A stretch of 64,000 nt of DNA from Pseudomonadota bacterium. GTDB taxonomy: Bacteria > Desulfobacterota > Desulfobulbia > Desulfobulbales > Desulfurivibrionaceae. Location of the stretch: contig JAHJRQ010000012.1 in assembly GCA_018830485.1 (NCBI GenBank), forward strand, positions 186,001 through 250,000. The letters run 5' to 3'. The notes below the pieces were generated by a model, which saw only the letters and a list, made by a program, of their open reading frames with translations, was not told where the DNA came from and did not search any database. Made by a program: the position numbers and the translations under genes. Below, piece after piece: positions 1 through 64,000 of this stretch (position 1 is the first letter of the stretch; each line of letters opens with the position of its first letter).

Positions 1-1
1 G

Positions 2-538
2 CACGGCACCTCGGGCAACAGCTCGGAAAGGCTGCGGGAGATCGCCGCCAAGACCTCCACCACCAAGGCCAATGTGGCCACGGCCCTGCAGATGGTTTCC
101 TGGGGCTTGCAGGTGAACGACTACGGCAACGCCATCCTTGATGCCGACGGCAACTTCATCAAGGTGAAGGATGCCGGAGTCACCGAAGCCATGTGGCGGG
201 AGATGGTTGATTACGCCGAGGCGAACGGCTGGAAAAAGGGCAACTACAAGAGCCTCAACCTGCCCTTTGAACCGAAACTCATGGGACAGCCCAAGGCAGT
301 CCGGGAACGGATGGTGCAGCGGGTGGAGGAGTTTGTCTACAATCTGCTGGTCAATGTCTTCAACGCCCAGGACAGCGCGCCTCTGGGAATCAAAGCCATC
401 CTGGAGAAAGGATCATACGACATGGGACCCAAGGTTGGCCGCATTGAGGATCCGGCCGAATGGACCGGAGAAAAGATAGCCCGTCGCGCAGCCAACCTCG
501 GCACCGACAAAGGTCCGGAAGGTGATTTCGACGATTGA
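2..538 (+). CDS. Probable class II fructose-bisphosphate aldolase, C-terminal part
   Basis: The reading frame is open from the left edge (codons start at base 2) to TGA at 536-538, so the gene begins outside the window. The visible 178 residues open with HGTSGNSSE, which resembles the HGxSG phosphate-binding stretch of class II aldolases. The segment KTSTTKAN takes the place of the usual beta-strand 8 region, and the helical tail MVQRVEEFVYNLL resembles the family's closing helix. If correct, the enzyme cleaves or forms fructose 1,6-bisphosphate in the cytoplasm. The zinc ligands lie upstream and cannot be checked. An intrinsic terminator follows the stop. The family call rests on a few short motifs and is moderate. 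Confidence 0.5.
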   Translation, partial: HGTSGNSSERLREIAAKTSTTKANVATALQMVSWGLQVNDYGNAILDADGNFIKVKDAGVTEAMWREMVDYAEANGWKKGNYKSLNLPFEPKLMGQPKAVRERMVQRVEEFVYNLLVNVFNAQDSAPLGIKAILEKGSYDMGPKVGRIEDPAEWTGEKIARRAANLGTDKGPEGDFDD

Positions 539-574
539 GGCCTGTCACCTACAGCGTTACCTGCATTAACCTCC

Positions 575-608
575 CGCCGCTGGTCCTGTGACCGGCGGCG
601 TTTTTTTT
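575..608 (+). terminator. Rho-independent terminator after the aldolase-like gene
   Basis: A ten-pair stem (575-584 with 591-600, one G-U pair) has a 6-nt loop and is followed at once by eight T. It lies 37 bases after the stop of the upstream plus-strand gene. Confidence 0.9.
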
Positions 609-643
609 GAAGCCTGGTGAAACTCTTGCAAAATGCTGTGTTA

Positions 644-723
644 TGCTTCGACCGGCTCAGCATGAACGGAAAAACAATAATGATTTCAGGAAAATACCGT
701 TCGCCCTGAGCCTGTCGAAAGGG
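644..723. repeat. Family A palindromic intergenic repeat, copy 1
   Basis: The left arm GCTTCGACCGGCTCAGCATG and the right arm CGTTCGCCCTGAGCCTGTCG are imperfect inverted copies around an AT-rich centre. Related copies occur at 20557-20660, 44801-44846 and 49836-49918. It sits between the terminator and the 3' end of the minus-strand membrane protein gene. It resembles REP/BIME-type dispersed palindromes. Confidence 0.85.
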
Positions 724-753
724 CTTTCCCTCTTTTTTTGCAAGAGGCTCCGG

Positions 754-1230
754 TTACAGAACAAATCCACCGAGCCAGAACACCGCCATGCAGAGAAAGG
801 GCAGGACACTATAGGAAAGCAGGACATCCTTGATCGGATAGTTGAAATCAAAAACACGCAGGCTGAAGGCCGCGCCGTACAGCCAGGCGTACAGGACAAC
901 AGAGAGGGCGCCTCCGGCCTCCAGCCAGAGATTCACCCCGGGAGTATCAAACCAGAAGAGCAGGGAGGCCAGGCTCATGGCGCAAAGAAGAAGCTGCGCC
1001 AGTCCATTCACCACCTTGGCCATTATATAGAGGATATTAAAAAAACCAATTCCGCCGAAAAGCAGCGACGCGCACACCAGGGCGAGAGCCCCGAGCAGGC
1101 CGGAAGCGAGAAACACTGTTTGATGGGCGGCAAGAAGGGCGACCAACTGGGCAAGCGCCTCGGAAGAGGTGAGCTCGGCGAGATGGAGAACCGCAACCAC
1201 GCAGCCGGAAATAAAGAAATATCGGCCCAT
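754..1230 (-). CDS. Uncharacterised small integral membrane protein
   Basis: This 158-residue protein is strongly hydrophobic, with about four or five predicted membrane segments (roughly residues 2-18, 38-60, 70-92, 100-122 and 138-157). I recognise no family. It starts 41 bases downstream of the P-II-like gene on the same strand, so the two are probably co-transcribed and may act together, as P-II proteins often control membrane transporters; that partnership is inference. No strong ribosome-binding site precedes the ATG. The opposite strand is also open over this stretch but would encode a hydrophilic protein of poor composition, so the minus-strand reading is preferred. Confidence 0.6.
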   Translation of the reverse strand: MGRYFFISGCVVAVLHLAELTSSEALAQLVALLAAHQTVFLASGLLGALALVCASLLFGGIGFFNILYIMAKVVNGLAQLLLCAMSLASLLFWFDTPGVNLWLEAGGALSVVLYAWLYGAAFSLRVFDFNYPIKDVLLSYSVLPFLCMAVFWLGGFVL

Positions 1231-1271
1231 CTATGCACACACCATATGCGTTGATCCAGCCAGCCGGGGAC

Positions 1272-1589
1272 TCATTTGTCCACAAAGCCGATGGCGCGGT
1301 CAAGTTTATGGAGGAATGCGAAACCCTGCCCTTTTTTCTCAAGGCCAGCCGCCTTGACCACTGCGTCAAATACCGCGTCGGTCTGTTCATTCTTGGTGAT
1401 GATCAGAATGATTTCCTTTTCCGGCTTGATGAACATCCCGGCAAAGCCGAGTTTTTCACGGATGCCGGTACCGCGGCCATAATAGAGGGTCGCCCCTTCC
1501 GCGCCGGCTTCCATGGCCGCCTTCACCACCCGGTCTGCCTCGCCGCGCTGAACTATACAGGTTATCAGGTTCGGATTCACATTTTCCAT
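1272..1589 (-). CDS. P-II-like nitrogen-regulator family protein
   Basis: The 105-residue product has the P-II ferredoxin-like pattern: an opening beta strand (LITCIVQRG), a helix (EADRVVKAAMEAGAEGATL), a short loop region with YYGRGTG, a strand EIILIIT and a C-terminal helix ending near LDRAIGFVDK. The region matching the T-loop is short and lacks the usual uridylylated tyrosine context, so this is a P-II-like protein rather than a typical GlnB or GlnK. The ATG at 1589 is chosen because AAGGGGG precedes it; the frame extends further upstream without a comparable site. The next gene downstream encodes a small membrane protein. A ligand-sensing regulatory role is expected from the family; the target is unknown. 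Confidence 0.8.
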   Translation of the reverse strand: MENVNPNLITCIVQRGEADRVVKAAMEAGAEGATLYYGRGTGIREKLGFAGMFIKPEKEIILIITKNEQTDAVFDAVVKAAGLEKKGQGFAFLHKLDRAIGFVDK

Positions 1590-1794
1590 ACATCCCCCTT
1601 CTCTGCTGAAATGCCGAAGCGGCATCCCAGAACGAAATTGACACCGGTCAATTTCCAAAATATAGTGCGGTTGTAAGATTAAGTATCGAGTGGGCACACG
1701 TTGTTGTCAAGAAATCTTGGCCTCCGCGCAAAAAAATATCCTTTCCCGGGGAGGTTGCTTCCCCTGTTTTTTCCGAGAGCTTCGCAACCCAGTC

Positions 1795-2691
1795 ATGGAA
1801 AATTTCATTCTCACGGTTTCTTTTTTGCTCATGGGCATGGGATTGCGCCGTCTTCCCAGTTTCCCCAAGGAAACCGCGCAGGTGCTCAACCTGTTTGCCA
1901 TTACCCTTTCCCTTCCCGCCCTTATCCTGCTCAAGGTCCCGCAGCTTGCTTTTTCCGGGGACATCCTTGTGCCGGTCATCATGCCCTGGGGTATGCTCGC
2001 CGCTTCCGCCCTGATGATCATTGCCCTGGGCAAGTTCCTCCGCTGGGAAAAAGAGATCGTCGGCGTCCTTCTGCTTCTGATTCCCCTGGGCAACACCTCC
2101 TTTTTCGGCATTCCCATGGTTCGGGCTTTTTTCGGAGACGAGGGCATCCCCTACGCTCTCCTCTATGACCAGCTTGGGTCGTTCCTGGCCTTGGCCACCT
2201 ATGGGGCGGTGGTGCTGGCCCTCTATGGCAGCGGGGGCAAACCGACCCCTGCCTCCGTGCTTACCCGGGTCGCGAGCTTTCCGCCATTCATCGCCCTGAT
2301 TGTGGCCCTTGCCAGCCGCTCCCTGACCTTTCCCCCGCCGCTGCTGGCCTTGCTCAACGCCCTATCAGGGACCCTCGTCCCGGTGGTCATGGTCGCGGTC
2401 GGGTTTCAACTCACCCTGCGCCTCAGCCCGGAAACGCTCAAACCCCTGGGGGCAGGACTGAGTATCAAGCTCGTGGTTGCGCCGCTGATCGCCCTGCTCT
2501 TCTGCCGCATCCTGGGGTTTGACACCCTTGCCGCCCGGGTGGCCATCTTCGAGGCAGGGATGCCGCCCATGGTTTCCGCAGGCGCCCTAGCCATCATGGC
2601 CGGTCTTTCTCCGAAGCTTACCGCGGCCCTGATCGGCCTTGGCATCATTCTTTCCTTTATTACCCTGCCGCTGCTCTCCCGGCTTCTCTGA
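1795..2691 (+). CDS. AEC family permease (auxin efflux carrier type)
   Basis: The 298-residue membrane protein has about ten hydrophobic segments in the two five-helix halves typical of AEC transporters. Conserved features include LPALILLKVP after helix 2, LGNTSFFGIPM in the middle and EAGMPPMVSAGALA before the last helices. Bacterial members export or import small organic acids such as malate or malonate; the substrate here is unknown. The frame is open further upstream, but the ATG at 1795 matches the usual family N-terminus (MENFILTVSFLLMG). Its last 105 bases overlap the 3' end of ygiQ on the other strand. Confidence 0.85.
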   Translation: MENFILTVSFLLMGMGLRRLPSFPKETAQVLNLFAITLSLPALILLKVPQLAFSGDILVPVIMPWGMLAASALMIIALGKFLRWEKEIVGVLLLLIPLGNTSFFGIPMVRAFFGDEGIPYALLYDQLGSFLALATYGAVVLALYGSGGKPTPASVLTRVASFPPFIALIVALASRSLTFPPPLLALLNALSGTLVPVVMVAVGFQLTLRLSPETLKPLGAGLSIKLVVAPLIALLFCRILGFDTLAARVAIFEAGMPPMVSAGALAIMAGLSPKLTAALIGLGIILSFITLPLLSRLL

Positions 2692-4521
2692 CCGGCCGCG
2701 CGCCGCCCCCGGCCGCATGCGGCCCGGACCCGGAGGTTGCCGGCTTTTTCTTGGCGAGATCGCAAGATCATCACCCTGGAACCCCAGGGCCTGGCGCTGG
2801 GCGCGCCGTTCGCTGTCCTTCTTGGCCACGGGAAGTGGCGCCATTTTTTCGCAATCCAAGCCCGTGACATACATGGCCGTGGAGATCGTTCCCGGCGTAG
2901 GGGTGAAATCCTGAAACTGCCGGGGAGCGAGACCGAGCACGGCAAGACGCACCGCCATCCTCTCCATGTCGGCAAGGGTGCAGCCAGGATGCGAGGCAAT
3001 CAGGTAGGGGGTGAAATGGAAACTCTTCCCCGCTTTTTTGCCGATTTCCCGGCACAGGGCGAGAAATTCCTCCAGCACCACGGAACCGGGCTTGTGCATG
3101 AGCCGCAGCACCTTGTCCTCGGTGTGTTCCGGCGCAATCTTCATCGTCCCCGGAGTATGGTGCAGCAGGAGTTTGCGCAACAACCGCGGCGTCCTGCTCA
3201 ACAGCTCCATCCGCAACCCGGAGGAGACAAAAAGATGCTTGACCCCGGCGCACTCTTCCACCGCCTCCAGCAGGCCAAGCAGCGCCTGCTCGTCTATCTT
3301 CATGAATGTGCATACCTTGGGATACAGGCAATCATGGCGGGTGCATGGCTGCGGACTGGTGCAGCCCGTGCCATACAGGTTGGCGGTGGGGCCGCCCAGA
3401 TCGCTGATGGTGCCGGAAAAATCCTTCCGCCCGGCAAGCTGCTGCGCCTCCTGCACCACGGATTCCTTGCTCCGGCTGATGACCATTGGCCCCTGGTGCC
3501 GGGAGATGGCGCAGAATGAGCAATTGCCGCAACACCCGCGGACAATGGTGATTGAGTCCCGGATCATCCGCCAGGCCGGGACATCGCCGCAGGCAGGATG
3601 GGGGTTGCGGCTGAAAGGCAGGCTGTACAGCCCATCCAGTGCCGCCGTATCCAGCGGCTGGGCAGGCTGGTGCTGCACCACCCAGGCGGCCTGCTGATAC
3701 TGCAGCAGAGGCGCATCACCATATGCCCTGGCCTGACGGTCCACAATCAGCTCCGCCTCAAGGAAAAGGGGCGGCTTCGCCTGGATTTCCGCCCAGGAAG
3801 GCAGAACCAGAGGCGCGGAAATCCGGCGGGCCGCCATTTCCTTGGGGCTCAACCGTTCGCAGGTGCCGGGAATACCGGCCAGATCGAGGCCCTTGGCAAG
3901 CCGGGCCGCCACCTCCAGCACCGCCCGCTCTCCCATGCCATAGACCAGGAGATCCGCCTTGGCGTCGGTCAAAACCGAGCCCCGCAGCCGCTGCTGCTGA
4001 TAATCGTAATGCACGAACCTGCGCAGGGACGCCTCGATACCCCCAAGGACAACCGGCACATCCGGAAAAGCGGCCTTTGCAAGATTGCTGTACAGAATGG
4101 TGGCCCGGTCCGGCCGCCGGCGCAGCTTTTTTTCCGCCTGCTCGCCGAAATAGGGGTTGCCGTCCGGGGAATAGTCATCGCGGTCCCGGACCTTGGCGTT
4201 GCCGCTGTAATTGGCCACGACCGAGTCCAGGTTGCCCGCGGTTATGCCGAAAAAAAGGCGTGGCGCGCCGAATTGCCGGAAATCATCGGGGAGATGGTGA
4301 CGGGGCTGGGAGAGAATGGCCACCCGGTAGCCGTTGGCCTCAAGCAGGCGGCCGATCAGGGCCACCCCGAAGGAAGGATGATCCACATAGGCATCCCCGG
4401 TGACCAGGACCACATCAACCTGCTTCCAGCCTCGTGCAGCCATCTCCGCCCTGGAGGCCGGCAGGAAGCTGCCTGTTGTTTCGTGCGCCAAGATTTTTTC
4501 TCCTCTTCCCGGGAAATGCAT
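2587..4521 (-). CDS. YgiQ family radical SAM protein
   Basis: The 644-residue protein opens with the YgiQ signature FLPASRAEMAARGW followed by VVLVTGDAYVDHPSFG. The radical-SAM cluster motif CCGNCSFC (C-x3-C-x2-C) lies near residue 330, followed by AISRHQGPMV. Family members carry an N-terminal cobalamin-binding-like domain and a TIM-barrel SAM domain; the reaction is unknown. The C-terminal tail, after about residue 565, is rich in Arg, Lys, Gly and Pro and looks unstructured. The final 35 codons lie antisense to the AEC permease gene, giving a 105-base convergent overlap. Whether the long tail is genuine or reflects a lost stop codon cannot be told from sequence alone. Confidence 0.92.
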   Translation of the reverse strand: MHFPGRGEKILAHETTGSFLPASRAEMAARGWKQVDVVLVTGDAYVDHPSFGVALIGRLLEANGYRVAILSQPRHHLPDDFRQFGAPRLFFGITAGNLDSVVANYSGNAKVRDRDDYSPDGNPYFGEQAEKKLRRRPDRATILYSNLAKAAFPDVPVVLGGIEASLRRFVHYDYQQQRLRGSVLTDAKADLLVYGMGERAVLEVAARLAKGLDLAGIPGTCERLSPKEMAARRISAPLVLPSWAEIQAKPPLFLEAELIVDRQARAYGDAPLLQYQQAAWVVQHQPAQPLDTAALDGLYSLPFSRNPHPACGDVPAWRMIRDSITIVRGCCGNCSFCAISRHQGPMVISRSKESVVQEAQQLAGRKDFSGTISDLGGPTANLYGTGCTSPQPCTRHDCLYPKVCTFMKIDEQALLGLLEAVEECAGVKHLFVSSGLRMELLSRTPRLLRKLLLHHTPGTMKIAPEHTEDKVLRLMHKPGSVVLEEFLALCREIGKKAGKSFHFTPYLIASHPGCTLADMERMAVRLAVLGLAPRQFQDFTPTPGTISTAMYVTGLDCEKMAPLPVAKKDSERRAQRQALGFQGDDLAISPRKSRQPPGPGRMRPGAARGRSEKPGEQRQGNKGKNDAKADQGRGKLRRKTGHDG

Positions 4522-4573
4522 TGAGCCGGGATCCCTTCTGTTTATAATCCAATTCCATTATGATATAAAGAAG

Positions 4574-4718
4574 GGAGCCTTGAAAAATTCAAGGCTCCTG
4601 TGCGGGGCAAGGACGCCCCGTCATTTTCAGCCACTTAACGTTGCTGAAAATGTGAGCAAAGGCAAAACTTGTTTTGGTTTTGCGGCTTGAAAAATCAACA
4701 GGAAGTTGATTTTTCAAG
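4574..4718. repeat. Five-hairpin intergenic element
   Basis: Five consecutive inverted repeats fill this intergenic stretch: 4574-4584 with 4588-4598 (11 pairs), 4603-4608 with 4615-4620 (6), 4622-4631 with 4643-4652 (10), 4662-4668 with 4677-4683 (7) and 4686-4699 with 4705-4718 (14, CTTGAAAAATCAAC against its complement). It may be a small mobile palindromic element or a structured RNA. A second multi-hairpin element lies at 47775-47953. Confidence 0.7.
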
Positions 4719-4794
4719 GTTCCCATAAGACACTGTGGGGCAATCAGGTTTTGCCTTCACCCGCACCATGGACCACCATACCGGAGACATCCCC

Positions 4795-5298
4795 ATGCAG
4801 GAATCCCCCTATCTGGAGGGCCGCTACTTTTTGGTGGACAAGCTGCACCGGCTTCCCTTCCTCGGCTCGCTGAGCGAAAAATACATCAAGCATATTCTGC
4901 GCCTCAGCAAGATCCGGACCTTTGAAGACGGCGAAATCATCACCCCGGAAGGGGCTTACGACAACTGGGTCTACATCCTTTTTTCCGGGGCGGTGCGGGT
5001 GGAAAAACACGGCAAGGAGATCGCCAGGATAGAAGAGATCGGCGGCGCCTTCGGCGAGCTTGCCGCCATCGACGGCAAGGCCCGCTCCGCCTCGGTGCAG
5101 GCCATCGGCCCCACGGTCTGCCTGGCCATCGACGCCTCCTTCATGAGCGAGGCTGCCGAGCCCTTGGAGCAGGCGCTTTTTGTCTCCGTCATGTACCGCC
5201 TGTTCACCGAAGTCATTGCCCAGCGGTTGCGCGCTTCAAACGAGGAGCTGGTCAGGGTGCGTTCGGAGCTTGACCGGCTGAAAAAAAGCCAGCGATAA
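4795..5298 (+). CDS. Cyclic nucleotide-binding domain protein
   Basis: The 167-residue protein has one CNBD/CRP-like effector domain at about residues 15-125, with the jelly-roll pattern FEDGEIITPEGAYDNWVYILFSG and the turn GGAFGELAAIDGKARSASV, matching the phosphate-binding cassette (GELA...RSAS). After it comes a helical tail (EVIAQRLRASNEELVRVRSELDRL) likely to form a coiled coil. There is no DNA-binding domain, so it is not a CRP-type transcription factor; it probably acts as a signalling or dimerisation module. The ATG at 4795 has GGAG nine bases upstream; an alternative ATG at 4768 is in frame. Partners are unknown. Confidence 0.85.
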   Translation: MQESPYLEGRYFLVDKLHRLPFLGSLSEKYIKHILRLSKIRTFEDGEIITPEGAYDNWVYILFSGAVRVEKHGKEIARIEEIGGAFGELAAIDGKARSASVQAIGPTVCLAIDASFMSEAAEPLEQALFVSVMYRLFTEVIAQRLRASNEELVRVRSELDRLKKSQR

Positions 5299-5422
5299 CT
5301 CCCCGGCCCTGGGTTGCGGCATATTTCCGCTCAAGCCACAAGGGGCTTTTGCTTCACTTCAAGATTTGGTAGTATGCCGCTTCATTCGTCACCTCCGAAA
5401 CTCAACCTGTAGGACACCTGGT

Positions 5423-6448
5423 ATGGATTCAACAAAACCCTTGGCCGGCGGCGTCCCCATGGTCAACATCGACGGCGCCAGAATCCGGCGGCTCCGGGAA
5501 GAAAAAGGGTTAACCCAGCTCTATGTCGCCACGGTGGTCGGGGTCACCACCGATACGATTTCCCGCTGGGAAAACCGCCGCTACCCCAACATCAAAAAAG
5601 AAAACGCCCTCAAACTGGCAGAGGCCCTGGAAACCCAGGTGGCTGACATTGTTGACCACGGTCAGCCCGCATCTCCAACAGAACCTTCATCCCCCCAAAA
5701 TTCCGAACCGCCAAAGCAAGACGAGCCCTTGCCCCAGCCCCCCGAACCCGAGCCCTCTCCAGCCCTTGCCCCGGCAGCGCCGCAAGCCGCATCGTTCAAA
5801 GCCCGCTTCGCCTCTTTCCCCGTCCCTGTCCGGCTCGCAGGTTTTTTCCTGCTTGCCCTTGCGATTCTCGCCTTCTTGCGCTGGTACGGGCCAAGCGAAG
5901 GCGAGAGCCAGGTGGCGGCCTACAGAATCGTGCCGGAACACGCAACCCCGGGCATTCCCTTTCCGGTTGTCATTGAGGTGACAACCAGCGCCACCAGGCC
6001 GTTTTCCCTGATCCTCAAGGAAACCCTGCCCCCGGCCTGCATCCCGGCCCAGGGCAAACCGCGGTTTGTCTCCCAGGCAAGCGACCCACCGGTTCTCAAG
6101 TGGATTGACAAGATCAGCGGCGAGCAGGCGGTGTACAGCTATCTCGCCAAACTCCAGCCGGAAACCGAGATGGAAACCGGCCATCAATTCAGCGGCGGCG
6201 TCACGGTCCGCTCGGACGACAATCCCAGTATCCCTGTTTCCGGAACCGACTCCCTGCAGGCGAGCCCCTTCCATTGGGCGGACAGCAACAGCGATGGCCG
6301 GATAGACGACGAGGAGCTGCTTTCCGTGTATGAGATATACGGGGGGATTGAAGGGTTGCAGTTCGGCAAAAAGCTGATCGAGGAGATCTGGACCGCCAAA
6401 GGCTACAGATGGAACCAGGAGACGCGCGGCTATGATATTCTCCACTGA
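5423..6448 (+). CDS. Membrane-anchored XRE regulator with periplasmic beta domain and EF-hand
   Basis: The 341-residue protein starts with an XRE-type helix-turn-helix (about residues 16-75: ARIRRLREEKGLTQ, then VTTDTISRWENRR). A Pro/Glu-rich linker (82-122) leads to one membrane segment (about 138-154) and an extracytoplasmic part. Residues 166-270 look like a beta-sandwich, and residues 287-298 (DSNSDGRIDDEE) form a textbook 12-residue EF-hand loop able to bind calcium. The layout is that of a one-component transmembrane regulator, ToxR-like in plan but with an XRE head. The next gene, 22 bases downstream, encodes a secreted protein with a similar beta domain. DNA target and ligand are unknown. 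The ATG at 5423 is preceded by AGGAC. Confidence 0.75.
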   Translation: MDSTKPLAGGVPMVNIDGARIRRLREEKGLTQLYVATVVGVTTDTISRWENRRYPNIKKENALKLAEALETQVADIVDHGQPASPTEPSSPQNSEPPKQDEPLPQPPEPEPSPALAPAAPQAASFKARFASFPVPVRLAGFFLLALAILAFLRWYGPSEGESQVAAYRIVPEHATPGIPFPVVIEVTTSATRPFSLILKETLPPACIPAQGKPRFVSQASDPPVLKWIDKISGEQAVYSYLAKLQPETEMETGHQFSGGVTVRSDDNPSIPVSGTDSLQASPFHWADSNSDGRIDDEELLSVYEIYGGIEGLQFGKKLIEEIWTAKGYRWNQETRGYDILH

Positions 6449-6470
6449 TCACCCAACAGGAGGAACACAC

Positions 6471-6887
6471 ATGACGGCTAAAAAACACCATTCCCGCGCG
6501 CCTGGCTTGCTCTTCCTGGCATTGTTCCTGTTGTTGGCCATGCCGATGCCCCTGCGGGCGGGCGAGGCCCTGGTAAGCGGCCAATACCTGAGCAGCGGCG
6601 GGCAGGACCTTCAGTTACGGATCACCGTTGCCGGCCCAGCCCCCGGCACCCTGATCGTCATCCAGAACCTGCCACCCGGCATGGCGATCGAAGCTGCCTC
6701 GCCCGCCTTCCATCAGTACGATGCCAATAAGGGCGAGGTGAAATGGCTGCTGACCAAGGTCAGCCCGGGAAGCTACCTCCTGAGCCTGCGCCTGTCGCGT
6801 CCCGTGCCGGCTGGCTCGATCAGCGGGGAGATCCGCTACAAGGATCCGGCCAGCGGGCGGCTGACCCATCTGCCGATCAGGCCGTAA
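6471..6887 (+). CDS. Secreted protein related to the sensor domain of the upstream regulator
   Basis: The 138-residue product has a clear signal peptide (hydrophobic core about residues 11-27, likely cleavage after LRA at 30) and a small all-beta domain. Three stretches match the periplasmic part of the preceding XRE membrane protein: LIVIQNLPPG against LILKETLPPA, EVKWLLTKVS against VLKWIDKISG, and a closing SGEIRYKD against SGGVTVRSD. The order and spacing agree, so the two domains are probably homologous. It starts 22 bases after the regulator gene with AGGAGG ahead of the ATG, so the pair is likely one operon. No enzymatic motif is visible; a periplasmic binding or signalling role is inferred. 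Confidence 0.7.
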   Translation: MTAKKHHSRAPGLLFLALFLLLAMPMPLRAGEALVSGQYLSSGGQDLQLRITVAGPAPGTLIVIQNLPPGMAIEAASPAFHQYDANKGEVKWLLTKVSPGSYLLSLRLSRPVPAGSISGEIRYKDPASGRLTHLPIRP

Positions 6888-6952
6888 GTTGCCGGGCGCC
6901 TTGCACTACCCGAAAGGCGCCCCTGAAAACCCCAGCGAAAGGCATGGGAAAT

Positions 6953-7432
6953 ATGCCCCCTGATGATCTGCTGAATCGCCGGAAATTTCTCTCCGGCTCC
7001 GCGAGACTGCTGGTCATGCTCTCCTCCTTCCCCGCCCTGGCCTGCGCCTGCACCCGGGAAAAAGAAGAGGAACGCCGACTCACCGATCTTGTCATTGAAC
7101 AGGGCAAACTTGTTCTTGATCTGGGGGAAAACCGCTACCGGGCCCTCAAAACCATCGGCAGCGGCCTGAAGATAGAGATTACCCGGCAGGAAAAACCGCT
7201 CCTCGTCACCAGGATCTCGGAGACACGCGTCGCCGCCTTTTCCTCGCAATGCACCCACGCCGGCTACGAAATTTTGCTGCCCGAGCAGGGGATACTGGCC
7301 TGCGCCAGCGGGCACGGCGGCATCTTTGACCTGGAGGGCAGGGTGCTGGCCGGACCGGCCAAGAGCAATCTGCCGCACTACCCGGCCCAACTGATCGCCA
7401 ACCGGGTGTATGTCGCCTATCCCTTTGGCTGA
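6953..7432 (+). CDS. Tat-exported Rieske-like [2Fe-2S] lipoprotein
   Basis: The 159-residue product begins with a twin-arginine motif (NRRKFLSG, residues 8-15), a hydrophobic stretch and a lipobox-like LACAC with a cysteine at 31. The rest matches a Rieske fold: C100-T-H102 near the first cluster loop, then C117-A-S-G-H121 followed by GGIFDLEGRVLAGPA. The second loop has three residues between Cys and His where Rieske proteins normally have two, so cluster binding should be tested. The ATG at 6953 has AAAGG about ten bases upstream; ATG 6944 is possible but lies too close to it. It probably acts in periplasmic electron transfer, possibly with the two preceding genes. Confidence 0.7.
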   Translation: MPPDDLLNRRKFLSGSARLLVMLSSFPALACACTREKEEERRLTDLVIEQGKLVLDLGENRYRALKTIGSGLKIEITRQEKPLLVTRISETRVAAFSSQCTHAGYEILLPEQGILACASGHGGIFDLEGRVLAGPAKSNLPHYPAQLIANRVYVAYPFG

Positions 7433-7599
7433 TCCTGCGAGCGAGGGTTTCACGGGAACAACCACATTGATCTTGCGCATCTTTACCCTGATCAGGTATG
7501 GTGTTGCCCCGTACATTACCCTCGCAAGGGGGCTGCCTGAGAACCCAAGCCGTTGGCAGAGAACACGGTCGTCCTCCCGGCGGCCAAAACGGCTCCTAA

Positions 7600-8700
<1,101 letters not shown>

Positions 8701-8738
8701 TAACCTTAGATAACTCTAATCACATCACGAGGACCATC

Positions 8739-9272
8739 ATGAGCGACTTGACCGCCACAATGACAACAAGCAAAGGCACCATCACCCTCAGGCTGTTTGC
8801 CGAGAAAACCCCCATCACCGTTGCCAACTTTGCCAATCTTGCCCAACGCGGCTTTTACAACGGCCTCAAATTCCACCGGGTCATCCCGGATTTCATGGTG
8901 CAGGGCGGCTGCCCCAAGGGCACCGGCACCAGCGGCCCTGGTTATGATTTTGAGGACGAATTCGACGCAAGCCTCGGTCACACCAAGCCGGGCATCCTCT
9001 CCATGGCCAATGCCGGTCCTGGCACCAACGGCAGCCAGTTTTTCATCACCCATGTTCCCTGCCCCTGGCTGGACGGCAAACACACGGTTTTCGGCGAAGT
9101 CGCCGGCGACCAGGATCAGGAAGTGATCAACAGCATCAAACAGGGCGACACCATCACCACGGTGACCATCAACGGGGATGTGGCCGAACTTTTTGAAAAG
9201 ACCAAGGATAAGCTCAAGACCTGGAATCTCGCGATCAGCATGCGTTTCCCACAGCTTCCCCAGGCGGAATAA
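8739..9272 (+). CDS. Cyclophilin-type peptidyl-prolyl cis-trans isomerase
   Basis: The 177-residue cytoplasmic protein has no signal peptide. It contains the cyclophilin core: [20 protein letters not shown] with the catalytic arginine, then [10 protein letters not shown] and [12 protein letters not shown]. It catalyses proline isomerisation in protein folding. The core ends near residue 140 and is followed by a short extension ([18 protein letters not shown]) not needed for the fold. An efficient terminator lies 40 bases after the stop. Confidence 0.95.
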
Positions 9273-9312
9273 GAAGGCATGAGCCGGAGCTTCTGTTTCC
9301 GGCCCCAGACAT

Positions 9313-9343
9313 AAAAAAAGGCGGGGAACCCCCGCCTTTTTTT
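9313..9343. terminator. Bidirectional intrinsic terminator between convergent genes
   Basis: The stem GGCGGGG with CCCCGCC is flanked by seven A on the left and seven T on the right. It can end transcription from the cyclophilin gene on the plus strand and from the WD40/Sel1 gene on the minus strand. Confidence 0.95.
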
Positions 9344-9365
9344 ATTCTCCCGCAACACAATTACA

Positions 9366-11195
9366 TCAGGGCATCATCTTCAAGCTTTGCGCCGCGTTGA
9401 CATTGCCGTTGGCCGCCGCCTTCTGATACCACTTTTTCGCCTCCTCCATATCCTGCTTCACCCCGCCTCCGACCTCGTACATGTAGCCGAGATAGTACTG
9501 GGCCTCGGCATCATTCTGCCTGGCAGCCTTTTGCCACCAGTTCACCGCTTCCTGATCACTCTTCTTCACGCCCCTGCCCAGGCTGTACATGAAGCCGAGA
9601 CGGTACTGCGCCTTGGCATGCCCCATCGCCGCAGCCTCGATAAAAAACTTGCGGGCCTGGGCATAATCCCGGGGCACCCCTTCTCCCTTAAAAAAGCGTA
9701 AGCCTTCCTCGTACAAACCGTTTTTATCCCTGGCCGCCGGAGCTGGCGACACAACCCTGGCCGCCGGCTCCGGTTTTGCCGGTTCCCTTGCCGCACTCTT
9801 GGTTTTTTTCTCTTCAGGCTCCAGGGGTTTGGGCTCTGTCTGGACGCGCACCTCTTCGATCTTTGCCTGAGGCGGCGGCGTCACAGCCAAGGCAACCTTC
9901 TGTTCTGCCTGCAACTGCGCCCGGGCTGCGGGATGCCCTTTTTCCGCGGCAAGAGACCACCATTTCCTGGCCTCGTCGGAATTCCTGCCCACCCCTTTTC
10001 CCTGATTATACATGGCGCCAAGCCGGAACATGGCCTCCGGTTGGCCGCTTTCCGCCGCCTGCTGATAGAGCTTCGCGGCCTGGCCAAAATCTTGCTCCAT
10101 GGGATCCGTCCCTGCCTCAAACTTCATGGCCTGGGCAAGGAGAGAATCAGGGCTGCCTTGGCCGGGAGGGGTCCAGACCCGGAGCACGCCATCCAACCCT
10201 CCGGAAACAAGATATTTTCCGGCAGGGGGAAAGGCCAGCGAGGTCACGGAAAGGTCATTCCCTGCATAAAAGTTGAACAATGCGCCCCCGCTTTTCCGCC
10301 AGGACAAAATATGCCTGCTTTGGGTGGCGCCCATGACATACCTGCCATCCGGGGAATAGGCCACGCTGTTCACCGGATCCAGCTCCGGATCTCGTAAAAT
10401 CCTCAGGCGCGCGCCGGATTCCGCATCCCAGACATATACCGACCCATCGCGGCTGCCGGTGACAAACTCCGTGCCGTCCGGGGAGTAGGCCACGCAGAGC
10501 ACCCAATCACCATGCCCCGGGATTGTGCGGATCAAGCGCACATTAACGGCATCCCACATCTGAATCTTGCCGTCCCAGTTTTCGGTGGCGACAATATTTT
10601 TGCCGTCCGGCGAATAGGCAAGGGCCAGAAGATTATTCTTGGTTTCCTTCTGGGTTGTTTCCAGGGTTCCATATTTGACGTTCCAGATGCGGAGGGTGTT
10701 GTCGTTGCCCACAGAGGCGATGCGGTTGCCGTCCGGGGAAAAGGCCAGATCCGTGATCAATTGGGTATGCCCCCGCATGTCCTGCACAAGCTGCCCGCTT
10801 GCCAGATCCCATACCTGCACGGCATTGCCGCGACGCCCTCCCGTTGCCACTGCGGCGGCGAGCAACCGCCCATCCGGGGAGAAGGCCACGGCATCGGCGC
10901 TTTGCAGATCCTTGCCCAAGGTGAGAAGAAGCGTACCGGAAGGCAAGTCCCATACCGTGACGGCTCCATTATCCCCGGCTGCGGCGATTTTTTTTCCGTC
11001 GGCGGAACAAGCCACCCCATTGATAATGCCTGTTTTTTGACCGGGAATGGTTTTGACGAGATCAGGGTTTCCCGAGGCGCGGGCGGGAACGGCGAAAAGC
11101 GCAATACCCATGCAACCGACCAAAAAAACAACACCCGCAGCCCGATACACCGGAATTATCCCCCAACGCGAAAAAATGCGATGCAACGCAGTCAT
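9366..11195 (-). CDS. Exported WD40-repeat and Sel1-repeat protein
   Basis: The 609-residue protein has a signal peptide or membrane anchor at about residues 18-41. About seven WD40 blades follow to about residue 345, each with the AFSPDGK...VWD pattern, predicting one beta propeller. A first pair of Sel1/TPR-like repeats covers about 366-420 (LYQQAAESGQPEAMFRLG and following). Then comes a charged Pro/Lys linker (about 430-490) and three more Sel1 repeats to the C-terminus (LGFMYSLGRGVKKSD, LGYMYEVGGGVKQDM). Both repeat types are protein-binding scaffolds; an envelope assembly or signalling role is plausible but unproven. It shares no obvious operon with its neighbours. Confidence 0.9.
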   Translation of the reverse strand: MTALHRIFSRWGIIPVYRAAGVVFLVGCMGIALFAVPARASGNPDLVKTIPGQKTGIINGVACSADGKKIAAAGDNGAVTVWDLPSGTLLLTLGKDLQSADAVAFSPDGRLLAAAVATGGRRGNAVQVWDLASGQLVQDMRGHTQLITDLAFSPDGNRIASVGNDNTLRIWNVKYGTLETTQKETKNNLLALAYSPDGKNIVATENWDGKIQMWDAVNVRLIRTIPGHGDWVLCVAYSPDGTEFVTGSRDGSVYVWDAESGARLRILRDPELDPVNSVAYSPDGRYVMGATQSRHILSWRKSGGALFNFYAGNDLSVTSLAFPPAGKYLVSGGLDGVLRVWTPPGQGSPDSLLAQAMKFEAGTDPMEQDFGQAAKLYQQAAESGQPEAMFRLGAMYNQGKGVGRNSDEARKWWSLAAEKGHPAARAQLQAEQKVALAVTPPPQAKIEEVRVQTEPKPLEPEEKKTKSAAREPAKPEPAARVVSPAPAARDKNGLYEEGLRFFKGEGVPRDYAQARKFFIEAAAMGHAKAQYRLGFMYSLGRGVKKSDQEAVNWWQKAARQNDAEAQYYLGYMYEVGGGVKQDMEEAKKWYQKAAANGNVNAAQSLKMMP

Positions 11196-11330
11196 GCCAC
11201 CTCCAAACTATTTTTCTTGCATGGCAAGGATCGGAAAAAGACGAAGCGCCCCGGCAGGGCGCCATCTCTGCCGGCAACGCATCATTGTATATACAGAACG
11301 TTCCGGAATACAAGCAGGATCTTGCGCATA

Positions 11331-11367
11331 AAAAAAGGCAGACAGATACCGAGTATCCGCCTGCCTT
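11331..11367 (-). terminator. Intrinsic terminator downstream of the tatA pair
   Basis: Read on the minus strand, AAGGCAG pairs with CTGCCTT and GGATAC/GTATC continues the stem across one mismatch. A T-run (the A-run at 11331-11336) follows. It lies 25 bases past the tatA stop codon. Confidence 0.85.
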
Positions 11368-11391
11368 GTGGGTCCAACACTGGTCACCCGC

Positions 11392-11619
11392 CTATTTGGT
11401 GAATGGGCTGGCCAGCTCCTTGACCTTGCCGACTTCTTCCTTAAGGGAAGCAACCTCTTTCACGCCCGGCACTGATTCTTCCACCTCATGCAGACCCTTT
11501 TTGAAGGAGGAAATAGCCTTGCCCAGGCCGGAGCCGAGTTCCGGCAGCTTTTTGCCGCCAAAAACCAAAAAGGCGATGCCCAAGATAACAATCAATTCCG
11601 GAGTACCCAAGCCAAACAT
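11392..11619 (-). CDS. tatA: Sec-independent translocase subunit TatA/E, first copy
   Basis: The 75-residue protein has the TatA layout: a short N-terminus with MFGLGTPELIVIL, a single membrane helix, the conserved FGGKKLPELGSGLGKAI hinge and amphipathic helix, then a charged tail. TatA oligomers form the pore for folded proteins carrying twin-arginine signals, such as the Rieske-like protein at 6953. The ATG at 11619 is chosen because AAAGGAGA lies eight bases upstream; an in-frame ATG at 11625 abuts that site. A second tatA lies 49 bases upstream on the same strand. No tatB or tatC is present here. Confidence 0.92.
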   Translation of the reverse strand: MFGLGTPELIVILGIAFLVFGGKKLPELGSGLGKAISSFKKGLHEVEESVPGVKEVASLKEEVGKVKELASPFTK

Positions 11620-11668
11620 ATCCATTCTCCTTTTGCAAATTCGCGCCAATCAGGCGTGCTGTATCAGG

Positions 11669-11863
11669 TCAGGCGGGGCCGGAGCCCCCTTCCTTGTCTT
11701 TTTCCTCGATTTTTTCCTGCTTGTCCGCATCGCGGGTGGCTTTTTTAAAATTCTTGATGCCCTGGCCGATTCCCGCGCCGATTTCAGGCAGCTTGCCCGC
11801 ACCAAAGATGATGACGATTATCACCAGAATAACGATGAGCTCCGGCATTCCAAGTCCAAACAT
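11669..11863 (-). CDS. tatA: Sec-independent translocase subunit TatA/E, second copy
   Basis: The 64-residue protein again shows [13 protein letters not shown], one membrane helix, [17 protein letters not shown] and a short charged tail. It is shorter than its neighbour at 11392-11619 and differs through the tail, so this is an old duplication. The ATG has GAAAGGGG upstream. The pair is probably one transcript ending at the terminator near 11350. Whether the two copies specialise (TatA against TatB-like work) cannot be told. Confidence 0.92.
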
Positions 11864-12032
11864 GTGAAACCCCTTTCACCTGACGGCAAACATATGTGTA
11901 TGTCACAACGCTACAATGAAAAAACCATATGAGTTATGTATACCATAAGAAGATGAAGAAGCAACCCCCCTTTTCGATCGCCTTCCCCGGCTCTGCCGGG
12001 TGCGCGCCAGGACACATTCCCCATTTACACAG

Positions 12033-12049
12033 GTAATACTTTGTATTAC
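12033..12049. promoter_or_regulatory. Perfect palindrome, likely operator upstream of the RHH-znu operon
   Basis: GTAATAC, three bases, then GTATTAC forms a perfect 7-3-7 inverted repeat. It lies 36 bases before the start of the ribbon-helix-helix gene, in the divergent region between tatA and that gene. Its position suits autoregulation of the RHH/zinc-uptake operon; binding is inferred. Confidence 0.55.
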
Positions 12050-12085
12050 GATCAGACCACACCGGAATGCAGCCAGGGGAACACC

Positions 12086-12361
12086 ATGCGCAATAAAAAA
12101 CAGGAAACCATCACCTTCAAAGCCGATGAAGCACTGGCCAAAGCCCTGCACACGGTGCCCAACAAATCCGAATTCATCAGAAACGCCATCCTGAACGCCC
12201 TGGAAAACGGCTGTCCGCTCTGCCAGGGCACCGGCATTCTTACTTCCGAGCAACGCAGCCACTGGGCAAAATTCCTCAACACCCACTCCCTGCAGAAATG
12301 CGAGGAGTGCAAGGCCGTGCATCTTGTCTGCGGGAGCAACGACAACCCATGCCGGCATTGA
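12086..12361 (+). CDS. Ribbon-helix-helix protein with C-terminal zinc ribbon
   Basis: The 91-residue protein has a CopG/Arc-like N-terminus (about residues 7-40: a strand ETITFKAD, then two helices through [13 protein letters not shown]). A Cys-rich tail follows with CPLC (43-46), CEEC (72-75), C82 and C88, a pattern that suits zinc binding. The start at 12086 is preceded by AGGGGA. Its 3' end overlaps znuA by 13 bases, so it is translationally coupled to a zinc-uptake operon. A palindrome lies just upstream. The simplest reading is a metal-responsive repressor for znuACB, comparable in logic to NikR, but that is inference. Confidence 0.75.
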
Positions 12362-13260
12362 ACCTTTCCAGATTCTTTCCCGCCGCCCTTCTGTTTCTGG
12401 CCCTCACCTGCGGGACTGCCGGTTTCGTCTCGGCAGCAGGGGAAACGACGAAGTTGGCGATCTTTGTCACCGTGCCGCCCCAGGCATATCTTGCCCAAAG
12501 AATCGGCGGCGAGGCGATTGAGGTGCATACCCTGGTGGGCAAGGGGCAAGACCCGCACACCTTCGAGCCAACCCCGCGCCAGGCAGCGGCCCTGGCCGGA
12601 GCCCGCCTGTTTTTCACGGTGGATATCCCCTTTGAGAGGCAGCTTGCAGCCAAGGTCACGGCCAACAATCGCAATCTGCGCATCGTGGACTCCACCCGGG
12701 GCATCGTCCGTTTACCCCCCACGGAAACGGACCATCACCAAACACATGCCAGGGAAGCCCACTCCGGCAACGAAGCAGACCCCCACCTCTGGCTGTCCGC
12801 AAACAACCTGCGGATCATGGCCGACAACATGGCTAGCGCCCTGATTGAGGCCATGCCGGAGCGCAGAGAAGCTGTACAAAAAAATCTCGCCTCGCTCAAG
12901 CATGAGATCAGCGCTCTGGACAGACGCTTGACCGGTATCCTGGCCCCACACCGGGGAAAAACCTTTTACGTTTTCCATCCTGCCTTCGGCTATTTTGCCG
13001 CGGCCTATGGCTTACAACAAAAAGCCGTGGAGATCAGCGGCAAATCACCCACCCCGAGGCAGCTCGCCTCACTTATCCGCCAAGCCAAGGAGGATCGGGT
13101 GCGCACCATCTTTGTTCAGCCGCAATTCGACCGCAAGAGCGCCGAGACCGTGGCCCGAGCCATCAACGGAACCGTGATCCCCATCGACCCCCTGGACCGG
13201 GAGGTGCTGCGCAGTCTCGCCGCCAGCGCCGAAGCCATCGCCCAATCGCTGCAGCAGTGA
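12349..13260 (+). CDS. znuA: Zinc ABC transporter, periplasmic binding protein
   Basis: The 303-residue product has a signal peptide (about residues 9-30) and the cluster A-1 binding protein fold. The likely metal ligands are H70 in GQDPHTFEP, the histidine in DPHLWLS, the histidine in FHPAFGYFA and an acidic residue near [11 protein letters not shown] His-rich loop ([11 protein letters not shown]) sits before DPHLW, as in zinc-specific ZnuA. It captures zinc in the periplasm for ZnuBC. It overlaps the upstream RHH gene by 13 bases and is followed by znuC after 10 bases. Confidence 0.93.
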
Positions 13261-13270
13261 AGGAACAGCC

Positions 13271-14050
13271 ATGAGTGCCGCAAGCACGCAGGAAACAGCC
13301 GTCCGCATCCGGGATCTTGATTTCGCCTACAACGGAACGCCCATCCTGGAAAATGTCACCTTGGATATAATGGCCCGCGATTCCCTCTGCATCGTGGGCC
13401 CCAACGGCGGCGGCAAGACCACCCTGCTCAAGCTCATCCTCGGGTTGCTCAAACCGAACCGGGGCGAGATTGAGGTGCTGGGGCTTCCCCCGGAAAAAAG
13501 CCGCTTGCGCATCGGCTATGTGCCGCAGTACGCGCGCTACGATCCGCAGTTTCCGGTGACGGTGCTCGATGTCGTGCTCATGGGGAGGCTGGACCGGATC
13601 TTCTGCGGCGCCTACGCCAAGGCCGACCATGAGGCAGCCCAGGCAGCCCTAACGGAAATGGGGCTGGCGGATCTGGCCGGCCGCCTGTTTGCCGAGATCT
13701 CCGGAGGGCAAAGGCAGCGGGTTCTCATTGCCCGGGCCCTGGCCGCCGAAGGCGAGCTGCTGATCCTGGACGAACCCACGGCCAACATCGACGCCGCCTC
13801 GGAGGAGCAGCTCTTCAAGCTGCTCACCAAGCTCAACGAACGGCTCACCGTCATGCTGGTCACCCACGATGTCGGCTTTGCCTCGAAGTTCTTCAAGAGC
13901 ATCGTCTGCGTCAACCGCCAGGTCGTGCTCCACCCCACCAGCGAGCTGACCGGCGAACTGATCCGCAACATGTACGGCGGCGACATCCGCATGATCCGCC
14001 ATGATCACCGCTGCTCCCCGGAGGGCCACTGCACCCATGGAATTTCTTGA
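13271..14050 (+). CDS. znuC: Zinc ABC transporter, ATP-binding protein
   Basis: The 259-residue ATPase shows Walker A GPNGGGKTT, the signature SGGQRQRVLIARAL, Walker B LLILDEPTA and the H-loop VTHDVGF. It powers zinc import with ZnuB and ZnuA. The C-terminus (RHDHRCSPEGHCTHG) is rich in His and Cys, which could sense or hold metal. It overlaps the start of znuB by 14 bases, indicating translational coupling. Confidence 0.94.
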   Translation: MSAASTQETAVRIRDLDFAYNGTPILENVTLDIMARDSLCIVGPNGGGKTTLLKLILGLLKPNRGEIEVLGLPPEKSRLRIGYVPQYARYDPQFPVTVLDVVLMGRLDRIFCGAYAKADHEAAQAALTEMGLADLAGRLFAEISGGQRQRVLIARALAAEGELLILDEPTANIDAASEEQLFKLLTKLNERLTVMLVTHDVGFASKFFKSIVCVNRQVVLHPTSELTGELIRNMYGGDIRMIRHDHRCSPEGHCTHGIS

Positions 14051-14882
14051 GGCCCTGGCCGACCCGGCCATTCCCTTTTTGCGCTACGCCTTCGGGGCCG
14101 GCATCCTGGCCAGCCTCTCCTTCGGCATCATCGGCACCTATGTGGTGGCCCGCCGCATCACCTACATCGCCGGGGCCATTGCCCATTGCGTGCTCGGCGG
14201 CATCGGGGCCGGGCTCTACTGCCAGCACAAGCTGGGGATCACCTGGTTCGGGCCGCTTTCCGGGGCCATCGTCGCGGCGCTTTTGGCGGCCATCATCATC
14301 GGCCTGGTGAGCCTGCACGCCAACCAGCGGGAAGACACGGCCATCGGCGCCCTCTGGGCCATCGGCATGGCCATCGGCTTGCTGTTCATCGCCAAAACCC
14401 CTGGCTATGTCGAGCCGATGAGCTACCTGTTCGGCAATATCCTGCTGATCTCGAAGTATGATCTCTGGATGGTGCTGGTGCTGGACGCACTGGTGGTGGG
14501 AACCGCCACCCTGTTTTACCATAAATTCCTGGCCGTCTGTTTCGACGAGGAGTATGCCAGGCTGCGCGGGGTGCGCACCGACCTGTACTACCTGCTGCTC
14601 CTCTGCCTGACTGCCTTGACCGTGGTGCTGCTGGTCCGGGTGGTGGGGATCGTGATGGTCATTGCCCTGCTGACCCTGCCCGCGGCAGTGGCGAGCAACT
14701 TTGCCAAGGGGCTCTGGCAGATGATGGTGCTGGCCACCTTGTTCTGCATCGGTTTCATCGGCTCGGGGTTGGCGATCAGCTACAATTTCGATCTGCCCAG
14801 CGGCCCGACCATCATTGTGATCGCGGGGCTGGTCTATCTGGGAACCACGGGCCTGCGCCAGTTTTCTTCAAGAAAAAGCTGA
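14037..14882 (+). CDS. znuB: Zinc ABC transporter, permease
   Basis: The 281-residue membrane protein has about eight or nine membrane segments and belongs to the ABC-3 permease family. Conserved parts include GIIGTYVVARR, ISYIAGAIAH-like ITYIAGAIAHCVLGG and the coupling region around EEYARLRGVRTD. It forms the membrane channel for ZnuA-delivered zinc. The ATG at 14037 has GGAGGG upstream, inside the end of znuC. Confidence 0.93.
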   Translation: MEFLEALADPAIPFLRYAFGAGILASLSFGIIGTYVVARRITYIAGAIAHCVLGGIGAGLYCQHKLGITWFGPLSGAIVAALLAAIIIGLVSLHANQREDTAIGALWAIGMAIGLLFIAKTPGYVEPMSYLFGNILLISKYDLWMVLVLDALVVGTATLFYHKFLAVCFDEEYARLRGVRTDLYYLLLLCLTALTVVLLVRVVGIVMVIALLTLPAAVASNFAKGLWQMMVLATLFCIGFIGSGLAISYNFDLPSGPTIIVIAGLVYLGTTGLRQFSSRKS

Positions 14883-14903
14883 CCGGATCACGGCAAGGGT
14901 AGA

Positions 14904-15569
14904 TCAGCAATTCACATAGTGCATATACTCTTCACCGCCGATGAGATAACTGTTCTTGGGCAGAAAGGCATTATCGAGAATGTGCGAGTACACCGGGTTG
15001 TAATAGATGACAACAATCTCCCGTGGTTTTCTCTGCAGCGATTTCTGGATATTTTTCACAACCGCCTCAAGAACAACATCGTCAAAGGGATTGAATAAGA
15101 AAAACACATTCTGATCGTCCTCAATCTCATACTGGGTGACATCGCCCTCGACCACCGTGATGTCCAATCGAGACCCGGTTGCCTGCTCCACAATCTTGAT
15201 GTTATTTCTCGCTATGGCGCAGAGTTCCGGTGAGAATTCAATCCCCACCGCCTTTCCTATCCCGCGCAACACCGCAAGCAGCAAGACTCGCCCTTTGCCG
15301 CAGCCGAAATCCACCAGCACACTGTCCGGCGGCAAGGGCACCCTATCCAGCAAACGATTGAACGACAAGGCCATGGTCGGCTGATAAAAGGAACCACGCG
15401 CCTTATTCTCCCCGGTAACGGTGAGATCGTGCAGGCTGATCTTGTTCCTCGTGTCGGTCTTGTATTTCCAGTCAAAATAAAAATCAAACATCCTGTTGAG
15501 AACGATGCTGATGGTGCGGACAACCCCTTTGTCTTGTATATGCAGCCAGATATTTGCCAGCAGATCCAT
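14904..15569 (-). CDS. SAM-dependent methyltransferase of unknown target
   Basis: The 221-residue protein has a class I methyltransferase core with motif I VLVDFGCGKGR (residues 84-94), an acidic VGIEFSPELC (motif II region) and VVEGDVTQYE (motif III). The N-terminal 60 residues lack a recognised domain. Start 15569 is preceded by AGGGGA on the minus strand. It lies 40 bases downstream of the MTA/SAH deaminase gene, which handles a methylation by-product, so a shared transcript is plausible; the substrate is unknown. Confidence 0.8.
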   Translation of the reverse strand: MDLLANIWLHIQDKGVVRTISIVLNRMFDFYFDWKYKTDTRNKISLHDLTVTGENKARGSFYQPTMALSFNRLLDRVPLPPDSVLVDFGCGKGRVLLLAVLRGIGKAVGIEFSPELCAIARNNIKIVEQATGSRLDITVVEGDVTQYEIEDDQNVFFLFNPFDDVVLEAVVKNIQKSLQRKPREIVVIYYNPVYSHILDNAFLPKNSYLIGGEEYMHYVNC

Positions 15570-15609
15570 TACGTCCCCTTGAAAGAACAATTCCCCCAGC
15601 ACCAGGAGG

Positions 15610-16941
15610 CTATCGCCGCCCCGGTCTGACCAACCCGGAGATATGCGCGCCGATTTCGCGCAGTCTGTCCAGCACCGCATCCTCATCCATGGTAAGCAGC
15701 TTCCGGTTTCGCATCACCACCCTCCCGTTGATCACCGAATGCGCCACATCCGCGCCGGTGGCCGCATAGACCAAATGCGAGGGGATGTTGTACATCGGGG
15801 TCAGATGCGGCTTGTTCATATCCAGCACGATGATATCCGCCTTTTTCCCCACCTCCAGGCTGCCGATGGATTTTTCCGCCCCCAGCAGCTTCGCGCCGCC
15901 CAGGGTGGCCATGCGCAGGGTGATTTCAGCGCTCATCACCGTGGGGTCGAGGCGGTGCACCTTGTGCAGCTTGGCCGCAGTGTCCATTTCGCCGAACATG
16001 TCCACATCGTTGTTGCTGGCCGCGCCGTCGGTGCCCAACCCCACCGTGACCCCGGCCGCCAGCAGCTCCGGGATAGGAGCCACGCCCGAGGCAAGCTTCA
16101 TATTGCTTTCCGGGCAGTGCGCCACCTTGACGCCCCGCTGGGCAAGAAGGTCGATCTCCGGTTCGGTCAGCACCACGCAATGGTCAGCCACCACCTGGCT
16201 GTCGAGAATCCCCAGGGCATCAAGGTGCATGACCGGGGTGTGCCCGTACTTGGCCCGGCATCCCTCCACCTCGTCCCTGGTTTCGGAGAGATGGATCACA
16301 TAGGCGGCTCCGTGCTTTTCCGCCACGATCTTGAGCCGTTTGAGCAGATCCGGGGAGCAGGTGTACACGGCATGCGGGTCAACGGTAATGGAGATGAGCG
16401 GATGGTTGCGGTATTGAGCCATCAGCTCCTCCAGGTACACGATGCCGTTTTCCGGCGCGCCGTAGTTGGGCGAGGGAAAATCGTACAGCACCTCGCCCAG
16501 CCAGCCGCGCATCCCGGAATCCGCCGTGGCGCGGGCCACCTCCTTGGCAAAGAGGTACATGTCGCAGAAGCTGGTGGTGCCGGACTTGATCATCTCGGCC
16601 ATGGAGAGCAAGGAGGACTGATAGACCATCTCGGCATCGAGATTCCCCTCCACCGGAAAGATGTACTCGGTGAGCCAGGTCATCAGGGGCAGATCGTCGG
16701 CCAGCCCGCGAAAGCAGGCCATGGCCGCATGGGTATGGCTGTTGACCAGACCAGGCATGACCAGGCCGTGGGGCTGAACGAGCTGTTCCGCGCCGGGATA
16801 CTTGCCCAGCATGGCCGTCCGCTCACCCACCTCGACAATGGTGTCTCCGGCAATGGCCACGGCGCCGTCTTCGATCATGGTATTGTTTGCATCCAGGGTC
16901 AGAATCTGACCGCAGACCAGCAGGGTTGCTTTGGTGTTCAT
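15610..16941 (-). CDS. mtaD: 5-methylthioadenosine/S-adenosylhomocysteine deaminase
   Basis: The 443-residue amidohydrolase has the metal-binding GLVNSHTHAAMACFRG (HxH), the loop with HLSETRDEV, a later HCVVLTEPE and the acidic LGTDGAASNN. These match the SsnA/MtaD group. The enzyme deaminates SAH and methylthioadenosine to inosyl products, relieving methyltransferase inhibition. The gene follows the purine nucleoside phosphorylase gene by only 11 bases on the same strand, which can process the resulting inosine derivatives. Exact substrate preference is not provable here. Confidence 0.9.
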   Translation of the reverse strand: MNTKATLLVCGQILTLDANNTMIEDGAVAIAGDTIVEVGERTAMLGKYPGAEQLVQPHGLVMPGLVNSHTHAAMACFRGLADDLPLMTWLTEYIFPVEGNLDAEMVYQSSLLSMAEMIKSGTTSFCDMYLFAKEVARATADSGMRGWLGEVLYDFPSPNYGAPENGIVYLEELMAQYRNHPLISITVDPHAVYTCSPDLLKRLKIVAEKHGAAYVIHLSETRDEVEGCRAKYGHTPVMHLDALGILDSQVVADHCVVLTEPEIDLLAQRGVKVAHCPESNMKLASGVAPIPELLAAGVTVGLGTDGAASNNDVDMFGEMDTAAKLHKVHRLDPTVMSAEITLRMATLGGAKLLGAEKSIGSLEVGKKADIIVLDMNKPHLTPMYNIPSHLVYAATGADVAHSVINGRVVMRNRKLLTMDEDAVLDRLREIGAHISGLVRPGRR

Positions 16942-16952
16942 GGGTTCCTCGT

Positions 16953-17777
16953 CTAAATTTCAGAAACAACAGCGAGGATTAGACGCGACAAACGCTCTTC
17001 CGCCCTCTTGGTTTCCTCAATGATCTCTTCCAGGATGATGGGTTTGAGGTTGTCCGGGTCGTTGACATTGGCCACCACCGAGAGCCCCAAGACCCGCATC
17101 CCGGCATGGATGGCCACGATCACCTCGGGCACGGTGGACATACCCACAGCGTCGGCCCCGCATTGCCGGAGATAGCGGGTTTCCGCCGGGGTTTCCAGGC
17201 TGGGGCCGGGAATGGCCACATAGACGCCGGTGGCAACCTGGCCGATCTGCTCACTGGCCGCGCAGGCCAGGGTTGTATCGATCAAGCTCCGGTCATAGGG
17301 AGCGGAAAGATCTGGGAAGCGCGGACCCCAGGCGTCAACATTGGGGCCGCGCAGGGGGTTGTCCGGGATGAAGTTCAGATGATCGCGCACCACCATCACG
17401 GTGCCGGCAGCGAAGGCCGGGTTGAGGCCGCCTGCCGAGTTGGAGACAATAAGGGTTTTCGCCCCAAGCAGGGCGAGAACCCGGATCGGCATGGTCAACT
17501 CACGGGCCGAATACCCCTCGTAATAATGAAACCTGCCCTGCAGCACGGCCACCGGCCTGTCGCAGAGCCTGCCGAGGATGAGATTGCCGGCATGGCTGGC
17601 CACGGTTGCCTTGGGAAAATTGGGAATCCCGCCATAGGGGAGAACAAGCGGCGATTCGATCTTTTCTCCCAGGCCGCTCAGGCCGGTGCCGAGCACCAGA
17701 ACAATCTCCGGCGGTTCCACCATCTTGTCCCGTAAAAAACCGACAGCCTCATCAACCCTCTGTTTGAAATTTTCCAT
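16953..17777 (-). CDS. Purine nucleoside phosphorylase (trimeric class)
   Basis: The 274-residue enzyme carries the PNP/MTAP family marks: VLVLGTGLSGLGE, phosphate-site GRFHYYEGY, IVSNSAGGLNP, and GPSLETPAETRYLRQCGADAVGMSTVPE. The ETPAE and DAWGPRFPDLSAPYD segments fit purine nucleoside phosphorylase better than MTA phosphorylase. It splits purine nucleosides with phosphate to base plus ribose 1-phosphate. The frame opens 48 bases further upstream, but the ATG at 17777 with GGCAGG ahead fits family length. Operon with mtaD. Confidence 0.92.
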   Translation of the reverse strand: MENFKQRVDEAVGFLRDKMVEPPEIVLVLGTGLSGLGEKIESPLVLPYGGIPNFPKATVASHAGNLILGRLCDRPVAVLQGRFHYYEGYSARELTMPIRVLALLGAKTLIVSNSAGGLNPAFAAGTVMVVRDHLNFIPDNPLRGPNVDAWGPRFPDLSAPYDRSLIDTTLACAASEQIGQVATGVYVAIPGPSLETPAETRYLRQCGADAVGMSTVPEVIVAIHAGMRVLGLSVVANVNDPDNLKPIILEEIIEETKRAEERLSRLILAVVSEI

Positions 17778-17891
17778 TACACCTGCCTTGCTGTCTGATC
17801 CCCAAATCAGCGAAACATTCGACACACAATACAGCCACGGCGGAGATCCGCACCATGGCCAGCAGCTCTTGAAAACAGTTGTTTACCCGAT

Positions 17892-18962
17892 TCAGGCGGA
17901 GAAAGGAAGGCGGATGGTGAAGGTCGTGCCCCGGCCGGGCGTGGATGCAAAGGAGAGGCTGCCGCCATGGGTTTCTTCGATGATCTGCTTGCAGGAGATA
18001 AGGCCGATCCCATTGCCGTCGCCCTTGGTGGTAAAATGGGGCTGGAAGATTTTTTCCCGGACCTCATCGGAAATACCATGCCCCTGGTCGATGATCTTGA
18101 CCACTGCCTCGTCCGCCTCGCGGGAAAGGGCAATGGCAATAAGTCCCCCGGCCTCGCTGGCCTGGGCGGCATTGACCACCAGATTTGAAAACACCCGGCA
18201 GAGACCGAGGGAAGAAAAAGGGAATTCCGGCAGACTGCCTGTCACCTCGACCCGAATCCCACGACCGCCAATGTCCGGATGGACCATCCAGGCCGATTCC
18301 AGAAGATCAGCGATCAACTTGTCCAGGGAGTCGGTATGGATCGGGGTGGCGACCTGGCGCCGCCGGGCCTGGGCCAGGGCATTTTCCATGAGCACGAGCA
18401 GGTCCCCCCGCGCCTTGACCATGCAGGCAAGATATCTGTTCCCGGCAAGTCCGGGCACGGTTTTCTCCAAAACCTCCAGCAGATGAAAGGGAGTAAGCAG
18501 GTTCTTCATATCATGGACCATGATATTGATCTGCTCATAATCATGTCCGAGAATGTGAAGATCGCGACGAACCCGCTGGCTCAGGGTCCGCATCATGGCG
18601 ACCAGCGATTTCGGCTGCCGGGAGAAATACTCATGGAACACTGCCAGGGGAACCTGCAGAAGCAGGGAATCTTCCAGAGTCGCGACGCTGGCGGAACGGG
18701 GCTTGTTTTCGATGATGGCCATTTCGCCGAAATAGTCGCCGGGCTTGATGACATCAATCACCCGGTTGCCGCGAAAAATCTTGACCATCCCCCGCAGGAC
18801 GAGATACATATCCTGCCCGGGCTCGCCCTCATGGAAGAGAATCTCTCCCTTGGCTACCTGCACCTCCCTGGCCTTTTCCAGAAAAGCCGCAAGCTCTTCA
18901 TCGGAAAAGAAATGGAACAGGTCTATCGTGCGCAAAAAATGCAGGAGTTCGGTTGGATTCAC
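17892..18962 (-). CDS. Soluble histidine kinase with cyclic nucleotide-binding sensor
   Basis: The 356-residue protein joins an N-terminal CNBD (about residues 12-125, with GDYFGEMAIIENKPRSASV) to a histidine kinase. The phospho-acceptor is H150 in MVHDMKNLLTP. The ATPase has N-box NLVVNAAQA, G1 IIDQGHGIS and G2 GNGIGL, ending in the usual GTTFTIRLP. It has no membrane segment, so it senses a cytoplasmic ligand, perhaps cAMP or another nucleotide. No response regulator is adjacent; it is an orphan kinase here. The region 18963-19078 upstream holds nothing else recognisable. Confidence 0.9.
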   Translation of the reverse strand: MNPTELLHFLRTIDLFHFFSDEELAAFLEKAREVQVAKGEILFHEGEPGQDMYLVLRGMVKIFRGNRVIDVIKPGDYFGEMAIIENKPRSASVATLEDSLLLQVPLAVFHEYFSRQPKSLVAMMRTLSQRVRRDLHILGHDYEQINIMVHDMKNLLTPFHLLEVLEKTVPGLAGNRYLACMVKARGDLLVLMENALAQARRRQVATPIHTDSLDKLIADLLESAWMVHPDIGGRGIRVEVTGSLPEFPFSSLGLCRVFSNLVVNAAQASEAGGLIAIALSREADEAVVKIIDQGHGISDEVREKIFQPHFTTKGDGNGIGLISCKQIIEETHGGSLSFASTPGRGTTFTIRLPFSA

Positions 18963-19078
18963 TGCACCCTCGTTCAGTTGACTCCCAACTGCTTTTTTTC
19001 AACGGCCACTCATCTATCCGTATCACTATAGCAGAGAAAAGAAGCGTCTCCCTTGAAAAAACCGCTCTCCCTGAAAAA

Positions 19079-20470
19079 CTACAGGGCGTGCTGCTCGACA
19101 AATGCCTTTACAGCCCCGACCTCGGCCGGGATCACCTCACAGCGGGTTTCCTTGGTGGCCAGCTCGGCAAGGCTTGGCGGCAACTCAGGCTCGTGGCCGA
19201 TGGCGCGTGCAACCGCCGCCCCGAACTTGGCCGGATGGGCAGTGGCCAGGCAAATCATCGGCACCCCCGCCTCCCTGCCAGCCAGACCGGCCTTGACCCC
19301 CACCGCGGTATGCGGGTCCAGCACATAGCCATGGAGCGTATAAAAATCGCGGATGGTCTCAATGGTTTCCGCTTCGTTGACGCTGCGCGAGGCAAAATCC
19401 GTCCGCACCCGCTCCTGGGCAAGCTCGTCAAACTGCAGGCTGCCGCTGGCAGCGAAACGATCCATGTCCTGACGGGTCCGTTGGGCATCCTCGCCATTCA
19501 GGTAGTAGAGATACCGCTCGAAATTGCTGGCCACCTGGATGTCCATGGAGGGGCTTGAGGTTTGCGCCACCGCGCCCAGGGAATAATCGCCGTTTAAAAT
19601 AAAACGGGTGAGCAGGTTGTTCTCGTTGGTGGCCAGGATCAGGCGGCGGATCTGGTTGGGCAGCATGCGGCGGGCCACATAGCCTGCGAAGATATCGCCG
19701 AAATTGCCGGTGGGCACCGAGAAATCGACCTTGTCCACCCCAACGCTTGCGGTAACCTTGAGCGCGGCATGGATATAGTAGACAACCTGGGCGACAATCC
19801 GGGCCCAGTTGATGGAGTTGACCGCGCCCAGTTGATGCTTGTCCTTGAACTCCAGATCGTTGAAGATGGCCTTGACTATTGCCTGCCCGTCGTCAAAGGT
19901 GCCGCGCACCGCCAGATTGAAGACATTGGCGTCGGTGACGGAGGTCATCTGCAGTTCCTGGATGGGGCTGACCCGCTTGTGGGGGTGGAGGATGAAGATG
20001 TTGATCCGCTCCTTGCCCCGCACCCCATAGATGGCCGCGCTTCCGGTGTCGCCGGAGGTGGCGCCGAGGATGTTCATCTTGCCGCCGGATTCCTTGAGCA
20101 GATACTCAAAAACATTGCCCAAAAACTGCAGGGCCACGTCTTTAAAGGCCAGGGTCGGCCCGTGGAACAGCTCAAGGATGTGGCAGTCGCCCTGCTTGAC
20201 CAGCGGGGTGATCTCCGGGTGGTTGAAGGTGCTATATGATCGTGCCACCAGCTCGCGCAGGTCGGCGGTCGGAATATCGTCGATGAAAAGGCCGAGCACT
20301 GCGGTTGCCAGCTCCGGATAGCTGAGCTGGCGCCACTGAATCAGGGTTTCGGCGGAAATCTCGGGGATCGAGGTGGGCAGCAGCAGGCCGCCGTCGGTGG
20401 CCAGGCCCATCATCACGGCCTGTTTGAAGGATACGGGGGCAATGCCGCCCCTGGTGCTGATGTATTGCAT
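19079..20470 (-). CDS. thrC: Threonine synthase
   Basis: The 463-residue PLP enzyme converts O-phosphohomoserine to threonine. It starts with MQYISTRGGIAPVSF, typical of bacterial class II ThrC, and has the PLP lysine in GPTLAFKDVALQFLG. It also has GATSGDTGSAAI for phosphate contact and FSVPTGNFGDIFAGY. Length matches the family. Family A repeat copy 2 separates it from gpmI upstream. Confidence 0.96.
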   Translation of the reverse strand: MQYISTRGGIAPVSFKQAVMMGLATDGGLLLPTSIPEISAETLIQWRQLSYPELATAVLGLFIDDIPTADLRELVARSYSTFNHPEITPLVKQGDCHILELFHGPTLAFKDVALQFLGNVFEYLLKESGGKMNILGATSGDTGSAAIYGVRGKERINIFILHPHKRVSPIQELQMTSVTDANVFNLAVRGTFDDGQAIVKAIFNDLEFKDKHQLGAVNSINWARIVAQVVYYIHAALKVTASVGVDKVDFSVPTGNFGDIFAGYVARRMLPNQIRRLILATNENNLLTRFILNGDYSLGAVAQTSSPSMDIQVASNFERYLYYLNGEDAQRTRQDMDRFAASGSLQFDELAQERVRTDFASRSVNEAETIETIRDFYTLHGYVLDPHTAVGVKAGLAGREAGVPMICLATAHPAKFGAAVARAIGHEPELPPSLAELATKETRCEVIPAEVGAVKAFVEQHAL

Positions 20471-20556
20471 TATAAATTACCTCTGAACACTCTTGTTCGT
20501 CGTTACTCTAACTTTTCCGCCTTTTTATTTCGGGACGTGTCACTACACAACAGCAG

Positions 20557-20660
20557 GTGCTTCGACAAGGCCCTCTTGAGCTTGTCGAAAGGCTCAGCAC
20601 GAACGGAATTTCAATATATTAAGAAAATCACCGTTCACCCTGAGCCTGTCGAAGGGCTTT
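20557..20660. repeat. Family A palindromic intergenic repeat, copy 2
   Basis: Arms with GGCTCAGCACGAACGGA and CCGTTCACCCTGAGCCTG flank an AT-rich centre, as in the other copies. An extra nested inverted piece (CTTCGACAAG then CTTGTCGAAAG) lengthens the left arm. It lies between thrC and gpmI. Confidence 0.85.
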
Positions 20661-20679
20661 TTAGAAAATTATCATTATG

Positions 20680-22230
20680 TTATTTCCGCACCAGCAGGCT
20701 GACGCTTTCCATCTCAGCCGGAATCGGCAGCCCCATCAGCTCGAGGATGGTGGGGGCGAGGTTGGTCAGGGTGCCGCCATCCTTAAGGCCAAGTCCGGGC
20801 TGACCGCCAAGCATCACCAGGGGTACCGGGTTGGTGGAGTGCGCCGTCACCGGGCCGCCGGTTTTCTTGTTGATCATGACCTCGGCATTGCCGTGGTCCG
20901 CGGTGATGAGCACCACCCCGCCCAGTTCGGTGAAGCGCTCCACCACCCGGCCGATACACCGGTCCACGGTCTCCACCGCAGTGATGGCCGCGGCCATGAT
21001 CCCGCTATGCCCCACCATGTCGCAGTTGGCGAAGTTGAGCACCACCAGGCTGTAGGGGTTGTCGGCAAGGCGGCGCAGCAACTCCTCGGTCACCGCATCC
21101 GCGCTCATCTCGGGCTTGAGATCATAGGTGGCCACCTCGCGTGGGGACGGGAGCAAGGCCCGGTCTTCCAACGAAAAAGGAGCCTCCCTGCCGCCATTGA
21201 AAAAGTAGGTGACATGGGCATATTTTTCCGTTTCGGCGATGCGCAGCTGCCGCAGGCCATGACTGCTGACCTCTTCTCCCAGAATATGGGTAAGGGGTAC
21301 CGGCGGGAAGGCCACGGCCAGATTAAAATCCTTTTCATACACCGTGAAAGTGAGAAAATCCGCGAGCTGGGGACGATGCTGCATGGAAAACCCGGCAAAT
21401 TCCTGGTCGATAAAGACATGGGTCAACTGCCTGGCCCGGTCGGCCCGGAAGTTGAAGAAAATCACCGAATCCCCGTCGTTGATGGTGGCCAGTGGCTGAC
21501 CGTTGTCCACGATCACCGTGGGCTTGATGAACTCATCGTTCTCGCCGCGCCCATAGGCTGAGGTCACCGCCTCAACCGCGTCGGTGGCCGTGTGCTGGCC
21601 CTTGCCATCCACCATGGCCTGCCAGGCCAGGGAAACCCGATCCCAGCGGTTGTCGCGGTCCATGGCGTAATAGCGGCCGCAGACCGAGGCGATGCGGCCC
21701 ACGCCGATGCGCTTGATGGCCTCGGCAAGCTCGGCCATATACCCGGCTCCACTCTGGGGCGGGGTGTCGCGGCCATCCATGAAGGCATGGACATACACCT
21801 TGGCCAGCCCCAGGTGTTTGGCCATTTCCAGCAGGGCGATGAGATGGCGGATATGGCTGTGCACCCCGCCGTCGGAAACAAGGCCCAGCAGATGCAACGC
21901 CGTACCCTGCGTGACGGCGCGGCCAAAAACCTTGACCAGCGCTTCATTCTTGATGAAATCCCCGGTTTCAATATCCCGGTTGATCCGGGTGAAATCCTGA
22001 TACACGATGCGGCCGGCGCCGATATTGAGATGCCCCACCTCGGAATTGCCCATCTGCCCTTCCGGCAGCCCCACCGCGCCGTTGTGGGCAACCAGGGTGG
22101 TGGCGGGCTGGTTGGCCTGCCAGCGGTCCATGTTGGGCGTGTTGGCAAGATGGATGGCATTGCCCTCCCACGGCTCCCCAATCCCCCAGCCATCGAGAAT
22201 GGCCAGCAATACCGGTGTGATCTTGCTCAT
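20680..22230 (-). CDS. gpmI: 2,3-bisphosphoglycerate-independent phosphoglycerate mutase
   Basis: The 516-residue enzyme interconverts 3- and 2-phosphoglycerate using two manganese ions. Visible marks are the metal site ILDGWGIG, the phosphoserine in MGNSEVGHLNIGAGR, FMDGRDTPP, NFRADRARQ and the second metal site ITADHGNAE. Length is typical. It starts 27 bases after rsfS on the same strand. Confidence 0.97.
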   Translation of the reverse strand: MSKITPVLLAILDGWGIGEPWEGNAIHLANTPNMDRWQANQPATTLVAHNGAVGLPEGQMGNSEVGHLNIGAGRIVYQDFTRINRDIETGDFIKNEALVKVFGRAVTQGTALHLLGLVSDGGVHSHIRHLIALLEMAKHLGLAKVYVHAFMDGRDTPPQSGAGYMAELAEAIKRIGVGRIASVCGRYYAMDRDNRWDRVSLAWQAMVDGKGQHTATDAVEAVTSAYGRGENDEFIKPTVIVDNGQPLATINDGDSVIFFNFRADRARQLTHVFIDQEFAGFSMQHRPQLADFLTFTVYEKDFNLAVAFPPVPLTHILGEEVSSHGLRQLRIAETEKYAHVTYFFNGGREAPFSLEDRALLPSPREVATYDLKPEMSADAVTEELLRRLADNPYSLVVLNFANCDMVGHSGIMAAAITAVETVDRCIGRVVERFTELGGVVLITADHGNAEVMINKKTGGPVTAHSTNPVPLVMLGGQPGLGLKDGGTLTNLAPTILELMGLPIPAEMESVSLLVRK

Positions 22231-22257
22231 ATCTTCTCCCGCGCCTTGGTATGGTGT

Positions 22258-22641
22258 TCAGGATGGTTCCTGGGTGAGGTCCACCCTGGGGGCGTCGTGC
22301 CACAGACCTTCGATGTCATAAAACCTGCGGTCTTCGTTGTAAAAAATATGCACGACCACATCGTTATAATCGAGCAGAACCCAATGCCCCTCGCCCAGGC
22401 CCTCGGTGTTGCCGGTCTTGACGTTTTTGTGACGCAGGGCCACATCCACGGACTGGGCCAACCCCTGCACGTGGCGGGTGGAGCGTCCGCTCATGATGAC
22501 GAAAAAATCAGTAAAGGAAGACAGGCCCCGCACATCAAGAACGACCAGGTCCTCCGCTTTTTTTTCCAGGGCTGCCAGGGCTGCAAAACGGGCCAGCTCC
22601 ATACTTGACGCATCCTGAATATCCTTATGGACCTTTTTCAT
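22258..22641 (-). CDS. rsfS: Ribosome silencing factor RsfS
   Basis: The 127-residue protein matches the RsfS/YbeB family: DLVVLDVRGLSSFTDFFVI, STRHVQGLA, EGHWVLLDYNDVVVHIF and FYDIEGLWHDAPRVD. It binds ribosomal protein L14 and blocks subunit joining when nutrients are low. The ATG at 22641 is preceded by AGGAG. It probably shares a transcript with gpmI downstream. Confidence 0.96.
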   Translation of the reverse strand: MKKVHKDIQDASSMELARFAALAALEKKAEDLVVLDVRGLSSFTDFFVIMSGRSTRHVQGLAQSVDVALRHKNVKTGNTEGLGEGHWVLLDYNDVVVHIFYNEDRRFYDIEGLWHDAPRVDLTQEPS

Positions 22642-22831
22642 TGTGACTCCTTGTTGGGGTAGGCGCCCATGGTTCGGCATGAACAAAATGGGAGCGCTAT
22701 CATACTACAACAACGGCTAATCTGGCAATCGGTTAGTTCTTGACCGGGTGTTGGCAAAGGTTGTCGGCAGGCAAAAGCTGTGGTAGATTGTCTCACCTTT
22801 TTACCCTGACAATCCAGCTTGAGGAATAACG

Positions 22832-23053
22832 ATGCGCGACAGAATTCTGGCGGCTCTGGCAAAGATTCGCCCCACGCTCCAGGCAGACGGAGGCGATGTG
22901 GCCCTGGTTGATGTGAGCAAGGACGGGGTGGTCACGGTCCAGTTGACCGGGGCTTGCAAGGAATGCCCCATGTCCAGAAATACGCTTAAGAACGGGATTG
23001 AAAAATTCTTGAAAGGCGAGGTTCCGGAGGTCCGTTCCGTGGAATCCGTTTGA
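22832..23053 (+). CDS. NifU-like Fe-S scaffold protein
   Basis: The 73-residue protein equals the C-terminal NifU domain alone: LQADGGDVALVDV followed by the cluster-binding CKECPMS (C-x2-C). Such proteins carry a cluster for delivery to target enzymes. GAGGAA precedes the ATG. It is convergent with rlmH, 19 bases away. Confidence 0.95.
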   Translation: MRDRILAALAKIRPTLQADGGDVALVDVSKDGVVTVQLTGACKECPMSRNTLKNGIEKFLKGEVPEVRSVESV

Positions 23054-23072
23054 CCTGGCCGGGGTTGTTGCC

Positions 23073-23543
23073 TTATTTATGGTATCCGGTTCCGGCCTTG
23101 ATGGAAAACGCCCGGTACAACTGTTCGAGCACCAGCATTCGAGCCATCTCGTGGGTAAAGGTCATCCGCGAGAGCGATAAGACATAATCCGCCTTTTCGA
23201 CCAGCTTCGGCGCAAGGCCGGTGGGGCCGCCGATCAAAAAGACAATCTCCCGCACCCCCTGATCCTCCCAGCGGCAAAGCAGATCGGCCAGCTCTTCCGA
23301 GCTGAGCTGCTGTCCTAACGGAGCCAGAGCCACGACTTTGGCAGATTGCGGAACACTGCCAAGCAATATTTGCGCTTCCTCGTTCTGCAGCCGCGCCGCA
23401 TCTTCCTTGGCCCCGCTCTTCTTTTCCTTGAGCACCGGCAGCTCAAGCTGGACAAAACGCCTGAGCCGCCCGGCAAAATCATCGATTCCGGCGCCAAGGT
23501 ACTGCTCCTTGGTTTTACCCAAGAGCGGCAGAATGATCTTCAC
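23073..23543 (-). CDS. rlmH: 23S rRNA (pseudouridine-1915-N3)-methyltransferase
   Basis: The 156-residue SPOUT methyltransferase shows FLIGGPTGLAPKLVEKADYVLSL-type knot residues (IGGPTGL) and the closing LSRMTFTHEMARMLVLEQ with YRAFSIKAGTGYHK. It methylates pseudouridine 1915 in helix 69. The YkgJ gene ends only six bases upstream in the minus direction, so the two are likely co-transcribed. Confidence 0.96.
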   Translation of the reverse strand: MKIILPLLGKTKEQYLGAGIDDFAGRLRRFVQLELPVLKEKKSGAKEDAARLQNEEAQILLGSVPQSAKVVALAPLGQQLSSEELADLLCRWEDQGVREIVFLIGGPTGLAPKLVEKADYVLSLSRMTFTHEMARMLVLEQLYRAFSIKAGTGYHK

Positions 23544-23549
23544 CTTCCC

Positions 23550-23948
23550 CTACTTTCCCGCATCCTGCTGCTTGAGAAGCTCGGCAAAGCGGGAGCGGAA
23601 TTCCTCATAGCCGAGTTCCCCTTTAATGCCGGGGCAGGATTGGCGGATAGCCTCGAAATTGTTCCGGTCGGTGAGCATGCTGGGATGCAGGGGCCATTGC
23701 CTACAGCGCCAGGGCTTGCCTTCATGCACCGTACAGCCTTCGTTAAAAAAGATGCAGTGGCCGTCCACAATCTTCATCTGCACCACCTTGCCGGTAAGGC
23801 GCAGATATTTCTCCTGCACCTCGGCAATGGACAGATGCAGATAGGCGACCAGCCGGGCGACATCATCGGGGTCCAGAGAGACCGTGGTTTCGCCCTGGCA
23901 GCAATGGCCGCATTGCCGACACTGAAAAATTTCCTGTTCCTCAACCAT
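23550..23948 (-). CDS. YkgJ family cysteine cluster protein
   Basis: The 132-residue protein carries the pattern FQCRQCGHCCQGE near the N-terminus, followed by CIFFNEGCTVHEGKPWRCRQWP. The eight or so cysteines are typical of the YkgJ/UPF0153 family, thought to bind zinc or an Fe-S cluster. Function is unknown. The ATG at 23948 with GCAGGTGA upstream is preferred to a TTG two codons earlier. Confidence 0.88.
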   Translation of the reverse strand: MVEEQEIFQCRQCGHCCQGETTVSLDPDDVARLVAYLHLSIAEVQEKYLRLTGKVVQMKIVDGHCIFFNEGCTVHEGKPWRCRQWPLHPSMLTDRNNFEAIRQSCPGIKGELGYEEFRSRFAELLKQQDAGK

Positions 23949-24025
23949 ATTCAATCACCTGCCCTTGCCTTATTTTTCACCAGCACCATGTTCCAGGCGC
24001 ATTTCAGCGCAAAAACATACACCAA

Positions 24026-25501
24026 TTACGTCAAAGCCGCCGCAATTTCCCGAAAGCTGTTCAAGCCCGCCTCAAGATTGTCGATGATCTCCCCGGCCAA
24101 CACGTCCGGCTCGGGCAGGTTGTCCAGATCGGCCAGACTCTTGTCCTTGAGCCAGAAGATGTCCAGGCTGGTTTTATCACGACCGATGATCTGCTCGTAG
24201 CCGAATCTGCGCCAGCGCCCTTCCGGGTTGTCCTGTTCGTTCCACAGCTCCTTGCGCGCATAGCGGTTTTCCGGGTTGTAGCAAGCGATGAACTCCTGCA
24301 GATCCGCAAAGCGCAGCGGTTTCTTTTTCAGGGTGTGGTGGATGTTGGTGCGGTAGTCGTAGTACCAGACCTCCTTGGTCCACGGCTCCTTGGAAGCGGC
24401 GCGGTTATCGAAAAACAGCACGTTCGCCTTCACCCCGTTGGCGTAGAAGATGCCGGTGGGCAGCCGCAGGATGGTGTGCAGCTCGGTGGTTTCCAGCAGT
24501 TTTTTGCGCACCGTCTCACCCGCGCCGCCCTCGAACAACACGTTGTCCGGCACCACCACCGCCGCGCGACCCGTGGTTTTCAGCATGGTGCGGATGTGCT
24601 GCACGAAGTTGAGCTGCTTGTTGGAGGTGGTCGCCCAGAAATCCTGGCGGTTGTAAGTCAGATCGTCTTTTTCCTGCTCGCCTTCCTCGTTGGTGAAGCT
24701 CATCGAGCTTTTCTTGCCAAAGGGCGGATTGGCCAGCACGTAGTCGAAACGCTGGCCGCTGTCGGCCACCAGCGCATCGTTGGCCGACACCATGCTCTCG
24801 CCGTCGATCTCGCCGATGTTGTGCAGAAACATGTTCATCAAGGCCAGGCGGCGGGTGCCCGCGACAATCTCGTTGCCGAAAAAGGTTTCGTGCTTGAGAA
24901 ACGCCTTCTGCGTCTTGTCCAGCCGGTGCGCTGCCACCAAAAAATCATAGGCAGCCAGAAAAAAACCGCCCGTGCCGCAGGCCGGATCGGCGATGGTCTT
25001 GCCCGGTTCCGGCCGCACGCACTCCACCATAGCCTTAATCAGGGCGCGCGGCGTAAAGTACTGCCCTGCCCCGGATTTGGTGTCCTCGGCATTTTTCTCC
25101 AGCAACCCCTCGTAGATGTCGCCCTTCACATCCGCGCCCATGGTCACCCACTGGGTTTCGTTCACCATGTCGATCAGGCGGTAAAGCTTGGCCGGGTCCT
25201 GGATCTTGTTCTGGGCCTTGGTGAAGATCTGCCCCAGCATCCCCGGCTTGTTGCCCAACTCGCGGAGCAGGGTCACGTAATGCACCTCCAACTCCGCGCC
25301 GCGCATGGGCTTGAGGCTTTGCCAGTTGTAGGCGGTGGGGATACCCACCTTGCGGTTGTAAGGCGGCCGGCTGTACTCGTCCGCCATCTTGAGAAAGATC
25401 AGATAGGTGAGCTGCTCCAGATAGTCACCATAGCTCACCCCGTCGTCGCGCAACGTGGTGCAGAAACTCCAAACCTTGGAGATAATGGCTGCGGGGGTCA
25501 T
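24026..25501 (-). CDS. hsdM: Type I restriction-modification methylase subunit
   Basis: The 491-residue protein is an N6-adenine methylase. It has an N-terminal HsdM helical domain (LEQLTYLIFLKMADEY), the SAM motif DPACGTGGFF (about residue 170) and the catalytic NPPFG (about residue 260). It pairs with HsdS to methylate the host site. It starts three bases after the rhuM/fic stop, so the genes form one operon. Unlike the common order, a RhuM-Fic gene separates it from hsdS. Confidence 0.96.
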   Translation of the reverse strand: MTPAAIISKVWSFCTTLRDDGVSYGDYLEQLTYLIFLKMADEYSRPPYNRKVGIPTAYNWQSLKPMRGAELEVHYVTLLRELGNKPGMLGQIFTKAQNKIQDPAKLYRLIDMVNETQWVTMGADVKGDIYEGLLEKNAEDTKSGAGQYFTPRALIKAMVECVRPEPGKTIADPACGTGGFFLAAYDFLVAAHRLDKTQKAFLKHETFFGNEIVAGTRRLALMNMFLHNIGEIDGESMVSANDALVADSGQRFDYVLANPPFGKKSSMSFTNEEGEQEKDDLTYNRQDFWATTSNKQLNFVQHIRTMLKTTGRAAVVVPDNVLFEGGAGETVRKKLLETTELHTILRLPTGIFYANGVKANVLFFDNRAASKEPWTKEVWYYDYRTNIHHTLKKKPLRFADLQEFIACYNPENRYARKELWNEQDNPEGRWRRFGYEQIIGRDKTSLDIFWLKDKSLADLDNLPEPDVLAGEIIDNLEAGLNSFREIAAALT

Positions 25502-25504
25502 GTC

Positions 25505-26488
25505 TTAACCTCGAATCAGATTCATGATCAGATGAATCATCAGTTGTTTTTGGCCGGGATCGCTTTGCGCCACCAGCAAGGCGATTGCCGCCAGGGCGTT
25601 GTCGTTGATCTTCAACTCGCCGTCGGTTTTGAGATGGTGCTGGTTGCGCTGCAAGAACCAGATGAACAGAAAGGCGCCGATGCGTTTGTTGCCGTCGGAA
25701 AACGGATGATTCTTGATGACGAAATACAACAGATGCGCACCTTGCTCCTCAATGCTGGGATAAAGAAACTCCCCGCCAAACGACTGCACGATGTTGCCGA
25801 GAATACCGGCAAAACTGTCGTCCTTTTGGTTGCCAAAAAGCTCGGAGGCTTCGTTTTTCGCCATCAAATCCGCCTTGAGCGCGGCAATGCCCGCCACCGC
25901 TTCCGCAGGCTGGATTTCATAGCGTATCGCCGTGGCAAAATCGCCCAGCGGCAGCCGCTCGCTGTCGAACTGGTTGAGCAGCACAAAGGTGCGGGCATAC
26001 CCGGCAATCACGCTCACCAGCCCGCGCGCCTCCGGCAGGCTGGCCTGCTCGATCAGGTTTTGCTGGAACAATGTCAGGGTACGCTCAAGCTGCTTGATAT
26101 GTTCTTGCTGGGTTTGCAGACGTTGGGTGTTCAGGGTGTAGCCTTGCACCAGATGTTGCCTCAGCACATTGGTTGCCCAACGTCTGAATTGCACACCACG
26201 TTCCGATTTGATGCGATAACCGACCGAGATGACAACATCAAGGTCATAAAAAACGACCGGCCTGTCGGAATTTGCAATTTGCATTTTTTGCAAATTGCTT
26301 TTTTGGGAAATCTCCCCTTCAGTTAAGGCGTTGCTAATATGGCGCGAAATAACTGAGACATCCCGCCCAAACAACTCCACCATCTGCCCCTGCGATAGCC
26401 ACACCGTATCCTGCTCAAGCGTCACATCAAGCTGTACTTGACCATCTGCGGTCTGATAAATAGCGACTTGTGCTTCTATTTGGCTCAT
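25505..26488 (-). CDS. RhuM family protein with C-terminal Fic domain
   Basis: The 327-residue protein has an N-terminal RhuM region (about residues 5-130; WLSQGQMVELFGRDVSVISRHI reads like a helix-turn-helix, followed by VVFYDLDVVISVGYRIKS). It then has a Fic/DOC domain with the complete motif HPFSDGNKR (261-269). Fic proteins usually AMPylate, or otherwise modify, a target with a nucleotide. I saw no clear [ST]xxxE[GN] inhibitory motif. It is embedded in the hsd operon, 3 bases before hsdM and 74 bases after hsdS. Palindromes surround its start. A regulatory or backup-defence role is likely but unproven. Confidence 0.9.
   Translation of the reverse strand: MSQIEAQVAIYQTADGQVQLDVTLEQDTVWLSQGQMVELFGRDVSVISRHISNALTEGEISQKSNLQKMQIANSDRPVVFYDLDVVISVGYRIKSERGVQFRRWATNVLRQHLVQGYTLNTQRLQTQQEHIKQLERTLTLFQQNLIEQASLPEARGLVSVIAGYARTFVLLNQFDSERLPLGDFATAIRYEIQPAEAVAGIAALKADLMAKNEASELFGNQKDDSFAGILGNIVQSFGGEFLYPSIEEQGAHLLYFVIKNHPFSDGNKRIGAFLFIWFLQRNQHHLKTDGELKINDNALAAIALLVAQSDPGQKQLMIHLIMNLIRG
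26274..26298. promoter_or_regulatory. 10-5-10 palindrome inside the rhuM/fic coding region
   Basis: GCAATTTGCA, five T, then TGCAAATTGC is a perfect inverted repeat covering about codons 64-72 of rhuM/fic. Its arm length and T-rich spacer equal those of the sites at 26542 and 26599. Confidence 0.55.
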
Positions 26489-26513
26489 GGCTTTACCTCA
26501 CTATTAGGCAACT

Positions 26514-26530
26514 ATACGGAAATTCCGTAT
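26514..26530. promoter_or_regulatory. Perfect palindrome upstream of rhuM/fic
   Basis: ATACGGAA, one base, TTCCGTAT forms a perfect 8-1-8 inverted repeat 26 bases before the rhuM/fic start. A related ATACGGA-N4-TCCGTAT occurs at 39454-39471. It is a candidate operator or promoter element. Confidence 0.5.
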
Positions 26531-26541
26531 GGTTCAAATTT

Positions 26542-26566
26542 GCAATATGCATTTCTTGCATATTAC
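26542..26566. promoter_or_regulatory. 10-5-10 palindrome in the hsdS-rhuM/fic junction
   Basis: GCAATATGCA, TTTCT, TGCATATTAC is an inverted repeat with a single mismatch. It shares the TGCA-N5-TGCA core with neighbouring sites and overlaps the hsdS stop codon. Confidence 0.55.
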
Positions 26567-28206
26567 TTCCTCCCTGCCGTCTTGCGAGGCTTGGCGGCAG
26601 TATGTGCATTTTTTGCACCTACTGCCCGCTCCGCCTTGATCCGCGCCAGCAGGGCCGAGGCGGGTTCGTCATGCGGGTCTTGCTCCACCAGTTGGCCGGA
26701 GAAGGCTTTTTTCAGAATGGATTGGCGCAGGGCTTCGGCCTGTTGCAGGGAGGTGGTAATGGTTTGGTCGAGTTGATCGACTTCGGACAAACGAGATTCA
26801 ATCTCACAAAATATCTGTTCTTGCTCGGTGAGGGCACAAATGGGAATTGGGCATGCCTCTAAGTCTTTAGGGGAAAGATTTGGCTGTAGTGTTTCTGAAA
26901 ATTTGGACCGAATAGACTCTTTGAATAGTGATGTACCAAAGTATGAATAAAGAAATTCGGGATTGACCTCTGCCTTTTTCATTGCCGAGACGCGTTGATT
27001 TAGAAGCGCCAATGGTGCGTCTTTAGGGTATCTACAAACTTTCGTTCTATTGTTGGTAATAGGCCGAGTGAGCGCCAAAAGAAAATCGTCCGGTGAGACG
27101 AGGAAGTCCTTATGCGTTTGCAGGAAAAAGCTGTCCAAATATTCCTGGTCTTTATCGACAAACTCAGAGTAGCCGACATTCGCAATCTTGACCACAGGCA
27201 CGCCTGCGGACACAAAATCGCCACTCTTAAATGCGTAACCAGATATCACTGTCACTATTGATGCCAACCTTGTCCACCCCCAACCCTCCGGCAGTTCAGG
27301 CAATTCGGCCAGCTCTTCGGCGGTGAGCGGTTCCAGGGTTTTCGGAGTCTTGGGCTTGCTGCCCTGTTTGCCTACGGCTTCCCAGGCGGCGAGTTGTTGC
27401 TGAAAGCGTTGAGCGCGTTCCTGCTGGATGCGCTTGAGCAAGGCCTCGGCGGTTTCAACCCTCCGGTCATTCCCGCCCCCCATACTGTCATTCCCGCGCA
27501 GGCGGGAATCCATGTCGTTCAACGGCTGGACCCCCGCCTTCGCGGGGGTGACGTATCGCTCCGCACGCCACTGGGCGGTGAGCTTGCCCTCGAAGGCGTG
27601 TTTCAGCAAGGCCTGGCGATACACCTTAAGCTGCGCCTGGGCAGTTTTCAGGTTCTCGATGCCTTTGTCCAGCTCGGAAAACAGCTCCTCGATCTTGGCG
27701 ACGATGCGGTGTTGTTCGTTTGTGGGAGGGAGAGGGACTTCACAAGCACTCAAAAAAGGGGTTGTCACGCGTCGTTGACCAACCGCCCCAGACATATTGT
27801 GTTCAGCCTCACGGCGAAAGGCTTGAGATGATACATAATAATAAACGTACTTTGCGATCACGCCAGAAAAAGCACGAAGCACATGAAATTCGGTTGAGCC
27901 AAAGCCTATGCCGTTTCTAACTTCTGGCACTACGGCCATTTTCCCGTTTTCCATACAGGGGGTTATCTTGGCAAACAGAACATCCCCTTCAAGAAACGGT
28001 GTATAGCCCTTTTTAACTTCTAAAAATTTACGTTTTCCACTGACATCGATAATCCCGCTCTCAGCTTGTACTGCGGGCATCGGTACAAACGAAATATCTA
28101 GGTCGTCAGGTATTCCGGCTTTATCAATTGTCGGGTTTACAGAGGTGATCTCAGAAATCTTGGCATTACACCAAGTACGGGGCAGCACGCCAATGTTATC
28201 CATCAT
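26563..28206 (-). CDS. hsdS: Type I restriction specificity subunit with repeat insertion
   Basis: The 547-residue protein has two target-recognition domains (about 1-160 and 300-480), each followed by a conserved coiled-coil (IVAKIEELFSELDKGIENLK; EQIFCEIESRLSEVDQ). They read the two halves of the DNA site. About residues 218-240 are encoded by a family B palindromic repeat and read VTPAKAGVQ...DSRLRGNDS. This sits just after the first coiled-coil, in the spacer between the two halves. Start choice: hsdR ends TGA overlapping ATG 28206 (TGATG); GTG 28209 and ATG 28203 are alternatives. The length is above the usual 400-470 residues, partly because of the inserted segment and the Gln-rich spacer. 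Confidence 0.94.
   Translation of the reverse strand: MMDNIGVLPRTWCNAKISEITSVNPTIDKAGIPDDLDISFVPMPAVQAESGIIDVSGKRKFLEVKKGYTPFLEGDVLFAKITPCMENGKMAVVPEVRNGIGFGSTEFHVLRAFSGVIAKYVYYYVSSQAFRREAEHNMSGAVGQRRVTTPFLSACEVPLPPTNEQHRIVAKIEELFSELDKGIENLKTAQAQLKVYRQALLKHAFEGKLTAQWRAERYVTPAKAGVQPLNDMDSRLRGNDSMGGGNDRRVETAEALLKRIQQERAQRFQQQLAAWEAVGKQGSKPKTPKTLEPLTAEELAELPELPEGWGWTRLASIVTVISGYAFKSGDFVSAGVPVVKIANVGYSEFVDKDQEYLDSFFLQTHKDFLVSPDDFLLALTRPITNNRTKVCRYPKDAPLALLNQRVSAMKKAEVNPEFLYSYFGTSLFKESIRSKFSETLQPNLSPKDLEACPIPICALTEQEQIFCEIESRLSEVDQLDQTITTSLQQAEALRQSILKKAFSGQLVEQDPHDEPASALLARIKAERAVGAKNAHTAAKPRKTAGRK
26596..26626. promoter_or_regulatory. 13-5-13 palindrome in the hsdS 3' end
   Basis: The arms GGCAGTATGTGCA and TGCACCTACTGCC, five T apart, pair with one mismatch. 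It lies 33 bases inside hsdS and shares the TGCA-N5-TGCA core and 5-base T spacer of the two other sites. Confidence 0.55.
27488..27553. repeat. Family B palindromic repeat inserted in hsdS
   Basis: Two stems lie side by side: ATTCCCGCGCAGGCGGGAAT and CCCCCGCCTTCGCGGGGG, framed by GTCATTCC and GGGGTGACG. The same opening occurs in intergenic copies at 31893 and 39339. Here it is in frame with hsdS. Confidence 0.85.
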
Positions 28207-30989
28207 CACGCTACCAACACTTCATTCAGCTCATCCAGCAGCGTATCCATCCGCGTCCCGAACAACTGGTACATCCTGCCCAACCCGCCCTGCCCGTCAA
28301 AGGGCGACATCTCCAGATCGTCGCGCTCGATGTGGAAGGAGTTGGCCACATGGTCGCGGACCATGCGCAGCCACTCCATCTGGGCTTCGTTGAATTTCTC
28401 GCCGCCGCCGGAATGGTGCTGCATGATCCAGTTCTGGAAGTTGCGGCGCACGGTATCGTCGAAGGTGGCCAGCCTGGCATCCATGCCGCAGACACGGCGG
28501 ATCAGGGCGACCAGGGCGGTGAGTTCGCTGATGGGCTGGGCGCCCTGGTAGTCGTCGAGCTGGCGGTACGCCTGCCAGACGCGCAGGGGGGCGAGTTTGG
28601 GCTTGTCGCTTTTCAGCTTGTCCAGCACCTGGCGGATCAGCTCGAAGCTGAGTTCGCGCCTCCGATACGGCTGGCTAAAAAAGATGGTGAGGGCCGCGAT
28701 CTTGTCCTGGTTGGCCTTCAGGTACTCGGCAAACTCGTCGGTCAGGGCCTGGGCGTTGTTGGCTGCATCCTTGTCCCATTCGGCGCGCACCAGATGATCG
28801 AGGTTGTCGTGATCAATGGTCTGTTCCTTGTCGCGGCGGATGGCGTCGATGAGTTCCACCAGATCGCCGTTGAGCACCCGGGCCGCTTCGCGCACCAGTT
28901 GCTGTTGCGCCTGCTCCCGTTTGTCGTCGCCGGGGTCGCTGCCTGCGGGCAGACCGGTCAGCTCCAGGGCTCGGGCCTCGATGTTGTCACCGTCGATGGC
29001 CCCGAACAGCTTGCCGATGAGCTGGGTCAGCTCCATGCCTCCGGCCGCTTCCCGGATTTGCCGCTGCTCATCGGGGTTCAGTTGCTTGTTGAGCCGGGCC
29101 AGCCGTCCGGCCAGGGAACTCACCGTGTCTGCATCGCTGGCCCCCATCATCACGCTCATGGCCAGGTCTTTCAACGGTACGCTGGGCTTGGTGATCAACG
29201 GCTGGCTGGCGGTTTTCAGGGATTTGGTCACGCCGATGGCATCGACGATCACATAGTGGGTCTTGGCGCTGATTGCCGAGGGGGTAACCTTTTGCAGGTC
29301 GTCCATCTCCAGGGTGCGGGTGCCCCGCCCCTTCATCTGCTCGAAGTAGTTGCGGCTTTTCACGTCGCGCATGAAGAGCAGGCATTCCAAAGGTTTGACG
29401 TCGGTGCCGGTGGCGATCATGTCCACGGTGATGGCGATGCGCGGAAAGTAATCGTTGCGGAACTGGGCCAGCACCGACTTGGGGTCTTCCTCGCTCTTGT
29501 AGGTGAGCTTCTTGCAGAAAGTGTTGCCCTCGTCGAACTCCTCACGCACCGTCTGGATGATGTCGTCGGCATGGCTGTCGGTCTTGGCGAAGATCAGGGT
29601 CTTGGGCACCTCGGTGCGGCCGGGGAAGATCTCCGGCAGTTTGTTGCGAAAGGCGCGGATGACGGTGCGGATCTGATCGGGGTTGACGATGTGGCGGTCC
29701 AACTGGGTGGCGGAATAGGCCTCGTCCTCGTCCTGCTGCTCCCAGCGCCTTCGGCGGGTGAGCTTTTCGCGCTTTTCCACCTGCTGGCGGGCGCTGATCT
29801 TCGCGCCCTGTTGGGTGATCTCGGTTTCGATGACATAGATCTCATTGCCCACGTTGACGCCGTCGGCCACTGCCTTTTCGTGGCTGTAATCGCTGACCAC
29901 GTTCTTCTTGAAAAAGCCGTAGGTGCGGTTGTCCGGCGTGGCGGTGAGGCCGATCAGGCTGGCGTCGAAATAATCGATCACCTGCTGCCACAGGTTGTAG
30001 ATGGAGCGGTGACACTCGTCGATGAAGATGAAATCGAAAAACTCCGGCGGCACCTTTTCGTTGTACACCACAGGCATGGGCGCCTTGGGCTGGGCCAGTT
30101 CCGCCGGGTTGATCTCCTCGGCAGCCTCATCCAGCGGGGTATCCTTGAGGATGGAGTAGAGCCGCTGGATGGTGCTGATGCAGACCTGGCTGTCCTTGGC
30201 AACGAAGGAGGATTTGAGCCGCTGCACGTTGTAGAGCTCGGTGAACTTGCGGTTGTCGTCGAGCGGCGTGTAGGACATCATCTCCTGCTCCGCCTGCTCG
30301 CCGAGGTTCTTGGTGTCCACCAAAAAGAGGACCCGCTTGCCGTGGGCGTGTTTGAGCAACCGATAGATGGCGGTGATGGCGGTGTAGGTCTTGCCCGCGC
30401 CGGTGGCCATCTGGATCAGAGCCCGGGGGCGGTCTGCCTTGAAGGAGGCTTCCAGATTGGCAATGGCGATTTCCTGGCAATCGCGCAACCGCAACTCCTT
30501 GGCAGGCAGGTGATCCGGGTTCAGCAACGGGAGGTGCTGCAAACGCTCGCGCAGGCTGCTGCCCTGGGCCAGCCATTCCTTGAGGGTTTCCGGGCGGTGG
30601 AAACAGAAGACCTCGCGGGAACGGGGCTTGGGATCGAAACGGTTGGTAAAACGGGTGAGGATGCCGGTGCTTTCGTAGAGAAAGGGCAAGGGCTCCTTGT
30701 TATTGACCCATCTGAGTGTGGCCGTGGCATAGCCATCGGTCTGGGATTCATGGGTGGTGAGCCGCTGGCCTTCCTCGGCGCGCTTGGCCTCGACAACGCC
30801 TACGGCCTTGTGATCGACGAACAGCACATAATCCGCCGGACCGACATCGGTGTGGTATTCCCGCACCGCCTGACCAACCCCGGCGGCCAGGTCGATTTTT
30901 TTGCTGTGCTGCACCGACCAGCCTGCTTGTCGCAACAGGGCATCAATGGCGTCGCGGGCTTTCTGTTCGGGGTTCTGGTTTTCGCTCAT
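28206..30989 (-). CDS. hsdR: Type I restriction endonuclease subunit
   Basis: The 927-residue motor-nuclease has an N-terminal PD-(D/E)xK nuclease (about residues 40-75, DYVLFVDHKAVGVVEAKR) and superfamily 2 helicase motifs. These are Walker A MATGAGKTYT (about 196), DECH in FIDECHRSIYN (about 325), LTATPD, and the later QMKGRGTRT. It translocates DNA and cuts it when HsdMS meets an unmethylated site. ATG 30989 is chosen because it overlaps the speB stop (ATGA) and matches the family start; the open frame continues 108 codons upstream inside speB but reads as nonsense there. The stop overlaps hsdS. Confidence 0.95.
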   Translation of the reverse strand: MSENQNPEQKARDAIDALLRQAGWSVQHSKKIDLAAGVGQAVREYHTDVGPADYVLFVDHKAVGVVEAKRAEEGQRLTTHESQTDGYATATLRWVNNKEPLPFLYESTGILTRFTNRFDPKPRSREVFCFHRPETLKEWLAQGSSLRERLQHLPLLNPDHLPAKELRLRDCQEIAIANLEASFKADRPRALIQMATGAGKTYTAITAIYRLLKHAHGKRVLFLVDTKNLGEQAEQEMMSYTPLDDNRKFTELYNVQRLKSSFVAKDSQVCISTIQRLYSILKDTPLDEAAEEINPAELAQPKAPMPVVYNEKVPPEFFDFIFIDECHRSIYNLWQQVIDYFDASLIGLTATPDNRTYGFFKKNVVSDYSHEKAVADGVNVGNEIYVIETEITQQGAKISARQQVEKREKLTRRRRWEQQDEDEAYSATQLDRHIVNPDQIRTVIRAFRNKLPEIFPGRTEVPKTLIFAKTDSHADDIIQTVREEFDEGNTFCKKLTYKSEEDPKSVLAQFRNDYFPRIAITVDMIATGTDVKPLECLLFMRDVKSRNYFEQMKGRGTRTLEMDDLQKVTPSAISAKTHYVIVDAIGVTKSLKTASQPLITKPSVPLKDLAMSVMMGASDADTVSSLAGRLARLNKQLNPDEQRQIREAAGGMELTQLIGKLFGAIDGDNIEARALELTGLPAGSDPGDDKREQAQQQLVREAARVLNGDLVELIDAIRRDKEQTIDHDNLDHLVRAEWDKDAANNAQALTDEFAEYLKANQDKIAALTIFFSQPYRRRELSFELIRQVLDKLKSDKPKLAPLRVWQAYRQLDDYQGAQPISELTALVALIRRVCGMDARLATFDDTVRRNFQNWIMQHHSGGGEKFNEAQMEWLRMVRDHVANSFHIERDDLEMSPFDGQGGLGRMYQLFGTRMDTLLDELNEVLVA

Positions 30990-31855
30990 GGCGCCTTCTG
31001 CTGGAAGACATACCCCAGGGTCCGGTAGATCAGCTTGGCCACGGTAAAGGCCGCATGCTCCGCGCCGGGACGCGGCGAGAACTCGACACAATCCATGCCC
31101 ACGATCCGATGTCTGCGGGAAATTTCCCGCAAAAGGCCGATGGTCTCCCGCCAGGTCATGCCGTCTGGTTCCGGGGTGCCGGTGGCCGGCATGATCGCCG
31201 GATCCAGACCATCCACGTCGCAGGTGAAATAGACCGGACCCTTGATCTCGGCGCAGACCTGTTCGATCCAATCCGCTTCGGCGTGGATGCGGTGCATAAA
31301 AAATGGGCGCCAACCCTTGGCCTGGACCAGATCGTATTCCTCCTTGGAAAAAGAACGGATGCCGACTTGGGTGAAAGGCACCCCCAATTCGTCGAGCCGC
31401 CGCATGACACAGGCATGGCTATCGGGGTTGTCGTCATACTGGTCGCGCAGATCAAGGTGGGCGTCGATCTGCACCACATGCAGGTCCGGATATCGTGACA
31501 GACAGGCCTTGACCGCAGGCACGGTCACGGTGTGTTCGCCGCCGAGCAGTACCGGAAACATCCCCCCGGCCAGCTCGGCAGCCACCCCAGCATGGATCCG
31601 ACGGCAGGCCTCGGCTGCGGCAAGGCCTGTGAAATCCGGCACCGGCCGGGTGGCGATGCCGAACCGCACGGTTTCGGCCAACAGCTCGTCATCAAACACC
31701 TCCAGGGCCGGGGAGGCGTCGATGATCGCCTGCGGCCCAAGCTCGGTGCCGCCCAGCCAGCTCACCGAGGAGGCCAGCGGCGCGGAGAGGATGGCGATGC
31801 GTTTTTCCGGGCCGAGATCGGCCTCTTCCCCAAGAAATTGCGAGATATGCGTCAT
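30986..31855 (-). CDS. speB: Agmatinase-type ureohydrolase
   Basis: The 289-residue enzyme has the binuclear manganese motifs GGEHTVT, DAHLDLRD and DVDGLDP of the arginase/agmatinase family, and closes with GMDCVEFSPRPG. Agmatinase hydrolyses agmatine to putrescine and urea. The gene shares an ATGA overlap with hsdR, so hsdR translation may depend on it. Relation to defence is not expected from the family; it looks like a host gene at the boundary of the inserted locus. Confidence 0.92.
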   Translation of the reverse strand: MTHISQFLGEEADLGPEKRIAILSAPLASSVSWLGGTELGPQAIIDASPALEVFDDELLAETVRFGIATRPVPDFTGLAAAEACRRIHAGVAAELAGGMFPVLLGGEHTVTVPAVKACLSRYPDLHVVQIDAHLDLRDQYDDNPDSHACVMRRLDELGVPFTQVGIRSFSKEEYDLVQAKGWRPFFMHRIHAEADWIEQVCAEIKGPVYFTCDVDGLDPAIMPATGTPEPDGMTWRETIGLLREISRRHRIVGMDCVEFSPRPGAEHAAFTVAKLIYRTLGYVFQQKAP

Positions 31856-31892
31856 AGTTTTTCCAATTGCTTCGTTGCATAAACATCTAAAC

Positions 31893-31981
31893 CGTCATTC
31901 CCGCGAAGGCGGGAATCCAAGGAAGTGGATGCCCGACTAAAGCATTCGGGCATGACGTGTTTAATCGCCGGGTCAATAATA
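31893..31981. repeat. Family B palindromic repeat, intergenic copy
   Basis: The stem CATTCCCGCG with CGGGAATC, then GATGCCCGAC...ATTCGGGCATGACG, is followed by AATCGCCGGGTCAATAAT. The copy at 39339-39427 repeats the same order over about 90 bases. It lies between yqgE and speB. Confidence 0.85.
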
Positions 31982-32023
31982 AAAAATCACGGGCGCCCCC
32001 GTATTCTGCTTGCTTCCGGTCAT

Positions 32024-32578
32024 TCAGGCCGAACCCACCACATCGCCGAACAGGGCGATATCGATGCCGTGCCGCTGGGCCGCCTTCTGCCACCGCAACC
32101 TGTCCGGCGTATGAAAAATGATGTCGTCATCCGCGGGCAGAGTGAGCCAGCCGTCCACGGTGAGCTCCGCTTCAAGCTGTCCCGGCCCCCAGCCGGAATA
32201 GCCCAGGGCCACCAGCAGATTCCGCGGCCCCTGGCCTGCGGCGAGATCATAGAGCAGCCGCGGGTCGCTGGTGAGATGAACGGACTTGCTCACCGCAAGA
32301 AAATGCTCTGCCCGGTACTCGGAGCTGTAGAGAAAAAAGGCGTTTGCCACCTCCACCGGACCCCCCAGGTACACCGCAGGCAACAGCCCGGACGGCAGCG
32401 GGATATTGGCGCTCTTGAAAACATCCGCCAGGCTGATATCGGTAATGGGCTCGTTCACCACCAGCCCCATGGCCCCTTCATCATTATGGGCGCAGAGATA
32501 GACAACCTTCCCGGCAAAACGGGGGTCTGGCATCTGGGGGGTGGCAATGAGAAAATAGCCTTGCAGGGTTTCGATCAT
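32024..32578 (-). CDS. YqgE/AlgH family protein
   Basis: The 184-residue protein matches UPF0301: LQGYFLIATPQMPDPRF, VVYLCAHNDEGAMGLVVNEP, VYLGGPVE and LGYSGWGPGQLEAEL. Function is unresolved in general. ATG 32578 gives the standard family N-terminus; an in-frame TTG at 32650 has a better ribosome site (GCAGGTG) and would add 24 residues. Downstream sits a family B repeat. Confidence 0.93.
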   Translation of the reverse strand: MIETLQGYFLIATPQMPDPRFAGKVVYLCAHNDEGAMGLVVNEPITDISLADVFKSANIPLPSGLLPAVYLGGPVEVANAFFLYSSEYRAEHFLAVSKSVHLTSDPRLLYDLAAGQGPRNLLVALGYSGWGPGQLEAELTVDGWLTLPADDDIIFHTPDRLRWQKAAQRHGIDIALFGDVVGSA

Positions 32579-32921
32579 CCGGGAGAAAGCCCCATTGTTG
32601 CGTTGCGTGTCGTAGATCGCCGCAGGCGACCGGTTTAAATTCGCCTGCAACTTAGCACCTGCCCGGGCTGTCAGTCAAGAAATCCCGTACATCCAACAAA
32701 TTTAGCCCGGTTCCTGAAAAGAGTTGGAGTTTCCGCATTGATCCGTGCTAGAATTTAGAAACCGTTACGAAAGGGGCTGCGCCTTTTTGACCTTTTCGTT
32801 ACGGTTTTTTGTGCCGGTTGTTTAAGCACGACGACCGCATTATTGTATTACCAACGGCCCCCTAGCCGCTCGCACGGCAACTTGCGAACACCGATAACCC
32901 ATACAAACAGAAGCCACGCAT
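32579..32921. other. Intergenic region upstream of glgB
   Basis: This 343-base stretch between divergent yqgE and glgB holds one hairpin-T element (32760-32810) and AT-rich DNA on either side. No open frame of good composition or known RNA motif was seen. Confidence 0.6.
32760..32810 (+). terminator. Hairpin with T-run in the glgB leader
   Basis: AACCGTTACGAAA (32760-32772) pairs with TTTCGTTACGGTT (32794-32806) with one mismatch. It is followed by a T-run ending at 32810, as in intrinsic terminators. It ends 112 bases before glgB and has no plus-strand gene before it, so it could act as an attenuator or block read-in. Confidence 0.5.
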
Positions 32922-35117
32922 ATGAACTGTGACATAAATTCCGAAATCAACCGGATCATTGCCTCCGAACACCACGACCCCTTTCAGGTTCTGGGCTTCC
33001 ACGTTCTGGACCATGATGGCGCCTCCTCGGTCATCAGAACCTTCCAGCCCAACGCCACCGCCTGCTGGCTGATAGCCGGCGGAGAAAGAAAGGAGATGTA
33101 CAAGACCAGGCCCGAAGGCTTTTTCGAGATTGTCATCACCAATTGCAACAAGCCTTTTCCCTATGAGTTTGAAGCATCCTTCTACGATGAGCACCACCAT
33201 GTTTTCAAGGATCCTTACCGGTTCCTGCCCCAGATGTCCGAGTACGACCGCTATCTCTTCAACAGCGGCACCAACTACGAAATTTACAACACCCTTGGCG
33301 CCCAGCTCGTCACCATCGACGGCGTCAGCGGCACCATCTTTCGCGTCTGGGCGCCGAGCGCCAAAAGGGTCAGTGTTTTGGGCAATTTCAATTACTGGGA
33401 CGGCAGGGTCCATCAGATGCGGGTCTTGGGCCATTCCGGCGTCTGGGAGCTGTTCATTCCGGACATCGGCCAGGGAGAGCCCTACAAATACGAGGTCAAG
33501 ACCCAGCAGGACGCGCTGCTCGAAAAGGCGGATCCTTTCCAGTTTTTTGCCGAAATCCGGCCCAAAACCGCCTCGATTGTCTGGGGGTTGGACGGCTATG
33601 CCTGGAATGATGCGGTCTGGCTCGAAACGCGCAAAAAACAAAGAAGCTACGACCAGCCCATGTCCACCTACGAGGTCCATCTGGGTTCCTGGCGGCGCGA
33701 CCCGGCCGACCCGGCGCGACTGCTCTCCTATCAGGAACTGGCCTCCTCCCTGATCCCGTACGTCAAGGAGATGGGATTTACCCACATCGAGCTGATGCCC
33801 ATCATGGAGCATCCCCTGGACGAATCCTGGGGCTATCAGGTCACCGGTTATTTCGCCGTGACCAGCCGCCACGGCACGCCCCAGGATTTCATGTACTTCG
33901 TGGACCAGTGCCACCAAAACGGGATCGGCGTTATCCTCGACTGGGTGCCGTCGCATTTCCCCTCCGACGGCCATGCCTTGAGCCGTTTCGACGGCACCGC
34001 GCTGTATGAGCACGAAGACCCCAGGCAGGGCGCTCATCCCGAGTGGGGCACCCTGATCTTCAACTACGGCCGCAAGGAGGTGCAGAACTTCCTCATTGCC
34101 AACGCCCTCTTCTGGATGGACAAGTTCCACATCGACGGGTTGCGGGTCGATGCGGTGGCCTCCATGCTCTACCTCGACTATGCCCGCACCGACGGGGACT
34201 GGGTTCCCAACATTTACGGCGGCAAAGAAAACATCGACGCCATCGAGTTCATCAAGCACATGAACGCCATCATCTACGGCCGCTATCCCGAGGCCCTGAT
34301 GATCGCCGAGGAGTCAACCAGCTTCTTCGGGGTTTCCAAGCCCCTGGATTGGGGGGGCTTAGGCTTCGGCTACAAGTGGAACATGGGCTGGATGAACGAT
34401 ATCCTGGGCTATTTCAGCAAGGAGCCGATCTTCCGCAAATACCACCACAACGCACTCACCTTTTCCCTGCTCTACGCCTTCACCGAAAACTTCATCCTGC
34501 CCATGTCCCACGACGAGGTGGTGCACGGCAAACGTTCCCTGCTCTTCAAGATGCCCGGCGACATGTGGCAGAAATTCGCCAACCTGCGGTTGCTCTTCTT
34601 CTTCCTCTGGACCCATCCGGGCAAAAAACTCCTGTTCATGGGGGCGGAATTCGGCCAGATCTCCGAATGGTACTGCAAGGTGAGCCTGGACTGGCATCTC
34701 ACCGAGCAAAACACCATGCACCGGCAGTTGCAAAAATTCGTCCAGCAGTTGAACGCGGTGTACAAGGAGACCCGTCCCCTCTGGGAGGTCGATTTTACCT
34801 ACGACGGCTTCAGGTGGATGGATTTCAAGGATGTGGACAACAGCATTATCTCCTTCTGCCGCCAGGGCAAAGACCCAAAGGACCATGTGGTCTGCCTGCT
34901 CAACTTCACCCCCCAGGTGCTGCACGACTATAAACTCGGGGTGCCTGCACCGGGCTGGTACCAGGAGATCCTCTCCACCGACACCGCCGAGTTCGGCGGC
35001 AGCAACGTGTTCAACCCGGACCACAAGCAGGCCATTGCCGAGCCGTATGGTGAGGCCCCGTACCATATCCTGGTTTCGGTTCCGCCCTTGGGCGGCATCA
35101 TGGTCAAGCCGGTGTAA
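32922..35117 (+). CDS. glgB: 1,4-alpha-glucan branching enzyme
   Basis: The 731-residue GH13 enzyme makes alpha-1,6 branches in glycogen. It has an N-terminal GlgB-type domain (DPFQVLGFH) and a carbohydrate module (IFRVWAPSAKRVSVLG). The catalytic barrel follows, with nucleophile in DGLRVDAVASMLY, acid in IAEESTSF and MSHDEVVHGKRSL, then a C-terminal beta domain. Length equals the family norm. The ribosome site before ATG is weak. Other glycogen genes are absent here. A 64-residue protein gene follows 12 bases downstream. Confidence 0.97.
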   Translation: MNCDINSEINRIIASEHHDPFQVLGFHVLDHDGASSVIRTFQPNATACWLIAGGERKEMYKTRPEGFFEIVITNCNKPFPYEFEASFYDEHHHVFKDPYRFLPQMSEYDRYLFNSGTNYEIYNTLGAQLVTIDGVSGTIFRVWAPSAKRVSVLGNFNYWDGRVHQMRVLGHSGVWELFIPDIGQGEPYKYEVKTQQDALLEKADPFQFFAEIRPKTASIVWGLDGYAWNDAVWLETRKKQRSYDQPMSTYEVHLGSWRRDPADPARLLSYQELASSLIPYVKEMGFTHIELMPIMEHPLDESWGYQVTGYFAVTSRHGTPQDFMYFVDQCHQNGIGVILDWVPSHFPSDGHALSRFDGTALYEHEDPRQGAHPEWGTLIFNYGRKEVQNFLIANALFWMDKFHIDGLRVDAVASMLYLDYARTDGDWVPNIYGGKENIDAIEFIKHMNAIIYGRYPEALMIAEESTSFFGVSKPLDWGGLGFGYKWNMGWMNDILGYFSKEPIFRKYHHNALTFSLLYAFTENFILPMSHDEVVHGKRSLLFKMPGDMWQKFANLRLLFFFLWTHPGKKLLFMGAEFGQISEWYCKVSLDWHLTEQNTMHRQLQKFVQQLNAVYKETRPLWEVDFTYDGFRWMDFKDVDNSIISFCRQGKDPKDHVVCLLNFTPQVLHDYKLGVPAPGWYQEILSTDTAEFGGSNVFNPDHKQAIAEPYGEAPYHILVSVPPLGGIMVKPV

Positions 35118-35129
35118 GGGAGAACGGAC

Positions 35130-35324
35130 ATGGGATGCGACAGCAAGACGCCGGTCGGAAGCGACAAGGTAAAAAAAGCCATATGCTGGATGAGCGAAGA
35201 ACTGCTCAACCATCCGCTGAAAAAACGGGATGCGGTTATCCGGGAAGCAGAGATCCGGTTTGATCTCTCACCGGCCGAATGTGAATTCCTTTCAAAAAAT
35301 TTCGGCGATTCCGCCCCCTGTTAA
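35130..35324 (+). CDS. Small uncharacterised protein
   Basis: The 64-residue product is hydrophilic and mostly helical by composition (KVKKAICWMSEELL, KRDAVIREAEIRFD, SPAECEFLSKNFG). GGGAGA lies ahead of the ATG, and it follows glgB by 12 bases, so it is probably expressed with it. I do not recognise a family. Two cysteines (C3 and the last residue) are not enough to suggest a metal site. Its stop overlaps the end of the convergent glycosyltransferase gene by four bases. Confidence 0.6.
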   Translation: MGCDSKTPVGSDKVKKAICWMSEELLNHPLKKRDAVIREAEIRFDLSPAECEFLSKNFGDSAPC

Positions 35325-36403
35325 CCCGGCGATTCAAGCCATTGGCTGTAACCCGCGGCGAGTTCCGGCCAGGAAAGCCCGCTGGTCATGGCATGCGCCT
35401 CATCTTCCGCCAGCCTTCCCGTCGCCATGGCAGCCAGGAGTTTTCCGGTAAATTCAGCATCCCCGTAGCGGAAAAGCGGGGCAAAAAGTTCCCGGTAGGA
35501 CAGACGATCCGGCACCAGGGGACGGCAGCCTGCACGCACCGCCTCAAGCACAGCCATGCCATAGAACTCGTGGTTGGCGGTGGAAACCACAATATCCGCC
35601 TGACACAGTAACCGGCAATACTCCCGCCGGTCTTCCGCATAGCCGAAATGCAGTATCCGCCCGGAAAGCCGATCTTTTGCCTGGGCAAAAACCTGGGGCT
35701 GATTCCGGAAGGACTCGCCCAGCACGATCAGGCCGAAGGGAACCCCCTGCTCCGCAAGCGCGTACAGGGTATTGAAAAACAATTCCGGATTCTTGTCGTG
35801 CTCCCAGCGGTGGTTCCAGACCAGCACCGTTCCCTTGCCCGTCCGCCTCTCGTCCTTGCACGAATCAACCCCGCTGAAATCGAGGCCCGGAGGGAGAATG
35901 GCCGCCTTGGCGCGGATCGCCTCCTCATAACCGGGCAAGGACATGTCCGGCATCTTGTCCACAAGCTCCCGACAGCCGGCCAGAAAAGAATCGAGATTAT
36001 ACTGGGAATTGAAGGCAAGCCGATCCGAGGCCAGGGCGGTGGTAAGATTGGTCAGGCCGAAATGCACATCCCGCGGTTCGGACACCTGCACCGGATAGGC
36101 GAACTGGTTTTCGTGGAAATAGGTAAGAAGCGGGATGGTGCGGAGGTTTGGTGGCAACAGGCCGCGCAGAGCAGCTACATCGACCAGGGAGGAACAGAGA
36201 ATCCGGTCAAAGGTCTTGCCTGCGTAATGTGGATCGTTAACGAGAACCCCGGCGAAATGCGGAGCCGCAAGACGCATCCGCCATTTCCAACTGTGGGCGG
36301 GCAGGGTCAGCAGGTCAAAGGTATAGGGAAGATGGTGGATCAGACCGGAGAGAAAACTCCGGTGGGAGCCGCCGTAATAGGGCTCAAGGACAAGGATGTT
36401 CAC
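35321..36403 (-). CDS. GTDC1/QTMAN-like glycosyltransferase
   Basis: The 360-residue protein begins MNILVLEPYYGGSHRSFL, then LPAHSWKWRMR, both characteristic of the DUF3524 domain found in tRNA-queuosine mannosyltransferase. A GT-4-like C-terminal half contains VLVWNHRWEHDKNPE and the donor-site STANHEFYGMAVLEAVRAG. The animal enzyme mannosylates queuosine in tRNA-Asp; bacterial members probably act on the same or a similar tRNA base. That activity is inferred from family. It lies 17 bases after the DjlA-like gene. Confidence 0.88.
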   Translation of the reverse strand: MNILVLEPYYGGSHRSFLSGLIHHLPYTFDLLTLPAHSWKWRMRLAAPHFAGVLVNDPHYAGKTFDRILCSSLVDVAALRGLLPPNLRTIPLLTYFHENQFAYPVQVSEPRDVHFGLTNLTTALASDRLAFNSQYNLDSFLAGCRELVDKMPDMSLPGYEEAIRAKAAILPPGLDFSGVDSCKDERRTGKGTVLVWNHRWEHDKNPELFFNTLYALAEQGVPFGLIVLGESFRNQPQVFAQAKDRLSGRILHFGYAEDRREYCRLLCQADIVVSTANHEFYGMAVLEAVRAGCRPLVPDRLSYRELFAPLFRYGDAEFTGKLLAAMATGRLAEDEAHAMTSGLSWPELAAGYSQWLESPG

Positions 36404-36420
36404 GGTAGTCCCTCCCTTGA

Positions 36421-37257
36421 TCAGGCTGTTTTCTTCAGGTGCTGGTACGCCTCATTCAGCTCTTTCATCTTCTCCTCGGCCACCCTCCGGAACTCCTCGC
36501 CCAAATGCGCCACCTTATCCGGGTGATACTGCATGCTCAGCTTCCGGTAGGCGCTTTTTATCTGTTCAGGCGTTGCCCCCGGCTCCAGCCCGAGAATTTC
36601 AAAGTACTGGCGCTCGCTCCTACCCTGGCCGGGGAAGGTGCGGCCATGGCCGGAACCGACGTATTTGCTGCGAATGGCGTGGTGGTCATGGACGGCAATC
36701 CCGAGAAAATCGGCAATGGTCTGCACCATGGCCAGTTCCTGTTGGGAAACCTGGGCATTGGTGTAGAGCACCTGATAAATAAGCTCCACCAGGATCAGCC
36801 GGGGCTCGTAGGCAAAATGGCTCTTGAACTCGGCCAGCATTGCTTCGAGGGAGGCCTGGGAGGCAAGGGCATCCTGGATCAGGTCGCGCACCCAGTACAT
36901 CTGGCTCTGGTTGTAGCGAAGATGAACGCGGAAAAAATTCTCGATGGGAGCAAGCTCCGCCTTGGTGACCACCCCGTCCGCCTGGGCAATGCGAATCAGG
37001 ATATTGACCAGCAGGAAGACGAACTGGTTGTGGCTTTCGGTTTGGGATCGTTCGTACCGGCTCGCCATGCGCCGGATATACTGGGAAAACCCCCAGATCC
37101 CGACAAAGACCATGAGAACCAGAAAGACTCCGGTAAAAAAGAGAAATCCAAGCACATCAAGGATGAGCGGGGCGCCGCCGAAGAGAAACAGAAGCAGGGC
37201 CATTACCAATAAAAACCCGCCGCAGCCAGGGGGCTTATGGGAACGATAGACGATCAT
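36421..37257 (-). CDS. DjlA-like membrane J-domain co-chaperone
   Basis: The 278-residue protein has N-terminal hydrophobic segments (about residues 14-58), a TerB-like helical domain (about 76-195, LLVNILIRIAQADGVVTKAE) and a C-terminal J domain with YFEILGLEPGAT and the HPD motif at 245-247. The layout is that of DjlA, which stimulates DnaK at the inner membrane. The family usually has one membrane helix; here there may be two. Confidence 0.9.
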   Translation of the reverse strand: MIVYRSHKPPGCGGFLLVMALLLFLFGGAPLILDVLGFLFFTGVFLVLMVFVGIWGFSQYIRRMASRYERSQTESHNQFVFLLVNILIRIAQADGVVTKAELAPIENFFRVHLRYNQSQMYWVRDLIQDALASQASLEAMLAEFKSHFAYEPRLILVELIYQVLYTNAQVSQQELAMVQTIADFLGIAVHDHHAIRSKYVGSGHGRTFPGQGRSERQYFEILGLEPGATPEQIKSAYRKLSMQYHPDKVAHLGEEFRRVAEEKMKELNEAYQHLKKTA

Positions 37258-37363
37258 AATGGAATATTAACCACCTTAATGTTCTTGCCAAAACGCACAG
37301 TCCACGAAAAAAAACCATATCAACTTTGCGATCTTCGCGTCTTTGCGAGATTTTTCTGTTTTT

Positions 37364-38410
37364 TTATGCCTCACCCTCGGCAAACAGGGCCTCGACAAAC
37401 TCGTTCGGCTCGAAATCGCGCAAATCTTCCATCTGTTCGCCGATACCGATGAAACGGATGGGGATACTGAACTCGTGGCTGATGTTGATGACGATACCGC
37501 CCTTGGCTGTGCCGTCCAGCTTGGTCAGGGCCAGGCCGGTGACATCCACGGCCTCGTTGAACAACCGCGCCTGCGAAATGGCGTTCTGGCCGGTGGTGGC
37601 GTCGAGCACCAGCAGGATCTCATGGGGCGCGCCCGGGATCTTCTTATCCATGACCCGCTTGATCTTTTTCAGCTCTTCCATGAGGTTGACCTTGGTGTGC
37701 AAACGGCCGGCCGTGTCCACCAGCACCACATCAAAATTGCGCGGCTTGGCATAATCCAGGGCATCGAAGACCACGGAGGATGGGTCAGCCCCTGCCTGCT
37801 GGGCCACAACCTCCACCCCGACCCGTTTGCCCCAGATCTGCAACTGCTCGCTGGCCGCGGCCCGGAAGGTGTCGGCCGCCACCAGCAAAACCTTCTGCCC
37901 TGCCTGGGTGAACTTGTGGGCCAGCTTGCCGATGGTGGTGGTCTTGCCCACCCCGTTGACCCCCAGCACCATGACGACAAAGGGGCCTTGCGCGGGCAAG
38001 GCAACATCCTCGGGCCGATCCGCATTGCGCAGATAGCCGAGGATCATCTCCTTGAGCGCCGTTTTGAGAGCTCGCCCATCCGCCAATTCGTTTCGCCGCA
38101 CCTGCTCCCTGGTTTTCTCAAGGAGTTCCTGGGTGGTGTTGGCGCCGATATCCGCCATGATCAGAATTTCTTCCAGATCCTCGAGCAGCTCGGCGTCGAT
38201 CTGCTTCTTGCCCAAGAAAAGCGCATCAATCTGACGGACAAAGGTTTTCCGCGTGCGGGACAACCCATCCTTGAGCCGCAGGAAAAAACTGGCCCCATTC
38301 TCCTGTTGCCCGGAGACTTCTGCGACAGGAGTGACGACATCTGATCCCGCACCCTGCTCAGGCGGCAGTGGTTGCGCGCCGCCGAGTTTCTTCTTAAACC
38401 AACTCAACAT
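37364..38410 (-). CDS. ftsY: Signal recognition particle receptor
   Basis: The 348-residue GTPase has a short acidic N-terminal region, the NG domain with P-loop [35 protein letters not shown] and the closing [10 protein letters not shown]. It docks ribosome-SRP complexes at the inner membrane. It starts 12 bases after the ispH stop on the same strand. Confidence 0.97.
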
Positions 38411-38422
38411 GCTTCATCCCTC

Positions 38423-39271
38423 TCAAGGCGTTTTCGCCGATATATTCTCCAGAACTTCCACAATCCTGCTGATCACCCAGTTCGGGGTGGAGGCCCCAGC
38501 CGTGACCCCTACCCGGCCATAGCGCGCCAGGGCCTGCGGCGCAAGATCCGTTTCCGACTCCACCATGAACACCGGGCAGCCCAAGCTCTCGGCAATCTCG
38601 CCCAGCCGCTTGGTGTTGGCGCTGGTCTTGCCGCCCACCACCACCAGCGCCTCGACCTCCCGGCAGAGCTGGCGGACCTCCTCCTGCCGCTTATGGGTGG
38701 AATCGCAGATGGTGTTGAATACCTCTCCCCCGGGATATTTTTGCAGGATCAGCTCTTTGAGCCGTTCAAAAAGATGCTCGTCCTGGGTGGTCTGGCTGAC
38801 GATGATGTAGGGCCCATCCAGCCGCAGGGCCACGACATCCGCCTCACTGTTCACCACCTGCCCGGTGTTGCCGGCATAGCCCATGAGCCCTTCCACCTCG
38901 GCATGGTCACGGTCGCCGATGATCACCGTGGCAAAGCCCTCTTTTTTGTATCGGGCGATGATGGCCTGCACCTTGAGCACCCGCGGGCAGGTGGCATCCT
39001 CCACCCTGGCGCCGGTGGCTTCCAGTTTCTTTTTCTCTTCAGGCGGAATGCCGTGGGCCCGGATGATAATGGACCCGGTTGCCCGGGCCGGAATATCGGT
39101 GAGAATCCTCACCCCCTGCTCCTCAAGGAGCTTCAAGACCTGCGGGTTGTGGATCAAGGGGCCAAAGGTGGCAATGGTTGTCTCGCCCTTCCGGACCATG
39201 CCGAGGGTGGTATCAACCGCCCTGCGCACCCCCATGCAAAAGCCTGCGTTCTTGGCAAGCACCACTTCCAT
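38423..39271 (-). CDS. ispH: 4-hydroxy-3-methylbut-2-enyl diphosphate reductase
   Basis: The 282-residue Fe-S enzyme makes IPP and DMAPP in the last MEP-pathway step. The three cluster cysteines are in NAGFCMGVRRAV, EDATCPRVLK and TICDSTHKRQEE; the catalytic Glu sits in SQTTQDEHLF-type context. Start 39271 fits the family N-terminus (MEVVLAKNAGFC) and has AAAAGG upstream; the frame opens 16 codons earlier. dxs and ispA of the same pathway lie near 57 kb. Confidence 0.96.
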   Translation of the reverse strand: MEVVLAKNAGFCMGVRRAVDTTLGMVRKGETTIATFGPLIHNPQVLKLLEEQGVRILTDIPARATGSIIIRAHGIPPEEKKKLEATGARVEDATCPRVLKVQAIIARYKKEGFATVIIGDRDHAEVEGLMGYAGNTGQVVNSEADVVALRLDGPYIIVSQTTQDEHLFERLKELILQKYPGGEVFNTICDSTHKRQEEVRQLCREVEALVVVGGKTSANTKRLGEIAESLGCPVFMVESETDLAPQALARYGRVGVTAGASTPNWVISRIVEVLENISAKTP

Positions 39272-39338
39272 CTTTTCACCTTTTTCCAGAAGGAGGGATA
39301 TCCTCTGATTTTTCTTCACTATTACTTATTAGGTAGGC

Positions 39339-39427
39339 CGTCATTCCCGGGAAGGCGGGATTCCAGAGGGATGGATGCCCGACGAAAGCATTCGAGCATG
39401 ACGTATTGAATCGCCGGGTCAATAATG
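39339..39427. repeat. Family B palindromic repeat, second intergenic copy
   Basis: It opens CGTCATTCCCGGGAAGGCGG, continues with GGATGCCCGACGAAAGCATT and ends AATCGCCGGGTCAATAAT. This matches the copy at 31893-31981 along its length. It lies between ispH and the DUF2156 gene. Confidence 0.85.
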
Positions 39428-39453
39428 CCGCCCGCCAACAAAGCAGACAATCT

Positions 39454-39471
39454 ATACGGATTTCTCCGTAT
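39454..39471. promoter_or_regulatory. Palindrome ATACGGA-N4-TCCGTAT
   Basis: A perfect 7-4-7 inverted repeat lies 98 bases before the DUF2156 gene. It resembles the 8-1-8 palindrome at 26514-26530 ahead of rhuM/fic. A shared binding protein is possible. Confidence 0.45.
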
Positions 39472-39569
39472 TTGCAAGAAAAGCAACGCGACCCTTGCCA
39501 AGAGAATCAATTGCGAGAATCCTGCGACGCCTCTATACTGATCCTACCCCACACCTTCACAGGAGCCCC

Positions 39570-40472
39570 ATGAACTTGCGCCCGCTTTCCTTCGATGACC
39601 GACAGCCTGTTACGGAATATCTCAGGCGCTTCCCCCCTGAGATCTCGGAACTGACCTTCACCAATCTCTATGCCTGGCGACATAGCCGACCTATCTGGAT
39701 CGACGAATTCAGGGAGTCACTGCTCTTTTTTGCCGAAACAAAAACAGGGCTGGCCATCTTGGGAAACCCGGTGGGCCTGGTCTCCCTACCCGAGGTTTTC
39801 ACTGAATACACCAGCCGGATCGCGGGAGTGGACCGCTTTCCCAAGGAGAGGCTCCCGGATGTTGCTTTAAACGGTGCAATGGTGGTCGAGGATCGGGACA
39901 ATGCCGACTATGTCTACCGCAGGGAAGATCTTGCCACCTTGGCCGGCAGGCATTTCACCAAGAAGAGAAACCACATCAACCAGTGTTTGGCTGCATACGA
40001 CTGCCAGTACGAAATGATCACCGAAGAAACAGTTCCGGAATGCCTGGCCATGCAGGACCGCTGGTGCGCTGCCCGGGATTGCAAGACCGAACCGGGGTTG
40101 TGCGGGGAATATCGGGCAATAGTGGAAACGTTGCAGAACTACCTGGAATTCCCCCTCACCGGGGGCGCCATCCGGATTGATGGTACCATCGAGGCCTTTG
40201 CCGTGGGCGAGAGGCTCAATCCCTCAACCGCGGTCTGGCATTTCGAAAAAGCCATGTCCCAGTTTCATGGCTTGGGCCAGTTGATCAACCAGTGGTTTAC
40301 CAGAGAGAACCTTGCTGAATTCAACTATATCAACAGGGAGCAGGATCTTGGCATCCCCGGCCTGCGCAAGGCAAAGGAAAGTTACTTTCCGGCTCATCTG
40401 GTGGAAAAGGTGAGGATTGTTCTGCCTGGGGCCGCCATAGAACAGGCACACGAGCAACAAGTCTGCAAGTGA
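39570..40472 (+). CDS. DUF2156 (phosphatidylglycerol lysyltransferase C-terminal-like) protein
   Basis: The 300-residue protein shows the soluble double-GNAT-like fold of PF09924: MNLRPLSFDDR, FTNLYAWRH, the central LAGRHFTKKRNHINQC and the closing FNYINREQDLGIPGLRKAKESYFP. It has no membrane domain, unlike MprF. Members transfer aminoacyl or acyl groups; the substrate is unknown. The ATG at 39570 follows AGGAG. Confidence 0.85.
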   Translation: MNLRPLSFDDRQPVTEYLRRFPPEISELTFTNLYAWRHSRPIWIDEFRESLLFFAETKTGLAILGNPVGLVSLPEVFTEYTSRIAGVDRFPKERLPDVALNGAMVVEDRDNADYVYRREDLATLAGRHFTKKRNHINQCLAAYDCQYEMITEETVPECLAMQDRWCAARDCKTEPGLCGEYRAIVETLQNYLEFPLTGGAIRIDGTIEAFAVGERLNPSTAVWHFEKAMSQFHGLGQLINQWFTRENLAEFNYINREQDLGIPGLRKAKESYFPAHLVEKVRIVLPGAAIEQAHEQQVCK

Positions 40473-40935
40473 AAATATAGCCCTCCCGCTTTTAGTCTCC
40501 GGAATCAAAATCTTATTCACCTTCCCTGCTTGTACTATAGATCACCTCTGTTGCCGATTTTACTCGCTTAACAGAGTGCCTGTCCATCCTGGACACGATC
40601 ATCAGGCCGTTGTCGGCCACGGCAAGCGTCTAGCCTTTCTTTCCTGCTTCTCGCACCATCTGTTTGTGCAGCCAGCCACTCCATTATTTCACCATAGGAT
40701 AACCGTTTACTAATTAATTGCTAACATCCTGCATTTATGATGCATATGTTGCTTTATGTTTCCATTTGTTTTTCATTTGCCAAACACGTCCCATCGTCAT
40801 TGTTTACTACCAGCGACGGCATGTCGCCGAGACTGCTCAGACTGTACGAATCGATGAGGGCTGAACTGACCCGGGGATCAACGCAGGACAAGCGGCCGTT
40901 TGCAGAAAGCGTATCCTGTGATAAGAGAGAACATC
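40473..40935. other. Long intergenic region before the histidine kinase
   Basis: This 463-base region includes AT-rich DNA (40690-40780) likely to hold the promoter of the kinase operon. On the minus strand around 40535-40670, one frame reads protein-like (LAVADNGLMIVSRMDRHSV) but carries an internal stop, so it may be a decayed gene fragment. No repeat or RNA gene was seen. Confidence 0.4.
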
Positions 40936-42324
40936 ATGACCCGTATGATTTCAGAGGCATTGCCGGAGGGAGCCCTGGGAACCCATGCACCGGTGCGAAG
41001 ATTGATCGGCGAACTTCACCACCTTGGCCGGCAGGACAGTTTTGCCAGCCAAAGATCCTTGGCGGAATTGACAGACCTTTTCGATGCCGACAACATATGT
41101 TTCGCCGTGGTCGTCTGGGACACCCACGGCGAGCCGCTCGCCATTGTCTCCAGGGACACTCTGGCCCGCGAGCTTAACCGCCCATTTGTCAGTGATCTGT
41201 ATAAACACCGGACGGTGGAAAATCTGCTGGAAAAATGGCGTGTGCCCGTGCTGGTGATTGCCGCCAGCGAAACCATCGAAAAAGCCGTGGCCGACGCCTT
41301 GTCCCGCCCCGCCACGCACCGCTATGAGCCTATTCTGGTCAGGGGCGGGGATGAATGGTTTATTCTCGAAACACACGCCCTGCTGGCCCAACAATGCGAA
41401 GTGCTGTCGGCGACCATCGACGAAGTCAAGTCCCAACGTCGGGAAATTCTTATCGCCCAACGCAAGAGCGAACAGCTCCACGAACAGCTTGTCACGGCAT
41501 CACGGGATGCGGGCCGGGCCGAGGTCGCGACTGGCGTGATCCACAATGTCGGCAATGTGCTGAACAGCGTCAATGCCTCTGCGGCCTTGATCAGCCGCAC
41601 CCTGCAGGAGTCAAAGCTGGGAAATCTCGGCAAGGCCTTAACCCTGTTCCGCGAACACGAGAACGATCTCAGCACCTTTCTTACCGCCGATGAAAAGGGA
41701 CAGCGGCTTCCGGGATATTTGCACAAGCTCGCCGAAGCCCTGCTCTCCGAGCGGGAGACCGTGGTCACCGAACTCCACTTGATGGAGCGCAGCATTGAGC
41801 ACATCCGTCAGATCGTGCAGATGCAGCAATCATATGCGAGACATAGCGTCATCCTCGAGCCCATGCGCCCGGCGGACGTCATGGAAGATGCGCTGCGCGT
41901 CAATCTTGTCTCCTTTGACAGACATAACGTCAAAGTGCAACGCGAGTATCAGAATCTCAGCCCTGTCAAGATCGACAAGCATAAAGTGCTGCAGATTCTC
42001 ATCAATCTCATCAGCAATGCGAAAAACTCCGTCAAGCACAAAAAACCGGATGAGAGGCTCATCATCACCCGGATACTCTCTTGCGAAATCAACGACGTCT
42101 CTACCGTCCGCTTTCAGATCGCCGACAACGGGATCGGCATCGAGCAGGAACACCTGACAAGAATATTCTCACACGGCTTCACGACGCGCAAGGATGGCCA
42201 TGGATTCGGGCTGCATAGTTCCGCCAACACCGCCCGCGAAATAGGCGGCACTTTGTGCGTGGCCAGCGACGGCCCAGGGCTAGGGGCCGTTTTCACCCTC
42301 GATATCCCCGTCCAAGAGGAATAG
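40936..42324 (+). CDS. Sensor histidine kinase
   Basis: The 462-residue protein has an N-terminal sensor region without membrane segments (about 20-155, with paired CBS-like features such as VPVLVIAASETIEKAVADALS) and a coiled-coil. The H-box is VIHNVGNVLNSVN with H203. The ATPase has N-box LINLISNAKNS, G1 IADNGIGI, and G2 GHGFGLHSS. The next gene, five bases away, encodes its likely REC-GGDEF-EAL partner. ATG 40936 is preceded by GAGAGA; an in-frame ATG at 40900 would add 12 residues. Confidence 0.92.
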   Translation: MTRMISEALPEGALGTHAPVRRLIGELHHLGRQDSFASQRSLAELTDLFDADNICFAVVVWDTHGEPLAIVSRDTLARELNRPFVSDLYKHRTVENLLEKWRVPVLVIAASETIEKAVADALSRPATHRYEPILVRGGDEWFILETHALLAQQCEVLSATIDEVKSQRREILIAQRKSEQLHEQLVTASRDAGRAEVATGVIHNVGNVLNSVNASAALISRTLQESKLGNLGKALTLFREHENDLSTFLTADEKGQRLPGYLHKLAEALLSERETVVTELHLMERSIEHIRQIVQMQQSYARHSVILEPMRPADVMEDALRVNLVSFDRHNVKVQREYQNLSPVKIDKHKVLQILINLISNAKNSVKHKKPDERLIITRILSCEINDVSTVRFQIADNGIGIEQEHLTRIFSHGFTTRKDGHGFGLHSSANTAREIGGTLCVASDGPGLGAVFTLDIPVQEE

Positions 42325-42329
42325 ATCCC

Positions 42330-44234
42330 ATGAAACAAGCCACCGATCAATGCGTCCGGCGTATCCTGGTCATCGACGACAACGAGGCCATTCATGAAGA
42401 TTTCCGCAAAACACTCTCCCGAAAATCACACGGAGTCGATCTCGACGACGACGAGGCGCTGCTTTTCGGCCATAAACCTGTTGCGCCGCAGTACACGGAA
42501 TTCGAGATCGATGTGGCCTCGCAGGGCCATATGGGCTTGGAGATGGTGGAGACCGCGGTGCGTGAAGGACAGCCGTATCAGCTGGCTTTTGTCGATATGC
42601 GGATGCCGCCGGGATGGGACGGCGTGGAAACCATCTCGCGTCTGTGGGCGGCTGATCCTGCGTTGCAGGTCGTTATCTGCACGGCCTACTCCGATTACTC
42701 GTGGGATCAAATTGTGCTGAAGCTCGGAGTCACCGACCGGCTGCTGATCCTCAAAAAACCGTTCGACGACGCCGAAGTCTGTCAGCTTGCCTCGGCCATG
42801 ACCGTGAAATGGCTGGTGACGCAACAAGCACAGATGAAGATGAACGAAATGAAACTGCTGGTCGATCTGCGTACGGCCGAGTTACGCGACATGGCCCTCA
42901 GGGACACGTTGACCGGCCTGCCCAACCGCCTCTTCTTCAATGATCTGCTCACACGGACCATCGCTTCGCACAAACGCGATCCTCGCCGGATGTTCGCGGT
43001 GCTCTTTCTGGACTTCGACCAGTTCAAGGTCGTGAACGACACCCTGGGCCACAACATCGGAGACAAACTGCTGATCTGCATCGCCGAACGCTTGAACAGC
43101 GTGCTCCGCAAAGAGGATGTGGTCGCTTCCTCGGTGGCCGACTTCACCGCTGCACGGGTCGGCGGGGACGAGTTCCTCGTAATGCTTGACGGCATGTCCC
43201 AGTCCCACGACGCAATCCGTGTCGCGGAACGCTTGCTGAAGGTCATGGCCGAGCCTTACACGGTGGGCAAACATATCATCAAGAGCACGGTAAGCGTCGG
43301 AGTTACCACCAGCGCCCTGCCGTATGATGCGCCGGCAGAGGTTATCCGCGATGCCGACACGGCCATGTACCGCGCCAAAGCCGCGGGCAAGAACCGCTTC
43401 GTCATCTTTGACAGTCGGATGCACGAGGACGTCCTCGAACGATTAAGCTTGGAAAACGATCTTCGGCTGGCCGTTGACGATGGCCAACTCCGTCTGGTGT
43501 TTCAGCCGATCATCCGCCTGAGCGGCGGCTGCATCTGCGGCTTCGAGGCGCTTGTCCGCTGGCATCACCCGACCAGGGGGGTCGTTTCTCCCCTGGACTT
43601 TATCCCTGTGGCCGAGGAGATCGGGATGATCATACCCATCGGCGAATGGGTGCTGCGGGAAGCCTGTCAGGAATTGGCGCGGTGGAGGCTTCATCCGGAC
43701 ATCGGCGACCTTTTCATCTGTGTGAACCTGTCGCGCAAACAGCTTTCCCAACCGAATCTGGTGGAACGGATCAGTGACATCATCCGGGAAAGCGGTTTGC
43801 CGTTCAGCGCCATCAAGCTTGAAATCACCGAAAGCGCGATCATGGGGGATATGGATCAGGCCGTGGCCGTCCTGAACCAAATCCGCGCCCTCGGCGTCGA
43901 GCTGCACATCGATGATTTCGGCACCGGCTACTCCTCGCTCAGTTGCCTGCACTGCTTCCCCATCGTCGGTATAAAAATCGATCGTTCCTTCATCAAAAAC
44001 ATTGTCGACAACACGGACTACGCAGCGGTGGTCAAGGCTATTGTCACGCTTTCCCACAATCTAAATCTCGGCCTCATCGCCGAAGGGGTGGAATCGGTCG
44101 AGCAAATGTCCATTCTGCAGAACATGGGCTGCGATTTTGCCCAAGGCTACTATTTTCAGCGGCCCATGCCTCCCGAGCAGGCCTTGGAGTATGCCAGGAT
44201 ACACGTCGATAAAAGCAGCGACGAACATGATTGA
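42330..44234 (+). CDS. Response regulator with GGDEF and EAL domains
   Basis: The 634-residue protein has a REC domain (acidic pocket D16/D17, phosphorylation site D89 in FVDMRMPPGWDG). Then comes a coiled segment, a GGDEF domain (RVGGDEF near residue 276) and an EAL domain (FEALVRW near residue 405, with DDFGTGYSS and the EGVES loop). GGDEF makes c-di-GMP and EAL degrades it; both active-site motifs look intact. Its REC domain carries an insertion after the first helix, seen in kinase-linked regulators. It is the cognate output of the preceding kinase by position. Confidence 0.95.
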   Translation: MKQATDQCVRRILVIDDNEAIHEDFRKTLSRKSHGVDLDDDEALLFGHKPVAPQYTEFEIDVASQGHMGLEMVETAVREGQPYQLAFVDMRMPPGWDGVETISRLWAADPALQVVICTAYSDYSWDQIVLKLGVTDRLLILKKPFDDAEVCQLASAMTVKWLVTQQAQMKMNEMKLLVDLRTAELRDMALRDTLTGLPNRLFFNDLLTRTIASHKRDPRRMFAVLFLDFDQFKVVNDTLGHNIGDKLLICIAERLNSVLRKEDVVASSVADFTAARVGGDEFLVMLDGMSQSHDAIRVAERLLKVMAEPYTVGKHIIKSTVSVGVTTSALPYDAPAEVIRDADTAMYRAKAAGKNRFVIFDSRMHEDVLERLSLENDLRLAVDDGQLRLVFQPIIRLSGGCICGFEALVRWHHPTRGVVSPLDFIPVAEEIGMIIPIGEWVLREACQELARWRLHPDIGDLFICVNLSRKQLSQPNLVERISDIIRESGLPFSAIKLEITESAIMGDMDQAVAVLNQIRALGVELHIDDFGTGYSSLSCLHCFPIVGIKIDRSFIKNIVDNTDYAAVVKAIVTLSHNLNLGLIAEGVESVEQMSILQNMGCDFAQGYYFQRPMPPEQALEYARIHVDKSSDEHD

Positions 44235-44429
44235 TCCCCCCTTTTTCCATCTAAAGTGAAACCAATGTGACCGTATTCGCTGAATGGCGTCTTTCTTCGC
44301 GGCGGTATCTGTATGCGCTTCTGGCCGTTCTCATGTCGCTCTCGCCTTTTTTGCCGCAAACAGTGGCAGACCTGCGCCACCGGCACACCCCGATAGAACC
44401 CCACATCCAGGGCTGGGCCTGGCAGCCTT

Positions 44430-44708
44430 ATCGTTCCGGGCAGGAGCCGGAAGTCCCCCGGGATATAGATCGTTTCTCCCCGGATTTCGTAGAAAAGTCG
44501 GTAGCTGTGGATGAAATGTTCGCGAATATGAGGGGGGCGGGTTTCCGGCACCGGTCAGCTCATCATGGGCTGAGAAGCAAGAAGTTCCGCCGTGAGAACA
44601 ATCTCTTCGACAACGCGGCGGGCATGCTGGGGGGTCACGGCTGATGTATTCTCCGATGGCCTCGATATCCCCGAGGGACTGTTCCGACCAGATCAGTGAC
44701 CCAGCCAT
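44430..44708 (-). pseudogene. Decayed RelE/ParE-type toxin gene
   Basis: The frame starts LIWSEQSLGDIEAIGEYISRD and then breaks. The next frame continues HARRVVEEIVLTAELLASQP and ends at a stop. A third frame resumes REHFIHSYRLFYEIRGETIY. Together they rebuild a RelE/ParE toxin with two frameshifts. It was probably a ribosome- or gyrase-directed toxin; now it should be inactive. The C-terminal part has drifted, so its end is approximate. Confidence 0.75.
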
Positions 44709-44799
44709 TTCTTCAACAGTTCTTTGGCCTCGGCGTGACAGCTGGTTCTTCCCTGATTGATGTCGTCCTGGCCTTTCCGGATTTTTTCAAGGCTCCCTT
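44693..44799 (-). pseudogene. Antitoxin gene remnant upstream of the toxin
   Basis: The frame GSLEKIRKGQDDINQGRTSC...ELLKKWLGH then stop resembles an antitoxin C-terminus. It overlaps the toxin start by 16 bases, as in many toxin-antitoxin pairs. Its upstream part is missing and is replaced by a family A half-repeat. Confidence 0.6.
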
Positions 44800-44800
44800 A

Positions 44801-44846
44801 AATGATTTCAAGATATCTACCGTTCGCCCTGAGCCTGTCGAAGGGC
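44801..44846. repeat. Family A palindromic repeat, half copy
   Basis: Only the centre and right arm (CGTTCGCCCTGAGCCTGTCG) remain. The centre ATGATTTCAAG matches that of copy 1 (ATGATTTCAGG). It joins the antitoxin remnant directly and lies beside the lon stop. Confidence 0.75.
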
Positions 44847-44857
44847 CGCTAACCCCG

Positions 44858-47260
44858 TCATTCCTTGGCCAGCAACAAACCCAGCGCCTCCTTAATATCC
44901 TGCACCAGATGAAACCGGATATCCTCTTTCACATTATCTGGAATTTCCACCACATCCTTCTCATTGAGCGCCGGCAAAACAATCTCCTTGATCCCGGCCC
45001 GCACCGCGGCCAAGACCTTTTCCTTGATACCGCCCACGGGCAAGACATCGCCGCGCAGGGTGATCTCGCCGGTCATGGCCATGTCCTTGCTCACCGTACG
45101 CCCGGTGAGCAGCGAGGTCAGGGCGGTGACCATGGCCACCCCGGCTGATGGCCCGTCCTTGGGGATGGCGCCCTCGGGCACATGGATGTGCAGGTCGATC
45201 TTGGCAAAGATTGCTTCGTCCACGCCCAGTTCCTTGGCGTGGGAGCGGATGTAAGTGAGTGCGGCGGAGGCTGACTCCTTCATCACATCCCCAAGCTTGC
45301 CGGTCATGGTGAGATTGCCCTTGCCCTTCATCTTGGCCGCCTCGATGAACAGCAGTTCGCCGCCCACCGGGGTCCAGGCCAGACCGGTGGCAAGGCCCGG
45401 CCCCCAGGTGCGGGCCTTGGTTTCCGGAAAAAACTGGATGGGGCCGAGATAGGTGGCAAGGTTGGTTGCATCGACCAGGGTGGTGGTGGTCTTGCCGGTG
45501 ACGATTTCCTTGGCCACCCCCCGGCAGACCGCGGCCAACTTGCGCTCCAGGTTTCTGACTCCGGCCTCCCGGGTATAGGAGCGGATGGTCATGCGGATTG
45601 CCTGATCATCAATCTTGAGATCGTCCACGCTGATGGCGTGGGCCTCCAACTGCTTGGGCAGGAGGTGGCGTTTGGCAATGTTGAGTTTTTCATCCTGGGT
45701 ATAGCCGGACAGCTCGATGACCTCCATCCGGTCGCGCAACGGGCCGGGGATATTGTCGAGCAGATTGGCCGTGGTGATGAACATCACCTTGGAAAGATCA
45801 AAGGGTATTTCCAGGTAATGATCGGCAAAGGTGAAATTCTGCTCCGGGTCCAGCACCTCCAGCAGGGCCGAGGAGGGATCGCCCCGAAAATCCATGCCCA
45901 GCTTGTCGATCTCATCCAGCATAAAGAGCGGGTTGTTGGCCCCGGCCTTGCGCAGGCTCTGGATGATGCGCCCCGGCAGGGCCCCGATATAGGTGCGCCG
46001 ATGCCCGCGGATCTCCGCCTCGTCCCGCACCCCGCCTAACGAGATGCGGATGAATTTGCGGCCCATGGACCGGGCGATGGATTGGCCGAGCGAGGTCTTG
46101 CCCACCCCCGGCGGCCCCACAAAACAGAGGATCGGCCCGTGCATGTCCTGTTTGAGCTTGCGCACCGCCAGAAACTCGATGATCCGTTTTTTGATCTCCT
46201 CAAGGCCGTAATGGTCTTCGTCCATCACCTGCTGCGCCTTGACGATATCCAGGGAATCGGGGGTGGAGGTCAGCCAGGGCAGGTCCAGGAGCCAGTCGAG
46301 ATAGGTCCGGGAAACGGTGTATTCCGGTGAGGAGGGCGAGATGCGGGCCAGCCGGTCGAGCTCCTTTTCCGCTGTTTTTTTGGCCTCCGGGGGCAACTCT
46401 GTTTGCGCAAATTTTGCCCGCAGCTCCTTGAGGTCGAGATTCTCCTCATCTTCGCCAAGCTCCTTGCGGATGGCGTTGAGCTGCTGGCGCAGAAAGAAAT
46501 CCCGCTGCTTCTGGTCCGTATCCTCCTTGATGCTTTTCTGGATATCCTGGCTCATCTCCGCCGTTTCAACGCGTTTGTTGAGTTCGCGGGCGGTGCGGTG
46601 CATCAGCCCCTTGCCCGGCTGGATCTCAAGGATTTCCTGCTCCTCGGCTGGCGTAAGATTGAGCTGGGAAATCACCAGATAGGAGATATAAAAAGGATCG
46701 GACAGGGACTCGATGGTGGAGACGAGTTCAATCGGCAGCGAGACCATCTCAGCCAGTTTCTTGAACTGGGTGCGGAGATTGAGCACCAAGGCCTCGACCT
46801 CCTTGTCCTCTTCGACCTCCATGGGGATGACGGCGACCCGGGCGGTCAGATAGGGCTCCTTCTGGACAAACTCGACAAGCTCCAGTTTTTTTACAGCGCT
46901 GATCAAGACATGATACCCGCCGCCCTCCTTGACCTTGACCAATTTGTGGATATAGCCCAACACCCCTATCCGGTACAGTTGCTCCGGTTCAACCCGATCC
47001 TGTTTTTCCTCGGCAGGCTCCTTGTGGCTGACAATGGCGATCAACCGGTCTTTTAGAGTCGCATCGTCTATGAGTTTCTGTGAGGCCGGATGCAGAATAT
47101 TCAGCGGAAAGCCCATGCCGGGAAAAAAAACAAAACCGTGCAGGGGCAGAACCGGCAGAATCTCCGGGACCGGCAACTCGGCGGGATTTCCGTGATGGCC
47201 TGTCTTATTCGTGGAATCTTCCGTCTCTTGCCTGCTGTCGTCTTCACGCATAATTTTCAC
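44858..47260 (-). CDS. lon: ATP-dependent Lon protease
   Basis: The 800-residue protease has the LAN substrate domain (LPLHGFVFFPGMGFPL), an AAA+ domain with Walker A GPPGVGKTSLG, Walker B FMLDEIDKLG, and a protease domain. The catalytic serine is in PKDGPSAGVAM and the lysine lies about 43 residues later in LPVGGIKEKVLAA. It degrades damaged and regulatory proteins. hsp20 ends 47 bases upstream on the same strand, so a heat-shock operon is likely. Confidence 0.97.
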   Translation of the reverse strand: MKIMREDDSRQETEDSTNKTGHHGNPAELPVPEILPVLPLHGFVFFPGMGFPLNILHPASQKLIDDATLKDRLIAIVSHKEPAEEKQDRVEPEQLYRIGVLGYIHKLVKVKEGGGYHVLISAVKKLELVEFVQKEPYLTARVAVIPMEVEEDKEVEALVLNLRTQFKKLAEMVSLPIELVSTIESLSDPFYISYLVISQLNLTPAEEQEILEIQPGKGLMHRTARELNKRVETAEMSQDIQKSIKEDTDQKQRDFFLRQQLNAIRKELGEDEENLDLKELRAKFAQTELPPEAKKTAEKELDRLARISPSSPEYTVSRTYLDWLLDLPWLTSTPDSLDIVKAQQVMDEDHYGLEEIKKRIIEFLAVRKLKQDMHGPILCFVGPPGVGKTSLGQSIARSMGRKFIRISLGGVRDEAEIRGHRRTYIGALPGRIIQSLRKAGANNPLFMLDEIDKLGMDFRGDPSSALLEVLDPEQNFTFADHYLEIPFDLSKVMFITTANLLDNIPGPLRDRMEVIELSGYTQDEKLNIAKRHLLPKQLEAHAISVDDLKIDDQAIRMTIRSYTREAGVRNLERKLAAVCRGVAKEIVTGKTTTTLVDATNLATYLGPIQFFPETKARTWGPGLATGLAWTPVGGELLFIEAAKMKGKGNLTMTGKLGDVMKESASAALTYIRSHAKELGVDEAIFAKIDLHIHVPEGAIPKDGPSAGVAMVTALTSLLTGRTVSKDMAMTGEITLRGDVLPVGGIKEKVLAAVRAGIKEIVLPALNEKDVVEIPDNVKEDIRFHLVQDIKEALGLLLAKE

Positions 47261-47307
47261 CCTGCTGCGTTATTTGTCCGGGGAAAAAAGTCCGGCGCAT
47301 GTTTCCC

Positions 47308-47730
47308 TTAGCCAACGGTGATCGTGATCTTTCCCGTATTACGCCGCAACGGAAGGGTAATCAGCAGAAAGCCGTTTCTGCTTTCCGAAACCGCCTTGGC
47401 AACATCAACCGTTTTGGGCAAGGGGATGGAACGCTCGAAGAAACCGCGCTCAATCTCCAGTTGGTGAATGCGCGAGACCAGGTCGTGCGGTTCATACCCC
47501 CGCTCTCCGGAAACCGTGAGCTGAGTGCCATCGGCAACCACGGAGAGCGTCAGTGGATCCATGCCGGAGATATCCATGAGTACGATGAGCGCCGAAGCGG
47601 TTTCATACACATCGGCGGCGGGAAACCAGTTTCCCCCCTGCCCCACGGAAAACGTCCGTTGGCGGATAAGGTTTCGTGGTATTGCAACGGCGGACTGGCT
47701 TGGGACGGTTTTCTTTTTGGAGTGATCCAT
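47308..47730 (-). CDS. Small heat shock protein, Hsp20 family
   Basis: The 140-residue protein has an alpha-crystallin domain: FPAADVYETASALIVLMDISGM, QLTVSGERGYE, ERGFFERSIPLPKTVD, and FLLITLPLR. The ending ITITVG is close to the I-x-I anchoring motif. It holds unfolded proteins for refolding. The ATG at 47730 follows AGGAAT; the open frame upstream passes through a multi-hairpin element and is not coding. Confidence 0.93.
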   Translation of the reverse strand: MDHSKKKTVPSQSAVAIPRNLIRQRTFSVGQGGNWFPAADVYETASALIVLMDISGMDPLTLSVVADGTQLTVSGERGYEPHDLVSRIHQLEIERGFFERSIPLPKTVDVAKAVSESRNGFLLITLPLRRNTGKITITVG

Positions 47731-47774
47731 GGCGTTTATTCCTACACGCGCTTTCGCGAAAAGCAACCCGGCTG

Positions 47775-47953
47775 GCAGGGTGTTGAAAAAATCGTTTTTC
47801 GATGCCCTGCTAGCGATCCAGGGATGGATCGCCAATCTCGACGAGTTCTAACTCGTTGAAATTGTGAGAGCGGACAGAATTCACTTCTGGCCGATCGTGG
47901 CTGGAAAAAGCCAGGACGGCTTTTTCCCAACGTCCTGCTAGAGGTTTTCAACA
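47775..47953. repeat. Multi-hairpin element with short terminal inverted repeats
   Basis: TGTTGAAAA at 47781 and TTTTCAACA at 47945 are inverted ends. Between them are at least four stems: GCAGGG/CCCTGC, GCGATCCA/TGGATCGC, CGACGAGTT/AACTCGTTG and GGAAAAAGCC/GGCTTTTTCC. Its right end overlaps the last codons of the CXXC protein gene. It looks like a MITE-like palindromic element. Confidence 0.65.
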
Positions 47954-48120
47954 AACCCGGTCCCCTTGCACAAGGGGCAGATCACCTGCGGCACGCACTG
48001 GCAATCATTCCACTCATCGCCGGTTTTGGTCCCCCGCCACTCGCTGTTGCATTCGCAGGTTCCCTGAATCACCTTCTCGCCGTTGCATTCCGGGCACACC
48101 TTTTTATCCGTATTGCTCAT
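47938..48120 (-). CDS. Small zinc-ribbon-like cysteine-rich protein
   Basis: The 60-residue protein has paired CxxC motifs, CPECNGEK near the start and CPLCKGTGF near the end (the second resembles DnaJ-type CxxCxGxG), with CECN and CQC between. It should bind zinc. GGGAGGGG precedes the ATG. The last codons (FVENL) come from the terminal repeat of the adjacent element, so the native C-terminus may have been replaced. Confidence 0.75.
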   Translation of the reverse strand: MSNTDKKVCPECNGEKVIQGTCECNSEWRGTKTGDEWNDCQCVPQVICPLCKGTGFVENL

Positions 48121-48252
48121 CATACCCCTCCCTGTTGTCAAATGAGAGACTCTCGGCCAGGTTCCCCGGCCCATCCTTCTTCACACCGTATAAAAAGTAT
48201 GGGACAGGTTCGGGTGGATGTCAAGGGATGGAGAAAACCGGCCGGGCAATCC

Positions 48253-49017
48253 TTATGATTCCTCTCCGTGACGGCAAACATGACTCACCATGATCTTTTG
48301 GGCCAGACCGGCATTGATTGCCAGACGCGCCCCCTTGTTTGCCACGATGAGGGGCCCGGAGGAATGGTTGCTGACAATCTCAAGACATGCCCCCACCGCA
48401 AGCCCCATATCACCGAGCCGGGCCTGCACTTCCCTGCCGCCCAAAATCGTGACGATGCGCACCCGCTCGCCATTGGCGGCATACTGCAGGGAGAGGGCCG
48501 GTTCCCGCTGGGCCATGCAGGAGGCACACAAACCGTAAATCTCCATCTTGTGCTGGAGCGGATGGAACCGGAACTGACGGGCGATTTCCTGTTGGAGCCT
48601 TTCCAGGTTCTGGTTGGCAAACTCCTGAATCTTGCCGCAGCGGGTGCAGATAAAATGGTCGTGGTGCATGCCGAGGTGGTGGTGTTCGTAGACCGGTTCC
48701 TGGGTTTCAAACACCTGTTTCTGGGCAAAGCCGAACTGGCAGAACATCTCCATGGTTTCCTTGAGAAACTCCCGGTCCAGCAGCTCCGGCCTTTTCTCCC
48801 TGATGATCCCTTCCAGCCCGCTCAGGGTCAGATGCTCTTCCACGGAAAGAAAGATATCCAGCACCTTGAGCCGCTCTTCGATGCGGGAGGCGTTGAAGGA
48901 TTGCAGCACCTCCTGAAACTGTTCCCGCTCCTGCTGGTGCTGGGTCTGGGGATCAAGTCCTTCCGCACCAACGTCTTTGGCCCTCTTGCCTTTTACCGAC
49001 CGAAAAAAATCAAACAT
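48253..49017 (-). CDS. Fur family regulator fused to a FeoA domain
   Basis: The 254-residue protein has a Fur-type N-terminal helical domain (about 35-105), a metal-binding stretch YEHHHLGMHHDHFICTRCGK (110-129) and CASC (164-167). From about 176 to 245 a FeoA/SH3-like domain follows (NGERVRIVTILGGREVQARLGDMGL). Fur senses iron or another metal; FeoA normally assists FeoB iron transport. The join suggests a regulator that also reads a FeoA signal. ATG 49017 follows AAGGAG. No feoB lies nearby. Confidence 0.88.
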   Translation of the reverse strand: MFDFFRSVKGKRAKDVGAEGLDPQTQHQQEREQFQEVLQSFNASRIEERLKVLDIFLSVEEHLTLSGLEGIIREKRPELLDREFLKETMEMFCQFGFAQKQVFETQEPVYEHHHLGMHHDHFICTRCGKIQEFANQNLERLQQEIARQFRFHPLQHKMEIYGLCASCMAQREPALSLQYAANGERVRIVTILGGREVQARLGDMGLAVGACLEIVSNHSSGPLIVANKGARLAINAGLAQKIMVSHVCRHGEES

Positions 49018-49042
49018 TGTCACCTGCTCCTTGTGCCGAACA

Positions 49043-49771
49043 TCAATCAACCTGCACCCACGCGCCATTCTGCAACAGAAAATGGGGCCGGAACCTGGCC
49101 TTGTAGGCCATGGCCGCAACCTCCTCTATCCAATAGCCGAGATAAAGATATTCACAATGCTCGCGCCTGGCAAGCTCGTTCAGATACAGAATATTAAAGG
49201 TTCCCAGGCTTCTTTTCTCAAAAGCCGGGTCGAAATAAAAATACACCGCGCTCAGGCTGCGCTCCGCCAGATCGACAATGGAGCCCCCCACCAGCTCTCC
49301 GGACAGTCGGAAAGATATCTCCATGCTCGGGACCAGGGAATTGGCGAAAAAGCCGCTGTAATAATCCAGCGCGGCGCTTGCCCGTCCGGGATAGCGGCTG
49401 TTTAAAAAACGGTCCAGCAATTGCAGTTTTTCCGGGGTCACCTCAAGCGGGCCCACGCTGATCTCGATGTCCTGATTCCGCTGCCAAACGCGGCGCATGT
49501 TGCGGGAGGGACGAAAGGCGGCCGTCTCAAGCCGAATGGGCACGCAGGCCGTACAATCCGGACAGCGCATGGCATAGATGGTGTTGCCGTTGCGCCGGTA
49601 TCCGGCGGCGAGGAATTCATCCAGCACGGCCGGGGGCAAAAAACTGAAACCCGCCTGGTGGTAGACCGCAGTGCGGTCAAGACCGTAGGGGCACTCCGCC
49701 GGGGTGTCCACAAAATATGGGGAGAGCTTGGCGATGAACCGGCTGGTATCACTTACATCCACGGAGGTCAT
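49043..49771 (-). CDS. bpt: Leucyl/arginyl-tRNA--protein transferase (Bpt/Ate1-like)
   Basis: The 242-residue protein has N-terminal CPYG and the CPDCTACVPIRL signature of bacterial protein-tRNA transferases. The GNAT-like core follows with GYWIEEVAAMAYKARFRPHFLL. It adds leucine (or arginine) to proteins with acidic N-termini, marking them for ClpS/ClpAP. It lies 25 bases before the Fur-FeoA gene. Confidence 0.95.
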   Translation of the reverse strand: MTSVDVSDTSRFIAKLSPYFVDTPAECPYGLDRTAVYHQAGFSFLPPAVLDEFLAAGYRRNGNTIYAMRCPDCTACVPIRLETAAFRPSRNMRRVWQRNQDIEISVGPLEVTPEKLQLLDRFLNSRYPGRASAALDYYSGFFANSLVPSMEISFRLSGELVGGSIVDLAERSLSAVYFYFDPAFEKRSLGTFNILYLNELARREHCEYLYLGYWIEEVAAMAYKARFRPHFLLQNGAWVQVD

Positions 49772-49835
49772 GTGTCACACTGGCAGGTCGCTTCGTATTG
49801 TTGGGCTCGTAACAACTTAGAACTTGTTGCAAACA

Positions 49836-49918
49836 GGTGCTTCGACAGGCTCAGCACGAACGGAATATCAAGACATTACATCAATAACATCCGTTCGTGC
49901 TGAGCCTGTCGAAGCACC
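49836..49918. repeat. Family A palindromic repeat, intact copy
   Basis: The arms GGTGCTTCGACAGGCTCAGC and its exact complement are followed inward by ACGAACGGA/TCCGTTCGT. These perfect long arms flank an AT-rich centre. This is the most complete copy in the window, between bpt and the NamZ-like gene. Confidence 0.9.
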
Positions 49919-49936
49919 GCTGTTATAAGGCAATCC

Positions 49937-51103
49937 TTACTGATAAAGAAAATATCTTCGCCGCATCTCGCTGAACCCGTCAATCCCAGGTTGCCAAGCC
50001 GACTCAAGCTCCCGGATATCCGCGCCTGCGGCCAACTGATGCCTGAGATTGCTGTCCCCCAGGATCAAATCAAGGGGGGTCCGCTCGAATTCGTACTCGT
50101 AGGGCGGGGCCTTGAGGGCGAACTGTTCTGGGTAGCAGCGCATGAAGGCCTGCAACAGGGCCAGCGAGGTGCGATAGGGCAAAAAGGTCTGCGGGTCCGT
50201 AACGTGGAGCTGGAATCCCTTGCAAGGCTGCCCGGCCCATTTGTTGGCCGTGGGCTCAAAGGCCAGGGGGCGCAGAAAACACCCGGGCAGAGGCACTTGC
50301 ATGCTGTCCAGAACCGTGTGCCAATCAAGAAACGGAGCGCCGAACAGCTCAAAGGGCAAGGAGGTGCCCCTGCCTTCGGAGATGTTGGTGCCCTCAAAGA
50401 TCACCTGCCCCGGATAGACCAGGGTTGTGGTGGGATTCGGCATGTTGGGCGAGGGGAACACCCACGGCAACCCGGTGTCGCTGAAGAGCATCCGCCGATG
50501 CCAGCCGTCCATGGCCACCACCTCAAGATCCGCCCCGATTGAGTACTCGCCATTAAGCAAGCGGGCTAGCTCGCCAAAGGTGAGGCCGTGGCGCATGGGC
50601 AGCGGATACAGCCCGACAAAAGAGCGGCAGTCATCCTGCAACAGATTGCCCTCCACCGCCTCCCCGCCCACGGGATTGGGCCGGTCCAGCACCACCACCT
50701 TCTTGCCATGGCGGGCAGCCTCTTCCATGCAGTAGGCCAGGGTGTAGAGAAAGGTATAGACCCTGGTGCCCACATCAACGATATCCACGAGCAGCACGTC
50801 AAAATGCTCGTACATGGCCGCGGTGGGCCGACGTACCTCGCCGTAGAGGCTGAACACCGGCAGGCCGCTGACCGGATCGGTCATATGGTCCGACTCGATC
50901 ATGTTGTCCTGCTTTTCCGCGAAAAACCCGTGCTGGGGGGTGAACAGACAGGTGAGCTGGCCCGGAAAGGCGGCCATGATCAGATCCCGGCTGTGGCGGA
51001 GGTTCCGGCCGGTGGAGGCCTGGTTGCAGAGCAGGGCCAGCCGTTTGCCCGCAAGATACGCGGGGGGGGACACTACAAGACGCTCAATTCCAAGGGTAAC
51101 CAT
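49937..51103 (-). CDS. DUF1343 protein (NamZ-like exo-N-acetylmuramidase family)
   Basis: The 388-residue protein matches DUF1343: GKRLALLCNQAS, LFTPQHGFF, SLYGEVRRP, VDIVDVGTRVYTFLYTL, VLDRPNPVGG and SEGRGTSLPFE. NamZ removes terminal N-acetylmuramate from peptidoglycan fragments. No signal peptide is seen, so it would act on internalised muropeptides or in recycling. Confidence 0.88.
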   Translation of the reverse strand: MVTLGIERLVVSPPAYLAGKRLALLCNQASTGRNLRHSRDLIMAAFPGQLTCLFTPQHGFFAEKQDNMIESDHMTDPVSGLPVFSLYGEVRRPTAAMYEHFDVLLVDIVDVGTRVYTFLYTLAYCMEEAARHGKKVVVLDRPNPVGGEAVEGNLLQDDCRSFVGLYPLPMRHGLTFGELARLLNGEYSIGADLEVVAMDGWHRRMLFSDTGLPWVFPSPNMPNPTTTLVYPGQVIFEGTNISEGRGTSLPFELFGAPFLDWHTVLDSMQVPLPGCFLRPLAFEPTANKWAGQPCKGFQLHVTDPQTFLPYRTSLALLQAFMRCYPEQFALKAPPYEYEFERTPLDLILGDSNLRHQLAAGADIRELESAWQPGIDGFSEMRRRYFLYQ

Positions 51104-51275
51104 GGTTCTCCCGTTTCAGTGGATGGAGGAATGACCAACATTTTTTTCTTTGCACTTTGCCCCCGGCTGATTAGTTTAGCCATGTGGGTCAATGGAATAT
51201 AATCGAACCTGAAGCCTTCGTGCATCAAAAAGGAGACAGGCGTGCAACATGAACTGAATTACAGAGGATTTTGAG

Positions 51276-52040
51276 ATGAAGATTGCAATCAGCGGCAAGG
51301 GCGGCGTGGGCAAAACCACGATCATGGCCATGCTTGCCAAATATCTCCAGAAACACGGCAAAGAGGTGCTGGTCATCGACGCGGACCCCAGTCCGCACAT
51401 GGCCCAGAGCCTCGGCCTGGCCGAGGACGAAAAAATCACCCCCATCGCCGAGATGAAGGATCTGCTGGTGGAACGCTCCGGCAAGGTGAACGGCTCGCCT
51501 TTTTACAACATCAATCCGCAGGTCGATGACCTGCTGGCCCGCTTCATCGTGGAAAAGGACGGGATCAAGCTCATGGTGCTGGGCGCCATCCAGACCGCCA
51601 AGGGCGGCTGCGCCTGCCCGGAAAGCAACGTGCTGAAACGAATGCTCACCAAGCTGCTGCTCTCCCCCTCACAGGTGGTGCTGCTCGACATGGAGGCCGG
51701 GGTGGAACACCTGGGGAGGGGCACCATCGCCGGGGTGGATCATCTGCTCATCGTGGTGATCCCCTCAAAATCCGGGGTGCGCACCGCGCTGAAGATCAAG
51801 AAACTCGCCGAGGAATCGGGCATCCCCCGCATTTCCTATGTGGGCAACCTGGTAACGGATGACGATGACCGGGCCTTTCTGGCCCAGGCCCTCGGCGAGC
51901 CGCCCCTGGCCTGCTTCCCCGACTCAGCCGCGATCCGGAAAACCGAACGGGCTGGGTTGGCGATCACCGGGGCGCTGGGGGAGGTTGAAGGGGCGGCAGG
52001 GCAACTCATCAACAGTGTCCTCGGCCAGGCGCAACAATGA
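51276..52040 (+). CDS. cooC: CooC-type nickel-insertion ATPase
   Basis: The 254-residue P-loop protein has the deviant Walker A GKGGVGKTT, VLVIDADPSP and the CooC marker GGCACPESN (C-x-C). CooC inserts nickel into carbon monoxide dehydrogenase. No CODH gene is visible, so the client is elsewhere or different. The next gene overlaps the stop by four bases. Confidence 0.9.
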   Translation: MKIAISGKGGVGKTTIMAMLAKYLQKHGKEVLVIDADPSPHMAQSLGLAEDEKITPIAEMKDLLVERSGKVNGSPFYNINPQVDDLLARFIVEKDGIKLMVLGAIQTAKGGCACPESNVLKRMLTKLLLSPSQVVLLDMEAGVEHLGRGTIAGVDHLLIVVIPSKSGVRTALKIKKLAEESGIPRISYVGNLVTDDDDRAFLAQALGEPPLACFPDSAAIRKTERAGLAITGALGEVEGAAGQLINSVLGQAQQ

Positions 52041-52744
52041 GCATGGCTGCGGTCAAAACCGCTTTCGACGAGGGCGCGCAAACCTACGACCGCGCCCGCA
52101 GACAGCTGATTCCCTGTTTCGATGATTTTTACTCCACGGCACTGGCGTTGATCCCACACCAGCCCACAGCCAACTTCCGGGTGCTGGACCTCGGCGCGGG
52201 AACGGGATTACTCTCGTTCCTGGTCGCCAGAAAGTTTACCAAGGCCCGGATCACCCTGATGGACATCTCCCTGGAGATGCTGGGCAAAGCCAGGGAAAGG
52301 TTTGCCGGGATGGAGGAGCGGTTGGAATTTGTCGCTGGAGATTATGCCAACGGCTTTGCGGGACAATTCGACGTGGTGATCTCCGCCCTGTCCATCCACC
52401 ACCTCACCGATGCAGACAAAATCAAGCTATTCAAGAACATCCATGATGCCTTGCCCGATGGCGGCATATTCATCAACGCCGAGCAGATCCTCGGGCCAAC
52501 GCCGGACATCGAACAGGTGTACCAGGAAACCTGGCTCCGGCAGGCGCGGGATCTCGGGGTCTCCGAGGCCGACCTCAATGCGGCATTGGAACGAATGCAG
52601 GCGGACAAAATGGCCCCCCTGGACTCCCAGCTCATCTGGTTGCAGCAGGCAGGTTTCAGTTCGGTGCACTGCTGGTACCAACACTTCCGTTTCGCTGTCT
52701 TTTCCGGGCAAAAGGGCAAGGGCTGCACAAATCTGCCCACATAA
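52037..52744 (+). CDS. Class I SAM-dependent methyltransferase
   Basis: The 235-residue protein has motif I VLDLGAGTGLLSF, motif II LMDISLEMLGKA, motif III VAGDYANGF and motif IV VVISALSIHHL. The target is unknown. The ATGA overlap with cooC suggests coexpression. An N-terminal helix (FDEGAQTYDRARRQLIP) matches small-molecule methyltransferases. Confidence 0.88.
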   Translation: MSMAAVKTAFDEGAQTYDRARRQLIPCFDDFYSTALALIPHQPTANFRVLDLGAGTGLLSFLVARKFTKARITLMDISLEMLGKARERFAGMEERLEFVAGDYANGFAGQFDVVISALSIHHLTDADKIKLFKNIHDALPDGGIFINAEQILGPTPDIEQVYQETWLRQARDLGVSEADLNAALERMQADKMAPLDSQLIWLQQAGFSSVHCWYQHFRFAVFSGQKGKGCTNLPT

Positions 52745-52748
52745 TTCC

Positions 52749-53267
52749 TCAGCCGAAACAGAGCCCGCAGTCCGGGCAGGTCGTGGTCGTGGTGGCAAAG
52801 GCAAAGCCGCAGGCAGGGCAGACCGCCTCCTCGGCCTCGGGGTTGAACACCGCCTCGGCATGGGTGGCGTCGTGCTCGGCCAGGGCGGTTGCCCGGCGAT
52901 GCTCCTGGGCAAGCACCTCCAAGGCATCCCGCACCTCTTCCTGCCGGACCTGGAGTTCAAACTTAGGCGCGCAGCCGCCGCTGGCGCACCCCCCGCCCTC
53001 CTTGCTGATCATGGCGCCGATCTGTTCCGCCTCCAGCAGGTCCTTGAGGTGCTTGAGATCGCCAAGCGCTCCCTGAAAAACAACGACCAATTGGTCGTCG
53101 GGGGTCAACGGTCCTTTCCGGTTCCGCCGGGAAGCGCCATTATTGCTTTCCATGACAACCAACTCCGCCCCCCAGACAAGGGCAATGGCGCAGGTCGCGC
53201 AGGTTTCCGCTTCCGCCCGGTACTCGTCCCGGCATTTCGGACAGTATTTCAAATCGTGTTCAATCAT
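52749..53267 (-). CDS. Double zinc-ribbon protein with DUF2007-like middle
   Basis: The 172-residue protein has an N-terminal ribbon (CPKCRDEYRAEAETCATC) and a C-terminal ribbon (CPACGFAFATTTTTCPDCG). The middle reads DLKHLKDLLEAEQIGAMI, similar to DUF2007 signal-transduction-like domains. A CASGGC motif lies in the linker. Function is unknown. It is 46 bases downstream of hslU on the same strand. Confidence 0.8.
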   Translation of the reverse strand: MIEHDLKYCPKCRDEYRAEAETCATCAIALVWGAELVVMESNNGASRRNRKGPLTPDDQLVVVFQGALGDLKHLKDLLEAEQIGAMISKEGGGCASGGCAPKFELQVRQEEVRDALEVLAQEHRRATALAEHDATHAEAVFNPEAEEAVCPACGFAFATTTTTCPDCGLCFG

Positions 53268-53313
53268 CTTGGTCGCCTCTCAAAGCTGTAAGCCATAGGC
53301 TGTCAGCGGACAG

Positions 53314-54705
53314 CTACAATATAAACCTGCTTAAATCCTCATCTTCCGAGATATCCTGCAACTGCTTTTTCACATACTCGGCTGTAACGAGAAACCTCTT
53401 TTCATCCCGATCGGTGGCGTCAAAGGAGAGTTCCTCCAATAGACGCTCCATGATGGTATGCAGCCGCCTGGCCCCGATATTCTCGGTTTTCCGGTTTACC
53501 ATGGCGGCGATTCTGGCCATACCCCGGATGGCGTCCTCGGCAAACTCCAGGGCGATCCCTTCGGTGGCCATGAGGGCGATGTACTGTTTGATCAGGGCGT
53601 TCTGCGGTTCGGTGAGGATCCGGTAGAATTCCTCCTCCCCCAAGGGGTTGAGTTCAACCCGGATGGGGAAGCGCCCCTGCAGCTCCGGCACCAGATCCGA
53701 GGGCTTGCAGAGATGGAAGGCGCCGCTGGCGATGAAGAGGATATGGTCGGTCTTGACCATCCCGTGTTTGGTGGTCACGGTGGAGCCTTCGACAATGGGC
53801 AGCAGGTCGCGCTGCACGCCCTCGCGGGAGACCTCGGGCCCATGGCCTGAGCCGCCCTGCCGCGAGGCGATCTTGTCGATCTCATCGAGAAAGATGATCC
53901 CGGACTGCTCGGTGCGCTGGATGGCAAGTTTAGTAACGCTCTCCATGTCGATCAGCCGTTCGGCCTCCCGTTTCTTGAGCACCTCCATGGCGTCTTTCAC
54001 CGGCATCTGCTGGCGCTGGGTTTTCTTGGGAAACATCTTGCCGAACACATCCTTGAGCCCGGACTCCATATCGTCCAAGCCGCTGCCCCCGTGGGAAAGA
54101 ATCTCTATCATGGGCATCGACTGGCTCTGGTCGATCTCCATCTCCACCTGCCGCTCGTCGAGTTTGCCGTCCTTAAGCATCTGCCGGAACTTTTCCCTGG
54201 TGGAATCAACCGGCTCCCCTGCCCGACCGCCATCCTCGGTTCTCTCGGCCATGGGCGTGACCTGGCCCAAGGGGACCGGCCGCGGCGGGACCAGCAGGTC
54301 GAGCATCCGCTCTTCCGCCTGCTCCGCCGCTTTCTGCGTCACCTGCTCCCGCGCTTCCTCGCGCACCATGTTGATGGCCAGATCGAGCAGATCGCGGATC
54401 ATGGACTCCACATCCCTCCCCACATAGCCCACCTCGGTGAACTTGGAGGCCTCCACCTTGAGAAAGGGCGATTGGGCCAGGCTGGCCAACCGGCGGGCGA
54501 TCTCGGTTTTGCCGACCCCGGTGGGACCGATCATGATGATGTTCTTGGGCGCAATCTCCTCGCGCAGGGGGAGGGGCACCTGCTGGCGCCGCCAGCGGTT
54601 GCGCAGGGCAATGGCCACGGATTTCTTAGCCGCGTCCTGGCCGATGATGTAGCGGTCCAGTTCGGCCACGGTTTGCCTGGGGGTCAGGGTGTTCATGGGT
54701 TCCAT
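53314..54705 (-). CDS. hslU: ATP-dependent protease ATPase subunit HslU
   Basis: The 463-residue AAA+ unfoldase has Walker [16 protein letters not shown], the pore loop EVGYVGRD, Walker [12 protein letters not shown] and the C-terminal DLSRFIL that docks to HslV. ATG 54705 has AAGGAAG eight bases upstream. It follows hslV by 17 bases. Confidence 0.97.
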
Positions 54706-54722
54706 CGTGAAATCTTCCTTTT

Positions 54723-55262
54723 TTATTCAGCCGCCATCTTTTCTACAATAATGCGGTCGTTGGTAAAGACACAGATGGAGGCGGCGATCCGCATCGCCTC
54801 CCGGCAGATCTCCTCGGCGGAAAGCTCGCTGTGCGCCACCAGACCCTTGGCTGCGGCCTGGGCGTATGGCCCGCCCGAGCCGATGGCGAGTATCCCGTCG
54901 TCCGGCTCGATCACGTCGCCGGTGCCGGAAAGAAGCAGGGAGTGGTGCTTGTCCACCGCCACCAGAAAGGCCTCCAGCTTGCGGAGCATCTTGTCCGTGC
55001 GCCAATCCTTGGCCAGCTCCACCGCCGCCCGCATCAGGTTGCCGTCGTACTGCTCAAGCTTCTGCTCCAACCGATCGAACAGGGTAAAGGCATCGGCCGT
55101 GGCCCCGGCAAAGCCGGTGATGACCTTGCCGTCATACAGGCGGCGCACCTTACGCGCCTCATGCTTCATGATGGTATTGCCCAGCGATACCTGGCCGTCC
55201 CCGGCCAGGGCCACTTCACCCCTGTGCCGGACGGCAATGATTGTGGTCGATCTGATTTTCAC
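54723..55262 (-). CDS. hslV: ATP-dependent protease peptidase subunit HslV
   Basis: The 179-residue peptidase has a GTG start with AGGAGGAG upstream. The catalytic threonine follows the propeptide KIRS in TTIIAVRH, with GDGQVSLG and [13 protein letters not shown] later. It forms the proteolytic core with HslU. The order xerC-hslV-hslU is the classical CodWX layout. Confidence 0.96.
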
Positions 55263-55429
55263 AGGTTGCTCCTCCTGATGGAGATAATGTTGATGCCTTC
55301 CTTGTAACATTTCGCCTGTAACAGGAACGGTTCAGCAGTGCCACAGATGCGAGGAAGAGGCCTACGAAGTGTGCTATTGCACATGAGCAGGCCGATGACA
55401 AAGCAGATGTGGTGGTGCTGGACCGTTAC

Positions 55430-56344
55430 TTACATTCGCGCCTTGGGATGGGCCCGGTCATACACCTCGTTCAGATGATCCATGTTCAAATGGGTGTACC
55501 GCTGGGTGGTTGACAGGCTGACATGTCCCAGCAATTCCTGCACCGTGCGCAGATCCGCCCCCATTTCCAGAAGATGGGTGGCAAAGGAATGCCGCAGGGC
55601 ATGGGGCGTTACCCGGGCGGCGATCCCGGCCCGCAGGGCATAGAATTTCACCAGCCGTTCGATGCTGCGGGTGGTGAGCCGCAGCCCACGGTGGTTCAAA
55701 AAAACCGCCTTGTTTTCCGGCGGATCCCCGCGGCCGATCCGCTCGCGGATCAACAGGGTCCGCTGGGGCAGATATCGGCTCAGCGCTTCCAGGGCGGGAG
55801 TACCCACCGGCACCAACCGTTCCCTGTTGCCCTTGCCGGTAACCCTAAGCATTCCCTCTTCCGAGTCAAGGCGCTCCAGATCAAGGGCCGCAAGCTCGGC
55901 AACCCGCACCCCGGTGGAATAGAGGATCTCCAGAATCGCCCGGTCACGGAAGGCAAAGGCATCCTGATCGCCCGGCATCTCCATGAGGGTGAAAACCTCG
56001 TCCACCGTGAGAAAAACAGGCATGTGTTTTTCCAGTTTCGGCGTGGCAATGGGCGCGACAGGATCATGGGTGATAATCTTCTCGCGGAGAAGATGGCGAA
56101 AAAAGGTGCGCAGGGCGGAAAGCTTCCTGGCCACGGAAGTACCCTTGTTTTTGCCGTTTAGGGCATAGACATAGGAGCGGACAACGCGGGGCTCGATCCG
56201 GTGCACATCCTGATCTGGACCAATAAACGATGCAAATTCGGCAAGATCACGCCCATAGCTCTCAACGGTTTTAAGGGAATACCCCTTTTCCACGGAAAGC
56301 CAGCGGCTGAATTGAGGGAGCAGATCCTGCAAGGAATATGGCAT
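55430..56344 (-). CDS. xerC: Tyrosine recombinase XerC
   Basis: The 304-residue recombinase has an N-terminal SAM-like domain and the catalytic R in STGVRVAEL, K in TGKGNRERLVPV, H-R in HALRHSFATHL, H in LLGHVSLSTTQ and the nucleophile Y in RYTHLN. It resolves chromosome dimers at dif. The adjacent hslVU genes support XerC. Confidence 0.95.
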   Translation of the reverse strand: MPYSLQDLLPQFSRWLSVEKGYSLKTVESYGRDLAEFASFIGPDQDVHRIEPRVVRSYVYALNGKNKGTSVARKLSALRTFFRHLLREKIITHDPVAPIATPKLEKHMPVFLTVDEVFTLMEMPGDQDAFAFRDRAILEILYSTGVRVAELAALDLERLDSEEGMLRVTGKGNRERLVPVGTPALEALSRYLPQRTLLIRERIGRGDPPENKAVFLNHRGLRLTTRSIERLVKFYALRAGIAARVTPHALRHSFATHLLEMGADLRTVQELLGHVSLSTTQRYTHLNMDHLNEVYDRAHPKARM

Positions 56345-56535
56345 GGAGGTTTTTCTTCAAAAAAGCGTTTTATACCGGCCGGACACGATCATACGATGCC
56401 CAGCCAACCTACCATACTCATGTTTTTTTGGAAAGACATTGCCCAGAACCGCAACTTCATTTATTTTAGGAAATTACATCCATAGTTGCCGTCAGACGAG
56501 GAGCATTGTTTTTACAAGAAACCTCGGGAGGGATC

Positions 56536-56784
56536 ATGTCCAAAAAATCTTTTGAAGAAGCCCTGGAATCGCTGGAACAGATCACCCGGGAACTGGAAAA
56601 CGGCGACCTGAGCCTGGAAAAATCCCTGAAAAAATTCGACGAGGGAATCAAACTGGCCGAACTGTGCAACCACAAGCTGGAAGAAGCGCAGCAGAAAGTC
56701 GATCTCCTGTTGAAAAAAGACGGCAAACTCATCAGCGTTCCCTTTACCGCTTCCGGCACGGCTCCCGATGAAGACGACGCCTAG
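56536..56784 (+). CDS. xseB: Exodeoxyribonuclease VII small subunit
   Basis: The 82-residue protein is the helical XseB subunit: [35 protein letters not shown], and a charged tail. It supports XseA in single-strand DNA cleavage. GGGAGGG precedes the ATG. xseA is absent; ispA and dxs follow, a common order. Confidence 0.95.
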
Positions 56785-56822
56785 CCCCTGTCGCCCTTGC
56801 AACCCACGGAAATTTCCCAGCC

Positions 56823-57713
56823 ATGGACGTTAAAAAATATCTGACGCAACAATGCGCGGTTGTCGAACAGGCCCTGGCGCGCTATATGCTGCCAGAAGAG
56901 GGGGTGCTGGCCAACCACATCAAGGCCATGCGCTACAGCCTTTTCGCCGGGGGCAAGAGAATCCGTCCCATCCTGGCCCTGGCCGCGGCAGAGGCCCTGC
57001 ACGCCGCCACCGCCCCTCTGTTGCCCGTTGCCTGCGCCCTGGAATGCATCCACACCTATTCCCTGATCCATGACGATCTGCCGGCCATGGACGACGATGC
57101 CCTCCGGCGCGGCAAACCGACCTGCCATGTGGTGTTCGGCGAAGCGGAAGCCATTCTGGCAGGGGACGGGCTGCTCAGCTTCGCCTTTGAGCTGATGAGC
57201 CATCCCGATACCCTCCAGGGGATCTCCCCGGAGGCACAGCTTAGGATGATCAACACCATCGCCAAGGCCATCGGCCCAGTGGGCATGGTGGGCGGCCAAT
57301 CCCTGGATCTTGCAGCCGAAGGGAGGGCAATCGACTTTGAGCACCTGCGGCTGATCCATGGCTATAAAACCGGCGCCCTAATCACCGCCTCGGTGCAGGC
57401 CGGGGCGATCTTCGGCCAGGCAAACGAAAAACAATTTGCCGCGTTAAGCCGATACGGCGCGCAGATCGGCCTTGCCTTTCAGATAGTCGACGACCTGCTG
57501 GATGTGGAAGGCACCACGGCAGATCTTGGCAAGACAGCCGGAGCCGACGCCCAGCGGGACAAGGCAACCTACCCCGCCTTTTTCGGGGTTGCGAAAACAA
57601 AGGTCATGGCCAAGGAGGCTGTTGACGAAGCCGTGACCGCCCTGGAATTATTTGACGCCAAGGCCGAGCCGCTTCGCGCCCTTGCCTGCTACATTTACGA
57701 ACGCAACAAATAA
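56823..57713 (+). CDS. ispA: Farnesyl diphosphate synthase
   Basis: The 296-residue prenyl synthase has the first Asp-rich motif DDLPAMDDD and the second DDLLDVEG, plus GGKRIRPIL for substrate. It makes farnesyl (perhaps geranyl) diphosphate from the MEP pathway. It starts 38 bases after xseB. Confidence 0.96.
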   Translation: MDVKKYLTQQCAVVEQALARYMLPEEGVLANHIKAMRYSLFAGGKRIRPILALAAAEALHAATAPLLPVACALECIHTYSLIHDDLPAMDDDALRRGKPTCHVVFGEAEAILAGDGLLSFAFELMSHPDTLQGISPEAQLRMINTIAKAIGPVGMVGGQSLDLAAEGRAIDFEHLRLIHGYKTGALITASVQAGAIFGQANEKQFAALSRYGAQIGLAFQIVDDLLDVEGTTADLGKTAGADAQRDKATYPAFFGVAKTKVMAKEAVDEAVTALELFDAKAEPLRALACYIYERNK

Positions 57714-57752
57714 CCGGACACCCATCAGGGTAGCCCCGGAGGAAAAGGCCAC

Positions 57753-59645
57753 ATGAGCCATACCCCCTTGCTGGACACCATCAATTCCCCGGCCGACCTC
57801 AAAAAGCTCTCCGTGGAACAACTCGAAACGCTGGCTGCGGAGATCAGAGAGACGATCATCCAGACTGTTTCCCAGACCGGCGGACACCTGGCCCCCTGCC
57901 TGGGGGTGGTCGAGCTCACCTTGGCCATCCATTATGTTTTCGATACCCCGGAAGACAAGGTGGTCTGGGACGTGGGCCATCAAGCCTACACCCACAAACT
58001 GATCACCGGTCGCCGCGAGCAATTCCACACCCTGCGCCAGTACCAGGGAATCAGCGGTTTTCCCAAACGGGCGGAAAGCGCCTTTGACGCCTTTGACACC
58101 GGCCACAGCAGCACCTCGATCTCGGCCAGCCTGGGCATTGCCACGGCCAAGGATCTGAAGGGAGACCGACACAAGAGCATCGCCGTGATCGGCGACGGTT
58201 CCATGACCGGGGGCATGGCCTTTGAGGCCCTCAATCAGGCCGGGCATCTCCACAAGGATCTCATCGTCATCCTCAATGACAACGAGATGTCCATCTCCCC
58301 CAATGTGGGCGCACTTTCCAGTTTTTTAAGCAGAAAACTGACCAGCAAGACAGCGGTGCGGGTCAAGAAGGAGATGGAGCATTTCCTCAAGTCCTTCTCC
58401 AACGTGGGGGAGAACATCCTCTCGGTGCTCAAGAAAAGCGAGGAGAGCCTCAAGGGCTTTTTTACCCCCGGCATGCTCTTTGAGGCCCTCAAGTTCGAGT
58501 ACATCGGCCCCCTGCCCGGCCACAAGCTGGAAAACCTCATCGAGGCCCTGCGCAATGTCCGCGATTTCAGCACCGGCCCCACCCTCATCCATGTGCTGAC
58601 CACCAAGGGCAAAGGCTACGAGCCGGCGGAGAAAAACCCCGGCGACTTTCACGGGGTCGGCCCATTTTGCATCGAAACCGGCCTGCCCGTCCCATCCCCG
58701 CCTGCCCCTCCCAGCTACACCAAGGTCTTTGGCGAAACCCTGGTGCAAATCGCGGAAAAAGACCCGCGCGTGGTCGCCATCACTGCAGCCATGCCCGTGG
58801 GCACCGGCTTAAACGATTTTTCCCAGCGGTTCCCCGAACGTTTTTTTGATGTGGGCATCGCGGAACAGCATGCCGTCACCTATGCGGCAGGCATGGCAAC
58901 GGAAGGATTGCTGCCGGTGGTGGCGATCTACTCCACCTTCTTTCAGCGGGCACTGGACCAGATCATCCACGATGTCTGCCTTCCCAACCTGCCCGTAACC
59001 CTGGCCATTGACCGGGGCGGCCTGGTCGGAGACGACGGCCCCACCCACCATGGGGTGTTCGACCTTTCCTTCCTGCGCTTCATCCCCAATCTGGTGATCA
59101 TGGCCCCCAAGGACGAAAACGAGCTGCGGCACATGCTCCACACGGCCATTCTGCACCCAGGCCCTGCGGCAGTCCGCTACCCGCGCGGCAACGGCGAAGG
59201 CGTCGCCATGGACGAAACGCTGCAACGCATCCCTTTGGGAACAGGCGAGCTTCTCCGAGAAGGCGCGGATATTCTCTTGCTCCCCATCGGCAACAGGGTT
59301 CCTGCCGCGCTGGAGGCGGCAACAGGTCTCGAAAAACTCGGGATTGATGCGGCGGTGATCAACCCGCGCTTTGTCAGGCCCCTGGACGATGCGCTGATCT
59401 GCGAGTGGGCCGATCGGACCGGAAAGGTGATAACCATTGAGGACAACGTCAAGAAGGGCGGCTTCGGCAGCGCCATCCTGGAACTCTTTGCCCAGAAAAA
59501 TCTCTGGACCGTTCGGACGAAGGTCTTGGGTTTGCCGGATAAATTCATGGAACACGGCACCCAGGCCCAGCTCCGCAGCAAGGGCAATATCGATGGACCG
59601 GCGATCATTGTCGAGGCCCTTGCCCTCTGCGGAAAAGACTGCTAG
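57753..59645 (+). CDS. dxs: 1-deoxy-D-xylulose-5-phosphate synthase
   Basis: The 630-residue thiamine enzyme condenses pyruvate and glyceraldehyde 3-phosphate. It has [33 protein letters not shown], and the transketolase-like [15 protein letters not shown]. This first MEP-pathway step forms a logical operon with ispA and xseB. ispH is near 39 kb. Confidence 0.97.
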
Positions 59646-59705
59646 GCCTATACCGGAAAAAGCCACGCAACGCCGTCCTCTAGCGCGCAGGAACTTTGAC
59701 AACTC

Positions 59706-60461
59706 CTACTCTTCGTGCCCGAGCAGCCCTTCCTGTTTCTCGATCATCGAGAAAACCTGAAGCAATTGTTTTTTGCTTTCCTCCGGGACACTTATAAACC
59801 TGCAGGCCAGACGGATACGCCTTGGGGAGTAATCAGAATTTGCCTCAACCACCATAAGACGCCTGGCTACGGAATACAGCCCCGCAATTTTCAGCGTGGC
59901 GCCTTCAAGGAGAATCTCCAGACTGATCATTGCAGGAAAAAACCAGTTGAACCGCGCCTGGGCTTCGAGTTCGCACAGGAGCCCACCCTCGCTGAAGTTG
60001 ATAATTTCGGCCTGGTATGTGTCGTTTCCCTGCTCCAAGATGGCAGCGGCGCCTGTAACGCTGTACCGCCTTGCTTTCCGCAAGGAAAAAGGGGTGCAGA
60101 GCCTGGTGATGATCTCACCGGGGACATTCGGCGCACAGGGAATTGTGAAATATTCCTCTATGCCGTACCGCCTTATCTCTTCAATGTAATCCTGTTTTTT
60201 CGTGGAAGTAAAAAGAACAAATTTTGTTCGTTGCGGTTCCGGAAGCGCAAGTTTTTTCTGGGCGAATTCAAGCCATTTTTTACCGGAAGATTCCCTTGAG
60301 AAAATCACCAGATGATAGTGGGCATCTTCGATAAGCCCCCTTGCCTCTTCGGCGTCATGGGCCTCGGAAACGACCGCGTCGTTTACCGTGGCTTGAATCA
60401 TTGTTCTGATTATGCGCCGCATGCTGGCCGAGCTGTCCATTATAATGATATTTCGCGCCAT
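59706..60461 (-). CDS. REC-like and PilZ domain protein
   Basis: The 251-residue protein opens like a receiver domain (NIIIMDSSASMRRIIRTMI), but the usual double-acidic pocket is DS rather than DD, and the phospho-site region HYHLVIFSRESS lacks an aspartate, so it is a pseudo-receiver. The C-terminal half has a PilZ-like domain (RKARRYSV, INFSEGGLLCEL) that may bind c-di-GMP. It could sense c-di-GMP made by the REC-GGDEF-EAL protein near 43 kb. Confidence 0.82.
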   Translation of the reverse strand: MARNIIIMDSSASMRRIIRTMIQATVNDAVVSEAHDAEEARGLIEDAHYHLVIFSRESSGKKWLEFAQKKLALPEPQRTKFVLFTSTKKQDYIEEIRRYGIEEYFTIPCAPNVPGEIITRLCTPFSLRKARRYSVTGAAAILEQGNDTYQAEIINFSEGGLLCELEAQARFNWFFPAMISLEILLEGATLKIAGLYSVARRLMVVEANSDYSPRRIRLACRFISVPEESKKQLLQVFSMIEKQEGLLGHEE

Positions 60462-60708
60462 AACTCACACTCCTTGGAAAACTTGGTGTCCGCATGAAAA
60501 ACGATGCAATCGGTCGACTTACCCCTCATCCCTTTTCAGCGTTGCCGACAATCCGGCACGGTTTCAATCTGGTTGCGCATTCGGCTCTGTCTCCTCAGGC
60601 ATCTTCATACAAAAGCCTTGTATGTATGGCGCAATGCCATATACAAAATTATATACTGAAATCAATCCGCACAACAGAAAATATTTCCACCCCGCATGCC
60701 GATTTCCA

Positions 60709-62227
60709 TGACAACAAGTGAAAAAAAATTCGCGGCACCAAACCAGCCGGCGCAGCGGCCTGGGCCTTTACCACATATTTCTGCGCAGGCCTGCCCTATT
60801 CGATCATCCGCACCGTTTTCAGCGTATTCTTTCGCGATAACGGCGTTAGCCTTGAAGGAATAGGGCTCACCTCCCTTTTCGGTGTACCCTGGACCTTGAA
60901 ATTTTTTTGGGCGCCGCATATTGACCGGTATGGCAGCAAACGCCAGTGGCTTCTCATCATGCAGGTTTTACTGGCAGGACTTCTGCTGATTGCCGCAGCC
61001 CTTACGCCTCTGCCCAAGGCCACCCCCTCATCGGCATGCTTTTCCTGGCGGGAAGTTTCCTGGCCGCCACCCACGACATCGCCATTGACGGCTATTACCT
61101 CGAAACCCTGGACACTCGTCAACAGGCACGTTTCATAGGCTACAGGGTTATGACTTACCGTATTGCCATGATGGCCGGCGCCGGAGTCATCGCAACCATC
61201 GGCACAACCAAGGGCTGGACCATGGCTTTTGGCGGATCGGCACTCATTCTGGCACTTTTTTCCGTCTACCACCTGCGCTATCTCCCCCAAAGCGAAACAG
61301 CCCGCCTCCCGCTGACCATACTGCTGCCGAAACCCGCAACCGGCCGACTGCTCAGGCTTGCCTGCGCCGCAGCCCTTGCCCTGATCGCCGTGCACCTTTA
61401 CGATCAGACAATCCTCGCGCAGGGCCTTCTGCTGCTCCAGCTTTTTTTTGCACAAGATCAAGCTGGCCGGGCTGATCGGCATGCTTCTGGCCGGCGGACT
61501 CATCATTATAGGCGCCCAGAGAAAAAAAATTGAACAATGGCTGCACAGCAAGGGCAACCCCTTTTTCAGCGAAGCGTTCTTCTCCTTTATGGATCGAGAT
61601 AAAATCGGCCCCATCCTGGCCTTTATCGTCCTGATTAGAACCGGAGAATACATGCTTTCCAGCATGGTTGCGCCGTTCATGGTCGATCTCGGCATAGAAA
61701 AACATTACGGCTGGATCTCGAGCGGGGTTGGCCTGCCGTTCTCCATAATCGGCGCAATGCTCGGCGGATGGTTCATCTCGAAATATTCTCTCCGAAAAAT
61801 GATCTGGCCCCTGTTGCTCGCCCAGAATTTCACCAATCTGACCTATATGTTTCTGGCTCTTAAGCTCGAGGCCTTCATCCAGATCAACACCGGCAATCCC
61901 GATCCCGCGGTGATAGGGCCAGAGAATATTCTCATGGTTGCCTGTATCCACGCCTTTGACCAACTCGCCGGAGGCTTCGGCACCGCCGTGCTCATGATCT
62001 TTCTCATGCGCTTATACCGGCCGCGCTTCAAAGCAGCGCACTACGCCATCGGCACCGGACTCATGAGTTTCAGCGGCCTGTATGCCGGAGTATTGAGCGG
62101 CTTTCTCGCATCCTGGGCCGGGTATGATTATTTTTTCGGGATCAGTTTCCTTCTCTCTCTGCCGGCCTTGGGATTGATCCTTTTCATTCCCCTTGCAGAG
62201 CCCAAAAACAAAGAGGCGTTGCGGTAA
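60709..62227 (+). pseudogene. AmpG-like MFS transporter with frameshifts
   Basis: AmpG-like sequence runs across frames. It begins MTTSEKKFA in frame 1 and continues as AAWAFTTYFCAGLPYSIIRT in frame 2. It moves to frame 1 near 61020 (HPLIGMLFLAGSFLA) and returns to frame 2 at the T8 run near 61445 (HKIKLAGLIGMLLAGG). The breaks fit a missing A (60721-60728), a missing G (about 61018) and an extra T (61442-61449). About twelve membrane segments can be traced. It is either a young pseudogene or has sequencing errors in homopolymers. AmpG imports muropeptides. Confidence 0.8.
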
Positions 62228-62244
62228 TTCCGCAACGCCTCTTT
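62210..62244. terminator. Strong hairpin terminator between convergent genes
   Basis: AAAGAGGCGTTGCGG (62210-62224) pairs perfectly with CCGCAACGCCTCTTT (62230-62244) around a 5-base loop. It overlaps the end of the AmpG-like gene and lies beside the skp stop on the other strand. It lacks a long T-run. Confidence 0.7.
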
Positions 62245-62269
62245 GTGACAACAGCTTTTCACTGTGAAA

Positions 62270-62824
62270 CTATTTCTTCAGACGGCTGTCAAGCTCCTTC
62301 TGGACCTGATCGCTGATATCAAGGGTATCATCGGCATAGAGCAAGCCCGTTCTGTTCCGCAGCCCTTTCATGGTATTTTCAAGAATCAGCGAATAGCCAT
62401 TTTTCTTGCCTATTTCCGCGATAACATCATGCAACTGTTTCAAGATTGGCTCCATATGCCTTTTCTCTAGCTGTTGCATTTCCTGTTTTGCATCTTCGGT
62501 TTTCATGCCATAGTCGCGAAGTCTCTTCTGATACTCACGCTCCTTCTCGGCACGGACCTCATCGCTCCAAGCAGACCCCTTCTTCTCAATCTCGTTTTTC
62601 ATGGAGGTCAAGGCATCTTCATCCGCCTTGAACTTTGCTTGAAACTTGTCAACTTCCGCCTGCAGAATTTTTTGAGCATCCAGGGCCGCTTTTGATTTGC
62701 CAAGAATTTGCTGAATACTGATGGTGGCGATCTTTCCACGTTCCGGAGCCGCAAAGGCAAGCACCGAAGAGACGCTCAACGCCACACACACACACAACAC
62801 CCCTCCAAGAAATTTCATCTTCAT
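62270..62824 (-). CDS. skp: Periplasmic chaperone Skp/OmpH family
   Basis: The 184-residue protein has a signal peptide (about 1-25), the conserved start KIATISIQQILGKSKA and a long charged coiled-coil (about 60-135). The end contains GYSLILENTMKGLRNRTGLLYADDTLDIS. Skp carries unfolded outer membrane proteins to BamA. Confidence 0.92.
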   Translation of the reverse strand: MKMKFLGGVLCVCVALSVSSVLAFAAPERGKIATISIQQILGKSKAALDAQKILQAEVDKFQAKFKADEDALTSMKNEIEKKGSAWSDEVRAEKEREYQKRLRDYGMKTEDAKQEMQQLEKRHMEPILKQLHDVIAEIGKKNGYSLILENTMKGLRNRTGLLYADDTLDISDQVQKELDSRLKK

Positions 62825-62893
62825 ACATATCTCCGGTTTGTTATCGGCAGAAAATTTTCGCTTGTAGCATTATACCCTCGCGGGACTAAAAAA

Positions 62894-62929
62894 CAAAAAA
62901 AAGATGGGAACATAAACATGCTCCCATCT
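62894..62929 (-). terminator. Intrinsic terminator downstream of pal
   Basis: On the minus strand, AGATGGGA pairs with TCCCATCT across a 12-base loop and is followed by a T-run (the A-run ending near 62902). Confidence 0.85.
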
Positions 62930-62960
62930 CAGAAAACTACAATCTTCTTAGAAAAGAAGC

Positions 62961-63515
62961 TTACCTGACGATAACAAAGTCATCACGACGATTCTGCGAC
63001 CAAGCCATTTCATCATGGCCGAGGTTGAGGGGCTTCTCCTCGCCAAAGCTGAGGGTGTCAATCCGGCTTTCCGCAACGCCCATGTTCACAAGATACTTCA
63101 CAGCGGCCACGGCGCGTCTCTCGCCGAGGGCCATGTTGTACTCGTTGGTGCCGCGCTCGTCGGTGTTGCCCTCAACCCGAACACGAACCTGGGGAGAACC
63201 GATCAACAGCTCGCCATTCTTCTTGATACGGTCCTTCTGGTCTGCCCGGATGTCGGATTTGTCAAAGTCAAAATAGATGGGCAGCATCGGAGCGGTGGTC
63301 CGGCCTTCCAGAACGGCGCCACTGTCGCCGCCAATCCATTTTGAAGCAAGAGACTCTTCCTGACCTACAGCGGGGCCAGCGCCGGTACCAACGCCAGTGC
63401 CAGCCGCCATGTCCTTGTCGCTCTGCACTTTTTGCTTGGCGCACCCGCCAGACAAAAGGGAAAGGGAGACTACAACACACGCCATTGCCACATACTGCAG
63501 AATTCCTTTTTTCAT
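62961..63515 (-). CDS. pal: Peptidoglycan-associated lipoprotein
   Basis: The 184-residue lipoprotein has a lipobox LLSGGC with the lipidated cysteine at 25. The OmpA-like domain contains YFDFDKSDIR, GNTDERGTNEYNMALGERRA and a closing RRDDFVIV. Pal ties the outer membrane to peptidoglycan with the Tol system. ATG 63515 follows GGAAGGAG. No tol genes are seen here. Confidence 0.94.
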   Translation of the reverse strand: MKKGILQYVAMACVVVSLSLLSGGCAKQKVQSDKDMAAGTGVGTGAGPAVGQEESLASKWIGGDSGAVLEGRTTAPMLPIYFDFDKSDIRADQKDRIKKNGELLIGSPQVRVRVEGNTDERGTNEYNMALGERRAVAAVKYLVNMGVAESRIDTLSFGEEKPLNLGHDEMAWSQNRRDDFVIVR

Positions 63516-63870
63516 TTTTCTCCTTCCTCCAAATACGTCTCGTGACAGATTTTTATATAAAAACAACTCCTTATCAGGGCCTATATAATTCAATTAACTC
63601 AAAAATCATACTGAATTCTTTATTAATTTTCAATGTGTTTTTTTATTCAGGGCACTTCATCGCCAAAAAAGTTACAATTGGAATTTTCTGGCCTTTGGGA
63701 GCCGCCAAAACACCCCTAGCCTTCCCGCACAATTCACTTGCATGGCCCGGAGAACACATGATATTTAACAGGATAACCGAGCACCACGGAAAATTATTCT
63801 GCCTTTCTATTCCCTGTGATCGTTCCAAACAAAAATCCAAGCTTTGTACTTCAGCGAGCCGTATTAACCG
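63516..63870. other. Intergenic region at the right end
   Basis: The 355 bases between pal and the edge gene are AT-richer near pal (63540-63640, likely its promoter). No convincing open frame, repeat or RNA gene was found; short frames on both strands have poor composition. Confidence 0.5.
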
Positions 63871-64000
63871 ATGAAAACCCCCCTCCCTCCCCACAGCAAA
63901 ACGAACCCTACCCAATCCGCAACACCCAAGATCCTTTTTTCCCAGGAGAGAAAACACCTTCTCCGGGACATGATCGCAACAAACAAATTCGGCACCTTTT
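63871..64000 (+). CDS. N-terminal fragment of an unidentified gene
   Basis: From the ATG at 63871 a frame stays open to the edge (43 codons): a Pro-rich start (MKTPLPPHSKTNPTQS) then a helical KILFSQERKHLLRDMIATNK. No good ribosome-binding site precedes it; the ATG at 63973 has GGAGAG upstream but at long range. Product unknown. Confidence 0.4.
   Translation, partial: MKTPLPPHSKTNPTQSATPKILFSQERKHLLRDMIATNKFGTF

Follow-up and report, generated by a model that had tools for sequence, protein, structure and literature searches.

A membrane-bound XRE regulator with a conserved EF-hand loop and a secreted partner appears to control periplasmic cytochrome genes in Desulfobulbales and other Desulfobacterota

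We propose that gene A of the window (the whole stretch of 64,000 nucleotides analysed here, from a genome of 2.9 Mb) encodes a membrane regulator of periplasmic cytochrome and ExtJ genes that is stabilised by calcium and resembles co-component systems, and that the adjacent gene B encodes its periplasmic partner; we put the probability of this reading at roughly 0.7. The switch formed by A and B appears to control periplasmic cytochromes in Desulfobulbales and other Desulfobacterota. It is widespread but undescribed, in that no account of the A-B pair, or of a membrane regulator with XRE and EF-hand parts, was found in the openly readable literature, a search that covered few subscription papers. 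The computed basis of the proposal is the architecture of A, the conservation of its EF loop, the homology and linkage of A and B, one gene fusion, the divergent neighbours of A, and an operator motif with its position.

Genes A, B and C, all on the forward strand, were confirmed at the positions listed here together with the parts of A.

5347 to 5375, + strand: probable promoter of A, a TTGCTTC region plus a TAGTAT block kept within the genus (upstream alignment)
5423 to 6448, + strand: gene A, putative membrane-bound XRE transcription regulator, 341 aa (sequence, Pfam, AlphaFold2)
5483 to 5644, + strand: cytoplasmic XRE/HTH_3 DNA-binding domain of A, residues 21-74 (PF01381)
5822 to 5887, + strand: single transmembrane helix of A, residues 134-155, after a disordered Pro-rich linker (AlphaFold2 helix)
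5912 to 6262, + strand: periplasmic Ig-like beta domain of A, residues 164-280 (AlphaFold2, Foldseek)
6281 to 6316, + strand: putative EF-hand calcium loop of A, DSNSDGRIDDEE, residues 287-298 (conserved loop positions)
6471 to 6887, + strand: gene B, putative secreted partner with signal peptide and Ig-like domain, 138 aa (homology to the A sensor)
6944 to 7432, + strand: gene C, Tat-type Rieske-family protein, 162 aa, a local neighbour (PF00355)

The named relatives obtained by scanning with A were labelled Desulfobulbaceae, Desulfurivibrionaceae, Desulfopila or other deltaproteobacteria, the closest being Desulfobulbaceae bacterium UBA2273 (98% identical). A consensus promoter scan found no promoter at the candidate upstream of A. 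At 4735-5298, directly upstream of A, lies a gene for a protein with a cyclic-nucleotide-binding domain (cluster 19/26), in which no DNA-binding domain was found; some members of the family share this arrangement.

Residues 21-74 of A matched PF01381 with 47.3 bits against a cut-off of 23 (E 2.1e-12). In the AlphaFold2 model, which was built from 46 sequences and has a mean pLDDT of 85, the Pro-rich linker (residues 86-129) is disordered with low pLDDT, the beta domain mostly exceeds a pLDDT of 90, and two more helices follow the EF loop. The helix at residues 134-155 is the sole apparent transmembrane segment, and the HTH_3 domain and a membrane-spanning helix are thus joined in one chain, as in transmembrane regulators. 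Among 46 aligned homologues, R168, P181, W227, Y240, G258, G274 and H284-D287 of the sensor are invariant, as are D296, E298, W323 and Y328. No cysteine of the sensor is conserved in this alignment, so that direct thiol redox sensing by A is unlikely, and we rejected it.

The EF loop could be extracted from 120 homologues, all of which conform to D-x-[ND]-x-[DN]-x-x-[IVL]-x-D-x-E. Positions 1, 3, 5, 10 and 12 are D, N/D, D/N, D and E, respectively, in 120/120, and every one of these 12-residue loops therefore has the EF-hand ligands at positions 1, 3, 5 and 12, although the extraction demanded W[APV]D ahead of the loop and thereby partly predetermined position 1. The single-sequence loop of A matched the Pfam EF-hand models weakly and below cut-off (PF13202, 14.9 bits vs 25.9). 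The EF-hand of A most likely binds one calcium ion, and this ion may have a structural role instead of being the signal. The first-pass annotation had described A as a one-component transmembrane regulator composed of an XRE helix-turn-helix, one membrane segment, a beta domain and a calcium-type loop, and the HTH_3 match, the AlphaFold2 model and the conservation of the loop bear this out.

The product of gene B has a hydrophobic N-terminus that resembles a signal peptide. Pairwise BLAST between A and B gave a weak match (E 0.001). A profile search with B recovered the sensor domains of A from many species (best E 5e-14), and profile-to-profile alignment by HHalign joined 84 columns with an E of 4e-9 and a probability of 96. 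The model of B is confident (pLDDT 89), and the beta domains of both proteins have the same best match among solved structures, the Ig-like adhesin domain 9ifr; that of A additionally matches cohesins and CARDB in Foldseek. Sequence searches of solved chains yielded no convincing relative (none with E <0.7). B is thus homologous to the beta domain of A, and it probably arose as a copy of that sensor. The initial suggestion that the next gene encodes a secreted relative of this beta domain stood up to structure prediction and profile comparison, both domains being Ig-like rather than unrelated folds.

A and B are a conserved unit. Of 104 distinct loci whose sequence extends far enough downstream, 83 have B directly after A, the gaps being mostly -4 to +50 bp and the two genes overlapping by 4 bp in ten loci. 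The sensor domain of A is present in 128 of the 194 genomes of the order, and B, after removal of four matches that are A itself, in 99; B tracks A across the order, as 98 of these 99 genomes also have A and a single one has B without A (Fisher p 1e-26). The linkage between the regulator and the secreted gene, on which the earlier proposal depended, is therefore borne out by the neighbourhood survey. In one genome only (G135, a single contig), A and B are fused into one open frame of 572 aa (L050:9007-10722) in the order HTH-TM-sensor-EF-insert-B, which is suggestive of a periplasmic heterodimer of A and B. The insert of the fused frame is an extra segment of about 120 aa between the EF-hand part and B.

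Alternatively, A might act on its own as a one-component regulator, with B co-transcribed as a target in the periplasm or as a decoy, such as a cytochrome scaffold. B is not adjacent to A in 20 of the 104 loci and is missing from 30 of the 128 genomes with A. In a sample of the phylum, the sensor of A was found in 25 of 297 genomes, with one match each, and among the 20 loci read in detail (L228-L247) B lies downstream in nine; the distant members L236-L246 keep A without B. These cases favour an independent A, but the homology of B to the sensor of A, its near-total restriction to genomes with A and the one fusion argue against it, and we regard a stand-alone A as possible but rather doubtful.

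Gene C matched PF00355 with 33.5 bits (cut-off 20.3) and carries a Tat-type RRxFL motif, seen by eye, in keeping with its first description as a Tat-exported Rieske-like protein. Its second cluster box, conserved among the homologues listed, reads C-x-S-G-H (C-x3-H). The canonical second box of Rieske proteins is C-x2-H, one residue shorter, and this form is not found in gene C. A, B and C had also been suggested to be a trio that could act as a periplasmic redox or calcium sensing system. The Rieske gene does adjoin A-B in the window and in some congeners, but no A locus outside the window's family has it, a large histidine-kinase-like gene frequently intervenes between it and B, most A-B loci lack it, and the sensor of A has no conserved cysteine. 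Since the Rieske gene is only a local neighbour, the trio is not the unit; we rejected gene C as a part of it on the basis of the neighbourhood survey, and consider redox sensing by the trio very unlikely.

The genes on the other side of A give a different connection to electron transfer. A class III cytochrome gene and/or an ExtJ-like gene lies upstream of A on the opposite strand in 62 of the 96 loci with enough flank. The cytochromes belong to class III (PF02085) and have 3-4 haems; of three small divergent proteins tested against the ExtJ model NF040942, one scored above the cut-off and the others below. A third divergent family, c11, occurs in ten loci, and the cytochrome together with c11 was found again at eight distant loci of the phylum (L228-L235). 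Thus, the redox link drawn in the first-pass annotation holds by way of class III cytochromes and ExtJ-like proteins, and fails by way of the Rieske protein. ExtJ is present in 158 of the 194 genomes, and it is common in genomes that lack A, so that we rejected the idea of ExtJ as an A-dependent protein.

Many of these divergent proteins end in GC, nearly always as EGC (30 of 37 ExtJ, 10 of 10 c11 and 7 of 38 cytochromes). Two B proteins of one genus (L072, L247) bear the same tail, as would be expected if B were a target of A. The tail is thus common to unrelated secreted proteins, namely ExtJ-like proteins, c11, class III cytochromes and some B (loci L024, L026, L036, L087, L041, L070, L072, L186 and others); a 453-aa protein in L194 also carries it, and EGC is often preceded by a basic stretch. 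The bare pattern is noisy, with 60 matches vs 27 in the control over 15 genomes by our own tally; only in-frame ends of secreted proteins count. The genome of the window also has a stand-alone ExtJ of 80 aa (G000:C13:141903-142130, L174), which ends in IEGC and adjoins a thioredoxin-like gene. A common attachment or processing signal is a possible role of the tail. It is attractive, albeit improbable in our judgement, to speculate further that the A-B pair senses a phylum-wide, undescribed electron-transfer module of the periplasm whose members would be class III cytochromes, ExtJ-like proteins, c11 and, in some lineages, B itself; the EGC tail would then mark covalent attachment or processing, and calcium-clamped A would read the module via B.

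We found a candidate operator, the inverted repeat GATGTC-N4/5-GACATC, about 100-145 bp upstream of the divergent cytochrome and ExtJ genes. When inverted repeats were counted in the 250 bp upstream of 106 A genes, ATGTC-N5-GACAT appeared in 21 loci. The regions upstream of A, 26.4 kb in total, contain 23 sites within two mismatches of CGATGTCNNNNNGACATCG, against 29 over the full 1,069 kb of the same loci; the chance expectation for the upstream part is 0.08. Arrays, with two or more half-sites inside 40 bp, were present in 43 of 104 A upstreams vs 12 of 394 control upstreams (p 1e-22), although such p-values overstate the evidence, given that these very regions supplied the motif and that loci of related genomes do not count as independent. 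With the start codons of the divergent genes picked by a signal-peptide heuristic, the centre of the operator lies at a median of 134 bp (IQR 109-143) from the start of the cytochrome and 110 bp (IQR 98-115) from that of ExtJ, and its position is more scattered when measured from A than from the divergent gene. No array was found upstream of roughly 60% of the A genes, that of the window among them. The sites with 0-1 mismatch in 22 genomes did not support a large regulon: where coordinates were compared, the strong sites were those upstream of A, and the rest seemed mostly dispersed.

The window's genus has neither a cytochrome nor ExtJ beside A and no operator upstream of A, except at a second, divergent A-B locus in one genome (G014:C123), where the same composite site lies between A and a divergent EGC-tailed gene. 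The operator motif had come from an exploratory search, before the cytochrome genes of this genus were looked at. A half-site scan of EGC-tail loci in the window's own genome (G000) and a congener (G008) then detected an N4-spaced array upstream of a tetrahaem cytochrome. As the genus pattern was read off these cytochrome regions, the following check is one of recurrence and of agreement with the motif upstream of A, rather than a blind prediction: 13 of 17 genomes of the genus carry the pattern, at roughly one copy each, with control matches near zero. In about 12 of the 17, the gene downstream of the site encodes a tetrahaem class III cytochrome with AIEGC or AVEGC at its C-terminus, and the distance to the start codon is usually 120-145 bp. 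The best site in G000, ATGTCGCCAGACATCAC (C5:107731-107747, 0 mismatches), is on another contig than the window and likewise precedes an EGC-tailed tetrahaem cytochrome. In our reading of the alignment, the array of the genus cytochrome promoter sits directly upstream of a poor -35 region, a placement that fits activation.

The same data bear on whether another regulator binds the operator, A merely sharing an intergenic region with the targets. That the A genes of the window's genus, save the one at the second G014 locus, have no array upstream is in line with this possibility. Nevertheless, in the neighbourhoods surveyed, A is the only constant DNA-binding gene at these loci, which span many families, and the genus site recurs at the same kind of target away from A; we therefore hold another regulator to be unlikely. 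We infer that A is the protein that binds the operator, that it activates rather than represses, and that B contacts A. The operator and its position give indirect support to the regulation of transcription by A from the membrane. In the mechanism that we favour, the XRE domain of A would bind arrays of GATGTC-N4/5-GACATC half-sites upstream of small periplasmic class III cytochrome and ExtJ-type genes, the target being divergently beside A in most relatives and elsewhere in the genome in the window's genus. The periplasmic part of A would consist of the Ig-like domain clamped to the C-terminal EF-hand, and B, the secreted Ig-like duplicate, would gate or stabilise this sensor, as ToxS does for ToxR. 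The Ig/EF module of A and B would together set the state of the XRE domain on the arrays. With the operator and the targets named, experiments can address directly how periplasmic cytochromes are controlled in Desulfobulbales.

Several known systems resemble A in part. Transmembrane transcription regulators, as presented in the main text of PMC10269533, combine a DNA-binding domain, a single membrane pass and an extracytoplasmic sensor as A does; XRE, EF-hand and Desulfo- cases are absent from that text. RodZ likewise has an N-terminal helix-turn-helix, a transmembrane helix and a periplasmic beta part, and A might be conceived as a RodZ-like morphogenesis protein instead of a transcription regulator, its disordered linker adding to the similarity of layout. 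Nevertheless, Pfam assigns A to HTH_3 and not to HTH_25 (no match to PF13413 in A), the genome has a separate HTH_25 protein (a 401-aa frame, E 2e-24), and an operator is linked to A. We rejected the identity of A with RodZ on the first two grounds, and find a role in morphogenesis hardly credible. The beta domain of A matches the fold of the cohesin/CARDB-type Ig-like domains and, like dockerin-like tails with a single EF-hand, is followed by one EF-hand; it differs in that it has no sequence relation to solved chains (E <0.7) and sits in a transcription regulator.

In Geobacter, the extHIJKL cluster that includes ExtJ lies opposite the gene for a LysR-type regulator, and Fur regulation has been reported for ExtH and ExtKL (PMC5877670, PMC6148476). 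The small divergent family beside A matches ExtJ (NF040942), and here it is an ExtJ paralogue that lies opposite A. The uncharacterised ExtJ family is thereby tied to a regulator, and the shared C-terminal cysteine tail is brought to light.

The closest parallels in organisation are VtrA/VtrC and ToxR/ToxS (PMC9214523), in which, as in A-B, a membrane-tethered helix-turn-helix factor is encoded next to, and often overlapping with, the gene for a periplasmic partner. A shares the adjacency and the occasional 4-bp overlap with such co-component systems. However, the helix-turn-helix is CadC-like in those systems and of the XRE type (HTH_3/HTH_31 in Pfam) in A, and the partner is a lipocalin-like barrel there and an Ig-like duplicate of the sensor here, no lipocalin being among the top 50 structures matched by the model of B. 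Thus, A-B falls outside the VtrA/VtrC-ToxR/ToxS superfamily. The targets also differ, being virulence genes in the known systems and likely cytochrome and ExtJ genes in A-B, which has in addition the EF-hand. ToxR/ToxS-like signalling, known mainly from enteric pathogens, would thereby extend to sulfur-cycling, electron-transferring bacteria with unrelated parts, the partner having probably been made by copying the sensor.
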